Assembly: GCA_035527515.1 (NCBI GenBank)
Contig: DATLAJ010000053.1
Coordinates: 1 to 64,000, forward strand
DNA from: a bacterium
GTDB taxonomy: Bacteria > B130-G9
DNA length: 64,000 nucleotides
Reading direction: 5' to 3'
Part shown: piece after piece, positions 1 to 64,000 of the stretch
Layout: every line of letters starts with the position of its first letter
How positions within the stretch are numbered: position 1 is the first letter of the stretch
Translations under genes and position numbers: made by a program
The notes under the pieces: generated by a model
Database searches by the model: none
Told to the model about the DNA's origin: nothing
Seen by the model: the letters and a program-made list of their open reading frames with translations, nothing else

Positions 1-399
1 GACTACCCGCCGGCGATCTCGAACATTGGCACAGCCTACTTTCTCGCTGGCGACGCCACCCGCGCTGAGGCCTTTTTATTGCGCGCGGTCCAGCTTGCGC
101 CAAACCATGCCTCGTATCGCGCAGCGTTGGCGGACATTTACACCAGCCAGGGAAGGTTGAGCGCTGCCGAGGAGCAGCTTCTCAAGGCCCAGCAGATCGC
201 CCCCAACAACAGGGACATCCAAAACCGACTTCTCTGGCTCCGTCGCCAGCAGGGTGACATACTCAATGGCGACTGTTTCTTAAACATGTCCCCCGCGACG
301 AGAGGAACCGCATCGCGGAATAGGATGTTTGTACTTAAGGAACTCGAGGATGACCGAAGTGGCGCGCCTCGTCTGATAACGGCGTCTAGTGTTACTTGA
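1..399 (+). CDS. TPR-repeat protein, C-terminal fragment
   Basis: The frame is open from the first base of the window, so only the C-terminal 132 residues are present and the start lies outside. Two TPR-like helical hairpins are visible, with motifs such as NIGTAYFLAGD, ALADIYTSQGRL and AEEQLLKAQQIAPNN. These are the usual small/large alternation of a tetratricopeptide repeat, a protein-protein interaction scaffold. The last 45 or so residues, after the repeat, look unstructured and lack TPR character, so the natural C-terminus may have been altered by a frameshift. No partner can be named. The family call is secure; the function is unknown. Confidence 0.7.
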   Translation, partial: DYPPAISNIGTAYFLAGDATRAEAFLLRAVQLAPNHASYRAALADIYTSQGRLSAAEEQLLKAQQIAPNNRDIQNRLLWLRRQQGDILNGDCFLNMSPATRGTASRNRMFVLKELEDDRSGAPRLITASSVT

Positions 400-447
400 T
401 AGCATGTGCCATGCCTTATGGGTCGGAAGTGAGGGGATCATTCAAGT

Positions 448-1518
448 GTGGTGTGTAGCTGGGCTTTTTTTGTGCGTATAATCTACCACAATGGTGGATT
501 TCATCTCGCTACGAAAACAGGACTCCTTGCGGTGTTGACAGTAATTCTCACCACAGTGCCTTGTCTGGCCGCCACTGATTCCCTTTACGCAGAAGTGAAT
601 TTTATTGGGGGATATTCATCGACCGAACGGTGGCTTGGAAAGAGCATGTCGCAGAAGAACGCGCTCGGCTTGGAATACTTCCGCAGATTCTCGAACGAAT
701 ACGGCGATTATTTGACGTGCGACTTTCAGGTTCGGCTCGCATACGATTCAACTGATCCCCGTAAAGACGCATGGGCAATCGAGGTCCACAACGCTTGGGC
801 AGAATATAAGATAGGCCTGGGAAAGAAGCTCAGAGCAGGCCATTTCGCTCCAGCGTTTGGGCTGGAGCCGCTCGTTGACACGCATGGCACTATTCTTCAG
901 ACGCTGGCCCCAATGAACATCGGCTTCAAAAACGACTGGGGCGTGGGCTTTTCGGGATTCCTCGGCGACTATGACTACCAGCTCGCCGCACAGATAGGCT
1001 CTGGGATGAGTATCCGCCGGAGAGATTCAAGCTGCTTGTTCACTGCTCGCATTGGCACACCCGCCGACAGTGACCTCCAATACGGATTGAGCTTGCTCTA
1101 TGGCGAGACCTTGAAAGCGAAGGGCATGGGCACGATCCCCCGGCCTGAACTCGCTCAAGACGGCGCGGTTCTCAAAAAGAGGGTCGGCATGGACGCTCAA
1201 TACCTCTTTGGCTCTTATCTGTTCAAGGGCGAGAGCGTCTATGGCGAGAATGACGGGATAGAGGTTGTGGGGGCGCTAATCGAGGTTGACTATACCGTTC
1301 CCGAGATTCAAGAACTCAAAATCCAGCTGCAGGGCAGCTTCTGGGACCACGATCTCTCTGAGAGATATACCGAAAGCGTCCTGCTGTCCGCCGGTCTGGA
1401 ATACCAGGTCAATTCTGACCTCGCCCTTCGAGCGGCGTGGTCCACCGATAGTCTGTCCAATAACGACATGCAAGAGGAGCAAGTGTTCTTGCAGATGTAC
1501 TATTTTGCACCTTTCTAG
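448..1518 (+). CDS. Porin-like outer-membrane beta-barrel protein
   Basis: A secreted protein of about 350 residues. A hydrophobic signal segment (TGLLAVLTVILTTVPCLAA) is followed by alternating aromatic/hydrophobic strands, and the protein ends in Phe (YYFAPF), the classical C-terminal signature of barrels assembled by BAM. The start is uncertain. GTG at 448 or 472 is possible, but a perfect TATAAT at 477-482 lies inside this 5' end, which suggests the real start is further down or the N-terminus is frameshifted. It is the first gene of a run with an FMN_bind-like protein, a lipoprotein and an ABC exporter, so it may be the outer-membrane part of that system (inference). No ligand can be named. 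Confidence 0.72.
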   Translation: MVCSWAFFVRIIYHNGGFHLATKTGLLAVLTVILTTVPCLAATDSLYAEVNFIGGYSSTERWLGKSMSQKNALGLEYFRRFSNEYGDYLTCDFQVRLAYDSTDPRKDAWAIEVHNAWAEYKIGLGKKLRAGHFAPAFGLEPLVDTHGTILQTLAPMNIGFKNDWGVGFSGFLGDYDYQLAAQIGSGMSIRRRDSSCLFTARIGTPADSDLQYGLSLLYGETLKAKGMGTIPRPELAQDGAVLKKRVGMDAQYLFGSYLFKGESVYGENDGIEVVGALIEVDYTVPEIQELKIQLQGSFWDHDLSERYTESVLLSAGLEYQVNSDLALRAAWSTDSLSNNDMQEEQVFLQMYYFAPF

Positions 1519-1527
1519 GAGAGAAAA

Positions 1528-2214
1528 ATGACAAGCAAGACAATCGCAGGTATCTCGACATTAGTGTTAGCTCTGTTTCTCTTGCAGGGAGTAGAGCTTC
1601 ATGCCGCAGTAGGCTGCTCACTAAATGACCCGGACCGCGACATCAAACGGATTTTCCCGAAATCGACTGGCTATCGAACCCAGTTCATAACAATCGCCGA
1701 ACGAGGCGGACAGCCGCTTCTGAAGCAAGTCGAGGCGAAACTGGGAGACAAGCTCGATCCTGTGTATGAGGCGATTGACGTGGGATACGCGTACTATATG
1801 GTGCTAATGGGCAAAGATGTGATCGGATACGTTCACGGAGTAAATGAGAAAGGTATGTTCGGGGGCATGCAAATAATCCTGGCGACAAACCTCGATGGCC
1901 AGATCGTGAACATGTATTACCAGAAGATCTCATCGCCCGAGTCGCGAAGTTTCAGGGACAAGGCATTTGCGGGCCAGTTCGTGGGTCTGTCGCTTTCGGA
2001 CTTTGTCCATCACGACGCGATACAGGAAGGCGCACGCCCTGCGGACAAGGTGGAAGCGATCAAGGACCCCAGCAAGAAGAGTCGCAATGATTTTCTCGCA
2101 ACGCTCAGAGGCGTAAAAAAGAACTTGATACTGCACAACATCTTCAACTTAAGTACAACTAACAGTGAATCCCAGGGGATACAGAAGGAGAAGAAAAATG
2201 GAACTAAAGAATAA
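1528..2214 (+). CDS. Exported FMN_bind-like protein
   Basis: A 228-residue protein with an N-terminal signal segment (residues about 5-26, ending HAAVG). The central part (GYAYYMVLMGKDVIGYVHG, then LATNLDGQIVNMYYQKISSPES) resembles the FMN_bind fold of RnfG/NosR-type proteins, in which a Ser/Thr carries covalent flavin. I do not see a clear S(T)GAT flavinylation motif, so flavin binding is not shown. It follows the porin-like gene by 9 nt and its 3' end overlaps the next gene by 17 nt, so it belongs to the same operon. The last 25 residues are polar and probably only exist because of the overlap. A redox or sensor role at the cell surface is inference. Confidence 0.5.
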   Translation: MTSKTIAGISTLVLALFLLQGVELHAAVGCSLNDPDRDIKRIFPKSTGYRTQFITIAERGGQPLLKQVEAKLGDKLDPVYEAIDVGYAYYMVLMGKDVIGYVHGVNEKGMFGGMQIILATNLDGQIVNMYYQKISSPESRSFRDKAFAGQFVGLSLSDFVHHDAIQEGARPADKVEAIKDPSKKSRNDFLATLRGVKKNLILHNIFNLSTTNSESQGIQKEKKNGTKE

Positions 2215-2572
2215 GATAGTCGTATGGGCGTTAATGAGCTTGCTGGTTGCTGCCCTTTCCGGCTGTGGGGGCGGCGGTGAGAAGTTTGGCGCGGAGATCA
2301 CGATTGTTGAGACCACCAAGGTCGGCGACATTCTCGCCCGGCCGGACGACTTCGCCGGCAAGACAGTGAAGATAGAGGGTCAGATAACTCGAGAATGCCC
2401 CGGCGGCCATTGGCTGGACGTCAAGGATGAGACGGGAGTTACATACGTTGATCTGGGCCCATCGGGTATCGTCCTCCCACAGAAAGTGGGGTCAAGGGTT
2501 ACCGTTGAGGGGAAGGTCCTTAAGCGCCCAGAAAGGACCATGATAATCGGGAAAGGCGTTGAAATAGAATGA
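2198..2572 (+). CDS. Lipoprotein with OB-fold-like domain
   Basis: A 124-residue lipoprotein. The ATG at 2198 is chosen because an AGAAGGAG ribosome site sits just upstream and it gives a clean lipoprotein signal: hydrophobic run, then ALSGC as lipobox (Cys at about residue 22). The mature part (DDFAGKTVKIEGQITREC ... VDLGPSGIVLPQKVGSRVTVEGKV) has the strand pattern of a small OB-fold, the nucleic-acid-binding tRNA_anti-like type often found as periplasmic lipoproteins. It overlaps the permease gene by 4 nt (ATGA). It may act as a periplasmic adaptor for the ABC system, but that is inference. Confidence 0.6.
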   Translation: MELKNKIVVWALMSLLVAALSGCGGGGEKFGAEITIVETTKVGDILARPDDFAGKTVKIEGQITRECPGGHWLDVKDETGVTYVDLGPSGIVLPQKVGSRVTVEGKVLKRPERTMIIGKGVEIE

Positions 2573-3753
2573 AACTCTTAATGATAGCTTACAAGAACCT
2601 AAAGCGCCGAAAGCTCCGGTCTTCTTTTACGATCGGCGGCGTCGCGATTGCGGTGGCCGTGCTCGTCAGTCTGCTCGGCTTCAGCGAGGGCTACAAGAAG
2701 GCGTTGACGAGCGACATAGACAAGATGGGCTATCAGATTCTCGTTACAGCCAAGGGATGCCCTTATGAAGCAGCTACACTAATGCTGAAGGGCGGAGGCG
2801 GGCTTCGCTACATGGAGCAGGACGTCTTCAACTCTATCGCCAATGACGAGCGCATCGACAAGCTTACGCCTCAGCTGATCCACACGATCTTTGATCCAGA
2901 GCGCCTGGAAGGGCAGGGTGGATTCGCGATGTACATAGGTATCCAGAAGTCGTATCTGGAGCTCAAGCCCTGGACCAAATTCAAATCGGGCGCGTGGTTC
3001 ACGAGGGATGACGCCGACGAGGTCATCATGGGATTCGAGGCGGCCGAGCTGGAGCAGCGCTCTGTGGGCAACAAGATATTCATCCCCGGTATCGAGAAGA
3101 TCCTCACCGTGGTCGGCGTCTTCGAGCGGACAGGAACGCAGGACGACGGCGTGATCTTCCTCCCGCTCAAGAGCGCTCAGACGATCTTTGCTCTAAAGGA
3201 CAAGATCAGCGGCATCGGCATAAAGCTCAAGAATATCGAAGAGCTCGGGCAGTTTGAGGAGGATATGTATGCGGTTCCCGGAACTCAGGTGATCAGCATG
3301 GCTCAGGTCAAGGGCACATTGCTCAACCTCGTCTCAAGCGCCAAGATCCTCGTAACCTCCGTCGCCGTAATCGCGGTTTTCGTAGCGGCCATCGGCGTAG
3401 TGAACACAATCTTGATGTCGGTGTTCGAGCGAACCCAGGAGATCGGAGTCATGAAAGCCATCGGCGCATCCAAGCTCGACATCTTTCGCCTGATCTGGAT
3501 GGAGACGGTCATCATGTGCGCGCTGGGCGGACTGGTTGGCGATATCGGCGCCCTTCTCGGCGGGAAAGTCGTTGAACGCATCGTGAAGAGCCTTCTCCCG
3601 TACGCGCCGGAGGGCCAGATTGTGCTCATCACACCGACCGCGCTTCTGATCTCACTCGTTGGCGCAATCCTTCTCGGCCTCTTCGCGGGCATCTATCCCG
3701 CGTTCCGCGCGTCCTCCATGCGCCCGATTGAGGCAATCCGGAGCGGGGAATGA
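2569..3753 (+). CDS. MacB/FtsX-type ABC transporter permease
   Basis: A 394-residue permease of the MacB/LolC/FtsX superfamily. One N-terminal membrane segment (about residues 18-40, after KNLKRRKLRSS) is followed by a periplasmic MacB_PCD-like domain. The C-terminal FtsX block has three membrane segments (about 262-285, 310-340 and 355-382), and the coupling motif RTQEIGVMKAIGAS lies between the first two. Such permeases work by mechanotransmission: they drive lipoprotein release, peptide export or enzyme activation rather than classic substrate transport. The stop is 4 nt from the start of the first ATPase gene. The substrate is unknown. Confidence 0.88.
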   Translation: MKLLMIAYKNLKRRKLRSSFTIGGVAIAVAVLVSLLGFSEGYKKALTSDIDKMGYQILVTAKGCPYEAATLMLKGGGGLRYMEQDVFNSIANDERIDKLTPQLIHTIFDPERLEGQGGFAMYIGIQKSYLELKPWTKFKSGAWFTRDDADEVIMGFEAAELEQRSVGNKIFIPGIEKILTVVGVFERTGTQDDGVIFLPLKSAQTIFALKDKISGIGIKLKNIEELGQFEEDMYAVPGTQVISMAQVKGTLLNLVSSAKILVTSVAVIAVFVAAIGVVNTILMSVFERTQEIGVMKAIGASKLDIFRLIWMETVIMCALGGLVGDIGALLGGKVVERIVKSLLPYAPEGQIVLITPTALLISLVGAILLGLFAGIYPAFRASSMRPIEAIRSGE

Positions 3754-3757
3754 CGCC

Positions 3758-4450
3758 ATGAGAGATGCCATTATTAGGGCCGAGAAGCTCACGAAAGTAT
3801 ATGAGCTTCCCGCTGAGAAGATCATCGCGCTGAAGGAGATCGACCTGGATGTCAGTCCGGGTGAGTTTCTTGCGATAATGGGCCCATCCGGCGCAGGCAA
3901 GACGACGCTTCTGAACCTCATCGGCTGCCTGGACGGGCCGACGTCGGGTTCGATCTACGTCCTTGATCAAGAGCTCTCCCGGCTGAAAGAGAGGCAATTG
4001 GTGCTGCTCAGGCGAAAGAACATCGGCTTCGTGTTTCAGGATTTCTTTCTTGTGTCAAGTCTGACCGCGCTTGAGAACGCGCAGCTTCCGCTGATATTCG
4101 CCAGGATGCGACATGACAACGGCCGGGCTGCGGACCTCTTGGAGAGGGTGGGCCTGGCCCGTCGGCTCGACCATCTGCCGCACGAGCTCTCAGGCGGCGA
4201 GATGCAGCGGGTCGCCATCGCGAGGGCGCTTGCCACGGGCCCTCAAATACTCCTGGCGGACGAGCCGAGCGGCAACCTCGACACGAAGACCGCAAGGTCA
4301 ATCTTCGAGTTGTTTAGGCGCTTCAACGAGGAGGAGGGTGTTACCGTGCTCGTTGCGACCCACAATACCAGACTTGCCCACGCCGCGGACAGAATCGTCC
4401 ACCTGGCGGACGGCAGGATCGAGGGTGAGGAGGTGTTGAAGAATGGCTAA
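3758..4450 (+). CDS. LolD/MacB-type ABC ATPase (first copy)
   Basis: A 230-residue nucleotide-binding subunit. Walker A is GPSGAGKTT (residues 42-50), followed by the Q-loop (FVFQDFF), signature LSGGEMQRVAIARAL, Walker B LLADEPSGNLDTK and H-loop VATHN. All catalytic elements look canonical for the LolD/MacB/FtsE family that pairs with FtsX-type permeases. ATG 3758 is chosen because GAGCGGGG lies upstream and the preceding stop is at 3753; longer in-frame starts would run into the permease gene. It overlaps the second ATPase by 8 nt. With one permease gene and two ATPases, a heterodimeric engine is plausible. Confidence 0.92.
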   Translation: MRDAIIRAEKLTKVYELPAEKIIALKEIDLDVSPGEFLAIMGPSGAGKTTLLNLIGCLDGPTSGSIYVLDQELSRLKERQLVLLRRKNIGFVFQDFFLVSSLTALENAQLPLIFARMRHDNGRAADLLERVGLARRLDHLPHELSGGEMQRVAIARALATGPQILLADEPSGNLDTKTARSIFELFRRFNEEEGVTVLVATHNTRLAHAADRIVHLADGRIEGEEVLKNG

Positions 4451-5132
4451 GGTGATCGAGGCGAGCGGGCTGAAGAAGCACTATCGCCGAGGGCCTGAAA
4501 CAGTCAAGGCGCTGGATGGCGTCGATTTTGAGATCTCCTCCGGCGAAATGGCAGCCATAGTGGGACCCTCAGGTTCCGGTAAGACGACCCTCATGAATCT
4601 CATCAGCTGCCTCGACTCGCCAACGGCTGGGAAGCTCTCGATAGCCGGCCAAGATGTGACCGGATTCGATGAGGCTAAATTGATAGGCATCCGCCGCAAG
4701 AACATAGGGTTCATCTTCCAGCGGCCCCATCTGATCCCTACCCTGACAGCGAGGGAAAACGTCGAGCTACCGATCATCTTCAGCAAGCAGAAGACCGATA
4801 GCGATGCCATCTCGTCGAAACTCAAGGCCGTTGGATTAATCGAAAGGGCTCATATCCAGGTCAGGATGCTCAGCGGAGGTGATATGCAGCGGGTGGCGAT
4901 TGCGAGGGCGTTGGTTCTGAATCCGAGAGTACTGATAGCGGACGAGCCGACTGGCAGATTCTCCACCCAGGTGCGTGATACCATGACGGACCTCTTCAAA
5001 GAACTGGCCGCTTCCGGTCTTGCCGTATTCATCGCCACTCACGACCTCGATCTCGCCGAAAGCTGCGACCGGATGATTCACCTTCAGGACGGCCTGATCG
5101 TCCCAAAGGAGATGTCTAGCCTATACGCGTGA
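4443..5132 (+). CDS. LolD/MacB-type ABC ATPase (second copy, altered D-loop)
   Basis: A 229-residue nucleotide-binding subunit paralogous to the gene just upstream. Walker A (GPSGSGKTT, residues 41-49), Q-loop (FIFQRPH), Walker B (LIADEPTG) and H-loop (IATHD) are intact. The signature reads LSGGDMQRVAIARAL, and the D-loop region reads GRFSTQ where the first copy has GNLDTK, so the usual Asp of the D-loop is missing. This suggests an asymmetric ATPase pair in which one site is weakened (inference from ABC family knowledge). It is the last gene of the operon that starts at the porin. Confidence 0.9.
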   Translation: MAKVIEASGLKKHYRRGPETVKALDGVDFEISSGEMAAIVGPSGSGKTTLMNLISCLDSPTAGKLSIAGQDVTGFDEAKLIGIRRKNIGFIFQRPHLIPTLTARENVELPIIFSKQKTDSDAISSKLKAVGLIERAHIQVRMLSGGDMQRVAIARALVLNPRVLIADEPTGRFSTQVRDTMTDLFKELAASGLAVFIATHDLDLAESCDRMIHLQDGLIVPKEMSSLYA

Positions 5133-5323
5133 GGAGTGCTCGTCGGCGGTCAGTTATGGCCAGACAGATCATGACCTGCCTCCCCTTTCCTCCTTTTCGC
5201 TCTGATAACTCAGAGATGTCGCCCCTGCAGACGCCGGGCAGGTTCTAAACGCCCGTCAGTCAAGAGGGTATGAAGAGCTGCGGCAGGCATGTGCGTTCAG
5301 GATGCCTCGGTCAACTGGGCTTC

Positions 5324-5518
5324 TTAGCAAATGACCCACGCGATGCGTGAGATGGGCAGGTCGCCGCAGGTGGTGGAGCCGGCGACGGGGAAGCCAAAGC
5401 CCGTGAGAATCGCTGTGATGTCGGGCGCGGGCTGGTTCTTGGAGTAGCTGCCGTAGCCGCCGACGATCAGCCGATTAGAAAACCGCGTCAACGGCGTGGA
5501 TGTCAAGCACCTACACAA
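5324..5518 (-). pseudogene. Possible remnant of a protein C-terminus
   Basis: A 64-codon minus-strand frame whose end reads GYGSYSKNQPAPDITAILTG and then TTCGDLPISRIAWVIC before the stop. The Gly/Tyr/Pro-rich composition and Cys residues look more like a decayed protein tail than random sequence, but I recognise no family. There is no ribosome site and no partner gene. It could equally be a chance frame. Confidence 0.2.
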
Positions 5519-5581
5519 TTTGCTCGATTTATGAGTAATTAAGTCTGATTTTGCAATGAGGAGCGAGATATGCGATACTTT

Positions 5582-5612
5582 TTGAAACTTGCTCTAACAA
5601 CTGGGGTACAAT
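5582..5612 (+). promoter_or_regulatory. Candidate sigma70-type promoter of the beta-helix gene
   Basis: TTGAAA at 5582-5587 and TACAAT at 5607-5612 each match the consensus in five of six bases. The spacer is 19 bp, longer than the ideal 17. Transcription would start near 5619, about 46 nt before the ATG at 5665. It is the best match in this gap but was judged by eye only. Confidence 0.38.
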
Positions 5613-5664
5613 CGTTAAGATGAGTGAGGATGTGATTCGACAAAACAATCAAGGAGGTCTGAAG

Positions 5665-7554
5665 ATGGGTCGTCGTATTTTTCCTCAAGCGAGAACCACT
5701 GCACTGGGCGCTGCTGTCCTCCTGGTTGCGTTGCTTCCTTTGATAGCTGCCGCCACGCCGACGATAACTATCGATACGGACGCTGAGACTTACGTCGCTG
5801 GCGACACGCTCGAGGCTAGCCTCTCGGCGCAGAATCATGAATATGGCGTGAACGTAGATGTTTACGTCGGGCTGATCCTGCCGGACAGCAGCATTTTAGT
5901 CTATGGTCAACGGGGATGGACGGACCAGTTCGAGCCTTTCATACCAAATATCTACATCCCATCACCATTCGATTTCGGGCCGATGACCATTCTCACGCTC
6001 GAGGTCCCGGACGGGATTCTGGGTGACTTCCGGTTCGCCGCAGGACTCACCTACGCCTCGACATCGGAGTTCATCGGCGAGATTAGTTTTGCACCATTTG
6101 GGATCGAGAGTACTCATCCAGCGCCAACGGCCTACATCGATGCCATATTGCCGAATCCAGCCACACAGGGCGAGGACGTCATTGAGTTTACGGGGCATGG
6201 CCTCGACATGGATGGCACGATTGAGGGATACGAGTGGAGTTCGGACATTGATGGCGTTCTCAGCACAGATGAGGACTTCTCTATGAGCGCGGATGACCTC
6301 TCGGTTGGAACGCACACTATTTCATACGAAGTTCAGGACAACGACGGTCAGTGGTCCGAGCCGGATACCGGCTCTCTAATAGTTCAGCAAGGCGGCCGTC
6401 ATTACTTCGTTGATGCCATAGCGGGCAGCAACTCTGACCCCGGAACCGAGGCAGCTCCCTTCAAGACGATAACGCATGCGCTTGCACTAGTCGTGGGCTC
6501 CGAGGCGCGACCGGCAGTAATCCACGTGTCGGCGGGGAGATATGCCTCGGACAGCAATGGGGAGACGTTCCCGCTTAACACAAAAAGCTGGGTATCACTC
6601 CGGGGAGAGGACCGCGAGACCACCGTGCTTGATGCTGCGGCCGCGGCTGACCATGTCATCTTTTGCGAGGGCTCAAACAACCTGAGTATTGAGGGGTTTA
6701 CGATAACGGGGGGCCATGCGGACGGATCGACCGAGGACAGCGACGACTGCGGCGGGGGGATTCTATGCCTTAGGAGCGCACCGAACATAAAAGGCAACGT
6801 GATTACCGGCAACTGGGCAGGTTACGACGGCGGTGGGATAGGCTGCCTTGAGGAGAGTTCGCCCACGATCGAAGACAACACCATCAGTGGCAACTCCGCC
6901 CTTGCCAGCGGCGGGGGGATTATCTGCAAACGAAACAGCTCACCCGACATCTCGTACAACACGATTGAAGATAACCATGCAGAGGACGCCGGGGGTGGCA
7001 TCCGCTGTCTCACTTATAGTTCACCGACGATCTCATGCAACACAATCCTAAACAACTCCGCAGATGTATGGGACGGAGAAGGCGGGGGGATAGCTTGTGA
7101 AGACCACTGCTCCCCGAGGATTTCCAATAACGTAATTGCCGGAAACGAGGCTTACTCGGGAGGTGGGGTCTTCTCCCTCAATAGGTCTTCGCTAACGGTC
7201 TCCAACAACACGGTCGCGGACAACTCAGGAACTTATGGGGGTGGCATATTCTGTGCGGACAGTTCGCCCAAGATCACTGATTGCATATTTTGGGGTAATG
7301 GGATCGATCTCTGGAGCTGTTCTGCGAGTTATTCTTGCATAGAGGATGGGGATGAAGGAAAGGGAAACATCAGTGGCAATCCCCAGTTTGTGAGTGGCCC
7401 TCATGGCGATTATTATCTCAGCACGAAAAGCCCATGCATAAATACCGGTAGCAGGTCAGCCAAGGACGCAGGCCTCTCCGACCGGACAACGCAGACCGAC
7501 GGCACGCCCGACTCGGGGACCGTAGATATGGGCTACCACTATCGGTTACCCTAA
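5665..7554 (+). CDS. Secreted PKD / right-handed beta-helix repeat protein
   Basis: A 629-residue exported protein. ATG 5665 is chosen because AAGGAGGT lies 6 nt upstream and a signal peptide follows (TALGAAVLLVALLPLIAAA). A PKD/Ig-like domain is seen around residues 150-240 (DMDGTIEGYEWSSD ... VQDNDGQWSEP). A DUF1565-type start (YFVDAIAGSNSDPGTEAAPF) follows, then about ten beta-helix coils of roughly 22-26 residues with recurring PTIEDNTISGNSA and GGGI motifs (320-540). The end, SPCINTGS ... DMGYHY, is typical of this class. Parallel beta-helices often bind or cleave polysaccharide, but no catalytic site is identifiable. A stand-alone gene with its own candidate promoter. Confidence 0.88.
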   Translation: MGRRIFPQARTTALGAAVLLVALLPLIAAATPTITIDTDAETYVAGDTLEASLSAQNHEYGVNVDVYVGLILPDSSILVYGQRGWTDQFEPFIPNIYIPSPFDFGPMTILTLEVPDGILGDFRFAAGLTYASTSEFIGEISFAPFGIESTHPAPTAYIDAILPNPATQGEDVIEFTGHGLDMDGTIEGYEWSSDIDGVLSTDEDFSMSADDLSVGTHTISYEVQDNDGQWSEPDTGSLIVQQGGRHYFVDAIAGSNSDPGTEAAPFKTITHALALVVGSEARPAVIHVSAGRYASDSNGETFPLNTKSWVSLRGEDRETTVLDAAAAADHVIFCEGSNNLSIEGFTITGGHADGSTEDSDDCGGGILCLRSAPNIKGNVITGNWAGYDGGGIGCLEESSPTIEDNTISGNSALASGGGIICKRNSSPDISYNTIEDNHAEDAGGGIRCLTYSSPTISCNTILNNSADVWDGEGGGIACEDHCSPRISNNVIAGNEAYSGGGVFSLNRSSLTVSNNTVADNSGTYGGGIFCADSSPKITDCIFWGNGIDLWSCSASYSCIEDGDEGKGNISGNPQFVSGPHGDYYLSTKSPCINTGSRSAKDAGLSDRTTQTDGTPDSGTVDMGYHYRLP

Positions 7555-7569
7555 GATTCCCCCTAAACC

Positions 7570-7594
7570 GGCGTGCGGCCTGTTCGGCCACGCC
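7570..7594. repeat. Imperfect hairpin after the beta-helix gene
   Basis: GGCGT at 7570-7574 pairs with ACGCC at 7590-7594, and an inner GGCC/GGCC pair leaves a two-base bulge. It lies 16 nt after the stop at 7554 and could slow or end transcription, but it lacks the T run of a factor-independent terminator. Confidence 0.35.
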
Positions 7595-7710
7595 TACGTG
7601 AGGGCAGTTGGCATCACCGCGTAAATGGCCAGTGCGATGGAAGTTCCTTTTCTGTTGCTCTGTCTTTTACCGCTATGTGATTCCCTGCTTCCGGGATGCC
7701 CCCTCGGTCA

Positions 7711-7726
7711 CCCCAATAATCAGTTT
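7711..7726. repeat. Dispersed CCCCAATAATCA repeat, copy 1
   Basis: CCCCAATAATCAGTTT. It is nearly identical to the start of copy 3 at 11229 and related to copies at 9181 and, inverted, at 11535. All copies lie in non-coding sequence of the 7.7-11.6 kb region. Confidence 0.5.
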
Positions 7727-8005
7727 GAGCAAAGCGAGCGGTATCCATTTGGGGCGCGGCGCCTGGCAGTGCCGGTTGGCCAATCGCAGCAATTCGATTC
7801 ACACGGCCAAGGAACTCGCCCCGAAAATGGCCCCAGACAAGTAGACGGGCGCCTGAGACGTAACAGACTCCCGTAACTGATTCAGGTGATTCTAAGCCGG
7901 GGCCGGACACAAGTTGCGCCAGTCTCAGTCGAGGCTTTCCTGTGCTGCGCGAAGCTTGCGCAAATGATTCACCTCGACATTCACTCAAACGGGGATCGCT
8001 GAGCT

Positions 8006-9046
8006 CTATGGGGTCATATCCCCATACTTCTGGCTAACCTCCAGAAACACCTGTAAGGACTGCGCAAATGCTTCCAGGACACTCGGATCGAAATGCGCTG
8101 GCATTGTCCTTCCATCACCCTCAAGAATGATTCTCGCACTTTGTTCATGGGTAAGAGGCCCTTTGTAAGGCCTCTTGGACCTCAGCGCGTCATAGATGTC
8201 AGCCGCTGCGAATATCCTTGCAGCGACAGGGATATCTTCTCCCGCCAGACCGTTATAGCCGGTGCCATCATATTTCTCATGATGGAAATAGGCTATGTCT
8301 CGCGCCATCACCAGTTCTCCCCTGGTTATCTCCAGGTCGCCCACGACTGCATTTAGGGTATCGCCTCCCTTCTTGGCGTGCGTTCTCATGATCTCGAACT
8401 CATCGTTGGTTAGCCCACCGGGCTTCAGAAGCACAGAATCAGGGATGCCCACCTTCCCGATGTCGTGCAATACACTCACAGCATAAATGTTCTCAACGAA
8501 ATCGGCGTCATGTCCCAAACACTCCCCAATCACTCTCGAGTACTCGCGGGTCCTTTCGAGGTGCGCCCCGGTCTCAGGGTCCCTTGATTCAGCCAATTTG
8601 GCCATAGCGAAAATCGTAGCATCCTTTGTCGCTGCGTATTCCTTGGCAAGAATAGCTATCGTCTTGTGATGTAACTGGTCCAGAAGGCAAATTGGCTTCA
8701 GAATATCGTTACTGTATCTCCCCCAAAGAACGCCGGCATACGCATCCTCGAAGTCGTGAAAGGCATCGAAGAATACGTTCGGGCGAACATCCGCAGCAGC
8801 CGTCTTCTTCCCAATTACGGAATTGGCGTTGAAATACGCCTCAAGATCGCCCCTAGAAATATGCTCTATGAAGGCATCCACCAGCATCTCAATGCCTTTC
8901 TTCAGAGGCGCGAATTTCGGAGAATCTCTGTCAGTCTGCTCCCGTACCCAGTTCTCTACGATCTCGCCTCGTCTCTCACGAAACAAGGAGCCAATCTCCT
9001 TCAGAAGCGCTATCCTGTCTTCTGCAAAAAGGTCCTTCCTACCCAT
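8006..9046 (-). CDS. HD-GYP domain protein, putative c-di-GMP phosphodiesterase
   Basis: A 346-residue cytoplasmic protein. An N-terminal helical region (1-140) of unknown sensor type precedes an HD-GYP domain (about 145-340). Metal-site motifs are present: ESRDPETGAHLERT, LHDIGKVGIPD (His194-Asp195), H223 (THAKKGG), HHEKYDGTGY (255-264) and AADIYDALRSKRPYK. The hallmark GYP reads GYN (263-265); all metal ligands I can align are kept. HD-GYP proteins linearise cyclic di-GMP, and GYP contacts GGDEF partners, so partner choice may differ. A GAGGTGAG ribosome site supports the ATG at 9046. Monocistronic. Confidence 0.88.
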   Translation of the reverse strand: MGRKDLFAEDRIALLKEIGSLFRERRGEIVENWVREQTDRDSPKFAPLKKGIEMLVDAFIEHISRGDLEAYFNANSVIGKKTAAADVRPNVFFDAFHDFEDAYAGVLWGRYSNDILKPICLLDQLHHKTIAILAKEYAATKDATIFAMAKLAESRDPETGAHLERTREYSRVIGECLGHDADFVENIYAVSVLHDIGKVGIPDSVLLKPGGLTNDEFEIMRTHAKKGGDTLNAVVGDLEITRGELVMARDIAYFHHEKYDGTGYNGLAGEDIPVAARIFAAADIYDALRSKRPYKGPLTHEQSARIILEGDGRTMPAHFDPSVLEAFAQSLQVFLEVSQKYGDMTP

Positions 9047-9180
9047 TTACTCACCTCGATTTGTGTATGCGTGTATGTTAGTCTGTCATTGACCCGTGAG
9101 CTTCGCGCGCTCAGACGAGCTTGCCTCATTGTAACACAGATTCTATCATCCCGGTCTCCAAATGCAGTTTCAGCGCTCCA

Positions 9181-9198
9181 CCCCAATAGTCAAGTTGG
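9181..9198. repeat. Dispersed CCCCAATAATCA repeat, copy 2 (diverged)
   Basis: CCCCAATAGTCAAGTTGG, which differs from copies 1 and 3 by a few bases. It lies directly outside the left boundary of the inverted-repeat element at 9201-9590. Confidence 0.4.
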
Positions 9199-9365
9199 TC
9201 GGGATCGGGCGTTGACCCTGGATTGTGGGTAATGTTGGATTGATTCATGCCATGTGGTGTGCGAAAGATGCGCCGCACGCTACGATCTCCGACGCGCGAT
9301 GAGCTGACGAGTCCCTCATCGCCCGGCGCAAGCGGTGGCGATGCAGACGGCTATCATTGTCCTGA

Positions 9366-9385
9366 CCCCCGAATTCATTCGGGGG
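9366..9385. repeat. Perfect hairpin 1 in the 9.2-9.6 kb element
   Basis: CCCCCGAAT and ATTCGGGGG form a 9-bp perfect stem with a 2-base spacer. Confidence 0.6.
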
Positions 9386-9413
9386 ATCTGGGGCAACCCG
9401 ACACCCCCTCTCT

Positions 9414-9432
9414 ATCCTCTTCAGATGAGGAT
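9414..9432. repeat. Hairpin 2 in the 9.2-9.6 kb element
   Basis: ATCCTC at 9414-9419 pairs with GAGGAT at 9427-9432 across a 7-base loop. Confidence 0.45.
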
Positions 9433-9469
9433 TTGGGGGAGGGCGAGGAGGTGCCTCGCATCCTCAGGC

Positions 9470-9490
9470 CACCCGACTGGAAGTCGGGTG
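9470..9490. repeat. Perfect hairpin 3 in the 9.2-9.6 kb element
   Basis: CACCCGACT at 9470-9478 and AGTCGGGTG at 9482-9490 form a perfect 9-bp stem with a GGA loop. Confidence 0.6.
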
Positions 9491-9516
9491 TTAATATAAT
9501 GAGAGCGATCTATATC

Positions 9517-9534
9517 ACCGCGTTGAAACGCGGT
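9517..9534. repeat. Perfect hairpin 4 in the 9.2-9.6 kb element
   Basis: ACCGCGTT at 9517-9524 and AACGCGGT at 9527-9534 form a perfect 8-bp stem around GA. Confidence 0.6.
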
Positions 9535-9641
9535 CGAGCTGACCACGAAACTCTACCTACAATCCAGGGTCACACCCGGGATCGGGCGTTTTGCCGCTGC
9601 CACGCGCTTGAGATTCTCATGCGAGGCAACTATCTTGCTGA

Positions 9642-10310
9642 TCGCTCTCTGAAGAGAGAGAAGACGTAAACGTTTACAGAGACATCCCTGCCGTGAGCCA
9701 GCCCATCAAATCAACTGGCGCCACCAACTATAACAACCTGGCGTATATAGCCATCGCCGAGCAATACTTCAGAGATTCCATACAGGTAATTCGGTATCGC
9801 CCCAAGGCCTATCTCAACGGTGTGATGAAATCCTGGCTAATCTACTTCACGCCTCATGGGCATTTTGCCACTCTGGAGGCGCCCCCGGCTCTTTCTTTGC
9901 TCAGCCGCATCTACGACACGTTCTTCTACGGCAGAATACCTTACGATATGTCCAAAACAGGAGTTCTGCCCTTTTGCCTTATGCCGGGCTATCACGTTTA
10001 CCTACTTCTGTTTGTAGGTCTGCCGTTCTTACTCGCCTACGGGCTGATGCTATCTCTGAGCGGAAGGTCTGCCGGCGCTGCGCTCAGCCGCAACCGACGA
10101 ATCGTGATCGTTTATATGTGCGTTACCATAGCCTTCGTAGCGGTCCCCGCAAACCTGCTAGAGCTGACGGAGAACAACCGGTATAGGTTCTCGACAGAAC
10201 CGTTTTCGTTGGTATTGCTGGGCCTTTTCATCCAGCTCTTTCTAATACCCCGCCTGAGCCGAGCTCTGTCGAAAAGACGCCCGTCTGTGCCAGAAGACTC
10301 AGACCTCTGA
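9642..10310 (+). pseudogene. 5'-truncated multi-span membrane protein (glycosyltransferase-like tail)
   Basis: The coherent frame begins right after an in-frame stop at 9639 and runs 222 codons. The only usable start (GTG 9693) has no ribosome site and leaves 205 residues. The opening residues (VYRDIPAVSQPIKSTG, then NYNNLAYIAIAEQYFRDS) read like the middle of a larger protein. Three hydrophobic segments follow (about residues 105-122, 137-155 and 172-190), and ENNRYRFSTEPF resembles the end of large membrane glycosyltransferases of the ArnT/PMT type. The N-terminal half is absent and replaced by the hairpin-rich element, so I call this a remnant. The family assignment is tentative. Confidence 0.5.
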
Positions 10311-10319
10311 CAGAAACCG

Positions 10320-11144
10320 TCAGTTGCCCTGCATGCGCTTGATCATCTCTTGCATCTGCTCCATGTTCATCTCCTGCTTGCCCTGCTCGCCCTCCAGCTT
10401 GCTCGCATCAAACAAGTCATCGGACAGGCCCACGTTCGTCTTGATGCTCTTGGTGACTATCTTGGTCTGGGGCACGCCTCCGACGAACACCTGTTGCAGG
10501 AACGGCATGGTGAAATCACCATAGACCTTCCGGAAATCCGAAAAACGCATCTCGGCCGGCTTGTCCTGCATCTTCAGCTCACCCTTGAGCATCTGATAGT
10601 TGGCGGTATCTACCCATACCTTCGAGAAAGGCAGAGACCCAGAAGCCTCCGCACCGGTTTGATTCACATCGATCACGTAAGCCTCTCGACCATCGACTTT
10701 CTCCTTGCCGACCAGCCGAACTCTGTCCTTCAGCTTATCAGACCATTGAATGCGCGGCGTCGCGTCCTTCACCTCACTTGGCTTCAGACGCCTCTTGCCC
10801 ACAAAGGGGCTCACCGTCCAGGTGTCCTTCCCGTCGAAGACCACAACGGTCGTCATCTTCGGCATCTGGCCACCACCAGCACTGCCCGAGGACGTCATCT
10901 CGACGCGATACTTATCCCCCTTCCACATTGATTTCATCGCCGAAGTAACCTCTTGCCCGCCCTGAACGATGATCATCTCCTGCTCGATCTGCCAGTCCTT
11001 GACAGACGACATGAACTTATCATGCCTGGCCGATACCCTCTTAAGAATCTCGGCGCCAGTAATGCTCATCGCGCAATCGCAAAGCGCAAAGCTCACCGCA
11101 AGGGCGACAACCAAGCTCACAACATAACGTCCTGTTGGTCTCAT
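10320..11144 (-). CDS. LolA-like outer-membrane lipoprotein-sorting protein
   Basis: A 274-residue exported protein with a signal segment (VVSLVVALAVSFALC). The family pattern is ITGAEILKRVSARHDKF, a half-barrel of antiparallel strands (MWKGDKYRVEM, VVVFDGKDTWTVSP, VDTANYQMLKGEL) and FSDFRKVYGDFTMPF. This is the LolA/LolB-like or YdaM-type fold that carries acyl chains across the periplasm. The C-terminus ends in a Met/Gln-rich helix (NMEQMQEMIKRMQG). AAGGAG upstream supports the ATG. A TATAGT about 55 nt upstream is a possible -10. It faces the truncated gene tail to tail with a 9-nt gap. Confidence 0.75.
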   Translation of the reverse strand: MRPTGRYVVSLVVALAVSFALCDCAMSITGAEILKRVSARHDKFMSSVKDWQIEQEMIIVQGGQEVTSAMKSMWKGDKYRVEMTSSGSAGGGQMPKMTTVVVFDGKDTWTVSPFVGKRRLKPSEVKDATPRIQWSDKLKDRVRLVGKEKVDGREAYVIDVNQTGAEASGSLPFSKVWVDTANYQMLKGELKMQDKPAEMRFSDFRKVYGDFTMPFLQQVFVGGVPQTKIVTKSIKTNVGLSDDLFDASKLEGEQGKQEMNMEQMQEMIKRMQGN

Positions 11145-11228
11145 AGCACAGCTCCTTTCAAACTCAGTTGCAATTCAACAGCACCCACTATATCACATTT
11201 GATACATAAAAAGCAGGTTCGAAGGCCG

Positions 11229-11246
11229 CCCCAATAATCAGATTGA
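11229..11246. repeat. Dispersed CCCCAATAATCA repeat, copy 3
   Basis: CCCAATAATCAGATTG, the left boundary of the 325-bp element. Confidence 0.5.
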
Positions 11247-11534
11247 TCGTTTCTGAAGTTGAGTTCTGAAGTTGGCTGGCAGATAGGCACGGGAGTTCAT
11301 GTTGAAAGCCGAGTTGCTGCTTCTTTCAGCTAACGGGTGCGAACGAGGGGTGCAGACTGTAATCCCCGATAGGGGATACCGTGGGTAGCCGTGCGTGCAA
11401 CGCAACGGGGAGGTTAGAAAGAGGGATTGTAGCGCTATTCGCACCGTCAGGCTACGCCTGCGGCTACCCATGGTCTGCCCTTCGGGCAGGAGCTTCTGCC
11501 CTCCATCCGCGAGGCAGCCCCAACGTTCCCCGCT

Positions 11535-11553
11535 CCAATCTGATTACTGGGGG
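11535..11553. repeat. Dispersed CCCCAATAATCA repeat, copy 4 (inverted)
   Basis: CAATCTGATTACTGGGGG, the inverted partner of copy 3 and the right boundary of the element. Confidence 0.5.
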
Positions 11554-11582
11554 CCCGTATATCGCCACTGCCGCTTTACAAC

Positions 11583-12617
11583 CTAAGTGATAAGCATCGC
11601 GTCCCCGAAACTCAGGAATCGATAGCCGCTCTCGAGCGCCTCCGCATACGCCTCAAGAATCGCATCGCGCCCCGCGAATGCACTCACGAGCACGAGCAAC
11701 GACGAGGCGGGCTGGTGGAAATTGGTGACCATCGCATCCACGATGCTGAACTCATAGCCCGGAACGATGTAAAGGTCAGTCTCGCCCTCGCAGGGCACAA
11801 CCCTCTGCCCCTGTGCGATCGTCTCAAGCGCGCGAACGCAGCTGGTGCCAACAGCTATGACGCGCCGGCGCTCATCCCTCGCGCGGTTGATTGTGTCGGC
11901 CGCGAGCTCGCCCATATAAAAACGTTCCGCCGGCATCCTGTGGTCTTCGATGTTCTCCGTGCGGATCGGCCTGAACGACCCAAGCCCAGTGTGAACGGTG
12001 ATCGACGTGAACTGGATGCCTAGGCTGCGCAGCTTGCGCATGTAGTCGTCCTCGAAATGAAGCCCCGCTGTGGGCGCCGCTACCGCTCCAGGATGCGCAC
12101 AATAGACAGTTTGATAGAGCTCCTCGTCCGCCTCGTCCGGACCATCTGGCCGCCTAATGTATGGAGGCAGCGGAACCTGAGCCACTCGCTCGAGCGCCTC
12201 CTCAACCCTCGCACCGTCCGCCGAAAGCGAGACGATGAGCCTGCGCTCTTTTCTATCGAGCACACGGGCGCGCAGGGCGCCCTCGCCGAAGATGAGCTCA
12301 GAGCCCGGGGTGAGCCTTCGCGAGGCCTTCCCAAGCGCCTCGAACGTGCCGTCATCAAGCCGCCTCAACACGAAGAGCTCCACCTTCCCACCGGTCGGGG
12401 CACGCCGGCCCAACATGCGACACCTGAGAACTTTCGTATCGTTCAGAACCAATAGGTCGCCTGGACGGAGGAACTCGTGCAGCGAGTAAAACCGGGTGTG
12501 CACAACTCGGCCGCTCGCCCTGTCAAGCACGAGCAGTCTCGCAGCAGTTCGGCTCTTCAGCGGAAATTGCGCGATCTGCGATTTGGGCAGACCATACTCG
12601 AAGTCGCTTCGCCTCAT
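11583..12617 (-). CDS. queA: S-adenosylmethionine:tRNA ribosyltransferase-isomerase
   Basis: A 344-residue cytoplasmic enzyme of usual family length. It moves the ribosyl part of S-adenosylmethionine onto preQ1 in tRNA to make epoxyqueuosine. Family motifs include the start DFEYGLPKSQIAQFPL, LVLNDTKVL, HPGAVAAPTAGLHF, HTGLGSFRPI, VGTSCVRALE, VDAMVTNFHQPASSLLVLVSAFAG and the end YRFLSFGDAMLI. It is a single gene reading away from the divergent gmhA cluster. The next enzyme user of this pathway in the window, tgt, is about 36 kb away, whereas the two often sit together. Confidence 0.97.
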   Translation of the reverse strand: MRRSDFEYGLPKSQIAQFPLKSRTAARLLVLDRASGRVVHTRFYSLHEFLRPGDLLVLNDTKVLRCRMLGRRAPTGGKVELFVLRRLDDGTFEALGKASRRLTPGSELIFGEGALRARVLDRKERRLIVSLSADGARVEEALERVAQVPLPPYIRRPDGPDEADEELYQTVYCAHPGAVAAPTAGLHFEDDYMRKLRSLGIQFTSITVHTGLGSFRPIRTENIEDHRMPAERFYMGELAADTINRARDERRRVIAVGTSCVRALETIAQGQRVVPCEGETDLYIVPGYEFSIVDAMVTNFHQPASSLLVLVSAFAGRDAILEAYAEALESGYRFLSFGDAMLIT

Positions 12618-12835
12618 CCAACGCTACCCTTACAGTTATCCAAGCCAATCAACCAGTAATTCTTTAACTCACGCAGAGGCCGACATGATACAGACACATG
12701 ATGCAGACTAAGAGGAGCTCGGAACCGTATCAACCGCGATTCATTATCGTGCTTGCCCAGTAACGGCTCAATGGCTATATTGGATGGCAGCTATTGTTAC
12801 AAGTATCAACCAGATGAACACAGGGACATCAGTGC

Positions 12836-13435
12836 ATGAAAGACCTTGACCGGAGCGGGCTTGAGCGGCTCGCGCGGGAGAAGTCCGAGGAGTCCTCGGC
12901 GCTTCTAAAGAGCTTTTTGGACCGAAACGCCGGCACAATCGCACGGGCCGCAGAGCAGTTGGCCAGCAGATTTCAAGATGGCCAGAAGCTGCTGATATTC
13001 GGAAATGGCGGCTCGGCGGCCGATGCGCAACACATCGCGGCAGAGTTTATAAATAGGCTCTCGATGGAACATCGCGCCTTGCCCGCAATCGCGCTCACAA
13101 CTGACACTTCCGTCCTGACCGCAATCGCCAACGACCGCTCTTTCGCACAGGTTTTCTCGAGGCAGATCGAGGCGCTGGGCCGAGAGAACGACGTGGCGTG
13201 GGGTATCTCTACGAGCGGGCAGTCGGAGAACGTCCTAAGTGCTCTTTTAACGGCTAGGCAGAGAGGTATGCTGACGATATTCTCGACCGGCGAGGGCGGC
13301 AAAAGGGTCGAGGCCGATTTTCTCTTCGCCGTGGAGCATAGCTATTCCGCCCGAGTTCAGGAGGTCCACCTCGTGCTTGCGCACATTCTCTGCGAGCTTG
13401 TCGAGACGATAATGTTCGGTGGCAGCAATGGCTAG
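12836..13435 (+). CDS. gmhA: Phosphoheptose isomerase (SIS domain, GmhA type)
   Basis: A 199-residue SIS-domain enzyme. It converts sedoheptulose 7-phosphate to D-glycero-manno-heptose 7-phosphate, the first step of LPS-core or S-layer heptose synthesis. The diagnostic sugar-phosphate site GNGGSAADAQHIAAEF is at about residues 57-72. ALTTDTSVLTAIANDRSF, the Ser-rich loop GISTSGQSENV and the C-terminal QEVHLVLAHILCELVE (catalytic His/Gln region) follow. Its end overlaps the next gene (ATGGCTAG), so three genes are translationally coupled. Kinase and epimerase genes of the pathway are not in the window. Confidence 0.92.
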   Translation: MKDLDRSGLERLAREKSEESSALLKSFLDRNAGTIARAAEQLASRFQDGQKLLIFGNGGSAADAQHIAAEFINRLSMEHRALPAIALTTDTSVLTAIANDRSFAQVFSRQIEALGRENDVAWGISTSGQSENVLSALLTARQRGMLTIFSTGEGGKRVEADFLFAVEHSYSARVQEVHLVLAHILCELVETIMFGGSNG

Positions 13436-14381
13436 GAAACCAATCGAGCCGTTTGACCTGAGCCGGGTTCGTCCGACTAGCCTCTCAGACCGCAAGAGCA
13501 AAGTTAGTCTCACAACGTTGGCTAGGCCCTACACAAAAGGAGCGTTTTTTGAGGATTTCCTGGACTCCCTTCCGGATGTGCTCGCAGCCAACGATTTCAA
13601 GAGTGTGGTTGACGCCATTTGCGAGGCGCGCAGGCACGGGCGGCATTTCGTGTGGGCCATGGGGGCGCATTCGATCAAATGCGGCCTTTCGCCAGTCATC
13701 TGCGACCTGATTCGTCGGGACATCATAACGGCGGTGGCGCTGAATGGGGCGGGGATGATCCATGATTTCGAGCTGGCGTTCATGGGAAAGACGTCGGAGG
13801 ACGTGGCCTCGCAGCTCGACACTGGCGAGTTCGGAATGGCGAAAGAGACGGCGGAGTTCTTGAATGGCGCTGCCATTGCTGCCGCCAACTCGAACCAGGG
13901 CCTCGGCCTGACGGTGGGCAAGAGCATCCTTGATCAGAAGCTGCCGTATGCGGAAAAAAGCATACTGGCCACGTGCGCCCAGGCAGCGATTCCCGCGACC
14001 GTTCACGTCTCGATCGGCACGGACATCATTCACATGCACCCGTCGGCCGACGGCGCAGCTATCGGGAAGTCCTCATTTCTCGATTTCAGGCTCCTGACGT
14101 CCGTCGTAGCGCAGCTATCGGGCGGAGTATTCTTCCACGTTGGCTCGAGCGTTATCTTGCCCGAAGTTTTCTTGAAAGCGTTCGCAATCGCCCAAAACAC
14201 CAGCGCCAACCTCAGCAATTTCACCACAGTGAACGTCGACTTCATCCAACATTACCGCCCGACGCAGAACGTGCTGAGGCGCCCAACGGCTTCCGGCAGG
14301 GGCAAGGGCTACGCCATCACCGGGCATTTCGAGATAATGCTGCCTCTCTTCGCCGCGGCCATAATCGAAAAACTTACCTGA
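13428..14381 (+). CDS. Conserved cytoplasmic protein of unknown function
   Basis: A 317-residue protein I do not recognise with confidence. The ATG at 13428 is chosen because it overlaps the gmhA stop; an in-frame GTG at 13419 is less likely. Strongly patterned motifs suggest an ancient enzyme of Rossmann-like or TIM-like fold: MGAHSIKCGLSP, LNGAGMIHDFELAFMG, SIGTDIIHMHPSADGAAIG, GGVFFHVGSSVILPEVFL and ITGHFEIMLPL. His-Asp pairs in HDFE and IIHMHPSAD look like metal or catalytic residues. There is no signal peptide. Coupling to gmhA and to a radical SAM gene (TGATG overlap) points to a sugar or envelope pathway (inference). Confidence 0.8.
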   Translation: MARKPIEPFDLSRVRPTSLSDRKSKVSLTTLARPYTKGAFFEDFLDSLPDVLAANDFKSVVDAICEARRHGRHFVWAMGAHSIKCGLSPVICDLIRRDIITAVALNGAGMIHDFELAFMGKTSEDVASQLDTGEFGMAKETAEFLNGAAIAAANSNQGLGLTVGKSILDQKLPYAEKSILATCAQAAIPATVHVSIGTDIIHMHPSADGAAIGKSSFLDFRLLTSVVAQLSGGVFFHVGSSVILPEVFLKAFAIAQNTSANLSNFTTVNVDFIQHYRPTQNVLRRPTASGRGKGYAITGHFEIMLPLFAAAIIEKLT

Positions 14382-15805
14382 TGGCGCGAGTCGCCTTCAT
14401 TCAATTCACGATGATCGACAACCTCGGCCCGATGATTCTGTGCGCCGAGCTGAAGAGGCATGGACACGAGGCCGAGATAGTCATCGCTCCCGAGGAGCCA
14501 GGCTACCAGCGGCGACTCCGAGCGAATCCGCCGGACATCCTAGCATTCTCCTGCACCACTGGAGCACATCTCATTGCTCTCAAAGAGATAGCCCGCCTCA
14601 AGCCTGTTTTCCCCAACGCCATAGTGGTGATGGGCGGGCCGCATCCAACGTACTTCCCCGAGGTCGTTCGGACGAATGGCATCGACGTAATCTGCCGCGG
14701 CGATGGCGAGGAGGCGATGGTTGACCTTGCCAATGCGATCGATTCGGGCTCAGACTTCACGCACGTCGAGAACTTGTGGGTGAAAATCGACGGCGAGGTC
14801 TTTGAAAACCCACTCCGCCTGCTGAATCAGGACCTCGATTCGATTGCCTTCCCCGACAGGGAGTTCTATCACCGCTATCGGTCCGTGCGTGTCTATCCCA
14901 GCAAGCTGTTCATCGCCAGTCGCGGCTGCCCATTCGAGTGTTCATTCTGTTTCAACCACAGCCTCAAGAAGATGTACGAGGGCAAGGGGCGCTACGTGCG
15001 ACACCGAAGCCCGGAGAACGTGGTAGAGGAGGTAGCCACGGTCAAGAAAGACTGGAAATGGCTCAAGACACCATACTTCGCGGACGATTCGTTCCTTCTC
15101 GACAAAAAATGGGTTGAGGAGTTCTCCGAGCTATACCACAAACGTATCGGCCTACCGTTCTTGTGCCAAATCCGCGCAGACCTGCTCGACGAGGACATCG
15201 CCAAGACCATCAAGGCCGCCGGCTGCCATTTAGTGTCGCTGGGCGTTGAGAGCGGCAACGATTTTCTCCGAGAGGAAGTGCTTGGCAAAACCGTAACGCG
15301 TGAGCAGATCGAAAGCGCAGCCGAGATTCTGAAAAAGCACAACATCCTGTTCAGAACCTACAACATGCTGTGCCTGCCCGGCGAGACGCTCGATATGGCC
15401 CTGGAGACTGTCTCCATCAACGTCAAGATCAGGGCCGACTGCCCCTGGGCCTCGATCGTGCAGCCCTATCCCAGAACACAGCTTGGCCAATACGTTGTTG
15501 AGCACGGCCTCCTCAATGCAGATTTTAACATGACCAAGATGAGCGCATCGTTCTTCAAGGGCACCCTGTTTAACCTACCTGAGAAAAAAGAGATCGAGAA
15601 CCTTCAGAAGCTCTTCTACGCAGCCGTCAAGTGGCGCATTCCTCCGCGCGTGCTAAAGCGCCTCGTGAAGCTCCCCCACAATCCGCTATTTGAGGCGGTA
15701 TTCCGCATAACGTATCTATTGAACACAGCCAGGGCGTATAGGATGCCGCTCTGGTTCACCGCCTGGCTAGCGTTCGAGATGAGAAAGCTCTACACAGAGA
15801 ACTAA
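14381..15805 (+). CDS. B12-binding-domain radical SAM protein
   Basis: A 474-residue protein. The N-terminal 140 residues form a cobalamin-binding-like Rossmann domain (ILCAELKRHGHEAEIV ... VVMGGPHPTYFPE ... ICRGDGEEAM). The radical SAM core carries the cluster motif CPFECSFC (Cys183, Cys187, Cys190), then FADDSFLLDKKW and VSLGVESGND. This is the layout of class B radical SAM methylases and related enzymes acting on lipids, sugars or antibiotics. The start overlaps the stop of the unknown gene (TGATG). A modification step on the product of the gmhA/unknown pathway is plausible but not shown. Confidence 0.9.
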   Translation: MARVAFIQFTMIDNLGPMILCAELKRHGHEAEIVIAPEEPGYQRRLRANPPDILAFSCTTGAHLIALKEIARLKPVFPNAIVVMGGPHPTYFPEVVRTNGIDVICRGDGEEAMVDLANAIDSGSDFTHVENLWVKIDGEVFENPLRLLNQDLDSIAFPDREFYHRYRSVRVYPSKLFIASRGCPFECSFCFNHSLKKMYEGKGRYVRHRSPENVVEEVATVKKDWKWLKTPYFADDSFLLDKKWVEEFSELYHKRIGLPFLCQIRADLLDEDIAKTIKAAGCHLVSLGVESGNDFLREEVLGKTVTREQIESAAEILKKHNILFRTYNMLCLPGETLDMALETVSINVKIRADCPWASIVQPYPRTQLGQYVVEHGLLNADFNMTKMSASFFKGTLFNLPEKKEIENLQKLFYAAVKWRIPPRVLKRLVKLPHNPLFEAVFRITYLLNTARAYRMPLWFTAWLAFEMRKLYTEN

Positions 15806-15849
15806 GCCCGGATCACTCATAAACGGCGAAGGCGATGCCGCCGATGGGA

Positions 15850-17163
15850 TTAGCAAGAACCAAAGGCGAGCAATTGTGCGTACCGTGTCCGATTCCTTCG
15901 TGCCTGGGCAGTATTCGGTTCAGTAACATACTTCTCGAGGCGAGAGAGATTGACCGCTCTGATAATCACTTGGCCGCGCCCGCTGCCATCTATCGGGTTT
16001 CGGACCCAAATCCTCTGCTCGCGCCGCTCATGAAGCGCGGGGTAGAGGATTGTGGCCGAGCCATCTTGACCCCGAGTCAGGGCATAGATTGCGAGCTGGT
16101 ACAGCATATTTGCCGTCGGCGGATTTGCCCAGAGGTCACGGTATTTGGCGTCCAAAAGCGCCATCGGCTTGCCATTTCTCGAGACGGCATAGTCCGGACG
16201 CGGCGTAGGGTCACGGCGCCTCATCGGGTTGTAGGAGGCGTAGAATCCCATAACGTTCTTCAGGCGGAACTGTTCCATGACAACGCAATTTGGAAGATTC
16301 TCTCGCAAGAAGCGGCCAAGAAGCGCTTGAAAGAAAAGATTCATGTCGAAAAGGAAACCGGGCAGCTCGATCCTCTGATCGGTAGATTCGAAATAGATGC
16401 CCTTCGCGTCCAGAAGCATCTGGATGATCGCAATTGACGGCTCGTATGCCACCGTCAACCTGCTCGATCTGCGTCGCAGGCGCCTCATGACGTTTTGGTC
16501 GAGGCGATCAATGGCCGAGACATTCTCTCTTATCTGAATGATTAGCCCTGCCAGGCGACGTTTCAGCCGCGGATCATCCGTGAGCGAGGCGCCGAGGTAG
16601 AGACCCTTTAATAGAACCTGGTTTATTAGACAATCTTGCAGTCTCGGATGATATGTGCAGGGAAGTGTTGCGGAGGTTGTTAAGCCCTTCTGACGCACGA
16701 ATTGCTGAAAGTCGATCCTGCCGCGAGGGCTTGCGAGGGCGGCGTTCCTTCGGACATATCTGCGGTGCAAGCCTCTGGCTACCAGTTCGCTGGCCTCCTG
16801 GGCCAGCTGGTGCAACAGAATATCCTGAAAAGCAGAATCCGCAATTTGAAACTCGGTGTCTGGCAGGAGCTTCAGGTCCCGCAGACCATAGGCATACCGC
16901 AGCAGCCTCAACAGCGGCATTCCCTCGATCTTGGGACGAATCGTTATTGAGAGGTTCCCGAGGCGCAGCCTGCCGACGTACGAAAACGACTGGAGCCATA
17001 GCCCTTTATTGTGAACATCAACGATGCGGAGAACGTTGGACTTCGAGAGCTTTTCAGCCAGTTCGAGATCAGCGCTGTCTTGGCCGAGATGTTTGCTATG
17101 CAGAGCGCTCCCTGGTTCAGGCGAAAGCGTCTCCCATTCCTTGAGCTCCACCGGGATTCGCAT
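15850..17163 (-). CDS. mcrC: McrC-type nuclease subunit of a modification-dependent restriction system
   Basis: A 437-residue protein. The N-terminal region (VLRIVDVHNKGLWLQSFSYVG) and middle part (RRYVRRNAALASPRGRID) match the McrC/LlaJI family. The C-terminal PD-(D/E)xK nuclease site is visible as RPDYAV (Asp324) and LLDAKYR (Asp338, Lys340). McrC forms the cutting module on a hexameric McrB motor and cleaves DNA that carries modified cytosines. Its start overlaps the McrB stop by one base (ATGA), so the pair is coupled. The C-terminal tail beyond residue 380 is basic and longer than the nuclease core requires. Confidence 0.9.
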   Translation of the reverse strand: MRIPVELKEWETLSPEPGSALHSKHLGQDSADLELAEKLSKSNVLRIVDVHNKGLWLQSFSYVGRLRLGNLSITIRPKIEGMPLLRLLRYAYGLRDLKLLPDTEFQIADSAFQDILLHQLAQEASELVARGLHRRYVRRNAALASPRGRIDFQQFVRQKGLTTSATLPCTYHPRLQDCLINQVLLKGLYLGASLTDDPRLKRRLAGLIIQIRENVSAIDRLDQNVMRRLRRRSSRLTVAYEPSIAIIQMLLDAKGIYFESTDQRIELPGFLFDMNLFFQALLGRFLRENLPNCVVMEQFRLKNVMGFYASYNPMRRRDPTPRPDYAVSRNGKPMALLDAKYRDLWANPPTANMLYQLAIYALTRGQDGSATILYPALHERREQRIWVRNPIDGSGRGQVIIRAVNLSRLEKYVTEPNTAQARRNRTRYAQLLAFGSC

Positions 17164-19442
17164 CAGTTGTCTTGGCCCTCAGGCCCGCTACCCCCGTCGT
17201 CTTCATCGTGGTCCTCTTCAACTTCGCCTTCCTCCAAAGCAATAGCTTTTGCAGACGCAGCCAAATCTTGCGTTATCGTAAAGAGCGCCTGGATCAGTCC
17301 GTCTTGATTCCTAGGCTCGAAGATGTCGTCGCTAAGCTGTTGATTCTCCGCATCAACAAAGTCCGGTCCAAGAATCGCCTCAAGTTTGGCGTAGTCCTCG
17401 TAACAGTATTCCTGAAGAAGCGGCAGAATATCATCCCTGAGCACCCTGGAGAACGTAGCGAAGTCGGGCACAGGCCGCTCGCTCTGCATAAGATAAGCGT
17501 GCCCAACCTGAAGGTTGCGAGCATCGCGCCCGATATGGTCAAGGATGCGCCGGTTCAAAGCGTCAAGCCACAGCTCAAGCGATAGCCCCTCAATACGCGG
17601 TCCTTTCAAAAGCGAGCTGTCCGGCATGAGCTCCACAAATCCGAACCTGCGCCTCAACGCTGTGTCCAAAAGGGCAATCGAACGGTCGGCAGTATTCATT
17701 GTCCCGATCACATACACGTTTGCAGGCACACTGAAGCGCTCGCCTGAGAGCGGCAGGATAAGTTCCTGGCCTCGCTTGTCCTTCTCCAGAATGGTGAGAA
17801 GTTCGCCGAAGATGCGGGGTATGTCTCCCCTGTTGATCTCGTCGATAATCAGATAAAACTTGCTGTTCGGTGAGGCCTCTGCATCTTTGCAGAGCTTTTT
17901 GAATATCCCGTCCCGCAGCTCAAACACCAGCTTGCCATCAATCTCGCTCGGCCGAAATCCCTCGATGAAGTCCTCGTATCCGTAAGCCGGATGAAAGCAG
18001 CAAGTCCGCACGGTGCCCTCTTGGCCCTCAATTGTCGCCTTCTCCTGATCTGAAAGCTGATCATAAGGTTTTCCGTATGACGATCGTGCCGCCAATTCCC
18101 GTGCCGCGCGAATAGCCCAGTAGGTCTTGCCCGTGCCGGGTGGACCATACAGGATCACCTGCCCCTTACGCCGGAGAATCGACTCAATCCTCTCAACGAT
18201 TGGATGAGGCCTCTCAACGATTGAATGGGGCCGCGGAGGCGGTATGATAACGCGAATGCGCTTTTCGATTGCCACGAGGTTTTCTGGATACTTCCCTAGC
18301 TTCCAAACCGTGGTCCGCAGACCTTCATTTTTGTTCGGCATCTGCCATTGGTCCAAAGAAAGCCACTCAACCGGGCGTCGATGTGGGAAACCGGATGACG
18401 CGTCGTACTCGTATCCTCCGGTTACGCGCCCAACGCCAAGCACTTTTCGGCCTTCGCACGCAACGACCAGGTCGCCTTCCAAGATATGAGCAAGAAACTT
18501 GAAGACCTGAGCAGCCCCTATTCCAACACTTTGGGCAGTTCCTGGGTAGTTCTCGGCCATGAGCTCTTTCAACGCATCTTTGGATCGTTGGTCGCATGCG
18601 TAGTCCCTGAGGTCCCCGAGCTTTGCCCAACCGATTGAGACGAACTTCCCATCTCTCATCTCGCCCCAATAGCTCCGTCCAGTCCGCCCGTCCGTCGTGC
18701 CGATTCGCCAATAACGGTGCGGCTTTCCGTTTCTCGCGTTTAGCACGCTCGTGAGATGGTTGATCGGCATCTCTAGTTCCGCAGCCAAGTCCACATATCT
18801 CCCCGCACAGAGAAAACGGCCTTCGCCCTCTGGCGGCAACTGAAGCAGCTTGATCAGGTGGAAACGCTGGTAATGGGCAGTATGGAAATCGTCAAGCTTG
18901 TTGGGATAAAGCAGACTGAAATACTTGTGGGACCAGGCCTTGTCCGCCACGGTGGGAGCCTGTTCGCTTAGGTCGCGCTGAAGCTGCTTGTAGTCATCGT
19001 CCGAGGCGTTCGTGGGCAGGGCGTCAAGCACCTTGCACGCGTTGACAAGCTCACCCCGCTGGCGACGGGCGATCTCAACAGCCTCCTCAGTCGAGATAGC
19101 GACTTGCTTGGTCGCGGTTCCTGTCGTCCATTCATGTGTCTCTTTCCTCAGGAAAATCTCGAATTTCAGGGCGTTGCCACCTGCAATGCTCCCGAACCTG
19201 GCAGGAAGCTCATCATCATTCTTGAACTCTAACCAGAACATCAGACTGTCGGGCTTGGGTTCCCCGTGCATCGTGTTTAGTAGCGCTTCCCCGTCAAGCT
19301 GAAGAAGTTTCTCAGGGCCGAATCGCTCGCGAAAAAGGTCATAGCACTGTTTCAGCTTGTCCTTCGAAAGCAGCTTGCCCTCGTTATTCAGCTTCTCGTA
19401 AGTAGCGAGGAGCTCCTTCTTCAGCTTCTCATTCAGTTCCAT
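17163..19442 (-). CDS. mcrB: McrB-type AAA+ GTPase with DNA-recognition N-terminus
   Basis: A 759-residue motor protein. The AAA+ domain (about 405-730) shows Walker A GPPGTGKT (433-440), Walker B LIIDEINRGD (531-540), the McrB nucleotide motif MNTAD (582-586) and the arginine finger region LRRRFGF. The N-terminus is two-part. Residues 1-240 are a helical region (WSHKYFSLLYPNKLDDFHT), and 243-395 (RYWRIGTTDGR ... SYWGEMRDGKFVSIGW ... ACEGRKVLGVGRVTG) resemble EVE/PUA-like modified-base readers. Only McrC is nearby, so this is a two-gene type IV system. AAGGAGTGAGG upstream supports the start. Confidence 0.9.
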   Translation of the reverse strand: MELNEKLKKELLATYEKLNNEGKLLSKDKLKQCYDLFRERFGPEKLLQLDGEALLNTMHGEPKPDSLMFWLEFKNDDELPARFGSIAGGNALKFEIFLRKETHEWTTGTATKQVAISTEEAVEIARRQRGELVNACKVLDALPTNASDDDYKQLQRDLSEQAPTVADKAWSHKYFSLLYPNKLDDFHTAHYQRFHLIKLLQLPPEGEGRFLCAGRYVDLAAELEMPINHLTSVLNARNGKPHRYWRIGTTDGRTGRSYWGEMRDGKFVSIGWAKLGDLRDYACDQRSKDALKELMAENYPGTAQSVGIGAAQVFKFLAHILEGDLVVACEGRKVLGVGRVTGGYEYDASSGFPHRRPVEWLSLDQWQMPNKNEGLRTTVWKLGKYPENLVAIEKRIRVIIPPPRPHSIVERPHPIVERIESILRRKGQVILYGPPGTGKTYWAIRAARELAARSSYGKPYDQLSDQEKATIEGQEGTVRTCCFHPAYGYEDFIEGFRPSEIDGKLVFELRDGIFKKLCKDAEASPNSKFYLIIDEINRGDIPRIFGELLTILEKDKRGQELILPLSGERFSVPANVYVIGTMNTADRSIALLDTALRRRFGFVELMPDSSLLKGPRIEGLSLELWLDALNRRILDHIGRDARNLQVGHAYLMQSERPVPDFATFSRVLRDDILPLLQEYCYEDYAKLEAILGPDFVDAENQQLSDDIFEPRNQDGLIQALFTITQDLAASAKAIALEEGEVEEDHDEDDGGSGPEGQDN

Positions 19443-19483
19443 CTTGCCTCACTCCTTATCAGTCGTCGTTGCGGCTACAAGTA

Positions 19484-20632
19484 TCATACACGACCTAGCA
19501 CCTCTTGATAGACCGCAAGCGTCTGTTCAGCCGTCCGCCTCCAGGAGAAGGTGCTGGCCCTTTGCAGGCCGTTTTCCTTGAGCGCGTCGTATATGTCAGG
19601 GTCCATTATGACGGAGGCCATGACATCCGCCATGTCCAGCGGCTCGTAGGGTCTGAAGAAGGCGGCGGCGTCTCCTGCGACCTCCCTCAAGGCGTGGATG
19701 TCCGAGGCGCAGACCGGCACGCCGCAGGCCATCGCCTCGAGCACAGGCAGGCCAAAGCCCTCGTAGAGCGTCGGGAACACGAAGAGATGCGCTCCGGAAT
19801 AGAGAACGGGCAGCTTGTCGTGAGGCACGGCGCCGAGAAAGCGGACAGACTGGGCGAGACGATTCCGTTTCACGTAGTTTTCCAGCACCGCCCTTTGCTT
19901 GGGGTGGTCTCCAACGATAACGAGGCTGTGGTCGCACTCGAGGCTCATTTTTAGGTTCTTGAACGCCTCGAGCAGTCGGGCAACGTTCTTGTGCTCACGG
20001 AGGCTCCCCACGTAAAGGATATAGGGCGGCTCGATTGCGTAGTCGGTCTTTAGCCGCTGGATAACCTCCTCAGGAGGCTGCGGCTTGAATATCTCTGCCA
20101 CGCCATTGTAGATGACGCTTATCTTATCCTCTGGGACGTGCAAATGCTTGACGATCTCGGCCTTGCTGGTATTAGAGGCCGTGATGATCCTGTCGGCGAC
20201 GCGAGTGGCGAGGCGCAGCATCGACTTGGCATAAAGCCGCGCCGTTTTTGAGCGCAAGAGCTCCGGGAAGAGCAGGTGATTGATGTCGTGAATTGAGATC
20301 ACGTAGCGGCACGGCTTGAGCGGCGATGACGCGTAGTGCAACCAGTGCAAGAGGTCGAGGCGCAGCTTCCTGGCCTTTAGCGGGAGACGAATGCTCTCCG
20401 AGATGGAGTAGCGTTTTGCGCTCTCTCTCACCACAGTGAAGTTGTGCCCGGGCTTCTGAATCTGCGCCGGATCGCCGAGCAGAGAATACTCGTCTTCGGT
20501 ATCTACAAGAGCGAGGTTCTTGATGAGGTTCGATGTGATCGTCCCGATGCCGTAGTCCAGGATTTTTCTACAATCGATGCCGATTCTCGCTGGCGTCATA
20601 GGCTCTGAGGTCAGAAGGTCATCTTCGGGCAT
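19484..20632 (-). CDS. Glycosyltransferase family 4 (GT-B fold)
   Basis: A 382-residue cytoplasmic or membrane-associated sugar transferase. The N-terminal Rossmann half (IGIDCRKILDYGIGTITSNL) lacks a membrane segment. The C-terminal half has the GT4 nucleotide-sugar site ILYVGSLREHKNVARLLEAF, FLGAVPHDKLPVLYSGA and the E-x7-E motif EGFGLPVLE, followed by ACGVPVCASD. It probably retains sugar stereochemistry and acts on envelope polysaccharide. A start at Met12 (about 20599) is also possible because no clear ribosome site marks the first Met. The donor and acceptor are unknown. Confidence 0.9.
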   Translation of the reverse strand: MPEDDLLTSEPMTPARIGIDCRKILDYGIGTITSNLIKNLALVDTEDEYSLLGDPAQIQKPGHNFTVVRESAKRYSISESIRLPLKARKLRLDLLHWLHYASSPLKPCRYVISIHDINHLLFPELLRSKTARLYAKSMLRLATRVADRIITASNTSKAEIVKHLHVPEDKISVIYNGVAEIFKPQPPEEVIQRLKTDYAIEPPYILYVGSLREHKNVARLLEAFKNLKMSLECDHSLVIVGDHPKQRAVLENYVKRNRLAQSVRFLGAVPHDKLPVLYSGAHLFVFPTLYEGFGLPVLEAMACGVPVCASDIHALREVAGDAAAFFRPYEPLDMADVMASVIMDPDIYDALKENGLQRASTFSWRRTAEQTLAVYQEVLGRV

Positions 20633-20697
20633 AGCTTCCGCAACGTTGTCGGGGCTATTGTGGCGGCATGATTGTTCTGTCCGCCCGGCGCCCTTTG

Positions 20698-22032
20698 TCA
20701 GTTTTCCCCGAGGTTGGACATAATCTCATCGAGGTCGAACATCTTGCCGTCCGTGTTGGCGGCGCTTGGCGCCGTGCGCTGAATGTTTTCGAGCTTGCTG
20801 ACGATCGAGGCGATGCGGTCGGCGTTCTCCAGAATCGATTTTGCCTTCTGCTTAATCGCCTCGTCGCTCGCGGCAAGCATAGTTTGAAGCATTTGAGCCG
20901 AAAGCAGGATGCTGCACAGCGGGTTGTTGATCTCGTGATTGACGGTGGCCACCATCCGCTCTATCGTCTTGAGCCGCTCGGTCTCGATTAGCTTCTCGTG
21001 CGCCTGTTTGAGCTCATTCTGGGCCTCGACCGCGCGCATGTAGAGCTTGGCGTTCATGATGGCTATCCCAGCGTATTCGGTGAAGCGCTCCAGAATGGCC
21101 GTGTGCTCCTCGGTTATTGGCCGTCTCGACTTGTGGTTATCGACCGTAATAGTGCCGACCACGACGTCCTTCACGACGAGTGGGATTTTGGCCATCGGCC
21201 CTGGGAACAGCCTCTTGGCTTTATTTGCGGTTTCGCCCTCGCCGAAGTCGCCGTCAGAAAAATACTTCGCCTTGTGGTGGACGACCTGCTTGGCCCACGG
21301 CGCTATCTTGTCGTCTGAAAGTGGCCACACCTTCTCCGCCAGCACCACCTCATACTTGTCCTCGGGGATGCCCATCCCCATCACTGCCTCCTCGAGCTTC
21401 CGGTCCCAATCAATCAGCGAGAGAACTACGCGGTCAAACTGCACCGCGTTGGCTATGCTCAGGAGTATCTCCTTCAGGACCTTGTCCAGCTCGAGCGAGC
21501 TCGCAATAGATTTGGCGATATGCTCAAAGGTCTCGAACTGCTCGGCCTGCCGCGCTAGCTGTTGGTTTTCGCGGCCAAGCTGCTCGTTTGCCTTTTCTAG
21601 GTCTTCGATCCTGGCGACCACCCGCTCGTAGAGCCGCTTGTTGTCAACAGCGTCTCTCAGAGAAGTCACTGTCCGCGAGAGCTCAAGCGGCTTCTTGAGG
21701 AAGAACGATGCGGCGTTGTTCCACGCTCGCAGGACCTTGCCAAGCGTGGGTTTGGCCGACGCAACGATCGTGGGGATGTGTCCCTCGGAGGTTGCGCTCT
21801 CGGCGAACATGTCAAGCCCGATGCGGGCGGCGAACTCAACGTCAAGCAGGACAACGTCGCAGTCTCGCTGCCTCAGGCAAGCTCTTATCTCATCCGCCGA
21901 CGAGAAAGACACCACCTCAAAGCCTGCACCCGCCAACGCCGGCTCAATATGGGCGACCGATTCCGGCGTATCTACGATCAGGACTCTTGCTGGAGCATCT
22001 GTCGTCTCGGTGGTCTGCATTTTGTCAGCCAA
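20698..22032 (-). CDS. Receiver-GAF-HisKA protein lacking an ATPase domain
   Basis: A 444-residue signalling protein. Residues 15-125 form a response-regulator receiver (VLIVDTPE; phosphoacceptor Asp64 in VVLLDVE; FLKKP Lys). A coiled coil (130-168) leads into a GAF sensor domain (about 170-325). A HisKA-type dimerisation helix with phosphorylatable His366 (ATVNHEINNPL) follows. The protein then ends at 444 in a short Asp/Glu-rich tail, so the HATPase_c domain expected after HisKA is absent and no separate gene supplies it. The receiver has one of the two usual acidic pocket residues in VD. It may relay phosphate rather than generate it. Confidence 0.85.
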   Translation of the reverse strand: MADKMQTTETTDAPARVLIVDTPESVAHIEPALAGAGFEVVSFSSADEIRACLRQRDCDVVLLDVEFAARIGLDMFAESATSEGHIPTIVASAKPTLGKVLRAWNNAASFFLKKPLELSRTVTSLRDAVDNKRLYERVVARIEDLEKANEQLGRENQQLARQAEQFETFEHIAKSIASSLELDKVLKEILLSIANAVQFDRVVLSLIDWDRKLEEAVMGMGIPEDKYEVVLAEKVWPLSDDKIAPWAKQVVHHKAKYFSDGDFGEGETANKAKRLFPGPMAKIPLVVKDVVVGTITVDNHKSRRPITEEHTAILERFTEYAGIAIMNAKLYMRAVEAQNELKQAHEKLIETERLKTIERMVATVNHEINNPLCSILLSAQMLQTMLAASDEAIKQKAKSILENADRIASIVSKLENIQRTAPSAANTDGKMFDLDEIMSNLGEN

Positions 22033-22204
22033 GTTTCCCTCTTCACAGAATCACGTACAGCCTTGCTCAATTAGGTTACTACCCACTCACCCATAGTCAA
22101 CCCTTTTGCTCGCAGCATAAATACGAGCTGGCGGAAACGCTGCCATTCACGCTTGCCGAAGCTCCAACGAGTGCAGCAGCACACCCCCAAGATAGAGAGT
22201 GTGG

Positions 22205-22696
22205 TCAATAGAAGAGCGAGATGAGCCACATGAACAGCCACAGCGAGGCATTGGCCATGACGCCGGCGATGACGTCGTCGATCATGACACCGTGTCCGCC
22301 CTCTATTCGCTGGACCTTCCTAAACCCTGGCTTGACAATGTCGAAGAACCTGAATGCGAAGAACCCCGCGATGACGAGACGCCAGTCCAGCGGCATGTAG
22401 AACATGGTTATCATTGCGCCGACAACCTCGTCGATGACGATTCGGCCGTCGTCCTTCTTGCCTGATATTCTTTCCGCCCGGCCCGCGGCCCACACGCCGA
22501 CAAAGTAAACAGCCAGAATGGCGATGAGATAACCCCAGGCTGGCACGCCGAGCACCGACGCCATGATGAAGATAAAAAGGCCCGGGATTGTCCCGAACGT
22601 GCCGGGCACCATTGGTATCTCGCCGACGTAAAAGGAGGTTGCGAGGACCTCTGCGATGTGGTCGCTAGGCGTAAGCGCGGTTTCTTTGTTCGGCAC
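22205..22696 (-). CDS. pgpA: Phosphatidylglycerophosphatase A
   Basis: A 163-residue membrane enzyme that removes the phosphate from phosphatidylglycerol phosphate to give phosphatidylglycerol. The GTG at 22696 is preferred because it gives the usual family length and starts just beside the stop of the zinc-ribbon gene; a longer frame to 22765 would run into that gene. Motifs are GTFGTIPG, then KKDDGRIVIDEVVGAMI and FRFFDIVKP ... GGHGVMIDDVIAG, with conserved metal-binding Asp/Glu. About four hydrophobic segments are present. It is the last gene of a minus-strand pair. Confidence 0.93.
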   Translation of the reverse strand: MPNKETALTPSDHIAEVLATSFYVGEIPMVPGTFGTIPGLFIFIMASVLGVPAWGYLIAILAVYFVGVWAAGRAERISGKKDDGRIVIDEVVGAMITMFYMPLDWRLVIAGFFAFRFFDIVKPGFRKVQRIEGGHGVMIDDVIAGVMANASLWLFMWLISLFY

Positions 22697-22700
22697 GCTG

Positions 22701-23282
22701 TTACTTGGGTCCTTCGTCTTTGTCCAGTTCCTGATTGAGACCCTCCAGATACACGTCCCCCTCAATCTCTTTCGTCTCCGACGCGACCCTCGTTTGCCAC
22801 TCCTTGATCTTGGCCGTATAGGAGGTCAGGTAAAGGTATGTCCCCAGCGTCAGAAACGCCATCGCAATAAGCCCGTACACCAGCAAGTTGTAGTTGTAGG
22901 ACAGCACAAAGATCACGAAATCAAGAAAGAGGCAAAGGCCTATCCCACGCCGATTCGTAGCCCTGATCATTGTCCGCGCCTCGGTGTTTCTCATCCTTAG
23001 GTCAAACAGTTCCGTCTGTTCTCTCTTGCGGACTTTCTTGGCCTCCTCGTCGGCAAGCTGCGCCCCGATCTGAGTCTCCTTGAACGCAGCATCAAGCTCC
23101 TCCCTCATCTCGGCGGCGCTTCTTTCGCCTGTCGGCCCTGAGGCCTGCGCGACTTTCTTCACCAGCTTGCCGTTGCGCTCGCCGAACTCCTCCCCACAAT
23201 ACGGGCACAAATATATCTTGTTGGCGGCAGAGTAGTTCATCTTGTTGCCGCATTCGGGGCAAGGTTTTCTGTCATTCTGCAT
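22701..23282 (-). CDS. Zinc-ribbon membrane protein
   Basis: A 193-residue protein. The N-terminal zinc ribbon has two Cys pairs (CPECG at 8-12 and CPYCG at about 26-30). A charged coiled-coil region (60-105, ADEEAKKVRKREQTE) and two membrane segments follow (about 115-135 and 140-160). A short charged tail ends the protein. I recognise no named family beyond generic zinc-ribbon plus membrane proteins. The stop lies 4 nt before the pgpA start, so the two are probably cotranscribed. Confidence 0.7.
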   Translation of the reverse strand: MQNDRKPCPECGNKMNYSAANKIYLCPYCGEEFGERNGKLVKKVAQASGPTGERSAAEMREELDAAFKETQIGAQLADEEAKKVRKREQTELFDLRMRNTEARTMIRATNRRGIGLCLFLDFVIFVLSYNYNLLVYGLIAMAFLTLGTYLYLTSYTAKIKEWQTRVASETKEIEGDVYLEGLNQELDKDEGPK

Positions 23283-23320
23283 GGTTACTTATCTCCTATG
23301 GTCTCAAACAGCTCGAAACG

Positions 23321-24100
23321 CTAAAGCAACATGAACGCCTTCGTCAGGACCAAATCACTGAGCAAAACCAGCACTGAGGAAAGAACCACGGCCCTCGTGG
23401 TGGAAATGCCGACGCCCCGCGTGCCGCCCAGCGTCGTCAGCCCCTGATAACACCCTATTCCAGCGATTATCAACCCAAAAAAGAAACACTTGCCTACGCC
23501 ACTTAGGACGTCCTGAGGCGCCAAAAAATCTAGCGCACTTGAGAGGAAAAAACTGGCCTTAATCCCCAGTTCAAGGGACGCGATGATCATCCCGCCCAAT
23601 ATCCCAAGAATGTCCCCGATCAGGGCGAGGAGCGGCAGCGTTATCATTAGCGCAACCACTCTCGGCATGACGAGCCGCTTCACCGGGCTCGCACCCATCA
23701 CTCTGAGCGCGTCGATCTGCTCGGAGACCTTCATTGAGCCTATCTCCGCCGCTATGCCGGAGGCAACCCTTCCCGAGACGATGAGCGCCACCAAGATCGG
23801 CCCAAGTTCGCGGGTGATCGCCACTACCAGGACCTTTGCCACGTAGGACTTTGCGCCGAACCTGATGAACGCCGAGCCTGTCTGGAGGCAAAGAACCATA
23901 CCCGTAAACAACGAGGTGAGGCTTACGATCGTGAGAGACTTCAGCCCCACGCTCTCCATCTGCTCGACGATCGGGCCTATCTCGAACGGAGGCTTGAACA
24001 ACGACGCGAGCGCCTTGCCGACGAGGACTGCGCTCGCACCAGCGTATCTGACGGTCTTAATTATTCGAGCGTCGAGCGACTCAACTGTTGACGAAGCCAA
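23321..24100 (-). CDS. mlaE: MlaE-type ABC permease
   Basis: A 259-residue integral membrane protein of usual MlaE length with five or so membrane segments. The family core is VAITRELGPILVALIVSGRV followed by GSMKVSEQIDALRVMG, the coupling helix that meets the ATPase. MlaE moves phospholipid between inner membrane and the Mla/MCE shuttle in Gram-negative cells. The usual partners, an MlaF ATPase and an MCE-domain protein, are not adjacent on either side, so they must be encoded elsewhere. It lies 38 nt from the zinc-ribbon gene. Confidence 0.92.
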   Translation of the reverse strand: MASSTVESLDARIIKTVRYAGASAVLVGKALASLFKPPFEIGPIVEQMESVGLKSLTIVSLTSLFTGMVLCLQTGSAFIRFGAKSYVAKVLVVAITRELGPILVALIVSGRVASGIAAEIGSMKVSEQIDALRVMGASPVKRLVMPRVVALMITLPLLALIGDILGILGGMIIASLELGIKASFFLSSALDFLAPQDVLSGVGKCFFFGLIIAGIGCYQGLTTLGGTRGVGISTTRAVVLSSVLVLLSDLVLTKAFMLL

Positions 24101-24226
24101 TCTTCAAAGCCTCTTACGCCCTTGCCCTAGTTTGGTAGATCACGGAATGTCCGCAAAGGACCTTGCTGGCTTTTTGCTTGCCGCAAGGCATCCCGGGCGG
24201 GACCGACAATTGCTTTGGGGCCACGA

Positions 24227-24553
24227 TCACCCGATCGCCTTGTCTAGCGTTTTCCTAATCCTATCGACAGGCACCACCCCGACAATCGAATCAACCTTCT
24301 CGCCGTCCTTGAAAATCATCAACGTCGGTATCGCACGGATGCCGTAATTGGCCGACGTGTTTGGGCACTCATCGACATTTATCTGGCCGAACTTAGCCTT
24401 GCCCTCGTATTCCACGGCCAGCTTTTCAACCAAAGGGGCGATCATAAGGCACGGGCCGCACCATTCTGCCCAGAAATCGACCAACACCGGCACGTCGGAT
24501 TGGAGAACGTCCGCATCGAAATTCTCATCAGTAAAAGCTGGTAAGTTGGACAT
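24227..24553 (-). CDS. trxA: Thioredoxin
   Basis: A 108-residue thioredoxin of standard length that reduces disulfides in cytoplasmic proteins. The active site is WAEWCGPCLMIAP, with the cis-proline region GIRAIPTLMIFKDG and the GVVPVDRI end. It has no signal peptide, so it acts in the cytoplasm. GAGGAGGA upstream supports the ATG at 24553. It sits 40 nt downstream of tRNA-Glu on the same strand and may share its transcript. Confidence 0.96.
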   Translation of the reverse strand: MSNLPAFTDENFDADVLQSDVPVLVDFWAEWCGPCLMIAPLVEKLAVEYEGKAKFGQINVDECPNTSANYGIRAIPTLMIFKDGEKVDSIVGVVPVDRIRKTLDKAIG

Positions 24554-24593
24554 CTTCCTCCTCTACTCAAAACTACATTACGCTCAAAAACTA

Positions 24594-24667
24594 TGCCCTC
24601 AAGGGGATTTGAACCCCTGCCGCCGCCGTGAAAGGGCGGTGTCCTGTCCTGACTAGACGATGAGGGC
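24594..24667 (-). tRNA. tRNA-Glu (anticodon UUC)
   Basis: A complete cloverleaf of 74 nt. The acceptor arms are GCCCTCA and TGAGGGC, with discriminator A and no encoded CCA. The D-stem is GTCT/GGAC, the anticodon stem CCGCC/GGCGG with loop CTTTCAC giving anticodon TTC, and the T-arm AGGGG-TTCAAAT-CCCCT. All stems pair. Confidence 0.95.
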
Positions 24668-24691
24668 AGACATCGGTATCTTGTCAAACAT

Positions 24692-24720
24692 ACAGTAGTG
24701 GCACTCGGTGCCCAAGTCAA
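24692..24720 (-). promoter_or_regulatory. Candidate promoter of tRNA-Glu and trxA
   Basis: On the minus strand TTGACT (24720-24715) and TACTGT (24697-24692) are separated by 17 bp. The -35 is five of six to consensus; the -10 is weak. The predicted start lies about 20 nt before the tRNA. Confidence 0.38.
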
Positions 24721-24843
24721 CTTGACGAACGGTGCGAGCGCGTCACGTGCGCTAGGCCGCGGAACATTTGGGGGGAGGAGACAGTTCGACATCCTATCGT
24801 GCGCCTCGCACTGTCACTGGCAGACGGAAACTCAGTCGCGCGA

Positions 24844-26559
24844 TCAGGCCTTATGCGCCATGAAATCGCCCATCACTAGGTAGTCAATTTGCGTGTTGAG
24901 AAAGCACGCAATTGCGTCCTGAGGAGTGCAGACAATCGGCTCGCCGCGAACGTTGAACGAGGTGTTCAGGACAACTGGAACCCCGGTTATCTTCTCGAAC
25001 TCGTCAATCAGCTTGTAGTAGCGGGGATTGACCTCCTTGGAAACGGTCTGAACGCGACCTGTTCCGTCCACGTGGGCGGTTGCTGGGATGGCGTTGAGTT
25101 TCTCGGGCCGAATCCGATAGACCTTGAGCATGTAAGGCGCCGGATCGTCCGACTCAAAGAACTCCCCCAATCTCTCTTCCTTAATCGAAGGAGCAAACGG
25201 ACGGAACGACTCGCGGTGTTTGACGCGCCTGTTCAGGATATCCTTCATCTCTGCCTTTCTGGGGTCGGCAACGATTGACCTGTTCCCGAGCGCCCTCGGC
25301 CCGAACTCCATGCGTCCCTGGAACCAACCGACAATCTTCCCGTCGGCGATAAGCCTCGCCGTGTCCTGCTCGACGGCCTTAACCCGTGTGTATCTGAGCC
25401 CGGACTGTCCAAGCGCGAGCTCGATCTCCTCGTTTGTAAACGAGGGGCCGCCATAGGCGTGGTTCAAGGGCACTCTTTGGGGCTCTTTCGCGTATTTGTG
25501 GTAGAGGAACATGGCAGACCCAAGCGAGGAGCCAGCATCGTTGGCCGCAGGCTGAATGAAGACACTCTTAAAGGGCGTGTTCTCCAATATCTTGCCGTTG
25601 GCGACGCTGTTCAAGACCATACCACCTGCGAGGCAAAGGTCGGGGCACCCGGTTCGCTCGTATAGAACGTTCAACATCCTGAAATAGTGCTTTTCAAGCG
25701 ACATCTGGAGGCTCGCGGCAACGTCCATATAGACCTGCTGCATCTCGCTCTCAGGCTTGCGCATTGGCGCCGTCTCCCTTATGAACTTGTCGGATACAGT
25801 CTTGAGCAGTCCATAACGCTGGTAACCGATGTAGCTGAAATCAAAGTCATACTGACCATTACTCGTCGGCTGAACGATCTTGTCGAACAGCCCCTCGAAT
25901 CTCGGCTCACCGAATGAGGCCAGCGCCATGACCTTGCCCTCCCCGTTGCAGATCTTGAACCCAAGATACTCCGTAACTGCGCCGTAGAGCTGGCCGAGCG
26001 AGACCGGGAACTTGACCGTCTCGAGCTTCTCGATCGTGCCGCCTTTGCCGTGCGCCATGAGCGTGCTATCGCGCTCTGCGTAGCCGTCCGCAACAAATAT
26101 CGCCGCCTCGTCAAACGGTGAGACGAGGTAGCAGCTTGCGGCGTGTGCAATATGGTGATCGACGAAATGGAACTTGGGTGTGGCGGCGTCGCTACTGCTA
26201 CCGCCGAACTGCCTGAATAGATACCCTTTGGCCCGAACCATCGACGTGATGCGCCTAACGAAGGGATTTATCGCCGCGTCCTTCTTGAACAGCGAGAATG
26301 AGAACGGAAGGAAGCGGACGAACGGCAGCCATTTGTAAAGTATCTCTTTGTAAGGGTTCCAGAAAAAGCCTACGTGGTCTAGGTCGCTGAACCCGATGCC
26401 AGCGAAATCCAGGCAGAACCTGATGGCGTTTTCAGGGAATTGATAGGTATGCTTCTTGCGGTTGAAGCGCTCCTCTTCCGCGAACGCGACCACCTCACCA
26501 TCCTTGATGATACATGCGCCCGAATCGTGCAGAAACGCGTTGAATCCTAAGACATACAT
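24844..26559 (-). CDS. NodU/CmcH-family carbamoyltransferase
   Basis: A 571-residue enzyme of the family that transfers a carbamoyl group from carbamoyl phosphate, through a carbamoyl-adenylate, to a hydroxyl on a sugar or antibiotic. Family motifs are the start VLGFNAFLHDSGACI, VDHHIAHAASCYL (Fe/metal site His residues), LAGGMVLNSVANGKI, FQGRMEFGPRALGNRSI and VVLNTSFNVRGEPIVCTP. Both the Kae1-like and the YrdC-like C-terminal halves are present, so it looks intact. With glycosyltransferases elsewhere in the window it may decorate a surface glycan (inference). Monocistronic. Confidence 0.92.
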   Translation of the reverse strand: MYVLGFNAFLHDSGACIIKDGEVVAFAEEERFNRKKHTYQFPENAIRFCLDFAGIGFSDLDHVGFFWNPYKEILYKWLPFVRFLPFSFSLFKKDAAINPFVRRITSMVRAKGYLFRQFGGSSSDAATPKFHFVDHHIAHAASCYLVSPFDEAAIFVADGYAERDSTLMAHGKGGTIEKLETVKFPVSLGQLYGAVTEYLGFKICNGEGKVMALASFGEPRFEGLFDKIVQPTSNGQYDFDFSYIGYQRYGLLKTVSDKFIRETAPMRKPESEMQQVYMDVAASLQMSLEKHYFRMLNVLYERTGCPDLCLAGGMVLNSVANGKILENTPFKSVFIQPAANDAGSSLGSAMFLYHKYAKEPQRVPLNHAYGGPSFTNEEIELALGQSGLRYTRVKAVEQDTARLIADGKIVGWFQGRMEFGPRALGNRSIVADPRKAEMKDILNRRVKHRESFRPFAPSIKEERLGEFFESDDPAPYMLKVYRIRPEKLNAIPATAHVDGTGRVQTVSKEVNPRYYKLIDEFEKITGVPVVLNTSFNVRGEPIVCTPQDAIACFLNTQIDYLVMGDFMAHKA

Positions 26560-26824
26560 AATCTCAAAACTCCATCAATCACACATTCTTGCGGTCTGCC
26601 ACTGAACAAGGCCGGACAACAGTCAAACACGGTCAAATACTATATTGAATCGGTTGCGGACTTAGCAAGTGCTAAATCATGGTCCCCGGAGATTGAGAAA
26701 CGGTAGGAACACGCGGTTCCCGGCTTAAGGATACAGGTTACCTCGCTGTTCGCAATTTGGGGCCGACTCAACACGAACAGTCCCGAAAGTTCCCACCGGC
26801 TCACTCTGCGCCGCAATATTTGGG
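26560..26824. other. Intergenic gap of about 265 bp
   Basis: It lies between two minus-strand genes. The only structure I see is a small hairpin GGAAC-ACGCG-GTTCC at 26706-26720. No gene and no clear terminator. Confidence 0.4.
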
Positions 26825-29539
26825 TTACGGCTCCACTGTAATGTACGGATACACGTTGCTGACGTTGCCAGCGTAGTCGAACGCGACAATCTGAAGCATC
26901 ACGATCCCGACAGGCCTCGAGTTCGCCTCGAGCGTGAAGGTTCTAACGTAGAACCCATCGCCCGGCGTGTCGTCTGTCTGCGAGCCATCGTCCAACATCA
27001 TAATCCCCGTCGGCATGCCATCGACGTATATCTCAACACGCTCCAGGTCGCTCTGACCGTCTGGATCAATGACAAGCGCCTTGAGCAGAACGTTGCTCGT
27101 ATCAGAGATATCGACGATGGGCGGGTAGAACCCCCCAGCGAAGATAACTGGCCTTGAGTTCGCCAGCACCAAAGGTGCCGAGCGCTCGCCAGCTGTTCCG
27201 CTACATAGCGACGCAGCTAAGATGCCGGTGGCATCGTCCGACGTCGTGGTGCCACAACGGTCTATGAGCGCCTGCACCCTCCACGGCACATCGGTTGGGT
27301 TGAACTGAGTGGGGATGGCCGGCGACCTGGATCTTGACTTGTCTGTTATCGCGAGATATGGCCAGACCGGGCTGAAGTTACCATAAACGTCCTCAGCAGC
27401 TATTTCGTATATGGGTAGCATTCCAACTTGGCCGGCCTTAGGCATGTACTCGTGGTAGTAATAGACGCCGCTTCCCTCGAAGGAGCCGATATAATCGAGA
27501 AAGATGCCGATCGGGTAGTGCTTCCCGTTCGCGGCGTTCATCACATACATCTGGACATTCCTGATCATTCCCATCCCCTCGCCGAATTCGACGAGTGCCC
27601 AGGCCTCAAACTCCCCGAGATCGGACACGTGAATCCCAGTGTTGCCCCAACCAGCCATTACTACGGCCGGAACCGCTGAGCACGCGAACGACCACTCGGC
27701 AGTCGCCATGACGTTACCGTTCTTGTCCGCGGCGTTGGACGTCAGCGTTACTGTCTGTCCCTCCGCAAACGAACTTGGAGGCGTGAATGTGCAGTTGATG
27801 AGGCCGTCATCGCCAGGCTCATCTTGCTCCTTGACGAGACCAAGTGATACGTCCAAACCGTCTATTGACAAGGTTATGGAGTTCTGGTTCACACCGACTC
27901 CCGAATCATAGACCTTGAAGAAAATGTCGGTATCGACCGAGACGTTGTATGCGTTGTTAGCTGGTCGCCTCGAGGTCAAAACAGGTGGCGTGTTGTCAAC
28001 CGTTGTGAAAGACCAGCTGGTCTCACCTGTTTTTCCCACCATGTTACGAGCCTTCCCCCTGACAGTGTATTTAGCGCTGTCGCCCAAGCCGTGGTCGAAC
28101 CACACGTGGTAGCCGTTCTCGATGGCGGACTTGCTAGCGGGTTTGCTCTCGCCGTTGATCGACATCTGAATTGAGCTGGGGTCCACGCCATAGAGTGCAT
28201 CATCAACGTCAACGCTTATCGTGTATTGGCCGACAGGAACGTTAGTGGCACCATCGCTTGGGTCTTTATTGACGAAACTGGGGCCGCCCTGGCCTATCGT
28301 GAACCTGAGCTCGCCCTCGAAACCCTCCTGTGTGCTACACGTCTGCCGCGCCGTGAAGCGCACGTTCACCCATTCGTCCATGTTGTAGGACGTTGGCCGG
28401 TTGTATGTAACGTGGAAGCCCTCGTGGTCCTCGAGCGGATCGAACGTCGCGCTATTGGTAACCTCCTGCTCACTAGCATCGGATTGCTGCTGTACATAAA
28501 GCCGCATCGATGACTCGTCGATACACGACTCGTCGTCGTAGATGTCGAAGTATATCGGCGTGTCCTTATCAACTCCCGTCTGACCATCGCTCGGATATGT
28601 GTTGTCCATCACCGGCGGCGTCGTGTCCGCTGCCGCGGTGCTGAAGTGGTAATCCTGGGAAAGAGCATTGCCGGTTCTATCTTCACACGTGATTGTATAG
28701 ACATATACGGCACCGGGGGAGGTTGCCGTCCAACAGCCGAACGAGCCGATCGAGCCGTTCGGTGGCCCGAAGGTAACGTGGTATCCGCCTGTTATCGGCT
28801 CCATCGTCGTGTCAACGTACGGCGCATCCCCAACCCGATCGATCCCTATCGTGAAGACCTCAACGCCGCACGGGTCAAGTAGGTCGAACTCGATCGCGGT
28901 GCAGAGGGCTACGTCAGTTGTGCCATCTGGCGGCGAGAAGTTCTCAGCCGTTGGCGGCTCGTTGTCGGTCGGGTCAAGCTCCAAGACCCAGGTAACGAGT
29001 TTTTGGTTGTAGTTCTGATAGTCGGCCACGCCTGCTTCCCAGTTGTATATCTCGAAATCGTGGTCGATCACCACTGCAAGCGGGACCTTGCTCTGTTGCA
29101 GGCTCTGATACAGACTGTTGGTGGACGTGCCCCATGCCGCCTTATCCGGATCGTAGAGAATTGGGAACGTGGCGTTGGGCAAGCTGGGTCGCATACCTAA
29201 GATGTCGTTCCGCGATTCTCTTGCGAACCCACCGATAGCAAAGAATCTGAAACAACCAGCCGATTGGTATGTTGTCCATAGGCCGTTTGTGAGATTTGTT
29301 AGTATGTCCCTTTGCTGTGCTGCATCCTGCGCCGGGGTGAAGAAGAGAAGAACTATAATCGCGCCGTCGTAATTCGACAGCGTGATCTGGTCACCATAGC
29401 TTGCTGATATTGGATTGATATCCTCAAGCGTGAAGTCCTTAGCCGGGTCCCCCGCCTGCGCAAGTGCGGAAAACGGCGACAAAAGCAGCGCTGCGAGGAC
29501 GAGCAGAGCAGCCCCGAAACCCAGAGACTGAATAGACAT
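26825..29539 (-). CDS. Large exported protein: cysteine-free redoxin-like domain plus Ig-like repeats
   Basis: A 904-residue protein with a signal peptide (LGFGAALLVLAALLLSPFSALAQ). Residues 30-190 resemble an AhpC/TSA thioredoxin fold (PAKDFTLEDINP, GAIIVLLFFTPAQD, FPILYDPDKAAWG, VPLAVVIDHDFEIYNWEAG), yet no catalytic Cys lies in the FFTP position. Residues 195-620 hold four or so Ig-like BIG_5-type repeats, each ending in DNTPP or DTTPP. The last 270 residues are further beta domains with DPDGQSDLERVEIYVDG and the end VYPYITVEP. There is no anchor motif at the C-terminus. It is likely secreted or cell-surface; the role is unknown. Confidence 0.8.
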   Translation of the reverse strand: MSIQSLGFGAALLVLAALLLSPFSALAQAGDPAKDFTLEDINPISASYGDQITLSNYDGAIIVLLFFTPAQDAAQQRDILTNLTNGLWTTYQSAGCFRFFAIGGFARESRNDILGMRPSLPNATFPILYDPDKAAWGTSTNSLYQSLQQSKVPLAVVIDHDFEIYNWEAGVADYQNYNQKLVTWVLELDPTDNEPPTAENFSPPDGTTDVALCTAIEFDLLDPCGVEVFTIGIDRVGDAPYVDTTMEPITGGYHVTFGPPNGSIGSFGCWTATSPGAVYVYTITCEDRTGNALSQDYHFSTAAADTTPPVMDNTYPSDGQTGVDKDTPIYFDIYDDESCIDESSMRLYVQQQSDASEQEVTNSATFDPLEDHEGFHVTYNRPTSYNMDEWVNVRFTARQTCSTQEGFEGELRFTIGQGGPSFVNKDPSDGATNVPVGQYTISVDVDDALYGVDPSSIQMSINGESKPASKSAIENGYHVWFDHGLGDSAKYTVRGKARNMVGKTGETSWSFTTVDNTPPVLTSRRPANNAYNVSVDTDIFFKVYDSGVGVNQNSITLSIDGLDVSLGLVKEQDEPGDDGLINCTFTPPSSFAEGQTVTLTSNAADKNGNVMATAEWSFACSAVPAVVMAGWGNTGIHVSDLGEFEAWALVEFGEGMGMIRNVQMYVMNAANGKHYPIGIFLDYIGSFEGSGVYYYHEYMPKAGQVGMLPIYEIAAEDVYGNFSPVWPYLAITDKSRSRSPAIPTQFNPTDVPWRVQALIDRCGTTTSDDATGILAASLCSGTAGERSAPLVLANSRPVIFAGGFYPPIVDISDTSNVLLKALVIDPDGQSDLERVEIYVDGMPTGIMMLDDGSQTDDTPGDGFYVRTFTLEANSRPVGIVMLQIVAFDYAGNVSNVYPYITVEP

Positions 29540-29974
29540 AATAACCCCTCCAAACGTATTGCGTGCGCCTCGGCCGTCTGTCGAGACGAAAAATAACCTA
29601 AGCTATACATTGCTAAGCAAAGTTGAATATAATCGAAAGGGCGATTCACTTTCAAGTGGTTTTTGAGAGTGGGCGCAGCTTACGAAGTTGTTTGCGAAGA
29701 GGGTAACATGGGGTTTAGGCTGTCGTTGCATTTTTCAGTGTGGCAGGGCTGCGTGTTCAGCACGCAACCAGTCGGATGTGGGGGCACTCTCTTGGGGCCT
29801 TCGTATATAGCAGTATCGTGTGTAAGGAGACGCAGAGTTTGCCGCGCCCAAGCAGATCAGTCGCTGCGAGACACCCTCCGAAGGGCAGGGCGTTCCCTGG
29901 GTCTGGAACCAGTGGGTTGGGAACCAGCAACCTTGGGGATATGTTTTACATAATAACACCGAAGCGAGTAGGTA
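29540..29974. other. Intergenic region upstream of the sigma factor, about 435 bp
   Basis: A divergent upstream region. It holds a perfect hairpin TGCGTG/CACGCA around 29750-29766. Closer to the sigma gene lies a repeated GGAACCAG word (about 29907-29935), the second copy inside a GGTTG/CAACC stem. GGAAC is the usual -35 core of ECF-dependent promoters, but I see no matching -10, so autoregulation is only a guess. No gene. Confidence 0.4.
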
Positions 29975-30553
29975 ATGCCGTTAACAGACGATGAGCTGAT
30001 CGATCAAGTTCGCGCGGGTAACCTGAAGAGCTTCGAGGAGCTCATCGACCGTTACCGTAACCAGGTCTTCAATTTCGTGTATAGGATTCTTGGTAGTCGG
30101 GATGAGGCGGAGGATATACTACAGGACACGTTTATGAAGGTTTATGAGCACCTACCTCGATATAAGAAGCAGTCCAGGTTCTCAAGTTACTTGTTCACAA
30201 TAGCGCACAACCTGTCGATGAACAAGATCAACTACCAGAAACGTTCTCAGATGAAATTGGAGACGCTGTCGCAGTCGGGCGAGGACAGTAGTCAAGCGGA
30301 TAGGACGCCAGACGCGTTACTGAGGGAGAATGAAACCGCAGTTGTTGTACACAAGGCGATTGAGAAGTTGCCACCCAAGTATCGGGCAGCTTTGGTGCTG
30401 AGCGAGTTTGAGGGTTTTTCTTACAAACAGATTGGCGACGTCCTCAACTGCTCAGTGGGCACGGTGAAGTCTCGTATTTTCAGGGCAAGGGACCTTCTGA
30501 GAGGATATTTGAAGGGTTATGAAGAGCAGGGCATGCAGGAAAAACTTAACTAG
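29975..30553 (+). CDS. RNA polymerase ECF-family sigma factor
   Basis: A 192-residue sigma factor with both conserved domains. Region 2 is at residues 15-85 (YRNQVFNFVYRILGSRDEAEDILQDTF and SYLFTIAHN). Region 4 is at 125-180 (LPPKYRAALVLSEFEGFSYKQIGDVLNCSVGTVKSRIFRAR). It directs polymerase to extracytoplasmic-stress type promoters. The ATG at 29975 gives a normal N-terminus. It overlaps the anti-sigma gene by 35 nt in another frame, the standard coupled arrangement. The long plus-strand array that follows includes the T2SS genes, which makes envelope control of secretion an attractive inference. Confidence 0.95.
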   Translation: MPLTDDELIDQVRAGNLKSFEELIDRYRNQVFNFVYRILGSRDEAEDILQDTFMKVYEHLPRYKKQSRFSSYLFTIAHNLSMNKINYQKRSQMKLETLSQSGEDSSQADRTPDALLRENETAVVVHKAIEKLPPKYRAALVLSEFEGFSYKQIGDVLNCSVGTVKSRIFRARDLLRGYLKGYEEQGMQEKLN

Positions 30554-31406
30554 AGTTTCGGCGTTCATAGACAACGAGCTATCGCCAGTCGAGCGCAGAA
30601 GGCTCGAGGCGCATCTTGCGGTGTGCCCCGGCTGCTCTCGCTACTTGGAGGAGCTGAGGGCCGGTTCGGCGCTGTTGAAATCGCTTCCTGCCGTCGAGCC
30701 GAGGCAAGAGGCTATCTCGGAGCTTAAGGCTAGGCTTCGCATGACCGCCCACATCGGCGAGGAGAACGTCTGCGAGATGATGCCCGTGAGGCTTTCCGCC
30801 TACATAGATAACGAGCTGCCGGGGCCTGAGCGCCAGCTCGTCGAGCAACATTTGGCCGTCTGCCCTGATTGTTCACGCTACCTGGAAGAGCTGAGGGCGA
30901 TCTCCAGACATCTCAATCTGCTGCCGGAGATTGAGCCAAGCCGGGCCGCTGTTGAATCGCTCAAGGCGAAGGTCCGCTCGGCGCACATGCCCGTCCGAAG
31001 GAGTTCAGCGCCGGTCTTCGCTTTCCCGCGGTTCGCTCACGCCCGTTTGGGGCTCGCGGCAGCGGCGGTGGTCTTGTTGGCAGTTGCTCTGTATGTGTTC
31101 TCGCCGTTTGAGCACGGAGGTAATATGGCCGGGACTTCGGTCAAGCCCACATCCTTTGGAGGCGCCGCTAGGGACATGGCGGACGCTGATCTCAAGACTG
31201 GGAAGGACCGCCTCCTTGCAGAGCTGGCGTTGAACGAAGGCGGCAAGGCTCAGAGTGCAACGGGCTCCCGTGACAGTCTCGAGGTGTTTGACCCCGCGCA
31301 GAGTGACACCCGCGGACGCATTGTGCACTCCATCGTCTTTGGTGAGCGGCGGGCAACACGCGCCCCTGTGGCGTCTCACGTATTGTTTGTGAGTTACGGG
31401 GACTGA
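30519..31406 (+). CDS. Transmembrane anti-sigma factor with duplicated zinc-finger domain
   Basis: A 295-residue protein. Two successive ZAS/zf-HC2 domains are seen at about 8-45 and 85-125. They are near copies: both contain SAYIDNEL or SAFIDNEL and HLAVCP(G/D)CSRYLEEL. One membrane helix follows (about 172-194, LGLAAAAVVLLAVALYVF), then a periplasmic tail of 100 residues. Anti-sigma proteins of this kind hold the ECF sigma factor at the membrane until a signal breaks contact. The start ATG 30519 lies inside the sigma gene. One ZAS domain is usual; two tandem copies are uncommon. Confidence 0.88.
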   Translation: MKSRACRKNLTRVSAFIDNELSPVERRRLEAHLAVCPGCSRYLEELRAGSALLKSLPAVEPRQEAISELKARLRMTAHIGEENVCEMMPVRLSAYIDNELPGPERQLVEQHLAVCPDCSRYLEELRAISRHLNLLPEIEPSRAAVESLKAKVRSAHMPVRRSSAPVFAFPRFAHARLGLAAAAVVLLAVALYVFSPFEHGGNMAGTSVKPTSFGGAARDMADADLKTGKDRLLAELALNEGGKAQSATGSRDSLEVFDPAQSDTRGRIVHSIVFGERRATRAPVASHVLFVSYGD

Positions 31407-31455
31407 TACTGATGGGTCAGATTGACGGCAAACTCGAATGCATTGGAGGTCTGGC

Positions 31456-32739
31456 GTGACAACTTTACTGGTGCGTGTCGCATTTGTGCTTGCGTATTTG
31501 TCGTTTGCGGTCTCCCTCTATGCTCAGGGTAGTTATGATCTTGGCAACCGGCTTTTCGCGGAGGGCCGGACCGCAGAAGCGGCCGAGACGTATGAGAAGT
31601 CGCTGCATGAGGGCAAGAGCGAGGTCGCGGCTCACTGCCGGTTCATGCTTGCCAGCTGTTTTGAGCAGATGAGTGATTTTGAGAAGGCCGAGAAGAACTA
31701 TCGGCTCGTTTGGCAGCTTTTCCCGAGGAGCCCCTGGGCGGACGATGCCCTATTGCGGGTAGCAGCTCATCTCAGCAAGTCACGGGACATCAACGATGTG
31801 AAGGCGGCCAAATCCTACCTCGTGAAGATTCAGGGGCTTTATCCCCAGTCATCCTTGTTGGCCGACTCGCTCTGCCTTCTAGGTGAGGACAATATCTTGC
31901 TGCACGAGTTCGACGAGGCCCAGAGGAATCTGACCGAGGTCCTTGACAAGTATTCGGACAGCGGCCTTGCGACTCGGGCGCATTTCGCACTCGGGAGGCT
32001 CTATTCTGACGATGAGAATGAGCTTCGGGACCTTGACCGGGCGCTCGACGAGTTCAGACTCGTGGTCGAGGAAAGCCCGGATAGCCCATGCGCTCCGTGG
32101 GCTTATTTCTCGATTGGTAATGTCCTACGTTCGCAGAAGAAATGGGAGCACGCCAGGCCCTATTTCCAGGCTGTTATTGAGCAATATGACCGGACGTTGT
32201 GCGCGGCCGCGGCGAGGCCGATGCTCGTTCTTTCACAGGTCGAACGAGACCAGTTCCTGCGGGGACGGGACTCTTTTGAGCAGTTGCTGGCGATAGTCAA
32301 TCAAGACCAACGGCCCGTTATGCTGAAAAAGGTGGTTGTCCTGCCTCAACCAAGACAAGTTACGAAGCTTGAGATCGTTTCGGATGAGGCCTACTCTGAC
32401 GAGGCCCGTGCGATCTACAAAGGAGATGTCAAGGTATCGGCCGGCAGGATGCGGATTTTTGCCGACTATGTTGTCTGTGAGCTGCGTAGCCAGGTGGTGC
32501 GCGCCTCTGGCAAGAGCACGAGGTTGCAGTTCGGCAAGGAATTCGTGCTGGATTGCAAGCAGTTGACATTTGACGTCAAGAAACAGCGGGGGGTAGCTTC
32601 GGGCGACGTGAGGTTCGTAGAGGGTGGGTCTGGGGTGTTGGCCCTGGGTTCCGGCTCTGGGCCAAAAGTCAAGGTAGTCAAGAGCCTTGTCTTCTTGATT
32701 AAGGACGGCCAGGCGCTCTCACTTTCGGAGAAGGAATGA
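31456..32739 (+). CDS. Periplasmic TPR protein with LptA/OstA-like C-terminal domain
   Basis: A 427-residue exported protein. The GTG at 31456 is chosen because GGAGGT lies 5 nt upstream and a signal peptide follows directly (VAFVLAYLSFAVSLYAQ). Residues 25-290 are tetratricopeptide repeats (GNRLFAEGRTAEAAETYEKS, ALGRLYSD, YFSIGNVLRSQKKWEHARPYF). Residues 305-415 resemble the jelly-roll OstA/LptA lipopolysaccharide-transport domain (AIYKGDVKVSAGRMRIFADYV ... ASGDVRFVEG). It overlaps gspE by 4 nt (ATGA), so it is made together with the secretion machine. A scaffold or assembly role is inference. Confidence 0.75.
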   Translation: MTTLLVRVAFVLAYLSFAVSLYAQGSYDLGNRLFAEGRTAEAAETYEKSLHEGKSEVAAHCRFMLASCFEQMSDFEKAEKNYRLVWQLFPRSPWADDALLRVAAHLSKSRDINDVKAAKSYLVKIQGLYPQSSLLADSLCLLGEDNILLHEFDEAQRNLTEVLDKYSDSGLATRAHFALGRLYSDDENELRDLDRALDEFRLVVEESPDSPCAPWAYFSIGNVLRSQKKWEHARPYFQAVIEQYDRTLCAAAARPMLVLSQVERDQFLRGRDSFEQLLAIVNQDQRPVMLKKVVVLPQPRQVTKLEIVSDEAYSDEARAIYKGDVKVSAGRMRIFADYVVCELRSQVVRASGKSTRLQFGKEFVLDCKQLTFDVKKQRGVASGDVRFVEGGSGVLALGSGSGPKVKVVKSLVFLIKDGQALSLSEKE

Positions 32740-34454
32740 AGTTCTCCTTCGAGACGCCGTCTATGCTAAATCGCCTGCTTGTTCAGACCGGCAGGGTCTC
32801 GGAGGAAGACCTCGCGGAGGCTCTTGTTCAAGGGAGCGGATCGAATGACGGCGCGGTTGAGGCGCTGTTGGCTTCGCAGAAGCTAACGGAGGATGGCCTC
32901 GCGGAGGTCCTTGCCGGATACTCAGGTTGTCGCCATCTCAAGTATGATGAGTTCCCGGACGAGTATGTAGAACTGCCATCGCTTCCCCCCAAGTTCCTAA
33001 AGGAGCATTTGATACTACCGCTTCGGTTCGAGGACAGCAAACTCGTCCTGGCAACGGCCGACCCGCTCGATAAATACACGCAGGACAACATTAGGTTGAG
33101 CGTTAGCAAGGATTTGAAGATACTGGTCTCATCCCAGCGAGACATCATGCGCGCGCTTGAGGACCGTTTCGGCGACGCGACTATGGGCGAGATCATTGAG
33201 GACCTCGATGAGGAGGACCTCGAGCTTATCGCTTCCGAGGAGGACGAGGACATCAGCCACCTTCGGGACAGAGCCTTTGAGGCGCCAGTCATCAGGCTGG
33301 TCAATCTGCTGATCTCGCGTGCTGTTGACTCGGGTGCTAGCGACATTCACATCGAGCCTTTTGAGGGTCAGCTGAAGATTCGGTACAGGGCGGATGGTGT
33401 TCTTCACGACGTTGAATCTCCGCCTCGGACATTGGAGTCTGCAATTGTTTCGCGGATCAAGATCATGGCGGACCTGAACATAGCGGAGCGGAGGCTTCCT
33501 CAGGACGGCAGAATTGGTCTGAAGGTGGGTGGTAAGAAGATAGACCTTCGTGTCTCCACGGTTCCAACGCTTCACGGAGAGAGCATCGTCATGAGGGTGT
33601 TGGACCGGGAGAGCATGGGATATAATCTCTTGAGTCTGGGTTTTGACAAGAGGACGCTTGACGAGTTCGAGTTTCTGATCCGCAGGCCCCACGGCATCGT
33701 TCTCGTTACTGGGCCGACCGGAAGTGGCAAGACGACGACTCTCTACGCTGCTCTGGATAAGATCAACTCCCCCGACAAGAAGATCATCACGGTCGAGGAC
33801 CCTGTGGAATACGAGCTCGTGGGCGTCAATCAGATCGAGGTCAAGCCGAAGATCGGCCTGACATTCGCCAATGGGCTTCGGTCGATCGTTCGTCAGGACC
33901 CCGATATTATTCTCATCGGCGAGATTCGAGACATTGAGACGGCGGAGATTGCGATACAGTCCGCCCTTACTGGCCACCTCGTTTTCAGCACTGTGCACAC
34001 GAATGACGCTCCGAGCACTATCACGAGGCTGCTGGATATGGGCGTAGAGAACTACCTTTTGTCCTCAACGGTGGAGGGAATACTTGCCCAGAGGCTCGTG
34101 AGGCGACTGTGTCCGCAATGCAGAGAGGCTTATCCGCCGTCGAAGCTGGAGCTTTCTCGGATTGGGATTCACGACTTCAAGAACATACCCAAGACGATTT
34201 ACAGGGCGGTTGGCTGCGATGAGTGCAATCGCACGGGCTATAAGGGGAGAGTCGGCATCTACGAGCTGTTAGTAATGACGGATGAAATGTGCTCGTTGGT
34301 CTTGGAGAGCGCCGCCGCGCAGAAGCTTAAACAGGCAGCTTTGCGGCACGGGACCCGGACGCTGCGGGAGGATGGCTGGCAGAAGGTTGTTGACGGGATA
34401 ACCAGTATCAGCGAGGTCCTGAGGGTTACCCAGGAAGAGCTGGTTGAGGTCTAG
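32736..34454 (+). CDS. gspE: Type II secretion ATPase GspE
   Basis: A 572-residue cytoplasmic ATPase that powers pseudopilus assembly. An N-terminal MshEN-type domain (residues 8-150, RLLVQTGRVSEEDLAEAL) is followed by the N2 domain and the ATPase core. The core shows Walker A GPTGSGKTTTLYAAL, the Asp box ITVEDPVEYE, Walker B IILIGEIRDIET and the His box FSTVHTNDA. A tetracysteine zinc site (CPQC and CDEC) lies near residues 460-495. The start overlaps the upstream stop. Length and motifs are normal for GspE/PilB; T2SS membership rests on the adjacent gsp genes. Confidence 0.95.
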   Translation: MKFSFETPSMLNRLLVQTGRVSEEDLAEALVQGSGSNDGAVEALLASQKLTEDGLAEVLAGYSGCRHLKYDEFPDEYVELPSLPPKFLKEHLILPLRFEDSKLVLATADPLDKYTQDNIRLSVSKDLKILVSSQRDIMRALEDRFGDATMGEIIEDLDEEDLELIASEEDEDISHLRDRAFEAPVIRLVNLLISRAVDSGASDIHIEPFEGQLKIRYRADGVLHDVESPPRTLESAIVSRIKIMADLNIAERRLPQDGRIGLKVGGKKIDLRVSTVPTLHGESIVMRVLDRESMGYNLLSLGFDKRTLDEFEFLIRRPHGIVLVTGPTGSGKTTTLYAALDKINSPDKKIITVEDPVEYELVGVNQIEVKPKIGLTFANGLRSIVRQDPDIILIGEIRDIETAEIAIQSALTGHLVFSTVHTNDAPSTITRLLDMGVENYLLSSTVEGILAQRLVRRLCPQCREAYPPSKLELSRIGIHDFKNIPKTIYRAVGCDECNRTGYKGRVGIYELLVMTDEMCSLVLESAAAQKLKQAALRHGTRTLREDGWQKVVDGITSISEVLRVTQEELVEV

Positions 34455-34515
34455 TGAAGTGCAATCTGGTCTGAAGAGGTTGCTGCCGCACCACATTGTC
34501 AATTGGAGATGAGCA

Positions 34516-35778
34516 TTGCCGGTCTTCGTATATAAGGCATCTGACAGGCGGGGAAACGTAACAGAGGGCACGATGGATGCCCGGGAGCGTTCTCTAGTTG
34601 TTCAGGCCCTTCAGCAGCGAGAGCTTTTCCCGCTCAAAGTTGAGGCTTATGTGTCCAAGAGAGGCCTTTCACTGGAGCTGAACCTCAAGCAGCTCACGGG
34701 CCGGATACGCCGGCGTGATGTTCTGGCGGCGACCCAGCAGCTGGCCACACTGCTAGAAGCATCAGTGCCGTTGGACAAGGCGCTAGGGATAACGATTGAC
34801 ACGACGGACAGAGAGCGGTTTCGGCGTGTTCTCGAGAACGTTCGCAAGGGTGTTCAGGGCGGGAACTCGTTCGCAGACGCGCTTGGGAAGTATCCGAAGG
34901 TCTTCTCGAAGCTCTACGTGAACATGGTCAGGGCCGGCGAGAGGGGCGGCGCCTTGGAGTCGGTCATGCGCCGCTTGGTGCAGTTTTTGGAGAGCTCTCA
35001 AGAGATGCGTGAGCACATCATCACTTCAATGATCTATCCACTTCTGTTGGTATTTGTCGGTGGTGCGGCGGTTGTGATTCTAATGATGTTCGTGATCCCG
35101 AAGTTCGCACAGATTTTTGAGGACATGGGACAGGCTCTTCCGCTCCCGACACAGATTCTCATGTCGATCTCCAACGGCTTTCAGTCGTATTGGTGGGCGA
35201 TTTTGGGGGCACTTATCGCAGTTGTTGTGGCGACACGGGAGACGTTGAAGAACGAGCGGACGGCGCTATCCTTTGACCAGTTCAAGTTGAAAGTGCCTAT
35301 CTTGGGAGAGCTTTTGCAGAAGATAGAGGTGGCGCGCTTTGCGCGCACGCTCGGAACGCTGCTGGAGAATGGTGTCCCGCTGATACAAGCTTTGAAGATA
35401 GTGAAAGACGTCATTACTAACCGAGTCATATCCGAGGCGTTGTCGCGGGCCGCTATCAACGCCAATGGCAAGGGCACGAAGAGTAGAGATATCATATCGT
35501 CGATAACGAAAGGGAAGGGCATATCGCGCCCACTTACCGAAAGCGGCGTATTCCCACCGCTTGCGGTAAGTATGGTAACGATCGGCGAGGAGAGTGGGCA
35601 GCTCGAGGGGATGCTCGGAAAAGTTGCCGACATCTATGAGGTGGACGTAAGAAACACGCTCAAGAGGCTTATTTCGCTCCTGGAGCCGATGATGATCCTT
35701 GTCATGGGCGTAGTAGTCGGCTTCATCGTCATTTCAATGCTGATGGCAGTATTCAGCATCAACAACATTGAGATGTAA
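34516..35778 (+). CDS. gspF: Type II secretion inner-membrane platform GspF
   Basis: A 420-residue membrane protein. The TTG at 34516 is used because GGAGATGAG lies just upstream and it gives the conserved opening PVFVYKASDRRGNVTEG. Two homologous T2SSF domains are at about 75-200 and 275-400, and three membrane segments are present. Motifs such as LATLLEASVPLDKALGI and TLLENGVPLIQALKI mark the paired repeats. It anchors GspE and the pseudopilus base. It follows gspE by 61 nt. Confidence 0.95.
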   Translation: MPVFVYKASDRRGNVTEGTMDARERSLVVQALQQRELFPLKVEAYVSKRGLSLELNLKQLTGRIRRRDVLAATQQLATLLEASVPLDKALGITIDTTDRERFRRVLENVRKGVQGGNSFADALGKYPKVFSKLYVNMVRAGERGGALESVMRRLVQFLESSQEMREHIITSMIYPLLLVFVGGAAVVILMMFVIPKFAQIFEDMGQALPLPTQILMSISNGFQSYWWAILGALIAVVVATRETLKNERTALSFDQFKLKVPILGELLQKIEVARFARTLGTLLENGVPLIQALKIVKDVITNRVISEALSRAAINANGKGTKSRDIISSITKGKGISRPLTESGVFPPLAVSMVTIGEESGQLEGMLGKVADIYEVDVRNTLKRLISLLEPMMILVMGVVVGFIVISMLMAVFSINNIEM

Positions 35779-35799
35779 CGGAGATAGGAGAAGGAGAAG

Positions 35800-36219
35800 A
35801 TGCTACTAGCTAGATTGCGGGCGCTGTCTATGGCGATAAACCGGCGAGATGCAAGGGGGTTCACGCTGATAGAGCTTTTGGTCGTTCTTGTGATATTAGG
35901 TCTTCTGGGCGCGATTGTGGTCCCGGCCTTCGTGGGCAAGACCGAGAAAGCTAAAATCCAGTCCACCAAGACGCAGATAGAGATGTTTGGCACGGCCTTG
36001 GACATCTACAACGCTGAAGTTGGGCGATATCCCAGCTCGCTGGAGGAGCTGATCTCGTCGAACGCTACCAATTGGGACGGGCCGTATTTGAAGAAAAATA
36101 AGATCCCAAAGGACCCCTGGGGCAACGACTACTCCTATGAGCTGGTTGACAACGGCCGCTCGTACAGGCTGAACTCCCAGGGCTGCGAGGCGTCTGGCCC
36201 GATCAATAGCTGGGATTAG
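35800..36219 (+). CDS. gspG: Major pseudopilin GspG
   Basis: A 139-residue pilin-like protein. The prepilin cleavage site is RG-FTLIELLVVLVILGLL with Glu at +5, after a basic leader of about 20 residues. The C-terminal part has the GspG pattern YPSSLEEL, NWDGPYLKK, IPKDPWGNDYSYE, with the Pro/Trp loop that binds calcium in other GspG proteins. It polymerises as the pseudopilus that pushes substrates to the secretin. A GGAGAAGGAGAAG ribosome site precedes the ATG. It overlaps gspH at TAGTG. Confidence 0.96.
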   Translation: MLLARLRALSMAINRRDARGFTLIELLVVLVILGLLGAIVVPAFVGKTEKAKIQSTKTQIEMFGTALDIYNAEVGRYPSSLEELISSNATNWDGPYLKKNKIPKDPWGNDYSYELVDNGRSYRLNSQGCEASGPINSWD

Positions 36220-37037
36220 TGTTGGGCGAAGTGCTAGGTCCCGAATCCAGAGCTCTTGATTCTGGATACAGGTCTGGGATTCGCTGTTCTCACACCCCGG
36301 CCGGTAGTCCGCAGTTTGAGCCTTGCAGTCCGAATCTCACGGTTCGGCTGCGGGGGTTCACGCTGATCGAGCTTCTGATCGTCCTGCTGATCGCGGGGCT
36401 TATGGCAGCGTTTGTCGTCCCCGCGTTCGTGGGCAGCATTAGGGGCATGCGACTAAAAGGAGAGGTGAAGCACCTCGCGGCCGCACTCAGGTTCGCCCGA
36501 AGCCAGGCTGTGTGCAGCAAGGGGCTGGCAATCGTTAAACTGGACCTCAACAGCGGGACCTACGACCTGATCATCAAGAAAAAGGAGCAGCGCCGCGGCG
36601 GGTCCGGTCGGGCGAGCGGCTCCGACCTCTTCGGAGCTGAGGCGGGTACTGCCGGCCTCGGTGGCGGCTCCGCAGCTCTCGGTGGCGGCTCCGCAGCTCT
36701 TGGCGGCGGGTCGCTTTCGACATCAAGTGGTCTCGGTGGGGACTCGGCCTTCGGCGCCTCAGAAGGCGCGCCCGAATCGAGAGGCAAGTGTGGGGAGAGC
36801 CCCTTGGCTCAATTGGTCAAGAAAACAAGAAAGCTCAAGAAAGGCGTCAAGATGGCGAGCTTCACCTACGGTGATGAGAAATACGAGGACGGTGTCTGCA
36901 ACGTTTTCTTCTTTCCCCGAGGCACATCGACCGGCGGCCTGATCGAGCTGGAGGGCGAATCAGGTCGGTCATTTGTTATAGAGATAGAGCCGGTAACGGG
37001 CTCGGTGAAGATCAAAACACCAGAGGATTATTTGTGA
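36219..37037 (+). CDS. gspH: Minor pseudopilin GspH-like, with Gly/Ser-rich insertion
   Basis: A 272-residue protein. A prepilin motif RGFTLIELLIVLLIAGLMAA is present but about 45 residues from the first start, an unusually long leader; no closer ATG exists in frame. The GTG at 36219 overlaps the gspG stop. The type IV pilin/GspH-like globular part (residues 70-120, LRFARSQAVCSKGLAIVKLD) is interrupted by a Gly/Ser/Ala-rich stretch near 140-175 that includes a 21-bp tandem repeat. The C-terminus (RSFVIEIEPVTGSVKI) is GspH-like. It is probably a tip pseudopilin. Confidence 0.82.
   Translation: MLGEVLGPESRALDSGYRSGIRCSHTPAGSPQFEPCSPNLTVRLRGFTLIELLIVLLIAGLMAAFVVPAFVGSIRGMRLKGEVKHLAAALRFARSQAVCSKGLAIVKLDLNSGTYDLIIKKKEQRRGGSGRASGSDLFGAEAGTAGLGGGSAALGGGSAALGGGSLSTSSGLGGDSAFGASEGAPESRGKCGESPLAQLVKKTRKLKKGVKMASFTYGDEKYEDGVCNVFFFPRGTSTGGLIELEGESGRSFVIEIEPVTGSVKIKTPEDYL
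36657..36719 (+). repeat. 21-bp tandem repeat inside gspH
   Basis: Two identical 21-bp units (36657-36677 and 36678-36698), each opening CTCGGTGGCGGCTCC, and a diverged third unit to about 36719. They encode repeated LGGGSAA in a flexible linker. Confidence 0.75.
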
Positions 37038-37047
37038 GAGTGTGTAG

Positions 37048-37530
37048 ATGACCAAGGGACGAGACCAGTTGTTTGGGCGCTCGGGCTTCACGCTCTTAGA
37101 GGTGATGGTGGCCCTGGCCATCCTAGCGATTGGGTTGGTTGCTATCATGCAGCTGTTTGCAGGGTCGTTAAGGCTTACCAGGATCGATAAGGGGTTGACC
37201 AAAGCGGTGTTCGTCGCCCAGCAGGTCATGGACGACCTTGTCTTGAGGAACGGTCTCGAGGACGGCTACGATGATTCGGGCGAGGAAGAGGGCTATTCGT
37301 GGACAGCGCAAGCAGAGAAGCTTGTGGGAGAGGACATGGACCCCGGCAACGAGAAGGACATGCAGACGGCGGACTTCATCGAGCAGATAGGCGCCGACGA
37401 CGCGATCGTCCCGGTGAACGTATTTAAGCTCACGGTTACAGTTACATGGCGAAATGGGGACAGCCCAAACGAGCGGCATTACGAGCTCACCAGTTTGAAG
37501 ACGCTCGCATTTCGTGAGGAGGCTCAATGA
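37048..37530 (+). CDS. gspI: Minor pseudopilin GspI
   Basis: A 160-residue minor pseudopilin. The prepilin motif SGFTLLEVMVALAILAIGLVA lies close to the start with Glu at +5, followed by the GspI-type opening FVAQQVMDDLVL. The remainder is acidic and ends with VTWRNGDSPNERHYELTSL, the family-typical last strand. GspI forms the tip complex with GspJ and GspK. The stop overlaps gspJ by 4 nt. Confidence 0.93.
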   Translation: MTKGRDQLFGRSGFTLLEVMVALAILAIGLVAIMQLFAGSLRLTRIDKGLTKAVFVAQQVMDDLVLRNGLEDGYDDSGEEEGYSWTAQAEKLVGEDMDPGNEKDMQTADFIEQIGADDAIVPVNVFKLTVTVTWRNGDSPNERHYELTSLKTLAFREEAQ

Positions 37531-38312
37531 TGCGCTCAGCGTTTAATCGCCGCGGTTTCACGCTTCTTGAGCTTCTTATCGCAAGCACGATCACCGTAAT
37601 CATCGTGGCAATAATCCTTGCATCGTTTCAGGTTGCCTCGAAGGCATGGGCGACCGGCGAGCGGCGAGGGAACAGCACACAGCGGACGAGGGTGGCGATT
37701 TCGCAGATGGTTGAGGACTTAAAGTCGTCTTATCCCTTCAAGGTGAGGATGTTTGAGCAGGGCAGCAAGATACGTTCGACTCAAGTTCTTCTCTTTTCGG
37801 GGCAACATGACAGCATTAGTTTTGTGACGAAGGAGGCCGGACTTACGGGCGAGGAGAGCTCGTTCGGGCTTCGCGCCGTAACTTACTTAGTGAACGAGTC
37901 TGGCTCAGAGGATGAGAAGGGTCTGGTGATGCGGGAGGGCAATCCGTTCTCGGAGAAGCCGTTTGAGGAGGGTGTGCTGTATCGGCTCGATCCCGATGTA
38001 ACCTCGATGTCGTTCAGATATTTTTATGATCCCAATATCCGCCTCCGTTTTGAACAGGTTCTGCGGAACGATTCTACACTTGAGCCGGGCGAGTGGTTGG
38101 ACACGTGGGATTCATTTAGCGAGACGTCGTCGGACATGGCCTATTCTGTTGAGCAGTCGAAGGAGATCGAGCGTTATCTGCCGAAGTCGGTCGAGATTAC
38201 GATGACGGTTGATCGCGATGGGGAGGAGGAGACTCTCGGTCCGTTTGTGGTGCCGATCTTCAATCGGCAGGTCTCGTTGGCCAGCGGGCTTGCGGAGGTG
38301 GAGGAGCAGTGA
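37527..38312 (+). CDS. gspJ: Minor pseudopilin GspJ
   Basis: A 261-residue tip pseudopilin. The prepilin motif is RGFTLLELLIASTITVIIVAI with Glu at +5, followed by SFQVASKAWATGERR. The middle and end (LYRLDPDVTSMSFRYFYD, LPKSVEITMTVDRDGEEE) match the GspJ globular domain. It is longer than many GspJ proteins (about 200 residues). The stop overlaps gspK (GTGA). Confidence 0.9.
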   Translation: MMRSAFNRRGFTLLELLIASTITVIIVAIILASFQVASKAWATGERRGNSTQRTRVAISQMVEDLKSSYPFKVRMFEQGSKIRSTQVLLFSGQHDSISFVTKEAGLTGEESSFGLRAVTYLVNESGSEDEKGLVMREGNPFSEKPFEEGVLYRLDPDVTSMSFRYFYDPNIRLRFEQVLRNDSTLEPGEWLDTWDSFSETSSDMAYSVEQSKEIERYLPKSVEITMTVDRDGEEETLGPFVVPIFNRQVSLASGLAEVEEQ

Positions 38313-39454
38313 CCGGGTGTTCGCTGGCCAGAGCTCAGGTGGCGCGTTTTCAGAGGGAATGTCAAAGGTGGAAGGCGTCCTGGTTTGGTGTCAAGAGTCG
38401 ATGCCTGGGGAGCAATCGGGGCGTCGCGCTGTTGATGACGATATGGATAATGGTGCTGTTGACAGTTATGGCGCTTGAGTTCTCTTTCGAGAAGAGAGTT
38501 GACCTTTTAGTTGCGACGAATTTCAGGGACGAGGCGCAGGCATATTATCTGGCTATGGCGGGGATCAACGTGGCGCTAGCAGAGGTCCTGTCGAAGGAGT
38601 ACTACTTTGGGTCGCCGGACGGGTCGGGCGAGCTTTATTTTGTGTCTCGGCAGGTGACGTGGGATGAGTCGGGCGAGCTCGAGATGGACGAGGCCTCGCC
38701 GTCGCGCGAGGGGATTCGGCTTGGTCGAGGCTCTTTCGACTACCAGATCGTTGACGAGCGTCGTAAGCTTGACATCAGGCTTTCGAGCAATGACGAGAGG
38801 TTCAGAGACCTCATTGTGGACTCCGGAGTTGATGACATGATTGCCGACACGATAGTCGACTCGATGAAGGACTGGCGGGACGCGGACGACTTTCACAGGG
38901 CGAACGGTGCCGAGGATGATTATTATCAGGCGCACTACGAGGAGCAGGGGATGAGCGAGCCATATTTGTGCAAGAACGCCAATTTCGACTCGGTTCGAGA
39001 GCTTCTTTTGGTTCGCGAGATGACGCCGGAGATACTTTTTGGCACTGGTAATGTTGAGAAATATGGGTTCCGCAAGGAGGAGAGCGGGGGTGTCGGCCAG
39101 GACCACGAGTTCATCGGGGTGTTTGACCTGCTGACCACTTGGGGCGGCGGGCTTTATTACGACACCGCCTCGGACGACCTTCTCTCGGGGCTGACGACTG
39201 ATGCGAGGGCTCAGCAGGAGCTGGAGCAGAGAGAGAGCGGAGATTGGACCAATGCTCGCGCCCAAACTCATCGCGTTACGTCCACGAGATTCACGATCTC
39301 CTCAACCGGGCGCATTGCATCATCGGACGTTACGCGGACGATCGTGGCCGTGGTCAAGAAGGTTGGCAGTCTCAGGCGGCCTAGGGTCGAGATCATGGAA
39401 TGGCACGATAATTACGTTGGCTCCGTTTACGCCCAGTTTGGGTCGGACATATAG
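38309..39454 (+). CDS. gspK: Minor pseudopilin GspK
   Basis: A 381-residue protein, the largest minor pseudopilin. The leader is unusually long (about 37 residues), then RGVALLMTIWIMVLLTVMAL forms the membrane helix without the +5 Glu, a known feature of GspK. The helical alpha-domain region (IADTIVDSMKDWRDADDFHRANGAEDDYY) and the phrase FDLLTTWGGGLYYD are typical. It caps the pseudopilus with GspI and GspJ. A GTG start at 38309 overlaps gspJ by 4 nt; a later start would shorten the leader. Confidence 0.92.
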   Translation: MTGCSLARAQVARFQRECQRWKASWFGVKSRCLGSNRGVALLMTIWIMVLLTVMALEFSFEKRVDLLVATNFRDEAQAYYLAMAGINVALAEVLSKEYYFGSPDGSGELYFVSRQVTWDESGELEMDEASPSREGIRLGRGSFDYQIVDERRKLDIRLSSNDERFRDLIVDSGVDDMIADTIVDSMKDWRDADDFHRANGAEDDYYQAHYEEQGMSEPYLCKNANFDSVRELLLVREMTPEILFGTGNVEKYGFRKEESGGVGQDHEFIGVFDLLTTWGGGLYYDTASDDLLSGLTTDARAQQELEQRESGDWTNARAQTHRVTSTRFTISSTGRIASSDVTRTIVAVVKKVGSLRRPRVEIMEWHDNYVGSVYAQFGSDI

Positions 39455-39483
39455 CCTCTAAAGTAAAGGTCAAGAGGAGCTAA

Positions 39484-41631
39484 ATGGTATCACTTCAGTC
39501 CAGCCTGAGCATACTCTTCAAAAGGGACAAGGTTATCCTGACCCACCTCGGCAAGGGCTTGACGAGATACACTTTGATCGACTACGAGGTGATCGACCTT
39601 GCTCGCGTTGAGGACCATTCCGAGGACCACATCGACATGCTCGTGCAGAACGGCATCTCGCACTTCCTCGAGGAGCATCGCATAAAGCCTGACAGTGTGT
39701 TGATCGGTATCCCGCGGGAGAGCGCTTTCTTCACATTTGCCGAGCTGCCCAGAGTTCAAGGTGTCAGCCTCGGGGAGATTCTTTCCTACGAGATAGAACG
39801 GCACGTGCCGCTGCCGGCGGATTCGGTCTGTTTCGATGCCCAGGTGGTTGAGCGAAACGAATCTCAAAACAACATGCTCAAAGTGGCCATTATCGCTGCG
39901 CGACGGGACCTCATTTTGCGATACGCCGGTATCGTAGAACAGATCGGCCTTGCGCCGTCCGCGATCACGGTCTCCACCCTCGGGCTTGTGGATTTCTTTG
40001 CCCGGTTCGGCGAACTGACGGACGATGCCACCTGCGCTCTCGTTGATTGCGATGATGGCAGCGCTGATGTGGTCATCTTGAGGGGTAAGGAGCTCATGCA
40101 CTGCCGGTCAATCGATCTTGAGCACGGGGGACTGAGTTCAAGTTGGCAGAGGCTAACGCCGAAGAGGGCACTTCTCGGCGAGAAACTCATGGAGCGGGGG
40201 CTCATAACGGAGGAGCAGCTTCAGCTGGCTCTTGCTGAACAGCAGAAGGCGGGCGATGCACTGCTGGGTCAGGTATTATTTCATTCTGGCTTTATTTCTG
40301 AGGAGGACCTCGCAAAAGCGCTCTCGGGCCAGGCGCCAGGCGCTCAGGCAGCCCAGGGCTCCGGTGGGGACGACGGAGAGACGAACTTGGCGGTACAGGG
40401 TGGGGATTCGGTTGGCGTTCAGAAACAGGGAGAGATCAGAAAAGCTCAGGCCATCCTCGACGAGCTATCCTCATACGCAGATGAGAACGGCGGTAACGTT
40501 TACATCGACGAGCTATATCTATCTGGTGAGTATCGCACCGCTCTTAATCTCCAGGGGACGCTTGTGGAGCTGGGTTTTGCGGGCCGTGTCAGGCTGCTTC
40601 AGCCGCATCAGAAGATACGCTCGCTCGTGCCGCCGGAGAGGGCGAGTTCTCTTTGCTCTGCCATAGGCTTGGGCATGCGCGACTTCGAGGAAAAGGTCGG
40701 GGGGGCTAACCTTCTGCCGGCGGAGCGCCGACCGAGGCGCAAGCTCTATGGGAAGCGATTCATGATCGGTCTTTCAGTTTCGCTGTGCATTCTGTTAGTG
40801 GCGATTCTGGCCAGTAGTATCGCCAGGGAAAAGATGGAGGTCAGTTTCCTTGAGTCGAAGGTTCAATCGCTCCGCAACGAGGTGAAGCTGATCTCCGCGA
40901 CTCGGCATCAAGTGGCGGCCTGGGGGAACCTATTGAAGGAGCTGAAGTCGCTATCTGAGGAGACTCTCAATCCCCTCTTGGTGCTCAAGGAGCTCGACAA
41001 GCGTCTGCCTAGTGCTGGGCCGGAGAAGGTATGGTTGAGCAATTTCCGGCTCAAGGATCAGAGGCTGTCGATCAACGGTCGTTCGGGCAAGCCGGAGGAG
41101 ATACTCGCCAAACTGGAGGCGTCTCCGATTTTCAAGAACCCTCGTTTTGAGGGACGGATAACATCAAGTAAGGACAGCGAGCAATTCAGTGTTGTGGTCG
41201 AGATCGATATTAAGAACCAGTGGCAGTTGCTCAACGAACAGGAGGGGCTTGAGAGAGAGCAGGAGCTGATAGGTCCTCTGCCTGCCCCTGAGGATATGCT
41301 GATAGGTCCAGGTGAGAACGATGAGGAGAGTTACTACGAGGGGCCGGACGAGTCGCTGCAGCTGCCGTTTCGTAACCCAGAGATGGCTACTGGGATGGAT
41401 AGAACGTTTCGATCTTCTGAGTCTGAGTTGCCGTTCAGGAATCCGTTGCTGCGTGGGCAGGCAGGTCGGATGTTTGACAATCGACTTCCGGCGACAGGCT
41501 CGACGAATTCCGTCACTGAAGGCACATCGCATGACGAGGAGGATGCCGAGGGAAACGGCGAGGCAGATGACGAATCGGATGATTCGGAGGGGGATTCGGA
41601 GGGGGATTCGGAGGGGGACGAGGACGAATGA
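39484..41631 (+). CDS. gspL: GspL-like protein (PilM-PilN fusion) with internal MshEN-type domain
   Basis: A 715-residue protein, much longer than usual GspL (about 400). Residues 1-225 and 319-400 form the PilM/GspL actin-like fold (LIGIPRESAFFTFAELP, ERHVPLPADSV, VYIDELYLSGEY). Between them at 228-283 lies a segment typical of the MshEN domain of GspE-type ATPases (LGEKLMERGLITEEQLQLAL, LFHSGFISEEDLAKAL), followed by a Gly-rich linker. A membrane helix (427-447) and a PilN-like periplasmic part (450-600) follow. The end is an acidic tail of DSEGDSEGDSEGDEDE. It should recruit GspE at the inner membrane. The start follows AGAGGAG. Confidence 0.9.
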   Translation: MVSLQSSLSILFKRDKVILTHLGKGLTRYTLIDYEVIDLARVEDHSEDHIDMLVQNGISHFLEEHRIKPDSVLIGIPRESAFFTFAELPRVQGVSLGEILSYEIERHVPLPADSVCFDAQVVERNESQNNMLKVAIIAARRDLILRYAGIVEQIGLAPSAITVSTLGLVDFFARFGELTDDATCALVDCDDGSADVVILRGKELMHCRSIDLEHGGLSSSWQRLTPKRALLGEKLMERGLITEEQLQLALAEQQKAGDALLGQVLFHSGFISEEDLAKALSGQAPGAQAAQGSGGDDGETNLAVQGGDSVGVQKQGEIRKAQAILDELSSYADENGGNVYIDELYLSGEYRTALNLQGTLVELGFAGRVRLLQPHQKIRSLVPPERASSLCSAIGLGMRDFEEKVGGANLLPAERRPRRKLYGKRFMIGLSVSLCILLVAILASSIAREKMEVSFLESKVQSLRNEVKLISATRHQVAAWGNLLKELKSLSEETLNPLLVLKELDKRLPSAGPEKVWLSNFRLKDQRLSINGRSGKPEEILAKLEASPIFKNPRFEGRITSSKDSEQFSVVVEIDIKNQWQLLNEQEGLEREQELIGPLPAPEDMLIGPGENDEESYYEGPDESLQLPFRNPEMATGMDRTFRSSESELPFRNPLLRGQAGRMFDNRLPATGSTNSVTEGTSHDEEDAEGNGEADDESDDSEGDSEGDSEGDEDE
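41581..41616 (+). repeat. 12-bp tandem repeat at the end of gspL
   Basis: Three perfect units of GATTCGGAGGGG encode repeated DSEG in the acidic C-terminal tail. Confidence 0.8.
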
Positions 41632-42185
41632 AGCTGACCGCACGGGACCGGAAGGTTCTCATAATAGGCTCTTTGGTGATATCTGTATTCGTTCTCATCA
41701 GATTCGCTATCGTGCCGCTATACCGCTACAGCCGGAAGACGTCGGACGAGATTGAGAGCGTTCGGTTTCAGTATGAGAAGAGCGCACAGTTGATCTCGCA
41801 GAGGGCTGCGCTCGATTACGAGCTGAACGAGCTGAAGAAAATAGGGGCTAACTTCGAGGCGCTGCTTATTCACGCCAGAAATCCGAACGTTGCGGGCGCG
41901 AAGTTGCAGCAGACGCTGGACGGTTTTCTCCAGCAATCGAAGCTTGAGACACGGAGTAAGAAGATAATGAAGGCCGAGGAACGGGCCGGTTTCATCTCAG
42001 TGCCTGTGGAGCTTAGCGCGGCCGGCTCGCTATCTCAGTTGAGGGATTTTCTGACGAAGGTGATGAACGACAAGATGTTGCTTCAGGTAACGAAGCTGAC
42101 GCTTAGACCTGAGAACCAGCGTGACCCCAAGAAGATATTCATTGATATAGAGGTTGTGGGATATGTCCTCAATGAATTGCCGTAG
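41628..42185 (+). CDS. gspM: GspM/PilO-like inner-membrane protein
   Basis: A 185-residue protein. One membrane helix at about 10-30 (VLIIGSLVISVFVLIRFAIVPLY) is followed by a coiled coil (SDEIESVRFQYEKSAQLI) and a ferredoxin-like PilO/GspM domain (SLSQLRDFLTKVMNDKMLLQVTKLTLR). It pairs with the PilN-like part of GspL in the inner-membrane platform. The start overlaps gspL by 4 nt (ATGA). Confidence 0.87.
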   Translation: MKLTARDRKVLIIGSLVISVFVLIRFAIVPLYRYSRKTSDEIESVRFQYEKSAQLISQRAALDYELNELKKIGANFEALLIHARNPNVAGAKLQQTLDGFLQQSKLETRSKKIMKAEERAGFISVPVELSAAGSLSQLRDFLTKVMNDKMLLQVTKLTLRPENQRDPKKIFIDIEVVGYVLNELP

Positions 42186-42198
42186 GGTTTTCTGACAG

Positions 42199-42927
42199 GT
42201 GTTTCGGAAGCTTTTCGTGATAAATCTATCGCTATTTGCGGCTGCTGTTGGTGGGGCGGTTTGGCTCGGCGAGATATGGCAGGGTCCGCTCGGGGAGGAG
42301 ATCAAGGCCGACCCCGTTCCGCCCAAGAGGATCGAGCGTGAGCAGTATTCATTCGATAAGATGGCTGCCGGCTTGGGCTATGGCCAAATGGTTGACAACG
42401 ACCTCTTCAGACCTGACCGGAAGCGATATATCCCGCCAGAACCCTCGCCGACCCCAGGGAAAGATGACGCCCAGGAGGACAAAAAGCCCAATTTCGAGGT
42501 TTTGGGGATCATGCTTCTCAACGACAGGGTCAAGTACGCGATAGTGGCGGAGATACCCGCCAAGAAAGCCCAGGCCCCAAAGCCCACGAGACATTATCGT
42601 AGGCGTAGCAGTCGCAGGAGCAAGCCTACGCCAACGCCCACGCCGAGCGAGCTGCTCCAGGCGAGCTCCTACAGGGTGGGTGAGGAGGTCAAGAACGGTT
42701 GGTATATATCAGAGATCAGACCCACTCTCGTCGTGTTCTCGAACGGCAAGGAGAGCTTTGAGGTAGAGGTTACAAAGTCAAGCATTCCTCAGGCGGCCGA
42801 AGAAGAAGAGAGCAAGAAGACCGGGCGGCAGCCCATAAAAAGGAGAACGCCGGCGTCGCCTCCCAGCAAGGATGAGGCCACTCAGCGTTTTCTCGATGCG
42901 TTAAAAAAGGCGGGGAAGAGAAAGTGA
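42199..42927 (+). CDS. gspC: GspC-like inner-membrane component
   Basis: A 242-residue protein. A single N-terminal membrane helix (LFVINLSLFAAAVGGAVWLG) precedes a periplasmic region with the GspC/PilP homology segment (VDNDLFRPDRKRY and FEVLGIMLLNDRVKYAIVAE). A Thr/Pro linker (PTPTPTPSE) splits this domain from a second strand-rich part (YRVGEEVKNGWYISEIRPTLVVFSNG). The C-terminus is basic. GspC links the platform to the secretin. The GTG at 42199 is used; the previous gene ends 13 nt before. No PDZ domain is visible. Confidence 0.75.
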   Translation: MFRKLFVINLSLFAAAVGGAVWLGEIWQGPLGEEIKADPVPPKRIEREQYSFDKMAAGLGYGQMVDNDLFRPDRKRYIPPEPSPTPGKDDAQEDKKPNFEVLGIMLLNDRVKYAIVAEIPAKKAQAPKPTRHYRRRSSRRSKPTPTPTPSELLQASSYRVGEEVKNGWYISEIRPTLVVFSNGKESFEVEVTKSSIPQAAEEEESKKTGRQPIKRRTPASPPSKDEATQRFLDALKKAGKRK

Positions 42928-43088
42928 GGGATGGCCGAGGCTATTCTATGGATGGCGTGCCCTGGCCGGTGTCGGCTGGTGAGGGGATGGAGCGATTGTT
43001 TGTGGAGCGGATGTGCTCGTCTGTCTGTTCTAGTGTAAACGAGGCCCCTGCAATTGTTAAGCACACACATTGACCCTAGGGGGTGAGT

Positions 43089-45560
43089 ATGTTGAATAGG
43101 CAAATCATGTTGCCCCGGCGCCTGCGCAGGTTTGGACTGTGTCTTGTGCTCCTTGTGGCAGCGCTTTTTACAACAAGTTGCGTTCACGTTTTCAAGCAAG
43201 AGAAGTTCACAGGGGGCCCTGCTATTGCCGGGCCGGAACAGGACGTTGTTCAACAGCGAGAGCAGGAGCCCGTTGAGGAGAAGGCCGAGAGCGGGCCGGC
43301 GGAGCGGGGGAATATCCTGCCCCAGGTGGCGGCCTCAACGTCAACGGTGGCAACGAAAGCAGTCGGCAAGGCCGAGGTTGAGGAGGAAAGCGATGAGCCA
43401 GAGGAAGAAGGCGTGTCAGGCGATACGGTCTTGTTCACGGCTCAGAGCAAACCCCCGAGGGGCAAGCTGCCCGAGAGCCTCGAGGAGCGAGAGGCCTGGC
43501 CTTATCTTACTCTGGAGAGCGCTCCTATCGAACAGGTGCTCGAGATGTTCATCAAGATTATGCCCGAGCGCGGCACCTTCAACTACATCGTTGACCCCAG
43601 CGTCAAGAGCAAGAAGATAACGACGCGGTTTTGGCGCCCTGTCAGGCCGGACAACCTGTGGTTCATTCTTCAGTCCATACTGACTATGAATGGGCTTGCG
43701 ATGGTCGATTCAGGCCGGGACTTCTACAAGATCGTTCCCCTGCCTAGCGCCAGGCAGCTGCCGATAGAGACCTACGTGGGTCGCTCAGGCGACCAGCTAG
43801 AGCTCGAGGATACTCTCGTAACACAAATCGTTCCCACGGAGCACATACCGCCGTCAGCTTTGCTGAAGCTGATCAAGCCGTTTCTCTCGAGCGTGGCATA
43901 CGAGGTTACGAACGACGACACGATGCTTCTCATCATCACTGACCTTGAGTCTAACATCAAGCGTGTGATGACGTTCATCAAGCTGCTGGACGTGCCGACG
44001 GCCACCGAGAGGCTGAGAATCTATCAGGTTCAGTTTGCGGACGCGGGGGAGGTTGCGTCGATTTTGGACAAGCTTTTCTCTGCCAAAAAGACCTCAACAT
44101 CTTCTTCCTCGACGTCTCGGCGGTCGAGTCGCAGCTCGAGGTCCAGTAAGACGTCCACGGAGGCTTCCGGCACCTTGGGCGGCCTGGGGGAAAAGCCAGT
44201 CATCATCACCGACAAGCGTTCCAACTCGTTGGTTGTGTTGGGCCGAAAGGCTGCCCTGGAGGCCATAGAGCAGATCATCGAGATGTTGGACGTCGATGTT
44301 TATGGGGCCGAGAAAACATACGTTTACTACCTCGAGAACGCCGAGGCAAAGTCCTTGGCGTCGCTCCTCAGTAGCCTCTATTCCAAGAGCAAGACGAAGT
44401 CCACAGGTTCGCGGGCGAGTTCCAGCACACGCAAATCCCCCTTTCAGAGTAAAGTCCGTGAGAGCGGAAGCGCCGGGACCAAGCCCGGTTTCGGCACCGG
44501 GTCGGTAATCGGTGATGTCAACATAGTTGCCGACGAGTTCACCAACTCGCTTATTATCGTAACCGACCCGGCCAATTATCCTGAGATTAAGCGGACGATC
44601 GAGGCGCTGGACATTCGGCCCAAGCAGGTGCTAATCGAGGTGCTTATCGCAGAGCTGACGCTGGACAAGACGACGCAGTTTGGGCTCGAGTGGTCGCTCA
44701 AAGGGCAGGGTAGCGCAACGGTTGGTGGTGAGAACTTCAACGTGGTTTCGGATATTGCCCAGGCGTTGGGTGTGCCGTCTGGCAGCGGGTTTGTTTTGAA
44801 CGTTGTCGATGCCCAGAGGCTTAAAGGTCTCCTTAATGCCTACGCGAGTCAGTCCAAACTCCACGTCCTCTCCACGCCGCGTATTATCGCCTCGAATAAC
44901 CAGGAGGCGAAGATATACGTCGGGAAGGACGTTCCCATCGTCACGAGCGAGACCTCGAGCAGCTCAACGTCGGTGAGCTCATTCGACACGAGACGAACGA
45001 TTCAATACAAGGACACGGGCATCATCTTGGACGTCAAGCCGCATGTGAACGAGAAGAAGACGATCAAGCTGGAGATCAACCAGACTGTTTCGGATGCGCA
45101 GACCAACAAGATCGGTGGCTCAGATTCACCGATCGTGAACCGTCGGGAGGTGAAGACGACAGTTTTCATGGATGACAGGAGCACGCTTCTCATCGGCGGC
45201 CTGATCAAGAAGAACGTCAACACGGCCAAAGAAGGCATTCCGCTTCTCATGGATATTCCCTGGATTGGGAAGCTTTTCTCCTCTACCTCGGTGATAGAGA
45301 CGAATACCGAGCTGCTGATATTGATCACGCCCACCATTATAGAAACAACGGCTGAGGCCAAGGCCGCCATTTGCGATTATGAGACCAGCATGAAAGAGCT
45401 CTTCGATGAGATCCGCAAACGGAAGGGCGCTATCTGGGAGCGAGAGCCGCCTGCGGACGAGCAGACAGGTGAGCCGAAAAGTGGCGCCAATACCGAATCG
45501 AAGGCCGGTGGCTCCAAGGGCTCGACCGGCAAGGAAGCGCCGGAGAAGTCAGAGGATTGA
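43089..45560 (+). CDS. gspD: Type II secretion secretin GspD
   Basis: An 823-residue outer-membrane secretin. The ATG at 43089 is chosen because a GGGGGTGAG site precedes it and a lipoprotein signal follows (LVLLVAALFTTSC, lipobox Cys at about 31). An acidic linker leads to N0/N1/N2/N3 domains (EQVLEMFIKIMPERGTFNYIV and IYQVQFADAGEVASILDKLF) and the secretin core (VLIEVLIAELTLDKTTQFGLEW, VLSTPRIIASNNQEAKIYVGKDVP, LLIGGLIKK). A Ser/Arg-rich insert is at about 335-360. The last 40 residues are Lys/Ser-rich. A gap of 161 nt separates it from gspC. Confidence 0.95.
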   Translation: MLNRQIMLPRRLRRFGLCLVLLVAALFTTSCVHVFKQEKFTGGPAIAGPEQDVVQQREQEPVEEKAESGPAERGNILPQVAASTSTVATKAVGKAEVEEESDEPEEEGVSGDTVLFTAQSKPPRGKLPESLEEREAWPYLTLESAPIEQVLEMFIKIMPERGTFNYIVDPSVKSKKITTRFWRPVRPDNLWFILQSILTMNGLAMVDSGRDFYKIVPLPSARQLPIETYVGRSGDQLELEDTLVTQIVPTEHIPPSALLKLIKPFLSSVAYEVTNDDTMLLIITDLESNIKRVMTFIKLLDVPTATERLRIYQVQFADAGEVASILDKLFSAKKTSTSSSSTSRRSSRSSRSSKTSTEASGTLGGLGEKPVIITDKRSNSLVVLGRKAALEAIEQIIEMLDVDVYGAEKTYVYYLENAEAKSLASLLSSLYSKSKTKSTGSRASSSTRKSPFQSKVRESGSAGTKPGFGTGSVIGDVNIVADEFTNSLIIVTDPANYPEIKRTIEALDIRPKQVLIEVLIAELTLDKTTQFGLEWSLKGQGSATVGGENFNVVSDIAQALGVPSGSGFVLNVVDAQRLKGLLNAYASQSKLHVLSTPRIIASNNQEAKIYVGKDVPIVTSETSSSSTSVSSFDTRRTIQYKDTGIILDVKPHVNEKKTIKLEINQTVSDAQTNKIGGSDSPIVNRREVKTTVFMDDRSTLLIGGLIKKNVNTAKEGIPLLMDIPWIGKLFSSTSVIETNTELLILITPTIIETTAEAKAAICDYETSMKELFDEIRKRKGAIWEREPPADEQTGEPKSGANTESKAGGSKGSTGKEAPEKSED

Positions 45561-45583
45561 TTGACACAGATCAGGAGGCATAA

Positions 45584-46180
45584 ATGCGTAAGAGTCTATT
45601 GATTATCGGTCTGTTGTTCCTTGCCGGAACGGTTGTTCTGACAGGCTGCTCGAGGCGCGGTGGCACTGGCGACGATGATTCGCAGTCAACCATCTGGGGG
45701 CTACAGATAACGAGGATCGAGTCGTTGACTGGCCTGCCCTACGTAGAGTCCAGCGTGAACGCGAACGATCTCGGCACTGATGACAACGCTGTCGTCTATG
45801 TGCTCAACAAGTATTCTGATTACTATCTCGATTCGGAGGGCAACATCGACCCCTCATATAACGTCCTTGTCACCAAGTATCTCGTCGAGATAGCACTGCC
45901 CAACTATGCCCCGTTCACTTTCGAGAGGAACATATACTCTCAAATAGCTGCCTCAACCGCGGACACGGAGACGTCGCTTACGGTCGCGGCTGTGCCGGCA
46001 GAGCTCAAATCTCAGATAGCGACGATTGTTGATGCGGAGGGTGGGGCGATCGAGGGCACTCTAACCATCCGCCTCGAGGGCAAGTTTGGCAACGGCGAGG
46101 ATGCCTACACGACCGGCAAGACGCGACTTAGGATCACCTCGCAAGGCACCGCACCTCTGGGCGTCTCTATCGTGAGGTAA
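45584..46180 (+). CDS. Lipoprotein next to the secretin gene
   Basis: A 198-residue lipoprotein with a clear signal (KSLLIIGLLFLAGTVVLTGC). The mature part is beta-rich and acidic (GLQITRIESLTG, NAVVYVLNKYSDYYLD, VTKYLVEIALPNYAPFTFERN, GTLTIRLEGKF). I do not recognise a named family. It lies 23 nt after gspD, so a role as a secretin pilotin or cell-surface factor is possible, but most known pilotins are smaller and helical. GGAGG precedes the ATG. Confidence 0.75.
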   Translation: MRKSLLIIGLLFLAGTVVLTGCSRRGGTGDDDSQSTIWGLQITRIESLTGLPYVESSVNANDLGTDDNAVVYVLNKYSDYYLDSEGNIDPSYNVLVTKYLVEIALPNYAPFTFERNIYSQIAASTADTETSLTVAAVPAELKSQIATIVDAEGGAIEGTLTIRLEGKFGNGEDAYTTGKTRLRITSQGTAPLGVSIVR

Positions 46181-46620
46181 TCCCTTGGATTGCGCTGTTC
46201 CACGCGGTAGTTGATCCAGAGCGCCTCCGCCCGAGGCGCTTTCGAGGAGTGGCATTTCTTGGTGGGTGCGTCGATTCTCCGGAAAGAGGAATACAGCTGG
46301 TCCGTAAGAGGGCAACGGTATCCCGACAGCGCGACCTTGCCTTTGACCTGGATCAACACTTCAGCGAGCCGCTTGTGCTCGGCATCTGTCATTTCGTAAC
46401 TGTAAGCCTTTAGCCTCTCTTTCTGGTCTCTCAGGACGCGGAAGAAATTCACGACCTCTCCATGTATGTCGTTGTATGTTTCAATAGGCGAAGGTTCCCG
46501 GTTAAGAAGAACTGCGGCCGATCCCCCAAAAGGTTCGCAATAGTGGTGACACTTGGGCAGTAGAGGCAAAAGCCATTCGAGATGATTGTATTTGCCGCCA
46601 TACCAGCCAAAGGCGATCAT
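46105..46620 (-). pseudogene. D12-class (Dam-type) adenine methylase with internal deletion
   Basis: A 171-codon frame. Its first 70 residues match the start of D12-class adenine methylases (FGWYGGKYNHLEWLLPLLP and CEPFGGSAAVLLNRE). Residues 71-138 match their end (YEMTDAEHKRLAEVL, KGKVALSGYRCPL, CHSSKAPRAEALWINY). The roughly 115 residues between these parts, which carry the catalytic DPPY motif, are missing at a junction near 46410. The frame is kept across the join. Its tail (past 46180) overlaps the lipoprotein gene. It cannot methylate DNA in this form. Confidence 0.75.
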
Positions 46621-46914
46621 CCGACGGGCTCGTCTATTCCTATTCGTGCCCGTGACTGGTGCGGTTTCGGTCTCAGGAAGAAGCTTCAATGCTGTCTTCC
46701 GGGCATCCTCTGCACCGCGAAGAGGACCGTGGAGACTGCCGTTCAAATGTATAGCGGAAGGTTTTCGCACCATTCTCACAACTCATATGCTTCTGAGCGA
46801 CATCCGGTCATGGATGCGCCGAGCTCGTCAAGAGTCCATGTTAGTGTGGCGCCCATCCAAGTCAAGAGCCTTTCGCGATTAGGAACCAATGAGCCACAAC
46901 CTCGTGCTTGAACC

Positions 46915-46977
46915 GGAAGAAGGCGCCGGAGCAGGGGGTCCGCCGGATGCCGTTCCCGCGGCGATTGCTCGCATCAC
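46915..46977. repeat. 63-bp direct repeat, copy 1
   Basis: The sequence starts GGAAGAAGGCGCCGGAGC and ends GATTGCTCGCATCAC. It recurs in the same orientation at 48064-48126 with a single base difference. Confidence 0.88.
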
Positions 46978-47079
46978 GTGGTGCTTTGGATATTAATCCC
47001 GCGGCAAATAATGGACGCCGTGTCCATAACGAGATTCCGGGCTTGCTTTTCCTAAACAGGTAGGTCATATTATCTGCAA

Positions 47080-47093
47080 TCCGGAATTCCGGA
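47080..47093. repeat. Perfect 14-bp palindrome
   Basis: TCCGGAATTCCGGA, self-complementary over all 14 bases. An imperfect 16-bp palindrome follows at 47099-47114. Confidence 0.6.
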
Positions 47094-47116
47094 GGTGGAT
47101 GGTATTAATGCCATCG

Positions 47117-47138
47117 GGGCCCGCAAGGGCCCTTTTTA
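47117..47138 (+). terminator. Factor-independent terminator
   Basis: GGGCCC-GCAA-GGGCCC followed by TTTTTA. The T tract lies on the plus strand, so it stops rightward transcription and protects the end of the minus-strand DUF3800 gene from read-through. Confidence 0.65.
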
Positions 47139-47156
47139 TTTCTGGCGCACGGCTCT

Positions 47157-47963
47157 TTAAGGCAACAGCTTCTTCCCGAATATCCTCCCGTCGTAATGGC
47201 TTTGATAGTATTTCTGCTGTAAGATGGCGATGACTCTGTTCGCAAACGGCGCTATCTCTTTTCGGAGCAGCCCGTAGTCCTTGAGTATCTCGTTACGACT
47301 GGGATGAGCGATGAGGTCCGCTAATTGAAGTCCTGCGATATTGTTCGCCTTGGGCTTAACCTTGAGTTGCTTGCTGGTCAGCCCTGCCTGGAAGCGTTCA
47401 GGCGAAACATAGTCACTCCCCCCTTCCCAAAGCCTCGCGAATGATCGCTTCAGACGCATATCCTCCTTACCTCCCCTCGCCTCTGCCATGGCATCACCTT
47501 GGCTATTAGAATTCTCTAAGAAGAAGACGAATCTCTCCAACATCACGTTCAAGCAGTAGTGATACGGCTCATATCTCCAGGTTGTATATGTCTCTTTATG
47601 TCTTTTTTTATTGATGCAAATTGATATAACCGTGTATTGCCAGGACTTGAGGAGCTCCAGAAGATCGTCATCGAATCGCTGTCTCAATTGTGCATCTCTG
47701 AGTTTCCCAAATGGGTGCTTTGCGTTCATCAGGTCTTTCCGATGGAGTATCAATGGTTCGTCAGGGTGAGGGTCGAAGTATCTGGTCTTGAGTGCTTCCA
47801 TTTGTGGATACAGCGTGGTTTTGACGTAGCTCAGGTCAATGATCACGCCGGTCAGACTCAAGAACTGGTGGTTGGGATTGTCGGAGCTCTCTAGATCAGG
47901 ATTTCCAACTTCGTCTATATACATCCGATAAACAGGGTTCCGATTATCCCTTTCTTGAATCAT
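47157..47963 (-). CDS. DUF3800 protein
   Basis: A 268-residue cytoplasmic protein of the DUF3800 family, whose predicted fold is RNase H-like. The family opening MYIDEVGNPD (strand plus Asp/Glu), the middle HRKDLMNAKHPFG and the end NIAGLQLADLIAHPSRNEIL (second acidic site) are intact. DUF3800 genes are scattered through mobile and defence regions; their activity is not established. Here the gene lies between two copies of a 63-bp direct repeat and beside a broken methylase gene. Confidence 0.88.
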   Translation of the reverse strand: MIQERDNRNPVYRMYIDEVGNPDLESSDNPNHQFLSLTGVIIDLSYVKTTLYPQMEALKTRYFDPHPDEPLILHRKDLMNAKHPFGKLRDAQLRQRFDDDLLELLKSWQYTVISICINKKRHKETYTTWRYEPYHYCLNVMLERFVFFLENSNSQGDAMAEARGGKEDMRLKRSFARLWEGGSDYVSPERFQAGLTSKQLKVKPKANNIAGLQLADLIAHPSRNEILKDYGLLRKEIAPFANRVIAILQQKYYQSHYDGRIFGKKLLP

Positions 47964-49999
<2,036 letters not shown>

Positions 50000-50096
50000 C
50001 GTTGGCCTGGCGGGCAGGCAACCCACCCCTTGCTAGTGCCATTTGGGCGATGGCATTCTGCGGTCGAACGCGGGACATAAAAATTGCAGCGGTATT

Positions 50097-51236
50097 GTGG
50101 TTAGGGTCTTATACATAAGCGGGACGAGCAGGCCCGGCGGCGCTTGGGAAAGTCTCAGGGATATTGTTTTCGGCCTCGAGCGAGGCCGTTTTGAGCCTGT
50201 CGTCGCCTGTTCGGGGGAGCCAGCGTGGCACGGCTCTCGGGATGGAGTCGATGTCGTGTCAATCAAGATGCCGATGTTTAGGAAGGGAAAGAGCATATTG
50301 CACATTCCGCTGGCAATTGGGCGCCTCAGGCGAGCGGTTCGTTCGTATCAGGTCTCGCTTTTGCACGCCAACAGCGTCTGGGACGTCCCATACGCGCTTT
50401 GGGCTGCAAAGCCGGTCGTGGCGCCGGTCGTGGCTCACGTGAGGACGGAGATCGACCGGGACAAGGCGAGGAAGTATGGGCTGCATAAGAGTGATGCCGC
50501 CATCTGCACGTCTGGCAGAGCGGTGGACGTGCTTTCGGGCTTTGAGAGTCTGACGGGGAGAGTTTTTTACGTTCCTAACGGAGTTGACCTTCAGCGGTTT
50601 GCTCGCACAACGCCCCGGGGCGAGTCGCGCCGGCGGTTTGGGTTGGATGACAGTGCGGTTGTGTTCGGGGCGGTTGGCCGCATCGATCGGCTGAAGGGGC
50701 TTGATCTCTTGGTCGAGGCTTTCTCTCGCATTGCCGGGGTCCTCGAGCGCGCAAGGCTGCTCATCGTTGGGGATGCGAGGGGCAAGGGCAGCTCGTTCGA
50801 GGACGAGCTCAGGCGGATGGTTGAGCAGTTAGGGCTTTCGAAGCGGGTGATATTCGCTGGCCATCAAGACGATCCTGTTCCATCTTTTGCAGCGCTGGAT
50901 GTGCTTGTCATGCCAAGCAGGACGGAGGGCTTTGGACGTTCGGCAGTGGAGGCGATGGCGATGGCAAAGCCGGTCATCGCGTCTGACGTTGGGGCGCTTC
51001 CGGAGATCGTTGACGATGGGCATAGTGGTTACGTTGTCCCCGATGGCGACGTTGATGGGCTTGCCAGCAGAATGAGCGAGCTCGCCGTAGATTGCCAGAA
51101 GAGGGAGGCGTTTGGCCGAGCTGGCAGGGCGATGGCAGAGGCGAGGTTCGACCTGAAGACTATGCTCAGAAGGCTACAGAGCATTTATGATGTCCTGCTC
51201 GGAGGCAGCGACAGGGGCCGAGATAGTGCGAGCTAG
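50097..51236 (+). CDS. Glycosyltransferase family 4
   Basis: A 379-residue GT-B enzyme. The GTG at 50097 gives a natural opening (VRVLYISGTSRPGGAWESLRD); an earlier TTG at 50043 lies in a poor context. The C-terminal half has VFGAVGRIDRLKGLDLLVEAF, FAGHQDDPVPSFAALDVLVMPS and the E-x7-E motif EGFGRSAVE, then AKPVIASDVGALPEIV. It probably transfers a sugar to an envelope glycan. It is followed by an overlapping deacetylase gene and stands between yajC and secD, an unusual place. Confidence 0.9.
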   Translation: MVRVLYISGTSRPGGAWESLRDIVFGLERGRFEPVVACSGEPAWHGSRDGVDVVSIKMPMFRKGKSILHIPLAIGRLRRAVRSYQVSLLHANSVWDVPYALWAAKPVVAPVVAHVRTEIDRDKARKYGLHKSDAAICTSGRAVDVLSGFESLTGRVFYVPNGVDLQRFARTTPRGESRRRFGLDDSAVVFGAVGRIDRLKGLDLLVEAFSRIAGVLERARLLIVGDARGKGSSFEDELRRMVEQLGLSKRVIFAGHQDDPVPSFAALDVLVMPSRTEGFGRSAVEAMAMAKPVIASDVGALPEIVDDGHSGYVVPDGDVDGLASRMSELAVDCQKREAFGRAGRAMAEARFDLKTMLRRLQSIYDVLLGGSDRGRDSAS

Positions 51237-51981
51237 AGTTCCCATATTCATGTTCCACCACGTTGCGCCCGAGGGCTCATCTGTGCCTCGTTCGCCGTTG
51301 GTTGTGAGGAGTTCAAAGCTCAGGGAGACCGCCGAATGGTTCCTTGGTCACGGATACGAATCGATTACTGTTCAACGGCTTGCGGAGCTTCTGAGGGCCG
51401 GGGACGCTGCCTCATTGAGGCGCAAGTTTGCTCTCACGTTTGACGATGGTGCGAAGAGCAGCTTTGAGCAGGCTTATCCTGTGCTTTCAGAGATTGGCTG
51501 CACAGCGACGTTTTACGTTTTGACGAGCTGTATTGGTGGGCGGAGCAATTGGCGGAATAAGAGTCGGTCTTTTGAGATAATGAATGCTGAAGAGCTGTCG
51601 GAGCTCTTTGGGCACGGTTTCGAGATCGGCTCTCACGGATGTGATCACGTGGACCTCACGGCGCTTGCTTCTGATGAGATCGAGGCTCAAATGGCGGAAT
51701 CGAAGGCCACGCTGTCATCGATGATAGGCGTCGAGGTCTCAACCTTCGCATATCCTTACGGGCTTTTTGACACTAGAGCCGTGAAGGCCGCCCGAGATGC
51801 GGGCTACATCGCTGCCTGCTCGACGTTGCGGGGTGCGGCTCAGGATTCTGAGCACATTTTTGCTTTTAAGCGTATTATGGTAACAGAGGGTACAGGTTCG
51901 CTCCGGCTACGCTACTTCATGAGCGGGCTTTTGGATTTCGAGCACCGCAAGGAGTTCGATGCGGCAGTTTTGAGCCGGTGA
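51187..51981 (+). CDS. Polysaccharide deacetylase (NodB domain)
   Basis: A 264-residue CE4-type enzyme that removes acetyl groups from N-acetylated sugars. Motif 1 LTFDDG has the catalytic base Asp and metal Asp (FALTFDDGAKSS). Motif 2 SHGCDHVDL gives the metal His pair. Motif 3 FAYPYGLFD is present. There is no signal peptide at either candidate start (ATG 51187 or GTG 51226), so it may act on lipid-linked sugars or reach the surface by another route. It overlaps the glycosyltransferase gene, so the two probably act on the same glycan (inference). Confidence 0.9.
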   Translation: MMSCSEAATGAEIVRARVPIFMFHHVAPEGSSVPRSPLVVRSSKLRETAEWFLGHGYESITVQRLAELLRAGDAASLRRKFALTFDDGAKSSFEQAYPVLSEIGCTATFYVLTSCIGGRSNWRNKSRSFEIMNAEELSELFGHGFEIGSHGCDHVDLTALASDEIEAQMAESKATLSSMIGVEVSTFAYPYGLFDTRAVKAARDAGYIAACSTLRGAAQDSEHIFAFKRIMVTEGTGSLRLRYFMSGLLDFEHRKEFDAAVLSR

Positions 51982-52021
51982 CGCCGAGTGCCCCTGAGTG
52001 GTTTTTTGAAGCTGAGGAAGA

Positions 52022-53854
52022 ATGTTACATAGCGACGATCTGAAGGCAAAACTCAAGAGCATCGACAGGTCAGGATATAAATCGTATAAGTCCCTTGCCG
52101 GTCGATACAAGTTCGAGGACTACGTCCTCATCTTCGACAAGGTGCAAAGCGATCCCTTTGCAGCACCTTCGCGTTTGCGGGTGCGGGTGCCGCAGCAAGT
52201 CGCTGGTTTCCCACAGGCGCTCTTTTCAACCCCGACTCGTCGAGTTGCGTTGGAGGATTTCCTGACGCGTCAATTTGAGGCGGTGAGCTCCGATTCGCGG
52301 CGCAAGATACGCGGCTCTGGCAAAAGCGGGACGCTTTCCATTGCGTCCTGCGGTCAGGAGGTCTTGGAGAGGAGCTCCGTCAACGTTACGGACGAGTATG
52401 TCGAGGCGCGGTTCGTGGCCGGGCTCCCAGCGGACGGGCGCATCATCCTCGGGAACGAGGCATACGCAATGCTTTTCGGGATTCTGCCGGACATAGTCCG
52501 GCAATCTCTCAAATACCAGAATCTGGACAAGAACGCGATGTCGAAGCACATCGATGTTGTGGAGGACCAGGATTTCATACGCCATAAGCTCGAAGAGTTG
52601 GGCCTCATAGCGTTCGTGGCGGACGGCTCGATTCTGCCGCGGCGAAGCGGGATAGACGACAGGCCGATGAGGGGTATCGTAGTTGACGTTGAAACGCTGG
52701 ATGTCGTCAAGCCTGGGGAGATCGGTGCGGACATAGTCATACCGTTCAACTCTCCTTCAAGTCTGCAAATGGAGATTCAGACGCCAAACCGTGGGCCGGT
52801 CAGAGGGATGGCGCTTAGGCCCGGCGTTACGTTGATCGCGGGGGGCGGGTTCCATGGCAAATCGACGCTTTTGTCGGCGTTGGAGCGAGGCGTTTACAAT
52901 CACATCCCTGGGGATGGTCGTGAGTTCGTTGTTACCGTGGATGGAGCGGTCAAGCTGAAGGCAGAGGAGGGTCGGAACGTTGAGAAGGTCGATATAAGGC
53001 CGTTCATCAACAACCTGCCATTTGGGCAGAGCACAAGGGCATTTACGACCCAGAACGCAAGCGGAAGCACCTCCCAGAGCGCCAACATTATCGAGGCGCT
53101 TCAGTTGGGCGCAAAGGTGCTTTTGATCGACGAGGACACATCGGCGACGAATTTCATGATAAGGGACGTCAGGATGCAGCAATTGGTCCCGAAGGACCGG
53201 GAGCCAATCACGCCGTTCGTGGATAAGATCAGGCAGATGTATTCTGACCTTGGGGTCTCCTCGATACTTGTCATGGGCGGCTCCGGTGATTACTTTGATG
53301 TAGCGGACGTCGTGCTAGTTCTGGACAAATACCTTGTGAAGGACATGACAGTCAAGGCGCAGAGTATAGCGATAGAGCACCGGACTCGGCGCGAGATTGA
53401 AAGTGGGGAGCATTTCGGTGAGCTGACGAAGCGGTGCCCTCTCAAGCGGTCGTTGAGCGCAGGGTCAGGTCGTAATGAGGTCAAGATCGACATCAAGGGC
53501 AAGGGCAAGATTCTTTACGGTGAGAGCGAGAGCGACATTTCTGCTCAGGACCAGTTGGTTGACTACTGTCAGACTCGCGCGATCGGCGATGCGATCTACT
53601 ATGGTGTGTCCGAGTATCTGAAGGACCTCGACAGCAGCATGGCAATGCCGGACCTAGTAGAGAGGATTGACAGGGACATTTCTGAGCGGGGTCTTGATAT
53701 CTTATGCCCGTTCGCTCGGGGCGATTACGCCAGGCCGAGGCGTTTTGAGATTGGCGCGGCGATCAATCGGCTACGTTGCTTGAAGGTTAGACAGTTGAGA
53801 GCAGAAGAAGAGGGCCAGGAAGGGGCTAGATGTGAAAAAGAACCTGTTGGGTAA
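52022..53854 (+). CDS. Predicted ATPase of the ABC class (COG3044 type)
   Basis: A 610-residue cytoplasmic protein. It has the unusual P-loop GGGFHGKSTLLSAL (about residues 276-289), with HNHIPGDGRE-like context (VYNHIPGDGREFVVT). Later are FTTQNASGSTSQSANIIEAL as an ABC-like signature, LLIDEDTSATNFM as Walker B, and the long C-terminal domain. Proteins of this family are widespread but their task is unknown. It has no membrane segment and no permease partner. It overlaps secD by 23 nt, so it is made together with the translocase subunits. Confidence 0.85.
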   Translation: MLHSDDLKAKLKSIDRSGYKSYKSLAGRYKFEDYVLIFDKVQSDPFAAPSRLRVRVPQQVAGFPQALFSTPTRRVALEDFLTRQFEAVSSDSRRKIRGSGKSGTLSIASCGQEVLERSSVNVTDEYVEARFVAGLPADGRIILGNEAYAMLFGILPDIVRQSLKYQNLDKNAMSKHIDVVEDQDFIRHKLEELGLIAFVADGSILPRRSGIDDRPMRGIVVDVETLDVVKPGEIGADIVIPFNSPSSLQMEIQTPNRGPVRGMALRPGVTLIAGGGFHGKSTLLSALERGVYNHIPGDGREFVVTVDGAVKLKAEEGRNVEKVDIRPFINNLPFGQSTRAFTTQNASGSTSQSANIIEALQLGAKVLLIDEDTSATNFMIRDVRMQQLVPKDREPITPFVDKIRQMYSDLGVSSILVMGGSGDYFDVADVVLVLDKYLVKDMTVKAQSIAIEHRTRREIESGEHFGELTKRCPLKRSLSAGSGRNEVKIDIKGKGKILYGESESDISAQDQLVDYCQTRAIGDAIYYGVSEYLKDLDSSMAMPDLVERIDRDISERGLDILCPFARGDYARPRRFEIGAAINRLRCLKVRQLRAEEEGQEGARCEKEPVG

Positions 53855-55406
53855 ATCGATCTTTGCTGTCGCACTGGTCGTGCTTGTCGGTTGGTGTGCA
53901 TATCCTCCGAAGGAGAAAGTACTGCTTGGTCTTGACCTCAGGGGCGGGATACACCTTGTCCTTGAGGTGGAGACAGAAACAGCGCTCAAGGGAGAGCTTT
54001 CGGAGATGAAGGTCAGGTTGGCCGATCTGCTTCGTGATCACGAGATACCAGTTGAGTCAGAGCGTGTGGCGGATGACCTGTCGGTCCGATTCGTTTTGCC
54101 GAGCACGGGCGCCAAGGATTCGGCGTTGTCAGAGTTTAGGGACGAGCAGAGCCGCTTTGACGTTTATCCGACGAAGCTCGCGGGCAACAAGTGGGAGTTG
54201 AAGCTTACATTCAAGTCCGTTGAAGACAAGCGTCTCAGGGAGAACTCGGTCCGTCAAGCGCTGGAGACGATCCGAAACCGAGTGGACGAACTTGGTGTAG
54301 CCGAGCCGGTCATTCAGCGCATAGGCTTGATCGGTAATCGGATTCTGGTTCAGCTGCCCGGTGTGGTTGACCCGCAGCGCGCCAAGAAGATCATCGGCCG
54401 AACTGCGATGCTCCAGCTTCGGCTGTTAAAGGACGAGGCCCCCAGCAAAGAAGCGCTGCTGGAGAAGTATAAAGGCAGTGTCCCGGAGGGATACGAGCTG
54501 CTAAAGATGGCGCCTCCTCGGCGTGCCGCCGAAACAGTTGGCAAGGCGCGTTATGCGCTCGTTGAGAACGAGGTTCGGGTCTCGGGAGCTGACTTGGAGG
54601 ACGCGAGGACGGGGCACGATGAGTTCAACATGCCGGCCGTGGATTTCAGGCTGACGAGGTCAGCCGGGAGGCTTTTCGGGAAGTTCACTCAGAAGCACAT
54701 CAATGAGAGGCTCGCCATCGTTCTTGATAACGTTGTCGAGTCCGCTCCGTCGATAAAAACGCGCATCACGGAGAAGGGGCAGATCACGGGCAATTTCACG
54801 GTGCAGGACGCGGACGACCTCTCAGTGGTTCTCAGGGCAGGGGCTCTTCCTGCGAACGTCAGGTATCTTGAAGAGAGAACCGTCGGACCTACGCTGGGCC
54901 TGGATTCGATCAGACAGGGGACTACCTCGGTGATCATCGGGGGCGCGCTTGTGGTGTTTTTCATGCTGTTTTACTACCGTCTTTCAGGTCTGATCGCTGA
55001 TCTTACACTGGTCTTGAACCTGATCTTGCTGATGGGTTGCCTGGCGCTATCGGGAGCTGCTCTGACGCTGCCGGGCATCGCGGGCATTATTCTCACGGTC
55101 GGCATGGCGGTTGACGCCAACGTCCTGATTTTCGAGCGTATCAAAGAGGACCGCCGGGCTGGCAAAACAATCAGAGCGGCAGTGGAGGGCGGCTTCAAGC
55201 GCGCTCTGTTGACGATCGTGGATTCTAACGTTACTACGCTGATCGCGGCCGTCGTCCTGTTTCAGTTTGGGACAGGCCCGATACGGGGCTTCGCAGTTAC
55301 ATTGATACTTGGCATTCTTGCGAGCATGTTTACGGCGCTGTTTGTATCGAAGTTGGTCTTCCAGATAGTGCTTCAAAAGTGCAGAATCAAGCGATTGAGC
55401 ATATAA
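53832..55406 (+). CDS. secD: Protein translocase subunit SecD
   Basis: A 524-residue inner-membrane protein that uses the proton gradient to help exported proteins leave the Sec channel. The GTG at 53832 follows GGAAGGGG. An N-terminal membrane helix and the motif LGLDLRGGIHLVLEVE are followed by the periplasmic P1 domain. The RND-type membrane block starts near 345 (YLEERTVGPTLGLDSIRQGT) and includes ILTVGMAVDANVLIFERIKED. It starts within the ATPase gene and precedes secF by 24 nt. Confidence 0.97.
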   Translation: MKKNLLGKSIFAVALVVLVGWCAYPPKEKVLLGLDLRGGIHLVLEVETETALKGELSEMKVRLADLLRDHEIPVESERVADDLSVRFVLPSTGAKDSALSEFRDEQSRFDVYPTKLAGNKWELKLTFKSVEDKRLRENSVRQALETIRNRVDELGVAEPVIQRIGLIGNRILVQLPGVVDPQRAKKIIGRTAMLQLRLLKDEAPSKEALLEKYKGSVPEGYELLKMAPPRRAAETVGKARYALVENEVRVSGADLEDARTGHDEFNMPAVDFRLTRSAGRLFGKFTQKHINERLAIVLDNVVESAPSIKTRITEKGQITGNFTVQDADDLSVVLRAGALPANVRYLEERTVGPTLGLDSIRQGTTSVIIGGALVVFFMLFYYRLSGLIADLTLVLNLILLMGCLALSGAALTLPGIAGIILTVGMAVDANVLIFERIKEDRRAGKTIRAAVEGGFKRALLTIVDSNVTTLIAAVVLFQFGTGPIRGFAVTLILGILASMFTALFVSKLVFQIVLQKCRIKRLSI

Positions 55407-55430
55407 TAGACCGCTCTTTGGAGAGAGAAT

Positions 55431-56642
55431 ATGGACATTATTAAGGACTCGAAATTCAAGTTTATTGAGAGCCGTAAGATCGCGTTTGCGTGTTCGGCCA
55501 TTTTGCTACTTGCCGGCATCATCTCGCTGATCGTAAAGGGCGGCCCAAGTTACAGCATTGATTTCGAGGGCGGGACACTCATCCAACTGAAGTTCCTCAA
55601 TCCAGTGGATATCTCTGTGCTGAGGCATAGCCTGGAAGGTATCGGCTACGGGGGCGCAACGATACAGGGGTTTGGTTCGCCCCGGGATGTCCTCATCCGG
55701 GTAAAGGATGTGGAAAAGTCCCAGGCAAGCGGGGATAGCCTTGTGCCCAAGCTTGTGGGGGTAGTTCGTGCGGCTTTTGACAAGCAGATAGGCGAGGGGC
55801 GCACGATCGACATAAATGCGATCAGTCCGAAGGAGCTCGCCCTTCACCTGAAAGACCTCAAAGCCTTCAAGAACAAAAGGGAGGGAGCGGAGACGCTTGC
55901 CGGAACAATAGTCGAGAGGCGAAACGCCCTCGGGGGGCTGTTTCCCAATGTGGACGCTTTGCTGTCCGTCCCTGGCATACCTGCTGAGGCAGTTGATTAC
56001 TTCAGGGACAAGGCTTATGCCAGCGGTCTCACCGTGGTCCGTCAGGAGATGGTTGGGCCGAAGGTCGGAAAGGACCTGCGTGGGAAAGCTCTACTTTCGA
56101 TATTCTGGGCCGTGCTCGGGATACTCATCTATGTCTCGCTTCGCTTTCGGTTTCAGTTCGCTGTGGCTGCGGTAATTGCCCTGATCCACGATGTCGGCAT
56201 AACGGTTGGGCTGTTCTCGATCTTCAACCGGGAGTTCTCGCTCACGATCGTTGCCGCTCTTCTGACAATCGTCGGCTACTCGCTTAACGACACGATCGTT
56301 GTTTATGACCGTATCAGGGAGAACTCGAAGTCAATGAGGAGTCTGCCCTACGCCCAGCAGCTGAATGCCAGCATCAACTTGACCCTTAGTAGAACGCTCC
56401 TGACGTCGTTCACAACCTTCATTGTCGTTCTTGCGCTGTTCGTTCTTGGCGGCGAGGTCATACGTGATTTCGCGCTAGCGCTGATGATAGGAGTCATTGT
56501 GGGCACATACTCTTCTATCTTCGTTGCCAGCCCAATCGTGTACGACTGGGAGATGTACTCCAGAAGCAGACAGAAGAGAAAGCACATCGGCTCGGGCAAG
56601 CCGGCGGTTCAAGCTGCGGGCTCGCCTAAAAGACGAAGATAA
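55431..56642 (+). CDS. secF: Protein translocase subunit SecF
   Basis: A 403-residue inner-membrane partner of SecD. The signature YSIDFEGGTLIQLKF follows the first membrane helix. The second half has VVRQEMVGPKVGKDLRGKAL and the RND motif IVGYSLNDTIVVYDRIREN, with the last membrane helices (TLLTSFTTFIVVLALFVLGG). An internal segment at about 130-185 (LALHLKDLKAFKNKREGAETL) makes it longer than many SecF proteins (about 310). GGAGAGAG precedes the ATG. Confidence 0.96.
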   Translation: MDIIKDSKFKFIESRKIAFACSAILLLAGIISLIVKGGPSYSIDFEGGTLIQLKFLNPVDISVLRHSLEGIGYGGATIQGFGSPRDVLIRVKDVEKSQASGDSLVPKLVGVVRAAFDKQIGEGRTIDINAISPKELALHLKDLKAFKNKREGAETLAGTIVERRNALGGLFPNVDALLSVPGIPAEAVDYFRDKAYASGLTVVRQEMVGPKVGKDLRGKALLSIFWAVLGILIYVSLRFRFQFAVAAVIALIHDVGITVGLFSIFNREFSLTIVAALLTIVGYSLNDTIVVYDRIRENSKSMRSLPYAQQLNASINLTLSRTLLTSFTTFIVVLALFVLGGEVIRDFALALMIGVIVGTYSSIFVASPIVYDWEMYSRSRQKRKHIGSGKPAVQAAGSPKRRR

Positions 56643-56652
56643 GGGCTGAACG

Positions 56653-58959
56653 GTGGTCCTCAACAAGTCCGCCACAGATCTTAACATCGCGGCGGATTAC
56701 GAGGCACGGCTCGCGGCGATCAAGCGAGCATTGCTGTCCAGGTATCCTGATACGGCGGCTGATCACGATATCGAGAGGGCGTTTCGGTTTGCCGCGGAAT
56801 ACCACAAGGGCCAAAAGCGAGCGTCGGGGGAGGATTTCATAAAGCACCCGCTCTCGGTGGCCGAGATCCTGACGAAATGGGAGCTTGCGCCGGAGCTCAT
56901 CACGGCCGCGCTGCTACACGACGTGTTGGAGGACGCATCGCCTGCCGATGTGGTGGTGTCTGCTAGTCCAGAGATATCTGACGAGGCCCTCGCTAGACAG
57001 CGCTTTATCGAGACAAGAGAAAATCTAGGTAACGAGATAGCCGCCGAGTTCGGAAATGATGTGGCCGAGATCGTCCAGGGGCTGACCAAAGTCGACCGGC
57101 TTATGCTGGAGTCGAGGGAGGAAAGAACGGTGGAGAACCTCAAGCGGTTCTTCGCGGCGGTTGGCAAAGACCTGAGAGTGGTGCCGATAAAGCTAGCCGA
57201 CCGGCTACACAACATGCGCACTCTGAAATCGCTGCCTGACTGGAAGCAGAAGAGGACGGCGAAGGAAACACTCACCCTGTATGCGCCTCTTGCGTACCGG
57301 TTTGGGATGGGCGAGGTTCAGTCGGAGCTGGAGGACTTGGCCTTCGAGTCGCTCTTGCCGGACATCTACAACAAGCTTGTTGAGAAGCTCAGGGCGACGG
57401 AGGACGAGCGCCTCGCCGCGTTGAAAGGTGCGGAGAAGGCTCTCCGTAAGCATCTAGTGGCCGCTGGCATCGATGCCAAAATCACCACACGGAGCAAGCA
57501 TTACTACAGCATATATCGGAAGATGGTGCGTCAAGGACTGACGATCGATGAGGTCTTGGACATAGTCGGGATGAGGGTTATCGCCAAGACTGAGAGCGAG
57601 TGCTACCGGGTGTTTGGGGAGGTTCATTCCCTCTGGCGCCCCATCCCGGGCGCGTTCAAGGACTACATAGCTACACCCAAGCCCAATATGTATCAGTCAC
57701 TGCACACGGTTGTTCTCGTCAGGCCCGGCTACCAGCTCGAAGTGCAGATACGAACCGAAAAAATGCATCTAGTCGCCGAGCGAGGCATAGCCGCACATTG
57801 GCGTTACAAGGCAATGGCGGACGAGAGGCTGCTCAAAAAGCTTTACAAGGAGAGCGACGTCAGCCAGTGGGTCGAGGAATTCATAACCAGCTACATAGAG
57901 AAGGACAGGGGCACAAAGCTGCTGGATGACATCAAGACGATGCTTCAGTCTGAGGACATCTACGTGATGACACCGAAGGGGGAGATAAGGAGCTTCCCGC
58001 AGGGCTCAACGATCATTGATTTCGCATACAGCATACACACCGCCATCGGGGACCATTTCGTCGCAGGGAAAGTCGGAGGCGTCCAAAAGCAGCCAGACCA
58101 AGAGTTGAAGACTGGGGACGTAGTCGAGATCATAACCGACAAGAGGGCAAGGCCGAAGAAAGAATGGTTGAAGTTCGCCAAAACGCCGTTCGCCCGCGCC
58201 GCGATACAGAAGTGGTTCAAGCTCGAAGAGCGGCATCTGATGGCCGAGATAGGGCGGTCGGTATTGGACGAGAAGTTAAGGATGGCTTGCGTTCCAAGCA
58301 AGGAGTTCTACAAGTCGCCCCGCCTTGCGTCGTTCATCGACCGAAGCGGGCTGTCGGACGTGCAGGACCTATTCGTCAAGGTCTCGCTAGGTAAGATAAA
58401 GGTGCTGCACGCGTTGGAGTTTGTTCTGCCCAAGAACCTCTACGAGAAGGTCCACACTCTCAAGGTAGCCAAAACGCCTCCTCAGGCCGACCTGCTCGCC
58501 CGCATCCGCGCCTACAAGAAGGGACTAGTAATCTCCGACCCGACAGCGTCGGAGGTCATTCTCGCCAAGTGCTGTCACCCTCTGCCAGGAGACCGCGTGG
58601 TGGGCTACATCAAACGAGGGAGCGGCGTTTCAATCCACAGGATCGAATGTTCGCGGGTCGAGGAGCTTTTGCCGGACAACATCAGGATAATAAGACATAT
58701 CAGGTGGGACGTCCCGAAGTCATCTCTATTTGACACAAGATTGAGGCTCGTCTCGGTGGATAAGAAGGGCATTTTAGTCTATATCACCAAGGCGCTGTTG
58801 AACGCCAATGTTGACCTGCGGCAGACCAGGAGCGACAGGCTGCCGGACGGCTCGATTTTGTTCAAGATCGATGCCCAGTGCTCCTCAGCTAGGCAGATCG
58901 AGAAGGCGATGGATCATCTGAAGGATATTGAGGGTATTATTGAAATAGAAAGAAAATAG
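56653..58959 (+). CDS. (p)ppGpp synthetase/hydrolase, RelA/SpoT family
   Basis: A 768-residue regulator that makes and probably degrades the stringent-response alarmones. The HD hydrolase domain is intact (AALLHDVLEDA with HD at about 97-98, and KLADRLHNMRTL). The synthetase domain has YYSIYRKMVRQG and DIVGMRVIAKTESECYRVFGE. The TGS domain (about 435-495) and C-terminal ZFD and ACT parts (HPLPGDRVVGYIKRGSG; VDLRQTRSDRLPDG) follow. It looks bifunctional, as expected if it is the only long RSH protein. The GTG at 56653 has a weak ribosome site 11 nt after secF. Confidence 0.95.
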   Translation: MVLNKSATDLNIAADYEARLAAIKRALLSRYPDTAADHDIERAFRFAAEYHKGQKRASGEDFIKHPLSVAEILTKWELAPELITAALLHDVLEDASPADVVVSASPEISDEALARQRFIETRENLGNEIAAEFGNDVAEIVQGLTKVDRLMLESREERTVENLKRFFAAVGKDLRVVPIKLADRLHNMRTLKSLPDWKQKRTAKETLTLYAPLAYRFGMGEVQSELEDLAFESLLPDIYNKLVEKLRATEDERLAALKGAEKALRKHLVAAGIDAKITTRSKHYYSIYRKMVRQGLTIDEVLDIVGMRVIAKTESECYRVFGEVHSLWRPIPGAFKDYIATPKPNMYQSLHTVVLVRPGYQLEVQIRTEKMHLVAERGIAAHWRYKAMADERLLKKLYKESDVSQWVEEFITSYIEKDRGTKLLDDIKTMLQSEDIYVMTPKGEIRSFPQGSTIIDFAYSIHTAIGDHFVAGKVGGVQKQPDQELKTGDVVEIITDKRARPKKEWLKFAKTPFARAAIQKWFKLEERHLMAEIGRSVLDEKLRMACVPSKEFYKSPRLASFIDRSGLSDVQDLFVKVSLGKIKVLHALEFVLPKNLYEKVHTLKVAKTPPQADLLARIRAYKKGLVISDPTASEVILAKCCHPLPGDRVVGYIKRGSGVSIHRIECSRVEELLPDNIRIIRHIRWDVPKSSLFDTRLRLVSVDKKGILVYITKALLNANVDLRQTRSDRLPDGSILFKIDAQCSSARQIEKAMDHLKDIEGIIEIERK

Positions 58960-58982
58960 ACAAATCGCGAATGAGAGTGAGA

Positions 58983-59369
58983 ATGCCAAAAAAGATCATA
59001 GCAACCAACAAAGCACCGGCCGCGGTCGGCCCCTACTCGCAGGCCGTGCTCGCCGGCGGTTTTCTGTTCATCTCAGGCCAGATAGCGATTGACCCCAAGA
59101 CAGGAGGCCTCACAGGCGGCTCTTCCGCCGAGCAGACCAAGCGCATAATGAGGAACATTGCCGCCATCCTTGACGAGGCTGGGGCCTCGGTCAGCGATCT
59201 GGTCAAGTGCGACATCTTCGTAACCGACCTGGGTCAGTTTAAGGCCATCAATGACGTGTATGCGCAGTTCTTCGACACGCAGCCGCCAGCAAGGGCGACG
59301 ATACAGGTCTCAGCTCTCCCGCTCGGCGTTGACGTCGAGATCGCCGCAGTCGCTTACGTGGGGCACTAG
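58983..59369 (+). CDS. ridA: RidA-family reactive-intermediate deaminase
   Basis: A 128-residue enzyme of typical length. It hydrolyses reactive enamine/imine intermediates made by PLP enzymes. Motifs are the start TNKAPAAVGPYSQAVLAG, the GGLTGGSSAEQT loop, CDIFVTDLGQFKAINDVY and the conserved arginine in PPARATIQVSALPLGVDVEI. ATG 58983 is preferred over 58971 for its family-typical start. It follows the RSH gene by 23 nt. Confidence 0.96.
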   Translation: MPKKIIATNKAPAAVGPYSQAVLAGGFLFISGQIAIDPKTGGLTGGSSAEQTKRIMRNIAAILDEAGASVSDLVKCDIFVTDLGQFKAINDVYAQFFDTQPPARATIQVSALPLGVDVEIAAVAYVGH

Positions 59370-59476
59370 CGCACTTTGTGGGAATGAGGGAGGGTTCGCG
59401 ACGTGTTACCCGCAACTGATGCGAAAAGGTTCTCAGACTGTCCGCACCTCGCGAGCGCTCTCGGAATGAGTAATCC

Positions 59477-60403
59477 ATGAGGACCGCAGTATGCTTTCCT
59501 GGGCAGGCCTTGTCTCCTGTCTCGGACTTGCTTGGACGCCTCAAGCAGCTTTCGGCAGCCGGGCCGACGGTTGAGGAGGGGGAGAAGTTCATCGAGCGAG
59601 TCGGGTCCCCACTATCGGAGCGAACCATTCAGCAGCTTAGGACGTTCATCGCAAGCGTCGCCTCGTTCAAGGTTCTGACGGAGGAGATGAATGGGCCGGT
59701 ATCGCTGTTGGTGGAGCACGGGGTAGGCATTTACGCTGCGCTTGTTTCTGCCCGGTCCATGTCGTTCCACCAAGGGCTGGAGATTGTGCTGATGGCCGGC
59801 GACCTTCTTGACGAGGTTGCTGACGGGGGCGACTTCGAGATGGCCTCGATAGTTGGGCTAAACCGCGAGGAGCTCAACCTCGTGTGCTCGGTGGCGGCCG
59901 AGAGTGGCGAAGTCTATCTTGCAAACATCAACGGCCCAACGCACTTCGTGCTCTCGGGGCATAGAAAGGCCATGGCTGCCGCCTGCGATGGCGCAAATAG
60001 GCGAGGCGCAATCGAGGCGAAACTACTTGGGGTAGATGCGCCGATTCACACGAGTATCCTCGAATCTCGCGGCCGCAGGCTCGCAAAACAGTTGGCGACC
60101 GTACAATTTCAAAGCCCCGCAACGCCAATCATCGAACACATTTACGGCCAGCGCATTATCGAGTGCAACATCCTCGACCTGCTCTCGCAGCAGCTCTTCA
60201 TGCCCGTCAAGTGGACACGGGTTATGGACGCCCTGTGTCGTGAAGGAATAGATACCCTCATCATCTTGCCACCGGAAACAGGGTTGGCCAAGAGCATCGA
60301 GGCGGACATGAACGATGCGACAATTATCTCACCCGGGGAGGGCAGCGACCTCAAGGCATGGTTTGAGCAGCTCGCTGGACTGAGTGAATGGAGCACGATG
60401 TAG
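59477..60403 (+). CDS. Acyltransferase-like protein lacking the catalytic serine
   Basis: A 308-residue member of the FabD/PKS malonyl-CoA acyltransferase family. The fold markers are FPGQ near the start, EHGVGIYAALVSA (80-92), NINGPTHFVLSG (150-161) and GVDAPIHTSILES (185-197). In working enzymes residue 82 is the Ser of GHSxG; here the motif is EHGVG, so the nucleophile is Gly. The usual Arg after the nucleophile is also not present (VLMAGDLL). His191 of PIHTS is kept. It cannot use the normal ping-pong mechanism. The start has a weak ribosome site. Confidence 0.75.
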   Translation: MRTAVCFPGQALSPVSDLLGRLKQLSAAGPTVEEGEKFIERVGSPLSERTIQQLRTFIASVASFKVLTEEMNGPVSLLVEHGVGIYAALVSARSMSFHQGLEIVLMAGDLLDEVADGGDFEMASIVGLNREELNLVCSVAAESGEVYLANINGPTHFVLSGHRKAMAAACDGANRRGAIEAKLLGVDAPIHTSILESRGRRLAKQLATVQFQSPATPIIEHIYGQRIIECNILDLLSQQLFMPVKWTRVMDALCREGIDTLIILPPETGLAKSIEADMNDATIISPGEGSDLKAWFEQLAGLSEWSTM

Positions 60404-60570
60404 CACACCCGTGCCCTCAGTAACGGGACGCAAGCGCTTGAAATGCGTCGTCAGCCGTAGCGCCGAACCAGCGCCCGCGAGGCGTCTGCCGGCGTCAGGT
60501 CGAAGAAAGAGCTGTCAATCCGCTCGGTGAACCAAACTACCCCTCAATCTGTTCTATTATTGCCGTATTA

Positions 60571-60599
60571 TTGAACTTCGGGAATTAGGCAACTATCAT
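60571..60599 (+). promoter_or_regulatory. Sigma70-type promoter of the secreted protease gene
   Basis: TTGAAC (60571-60576) and TATCAT (60594-60599) with a 17-bp spacer. TATCAT matches the -10 in five of six positions, and the start site would lie about 40 nt before the ATG. Confidence 0.5.
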
Positions 60600-60644
60600 C
60601 TCCGTAGCTTCTAGCTTTGCTTATCTACGTTGAGGGAGGATTCG

Positions 60645-63600
60645 ATGACAGGTCAAAGGTTCATTGTTTGTTTGTTGGCTATGGTCGCTTTCATAGCGGC
60701 GTTTCCGGGCATCTTGCACGCTTTTGTTCAGCCGCAAAATGAGTCGGCAGTTCCAGAAGTGCCATTGGCACAGCACCAAGCAGGAGCGCCAACTCAGGCG
60801 CAGCTAGACTATCTCGATTCGCTGACTGCCCAGCGGCCAGTCGCTGTGCAATTCAGCGAGAAGACGGGCAGCCCTCGTTCCGTCTCAGGACGGCTTTACT
60901 GGGCCAAACGTGCGGACGAGTCGCTCGTGGCGAGGGAGGCTATCGACCGTTTTGGGCAGCTTTATTCAATCCGTCCTAGCGAGGATGCCCTGACCCTTGT
61001 CAAGACGTCGCGGTCCTACAGCTACTCTCACTACAGGTTTGAGCAGGAATACGAGGGCATCCCAGTCTGGCGGGCAGGTCTTTCCGTTCACATCGATGGC
61101 GCTGGCGTGGTACGCAGGCTCAACGGCGAGTTCTACCGTGGGATACACTGCGCAACGGAGCCTTTACTTACGGCCCAGGACGCGGAGGATGTTGCTCTTT
61201 CGTTTCTCTCGCCGAGCGAGGAGACCGACCTCTCGCAGCAGGCCAGGCTGGTCATCGCGCCGACGGAGCGCTTTCGTCTTGCCTATCAGGTGAAGGTGTT
61301 CTGTCGGAAGCCGCTGGGCCTTTTCGTCCTGCTGGTCGATGCGCAGAACGGAGACCTTCTATACCTTAAGAACGAGCTTCTTTTCAGCCGGGTCACCGGA
61401 AACGTCTATGACGTCAACCCGGGCGAGACGCCGCAAGCAGAGATGCCGATTCGGGACATGAAGGCCACCGCCGGCGTTAACGTCTATTACACCGATGCGG
61501 AGGGGTATTACGATGCGGAGGGCGAGGTCTCTGCCCATATAGAAGGGCCCTACTGCAAAGCGCTCAACGATGACTTCAGTCGGGCATCTTGGGATGGCGA
61601 CGCTACCTTCGTGTGGGACTACGCTCCGACGAGCACGCACTTTGACGAGGTCTGTGCCTTCTATCACGTCAACCTGATACACGCTTGGCTCAAGGACCAC
61701 CTCGAGTTCGACGGGATGGACTTACCGATAAGCGTAACCGTCCACTACAGTGAGGACATGAACAACGCGTTCTACAGCCCCACCTACAACAGTATCTCCT
61801 TGGGCGACGGCACGCTGCGAGACCCCGCCCACGATGCTGACATAGTGATGCACGAATATGGGCACGCAGTCGTTCACAACACTGCCTCGAGGGATTTCTC
61901 CGCTCAGTCGCTCGATGAGGGCTATGCGGACTATTTCACGTGCAGTCTGCACGATGACCCGCTGGTCGGCGAGTGGTGGATGCCCCCTTATCTTCGGAAC
62001 CTGGATAACGACATGGTCTATCCATTCGACCTAGTCGGCGAGGGGCATCACGACGGCCAGATATGGTCTGGTGCGCTGTGGGACATCCGCAAGAAGTATG
62101 GGGCGGATGTGGCAGACAGGATCGCCCTGGGAACGCTCTACTATTATGGCAGCGAGACTCCATCTTTTCTGGACGCAAGAGACGCGGCACTCGACGCGGA
62201 TGAGGAGTGCTTCGGTTCGGAGCACCGAAATAGCATCGTCGAGATTTTCTCCAAGAGAGGCATCTCAGACGTTTCCATCGCCAGCTGGTCAATCAGCGAG
62301 GTTGAGGGCAACGGCGACGGCGTAGCTGACCCGGGCGAGACGCTCGACCTCAGCGTGCAGGTGAGGAATCTGACTGGTAGTATGGTCTCCTCGTCGTTCA
62401 TCGCGCTTCAGTCCGACTCGCCGTTTATCGAGGTAACTGATGGCCTCACGCAGCTTCCGATAGTTCAGGGGCATGAGAAAGTTCAGTGCGCCTCGCCTTT
62501 CCGCTTCAAGATCGCGACTGGCTGCCCGGCGGACGGCGTTTTGGAGTTCGGGGTGAAGATAGGATTTGATGTGGATGCTCTTATCTTCGCAGGCGCGATT
62601 AGGATGACGCTCGGGCGCAGTCCGGAGGTTGCGTTTCTGGAGCATCGGATATACGATTTTGTTGGGAACGGGGACCAGGAAGCCAACCCGGGCGAGCTGA
62701 TCGTCATTTTGCCAACGCTATCCAATACCGGCAATGCTACCGCGTCAAACGTTCGAATAAGGACATTCGTGAGGAGTCCATACGTGAACGCCAGGGGCGG
62801 CTATCAAGGGCAGATCTCCACCAACACCGCATCGTACGGCGACATTGAGCCAGGTCAGACGATAGAGGCTTCTGAGAGTCAGAATAACATCATCGAGATA
62901 CTGGAATCTGACACTCCGGACGGCTACGAATACGATGTGGATTACGACCTCTTGGAGCAGGGCGGCCGGAGATGGACTGGCAGCTTCCCCGTAACCGTTA
63001 CCGGCAATGACCAGACGCCGCCCTGGGTCGCGTACTCCGAAGGGTCGCCAACTCAAGTCAATCAGGGGAGCTCGTTCTACGTCGTGGCGCTCGTGATCGA
63101 GCCGGGAAGGATCGCATCGATCGGCGGCGAGCTGCACAACAGGGCCGGCGATGGGCTGGGCAAGGTCCTGTTTACGCGCTACACGCAAGACCTGTACGTA
63201 GGCTTTGGGGCGATGCCGGCGAACGAGGATGTCTTCCTTGACATCACGGCCGAAGACGCCAACGGCAACGAGGGGACCAAGAGAAACGCCTGCGCGTTTG
63301 GCCCGACGACGTTCACGCAAGAGTCTAACGTCCTCTTCGTTGCGGACGACTTCGCTGACGCCGAGGGCATGAGGCACAAAACCCTCGAGGCGCTTGCACA
63401 AAAGGGCCTTTCGGCTGACGTGTGGGAGACCGAGATCAGGCAGCTTCCCGGCAAGTCAACGCTCAGCAAGTACGCCGGTGGCCTGGTTATTTTCGATGCT
63501 AAGTACAACCCATACTACATGTCCCACTATCCGTATTTGGCATATAGACCTGTCGCGGTGGCAGATGCGATGCAGCTCGGCGCGAACGTTCTCTTAACGG

Positions 63601-64000
63601 GCCAGTTGGTCGGGTCATACTACAACATGTATAATGAGGGCGGGACATTCTTCGAGGACACCTTCCACTGCGAGGTCGGCGGCACTAGATCGGGGGATGA
63701 GAGCCTTGCCATCGTTGGCAAGTCGGGGGACGTCATAGGCGATGCGCTCAGTGTTGGTCTGTCGGGCACCGAGGAGTTTCCCGCCACGCCTGACTACCTC
63801 ACGCCGCTTGAAGGCTGCGATACGTTTCTGCATTTTGCTGATGACGAGAGTCAGAAGATGGGAGTCCGCGCTGAGAACCTGAACGCACGCGGAGTCTATC
63901 TTACGTTTGAGATCGGTGACGTCGATGACGCCGAACAGGGAGAGATGCTCTTTTCAAGGGCGGTTGACTGGCTCATGGGCTCAGCCGAGACACCGTCCGG
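60645..64000 (+). CDS. Secreted zinc metalloprotease (FTP propeptide, M4/M36-like), partial
   Basis: The reading frame runs from ATG 60645 (site GAGGGAGGA) to the window end without a stop, so at least 1118 residues. A signal peptide (VCLLAMVAFIAAFPGILHA-like) is followed by an FTP inhibitory propeptide (residues 65-190, YEGIPVWRAGLSVHIDG). The protease domain has HEYGH (403-407) with catalytic Glu404, third ligand Glu425 in DEGYADYF, and GHHDGQIWSGALWDIR from about 467. This is the gluzincin M4/M36 site. The C-terminal part has Ig-like beta domains and, near 880-1118, a Rossmann-like GATase1-type region. A plausible T2SS substrate. Confidence 0.9.
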   Translation, partial: MTGQRFIVCLLAMVAFIAAFPGILHAFVQPQNESAVPEVPLAQHQAGAPTQAQLDYLDSLTAQRPVAVQFSEKTGSPRSVSGRLYWAKRADESLVAREAIDRFGQLYSIRPSEDALTLVKTSRSYSYSHYRFEQEYEGIPVWRAGLSVHIDGAGVVRRLNGEFYRGIHCATEPLLTAQDAEDVALSFLSPSEETDLSQQARLVIAPTERFRLAYQVKVFCRKPLGLFVLLVDAQNGDLLYLKNELLFSRVTGNVYDVNPGETPQAEMPIRDMKATAGVNVYYTDAEGYYDAEGEVSAHIEGPYCKALNDDFSRASWDGDATFVWDYAPTSTHFDEVCAFYHVNLIHAWLKDHLEFDGMDLPISVTVHYSEDMNNAFYSPTYNSISLGDGTLRDPAHDADIVMHEYGHAVVHNTASRDFSAQSLDEGYADYFTCSLHDDPLVGEWWMPPYLRNLDNDMVYPFDLVGEGHHDGQIWSGALWDIRKKYGADVADRIALGTLYYYGSETPSFLDARDAALDADEECFGSEHRNSIVEIFSKRGISDVSIASWSISEVEGNGDGVADPGETLDLSVQVRNLTGSMVSSSFIALQSDSPFIEVTDGLTQLPIVQGHEKVQCASPFRFKIATGCPADGVLEFGVKIGFDVDALIFAGAIRMTLGRSPEVAFLEHRIYDFVGNGDQEANPGELIVILPTLSNTGNATASNVRIRTFVRSPYVNARGGYQGQISTNTASYGDIEPGQTIEASESQNNIIEILESDTPDGYEYDVDYDLLEQGGRRWTGSFPVTVTGNDQTPPWVAYSEGSPTQVNQGSSFYVVALVIEPGRIASIGGELHNRAGDGLGKVLFTRYTQDLYVGFGAMPANEDVFLDITAEDANGNEGTKRNACAFGPTTFTQESNVLFVADDFADAEGMRHKTLEALAQKGLSADVWETEIRQLPGKSTLSKYAGGLVIFDAKYNPYYMSHYPYLAYRPVAVADAMQLGANVLLTGQLVGSYYNMYNEGGTFFEDTFHCEVGGTRSGDESLAIVGKSGDVIGDALSVGLSGTEEFPATPDYLTPLEGCDTFLHFADDESQKMGVRAENLNARGVYLTFEIGDVDDAEQGEMLFSRAVDWLMGSAETPS

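Follow-up and report, generated by a model that had tools for sequence, protein, structure and literature searches.

The question raised by this locus is what a domain of the cyclic-di-GMP-binding type is doing in the middle of GspL, a membrane scaffold component of the type II secretion system (T2SS) that holds the motor ATPase GspE. The window, namely the whole stretch of 64,000 nucleotides analysed, derives from Candidatus Coatesbacteria, a little-studied bacterial group, as do two of the three named relatives, which are Candidatus Coatesbacteria metagenome-assembled genomes. It contains a T2SS operon in the order gspE-F-G-H-I-J-K-L-M-C-D, in which L is the insert-bearing gene (39484..41631, + strand, 715 aa), located between the GspK and GspM genes. 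NCBIfam cut-offs were passed by GspD, GspE (32736..34454, + strand; TIGR02533 at 694 bits, together with PF05157 at 53.5 bits), GspG, and GspM (41628..42185, + strand; NF040576 at 75 bits, cut-off 60). Weaker, sub-cut-off NCBIfam or Pfam matches were obtained for GspF (just below the cut-off), GspK, and GspC, and the H, I, and J products were recognized as pseudopilins by their N-methylation motif and gene position. The GspH-like pseudopilin (36219-37037, + strand) carries a Gly-rich repeat insertion (ALGGGSAALGGGS). Around the operon, a TPR protein whose C-terminal domain is LptA/LptD_N-like (31438-32739, + strand) lies immediately upstream of gspE and overlaps it; a sigma-factor-like gene and, after it, one whose product has two tandem zf-HC2 zinc fingers (29975-31406, + strand) are located just upstream of the operon, and a partial D12-class (Dam-like) adenine methyltransferase (46105-46779) follows past the operon on the opposite strand (-).

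The identity of the 715-aa protein had to be established from its architecture and place, since no model named GspL or T2SSL matched it in Pfam and NCBIfam at E values up to 1; the only family models that did were PilM, PilN, and Amuc_1101. The protein consists of a PilM-like cytoplasmic domain, a transmembrane helix, a PilN-like domain, and an acidic tail, with Pfam matches to PilM_2 at residues 34-216 and to PilN at residues 507-572 (41002..41199, + strand). The PilM-like cytoplasmic fold and the PilN-like domain are thus joined in a single chain, and this chain, positioned between gspK and gspM, is GspL. The actin/PilM-like fold begins with residues 1-212 (39484..40119, + strand), which matched PilM (3jc8, 5eoy, 2ych) and cyto-EpsL (1yf5) by Foldseek. 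Residues 321-412 (40444..40719, + strand), the rest of actin subdomain 2A, are 77% identical to those of a relative of another genus (G003), and helix and strand elements were modelled at residues 310-371. The transmembrane helix (residues 426-447; 40759..40824, + strand) was assigned by eye from the hydrophobic stretch FMIGLSVSLCILLVAILASSIA.

Between the two parts of this fold, an MshEN_N (ND0) domain of the c-di-GMP-binding type occupies residues 230-283 (40171..40332, + strand). The initial annotation had proposed an MshEN-type domain inserted within the PilM-like fold of GspL, with a profile search as the check, and that search found the relationship: the NCBIfam model NF053729 (cyclic di-GMP-binding, MshE-related; curated cut-off 38 bits) matched residues 231-283 of the protein at E 1.5e-14 and 53.5 bits, within a chain that also matches PilM_2. 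In a scan of the whole source genome, the insert scored 59.5 bits and was among four matches over the cut-off. The Pfam MshEN model PF05157 matched nowhere in the GspL protein. In GspE, this model matches the stretch C-terminal to the 53-residue motif, so that it describes the neighboring MshEN_C (ND1) subdomain; only MshEN_N is therefore inserted in GspL, and a search with Pfam alone would miss it. After the insert, MshEN_C is absent, with no PF05157 match and a low-confidence linker in its place.

Structural modelling led to the same assignment. The isolated segment was modelled as a four-helix bundle (pLDDT 80, about 90 in the core), and its best 12 Foldseek matches in the PDB were all GSPII/MshEN domains, 11 of them c-di-GMP-bound chains of PilF GSPII-B or MshE at 1.0-2.4 A; the structures matched include 8pdk, 8pfa, 8pe0, and 5htl. 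Over 52-53 residues, the PilF GSPII-B crystal structures superpose on the model at 1.0-1.5 A and are 45-47% identical to it in sequence. With so small a domain, the E values were modest (best 0.016), although the Foldseek probability was 1.00. When the entire cytoplasmic part was modelled, confidence was low (pLDDT 58), but the same four helices appeared, and the actin-like remainder matches PilM and cyto-EpsL/GspL. These data confirm the presence of an MshEN_N-type domain in the middle of the GspL of Candidatus Coatesbacteria.

The domain is suspended between two unconserved linkers, at residues 213-229 (40120..40170, + strand; pLDDT <50) and residues 284-320 (40333..40443, + strand; pLDDT <50 at residues 280-313). 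The PilM match ends near a strand closing with CRSIDL (residue 212), residue 213 is aligned to residue 222 of 2ych, and a helix at 310-334 resumes the fold. In PilM, subdomain 2B presumably stands at this position, judging from the 2ych match and from what is generally established about actin folds. In GspL-like proteins of other phyla, nothing more than a short loop or a variable linker is present at this site. Long insertions of about 80-380 aa, acidic or proline-rich and disordered-looking, were observed at the same site in four PilM/GspL proteins of other phyla (L009 in G021, L017 in G032, L129 in G387, and L131 in G386), which indicates that the site accepts insertions. Three further long-spanning PilM matches from other phyla (G045, G019, and G037) proved to be ordinary PilM-type proteins without the domain.

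The ligand motifs of the insert are well preserved. The consensus used comprises two 24-residue motifs of the form (R/K/L)LG...G...LxxxLxxQ, extended at position 1. Motif I (LLGEKLMERGLITEEQLQLALAEQ, residues 230-253; 40171..40242, + strand) and motif II (LLGQVLFHSGFISEEDLAKALSGQ, residues 260-283; 40261..40332, + strand) each agree with it at 11 of 11 positions, giving 22 of 22 in the source genome (G000) and 21 of 22 in G003, a relative of another genus, in which one core position of motif I is a Lys. Both motifs of both complete inserts keep the ligand-contact residues Gly3, Leu17, Leu21, and Gln24. Two departures were found. Between the motifs, the spacer QKAGDA (40243..40260, + strand) has 6 residues in G000, as it does in G003, where the consensus has 5; a spacer of 5 was present in 26 of 30 sampled motif pairs, 6 and 7 also occur in other proteins, and the 6-residue length is shared with one unrelated PilB-type protein. 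In addition, Leu occupies position 1 of both motifs where Arg is expected. Tighter binding was reported for PilF GSPII-B with Lys and Leu at these positions (6 nM), the consensus was extended to (R/K/L), and the K167L variant, with Leu in both motifs, binds c-di-GMP at 2 nM (PMC11731258). The missing MshEN_C does not preclude binding, since the isolated N-subdomains of PilF (54 nM; PMC11731258) and MshE (0.35 uM; PMC5013675) both bind c-di-GMP. From its sequence, the insert is a probable c-di-GMP-binding domain.

Sequence comparison points to the pilus motor PilB as the probable origin of the insert. When 36 MshEN_N domains were placed in a tree, rough because of its few columns, the GspL inserts and Coatesbacteria PilB formed one clade (96/97) far from GspE, within which the two GspL copies made up no separate clade. 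Of 30 distinct motif pairs, only those of Coatesbacteria PilB and the GspL inserts have Leu at position 1 in each motif, and the similarity between GspL and PilB starts at the second codon of PilB (ALLGEKL). Based on this evidence, the donor was probably the PilB of the Coatesbacteria lineage, and GspE as the source was rejected on the basis of the tree. The last Gln of motif II is replaced by Glu or Arg in Coatesbacteria PilB (G000:C108:30351-30500, locus L036, and its relatives), whereas GspL keeps both Gln; at the equivalent of this final Gln, the PilF substitution Q218E reduced affinity 77-fold.

As GspE in the same operon was said to have its own version of the domain, it had been suggested that the two proteins share a signal or pair like with like. 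The N-domain of GspE is real, but its ligand site is degenerate. It scored 16.8-20.4 bits with NF053729 in the source genome and reached the cut-off in none of the four genomes, and in the GspE proteins whose residues were checked (G000, G002, and G003) the Gly at position 3 is lost in both motifs and nearly all Gln at position 24 are lost, much like the loss reported for XpsE (PMC5013675). A signal common to GspE and GspL is thus not supported by the residues. Pairing or origin like with like fares no better: the insert clusters with PilB, and in solved T2SS complexes GspL contacts GspE through ND1 (MshEN_C), the very part missing from the insert (PMC8389850). The latter point also weakens the idea that the insert, an ND0, is a pseudo-ligand occupying the GspE-docking site of GspL itself. 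Compensation, by which GspE would have lost its motif only where GspL gained the domain, was rejected, because GspE is degenerate also in the insert-free G002.

Comparison among four genomes, namely the source genome, one of the same genus (G001), and two of further genera in one family (G003 and G002), showed that the insert is shared with relatives and constrained. The domain is complete in G003, where it also scores above the NF053729 cut-off, and in G001 its first 14 residues precede the contig end; its absence from all relatives, which would have spoken against the proposal, was therefore not what we observed. In the GspL of G002 the domain is absent, and only a linker is present. The insert may have been gained in the ancestor of G000, G001, and G003, or else lost in G002, as far as one family with four genomes can tell. 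Between G000 and G003, in a comparison with saturated dS, the insert is 71% identical (dN 0.18) and the actin part 77% identical (dN 0.16-0.17), whereas the flanking linkers are only 16-19% identical, with dN 1.1 before and 1.2 after the insert. This difference indicates a domain under selection on unconstrained tethers and makes a passenger unlikely.

The four genomes also contain the means to supply the signal: GGDEF, PilZ, and HD-GYP-type proteins are present in all of them, with 4-7 GGDEF matches each, and the GGDEF/GGEEF motif was intact in 10 of 12 loci inspected. Within the window, a 346-aa frame with an HD-GYP-type (HD_5) domain (8081-8605, - strand) is a likely c-di-GMP phosphodiesterase. 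Elsewhere in the source genome (G000:C63:11735-12622; loci L002, L004, L035, and L038), a 367-aa protein has two complete MshEN domains (NF053729 and PF05157, each twice) and no ATPase match, with relatives in G001 and G002.

Such a GspL appears to be rare. In 386 genomes of many phyla, well over a hundred of which had PilM or GspL relatives among the matches listed, the domain was found in these relatives only in Coatesbacteria, among matches listed to E of about 1e-9, and it was absent from all nine genomes examined from the phylum that contains the nearest GspL relatives. The paper defining MshEN lists no GspL or PilM among its fusions (PMC5013675), and no fusion of MshEN with GspL or PilM was found in the titles and abstracts listed by text searches. 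The earlier statement that no GspL with such an insert had been described held in the literature surveyed and in about 390 other genomes. These surveys support rarity but not uniqueness.

Concerning the function of the insert, GspL and PilM homologues dock motor ATPases through ND1 of the motor N-domain and stimulate them (PMC6325625, PMC8389850). For a ligand domain on flexible tethers beside the GspE socket, the best explanation is a c-di-GMP input to the T2SS stator, acting on GspE docking or stimulation; we consider this reading moderately probable, with the binding, the effect, and its sign all being deduced. The PilB-type module would sit in a surface loop replacing actin subdomain 2B, and c-di-GMP bound by it would alter its stiffness, position, or contacts beside the surface of GspL that holds GspE. 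The grip of the stator on GspE, or its stimulation of GspE, would thereby become c-di-GMP-dependent, and the second messenger would act on the T2SS via the stator, with the N-domain of GspE retaining a docking role only. Against the stator input stand the 6-residue spacer, the Lys in motif I of G003, and the missing MshEN_C, as well as G002, which presumably secretes using an insert-free GspL. A more specific proposal, possible but doubtful, is that c-di-GMP control of the T2SS was shifted from motor to stator: the ND0 site of GspE was lost and a PilB-derived ND0 in GspL would supply it, possibly touching GspE ND1 in trans. If true, one subdomain of a former single-chain sensor would now reside on a partner protein.

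The insert could instead have given up c-di-GMP and become a module for protein-protein contacts, packing on GspE ND1 in trans in place of the degenerate ND0 or joining neighboring GspL copies. We regard this as unlikely, although ND0 and ND1 adjoin within one MshEN domain (PMC5013675), GspE docks via ND1 (PMC8389850), the motif is lost from GspE ND0, and the insert spacer is one residue over the consensus; a contact module would not be expected to keep its ligand-contact residues in both complete inserts despite 29% change across the domain, nor to retain both Gln where the donor-like PilB has lost one to Glu or Arg. Flexible linkers would permit contacts away from the socket, through which the domain might respond to c-di-GMP without acting on GspE, as an anchor localizing or clustering GspL, for example at a pole or near a diguanylate cyclase; no partner is known for such an anchor and the operon suggests none, and it seems improbable to us. 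It is still harder to believe in a harmless, functionless insertion in a permissive loop. The 2B site does tolerate large unrelated insertions elsewhere (G021, G032, G386, and G387) and G002 manages without the insert, but the domain evolves about as slowly as the fold (71%, dN 0.18) between saturated linkers (16-19%, dN 1.1-1.2). Finally, the named relatives are metagenome-assembled genomes, in which assembly or binning might have fused two genes; the same fusion is complete in two genera, it starts in the same manner in a third genome that is cut by the contig end, and one open frame shows purifying selection throughout, so that an artefact can be practically discounted.

If the stator input is correct, a ligand domain within the stator would add a novel point of control, since in the c-di-GMP-controlled type IV pilus and T2SS machines compared the messenger targets the motor ATPase or separate adaptors. 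Coatesbacteria with and without the insert would provide a natural experiment on the role of the stator, and the isolated domain, at 54 residues, is small enough for direct binding tests. The insert also suggests that two related machines, through a pilus motor and a secretion stator, exchanged a regulatory subdomain, and it identifies the subdomain-2B loop in PilM and GspL as an insert-accepting site.

Compared with known systems, the insert shares with the MshEN/GSPII domains of MshE, PilB, and PilF (PMC5013675, PMC11731258) the two 24-residue motifs, the four-helix MshEN_N, and the complete set of ligand residues, and with the high-affinity PilF variants the Leu at position 1 (PMC11731258). 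It differs in being MshEN_N only, internal to GspL, with a 6-residue spacer and with neither an ATPase nor the MshEN_C (ND1) that in PilF supplies an extra ligand contact. The host protein has the actin-like cytoplasmic domain, transmembrane helix, and PilN-like periplasmic domain of GspL/EpsL and PilM-PilN (1yf5, 4pht, 2ych) and the location of known GspL between gspK and gspM, whereas a ligand-binding-type domain at subdomain 2B and matches to PilM/PilN models only set the Coatesbacteria protein apart. MshEN is known to be fused to REC, HD-GYP, CheA, CheX, cyclase, and Ser/Thr kinase proteins (PMC5013675); in these and in NfrB-like glycosyltransferases, as presumably here, an MshEN-type module is placed on a non-ATPase effector as a c-di-GMP input, but none of those named is a stator component of a T2SS or type IV pilus. 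In the PilZ-FimX-PilB system of Xanthomonas citri (PMC8389850), a non-motor protein brings c-di-GMP information beside the PilB/PilM interface, as the insert-bearing GspL would here; there, however, separate proteins serve a pilus motor, whereas in Coatesbacteria the domain lies within the T2SS stator itself.
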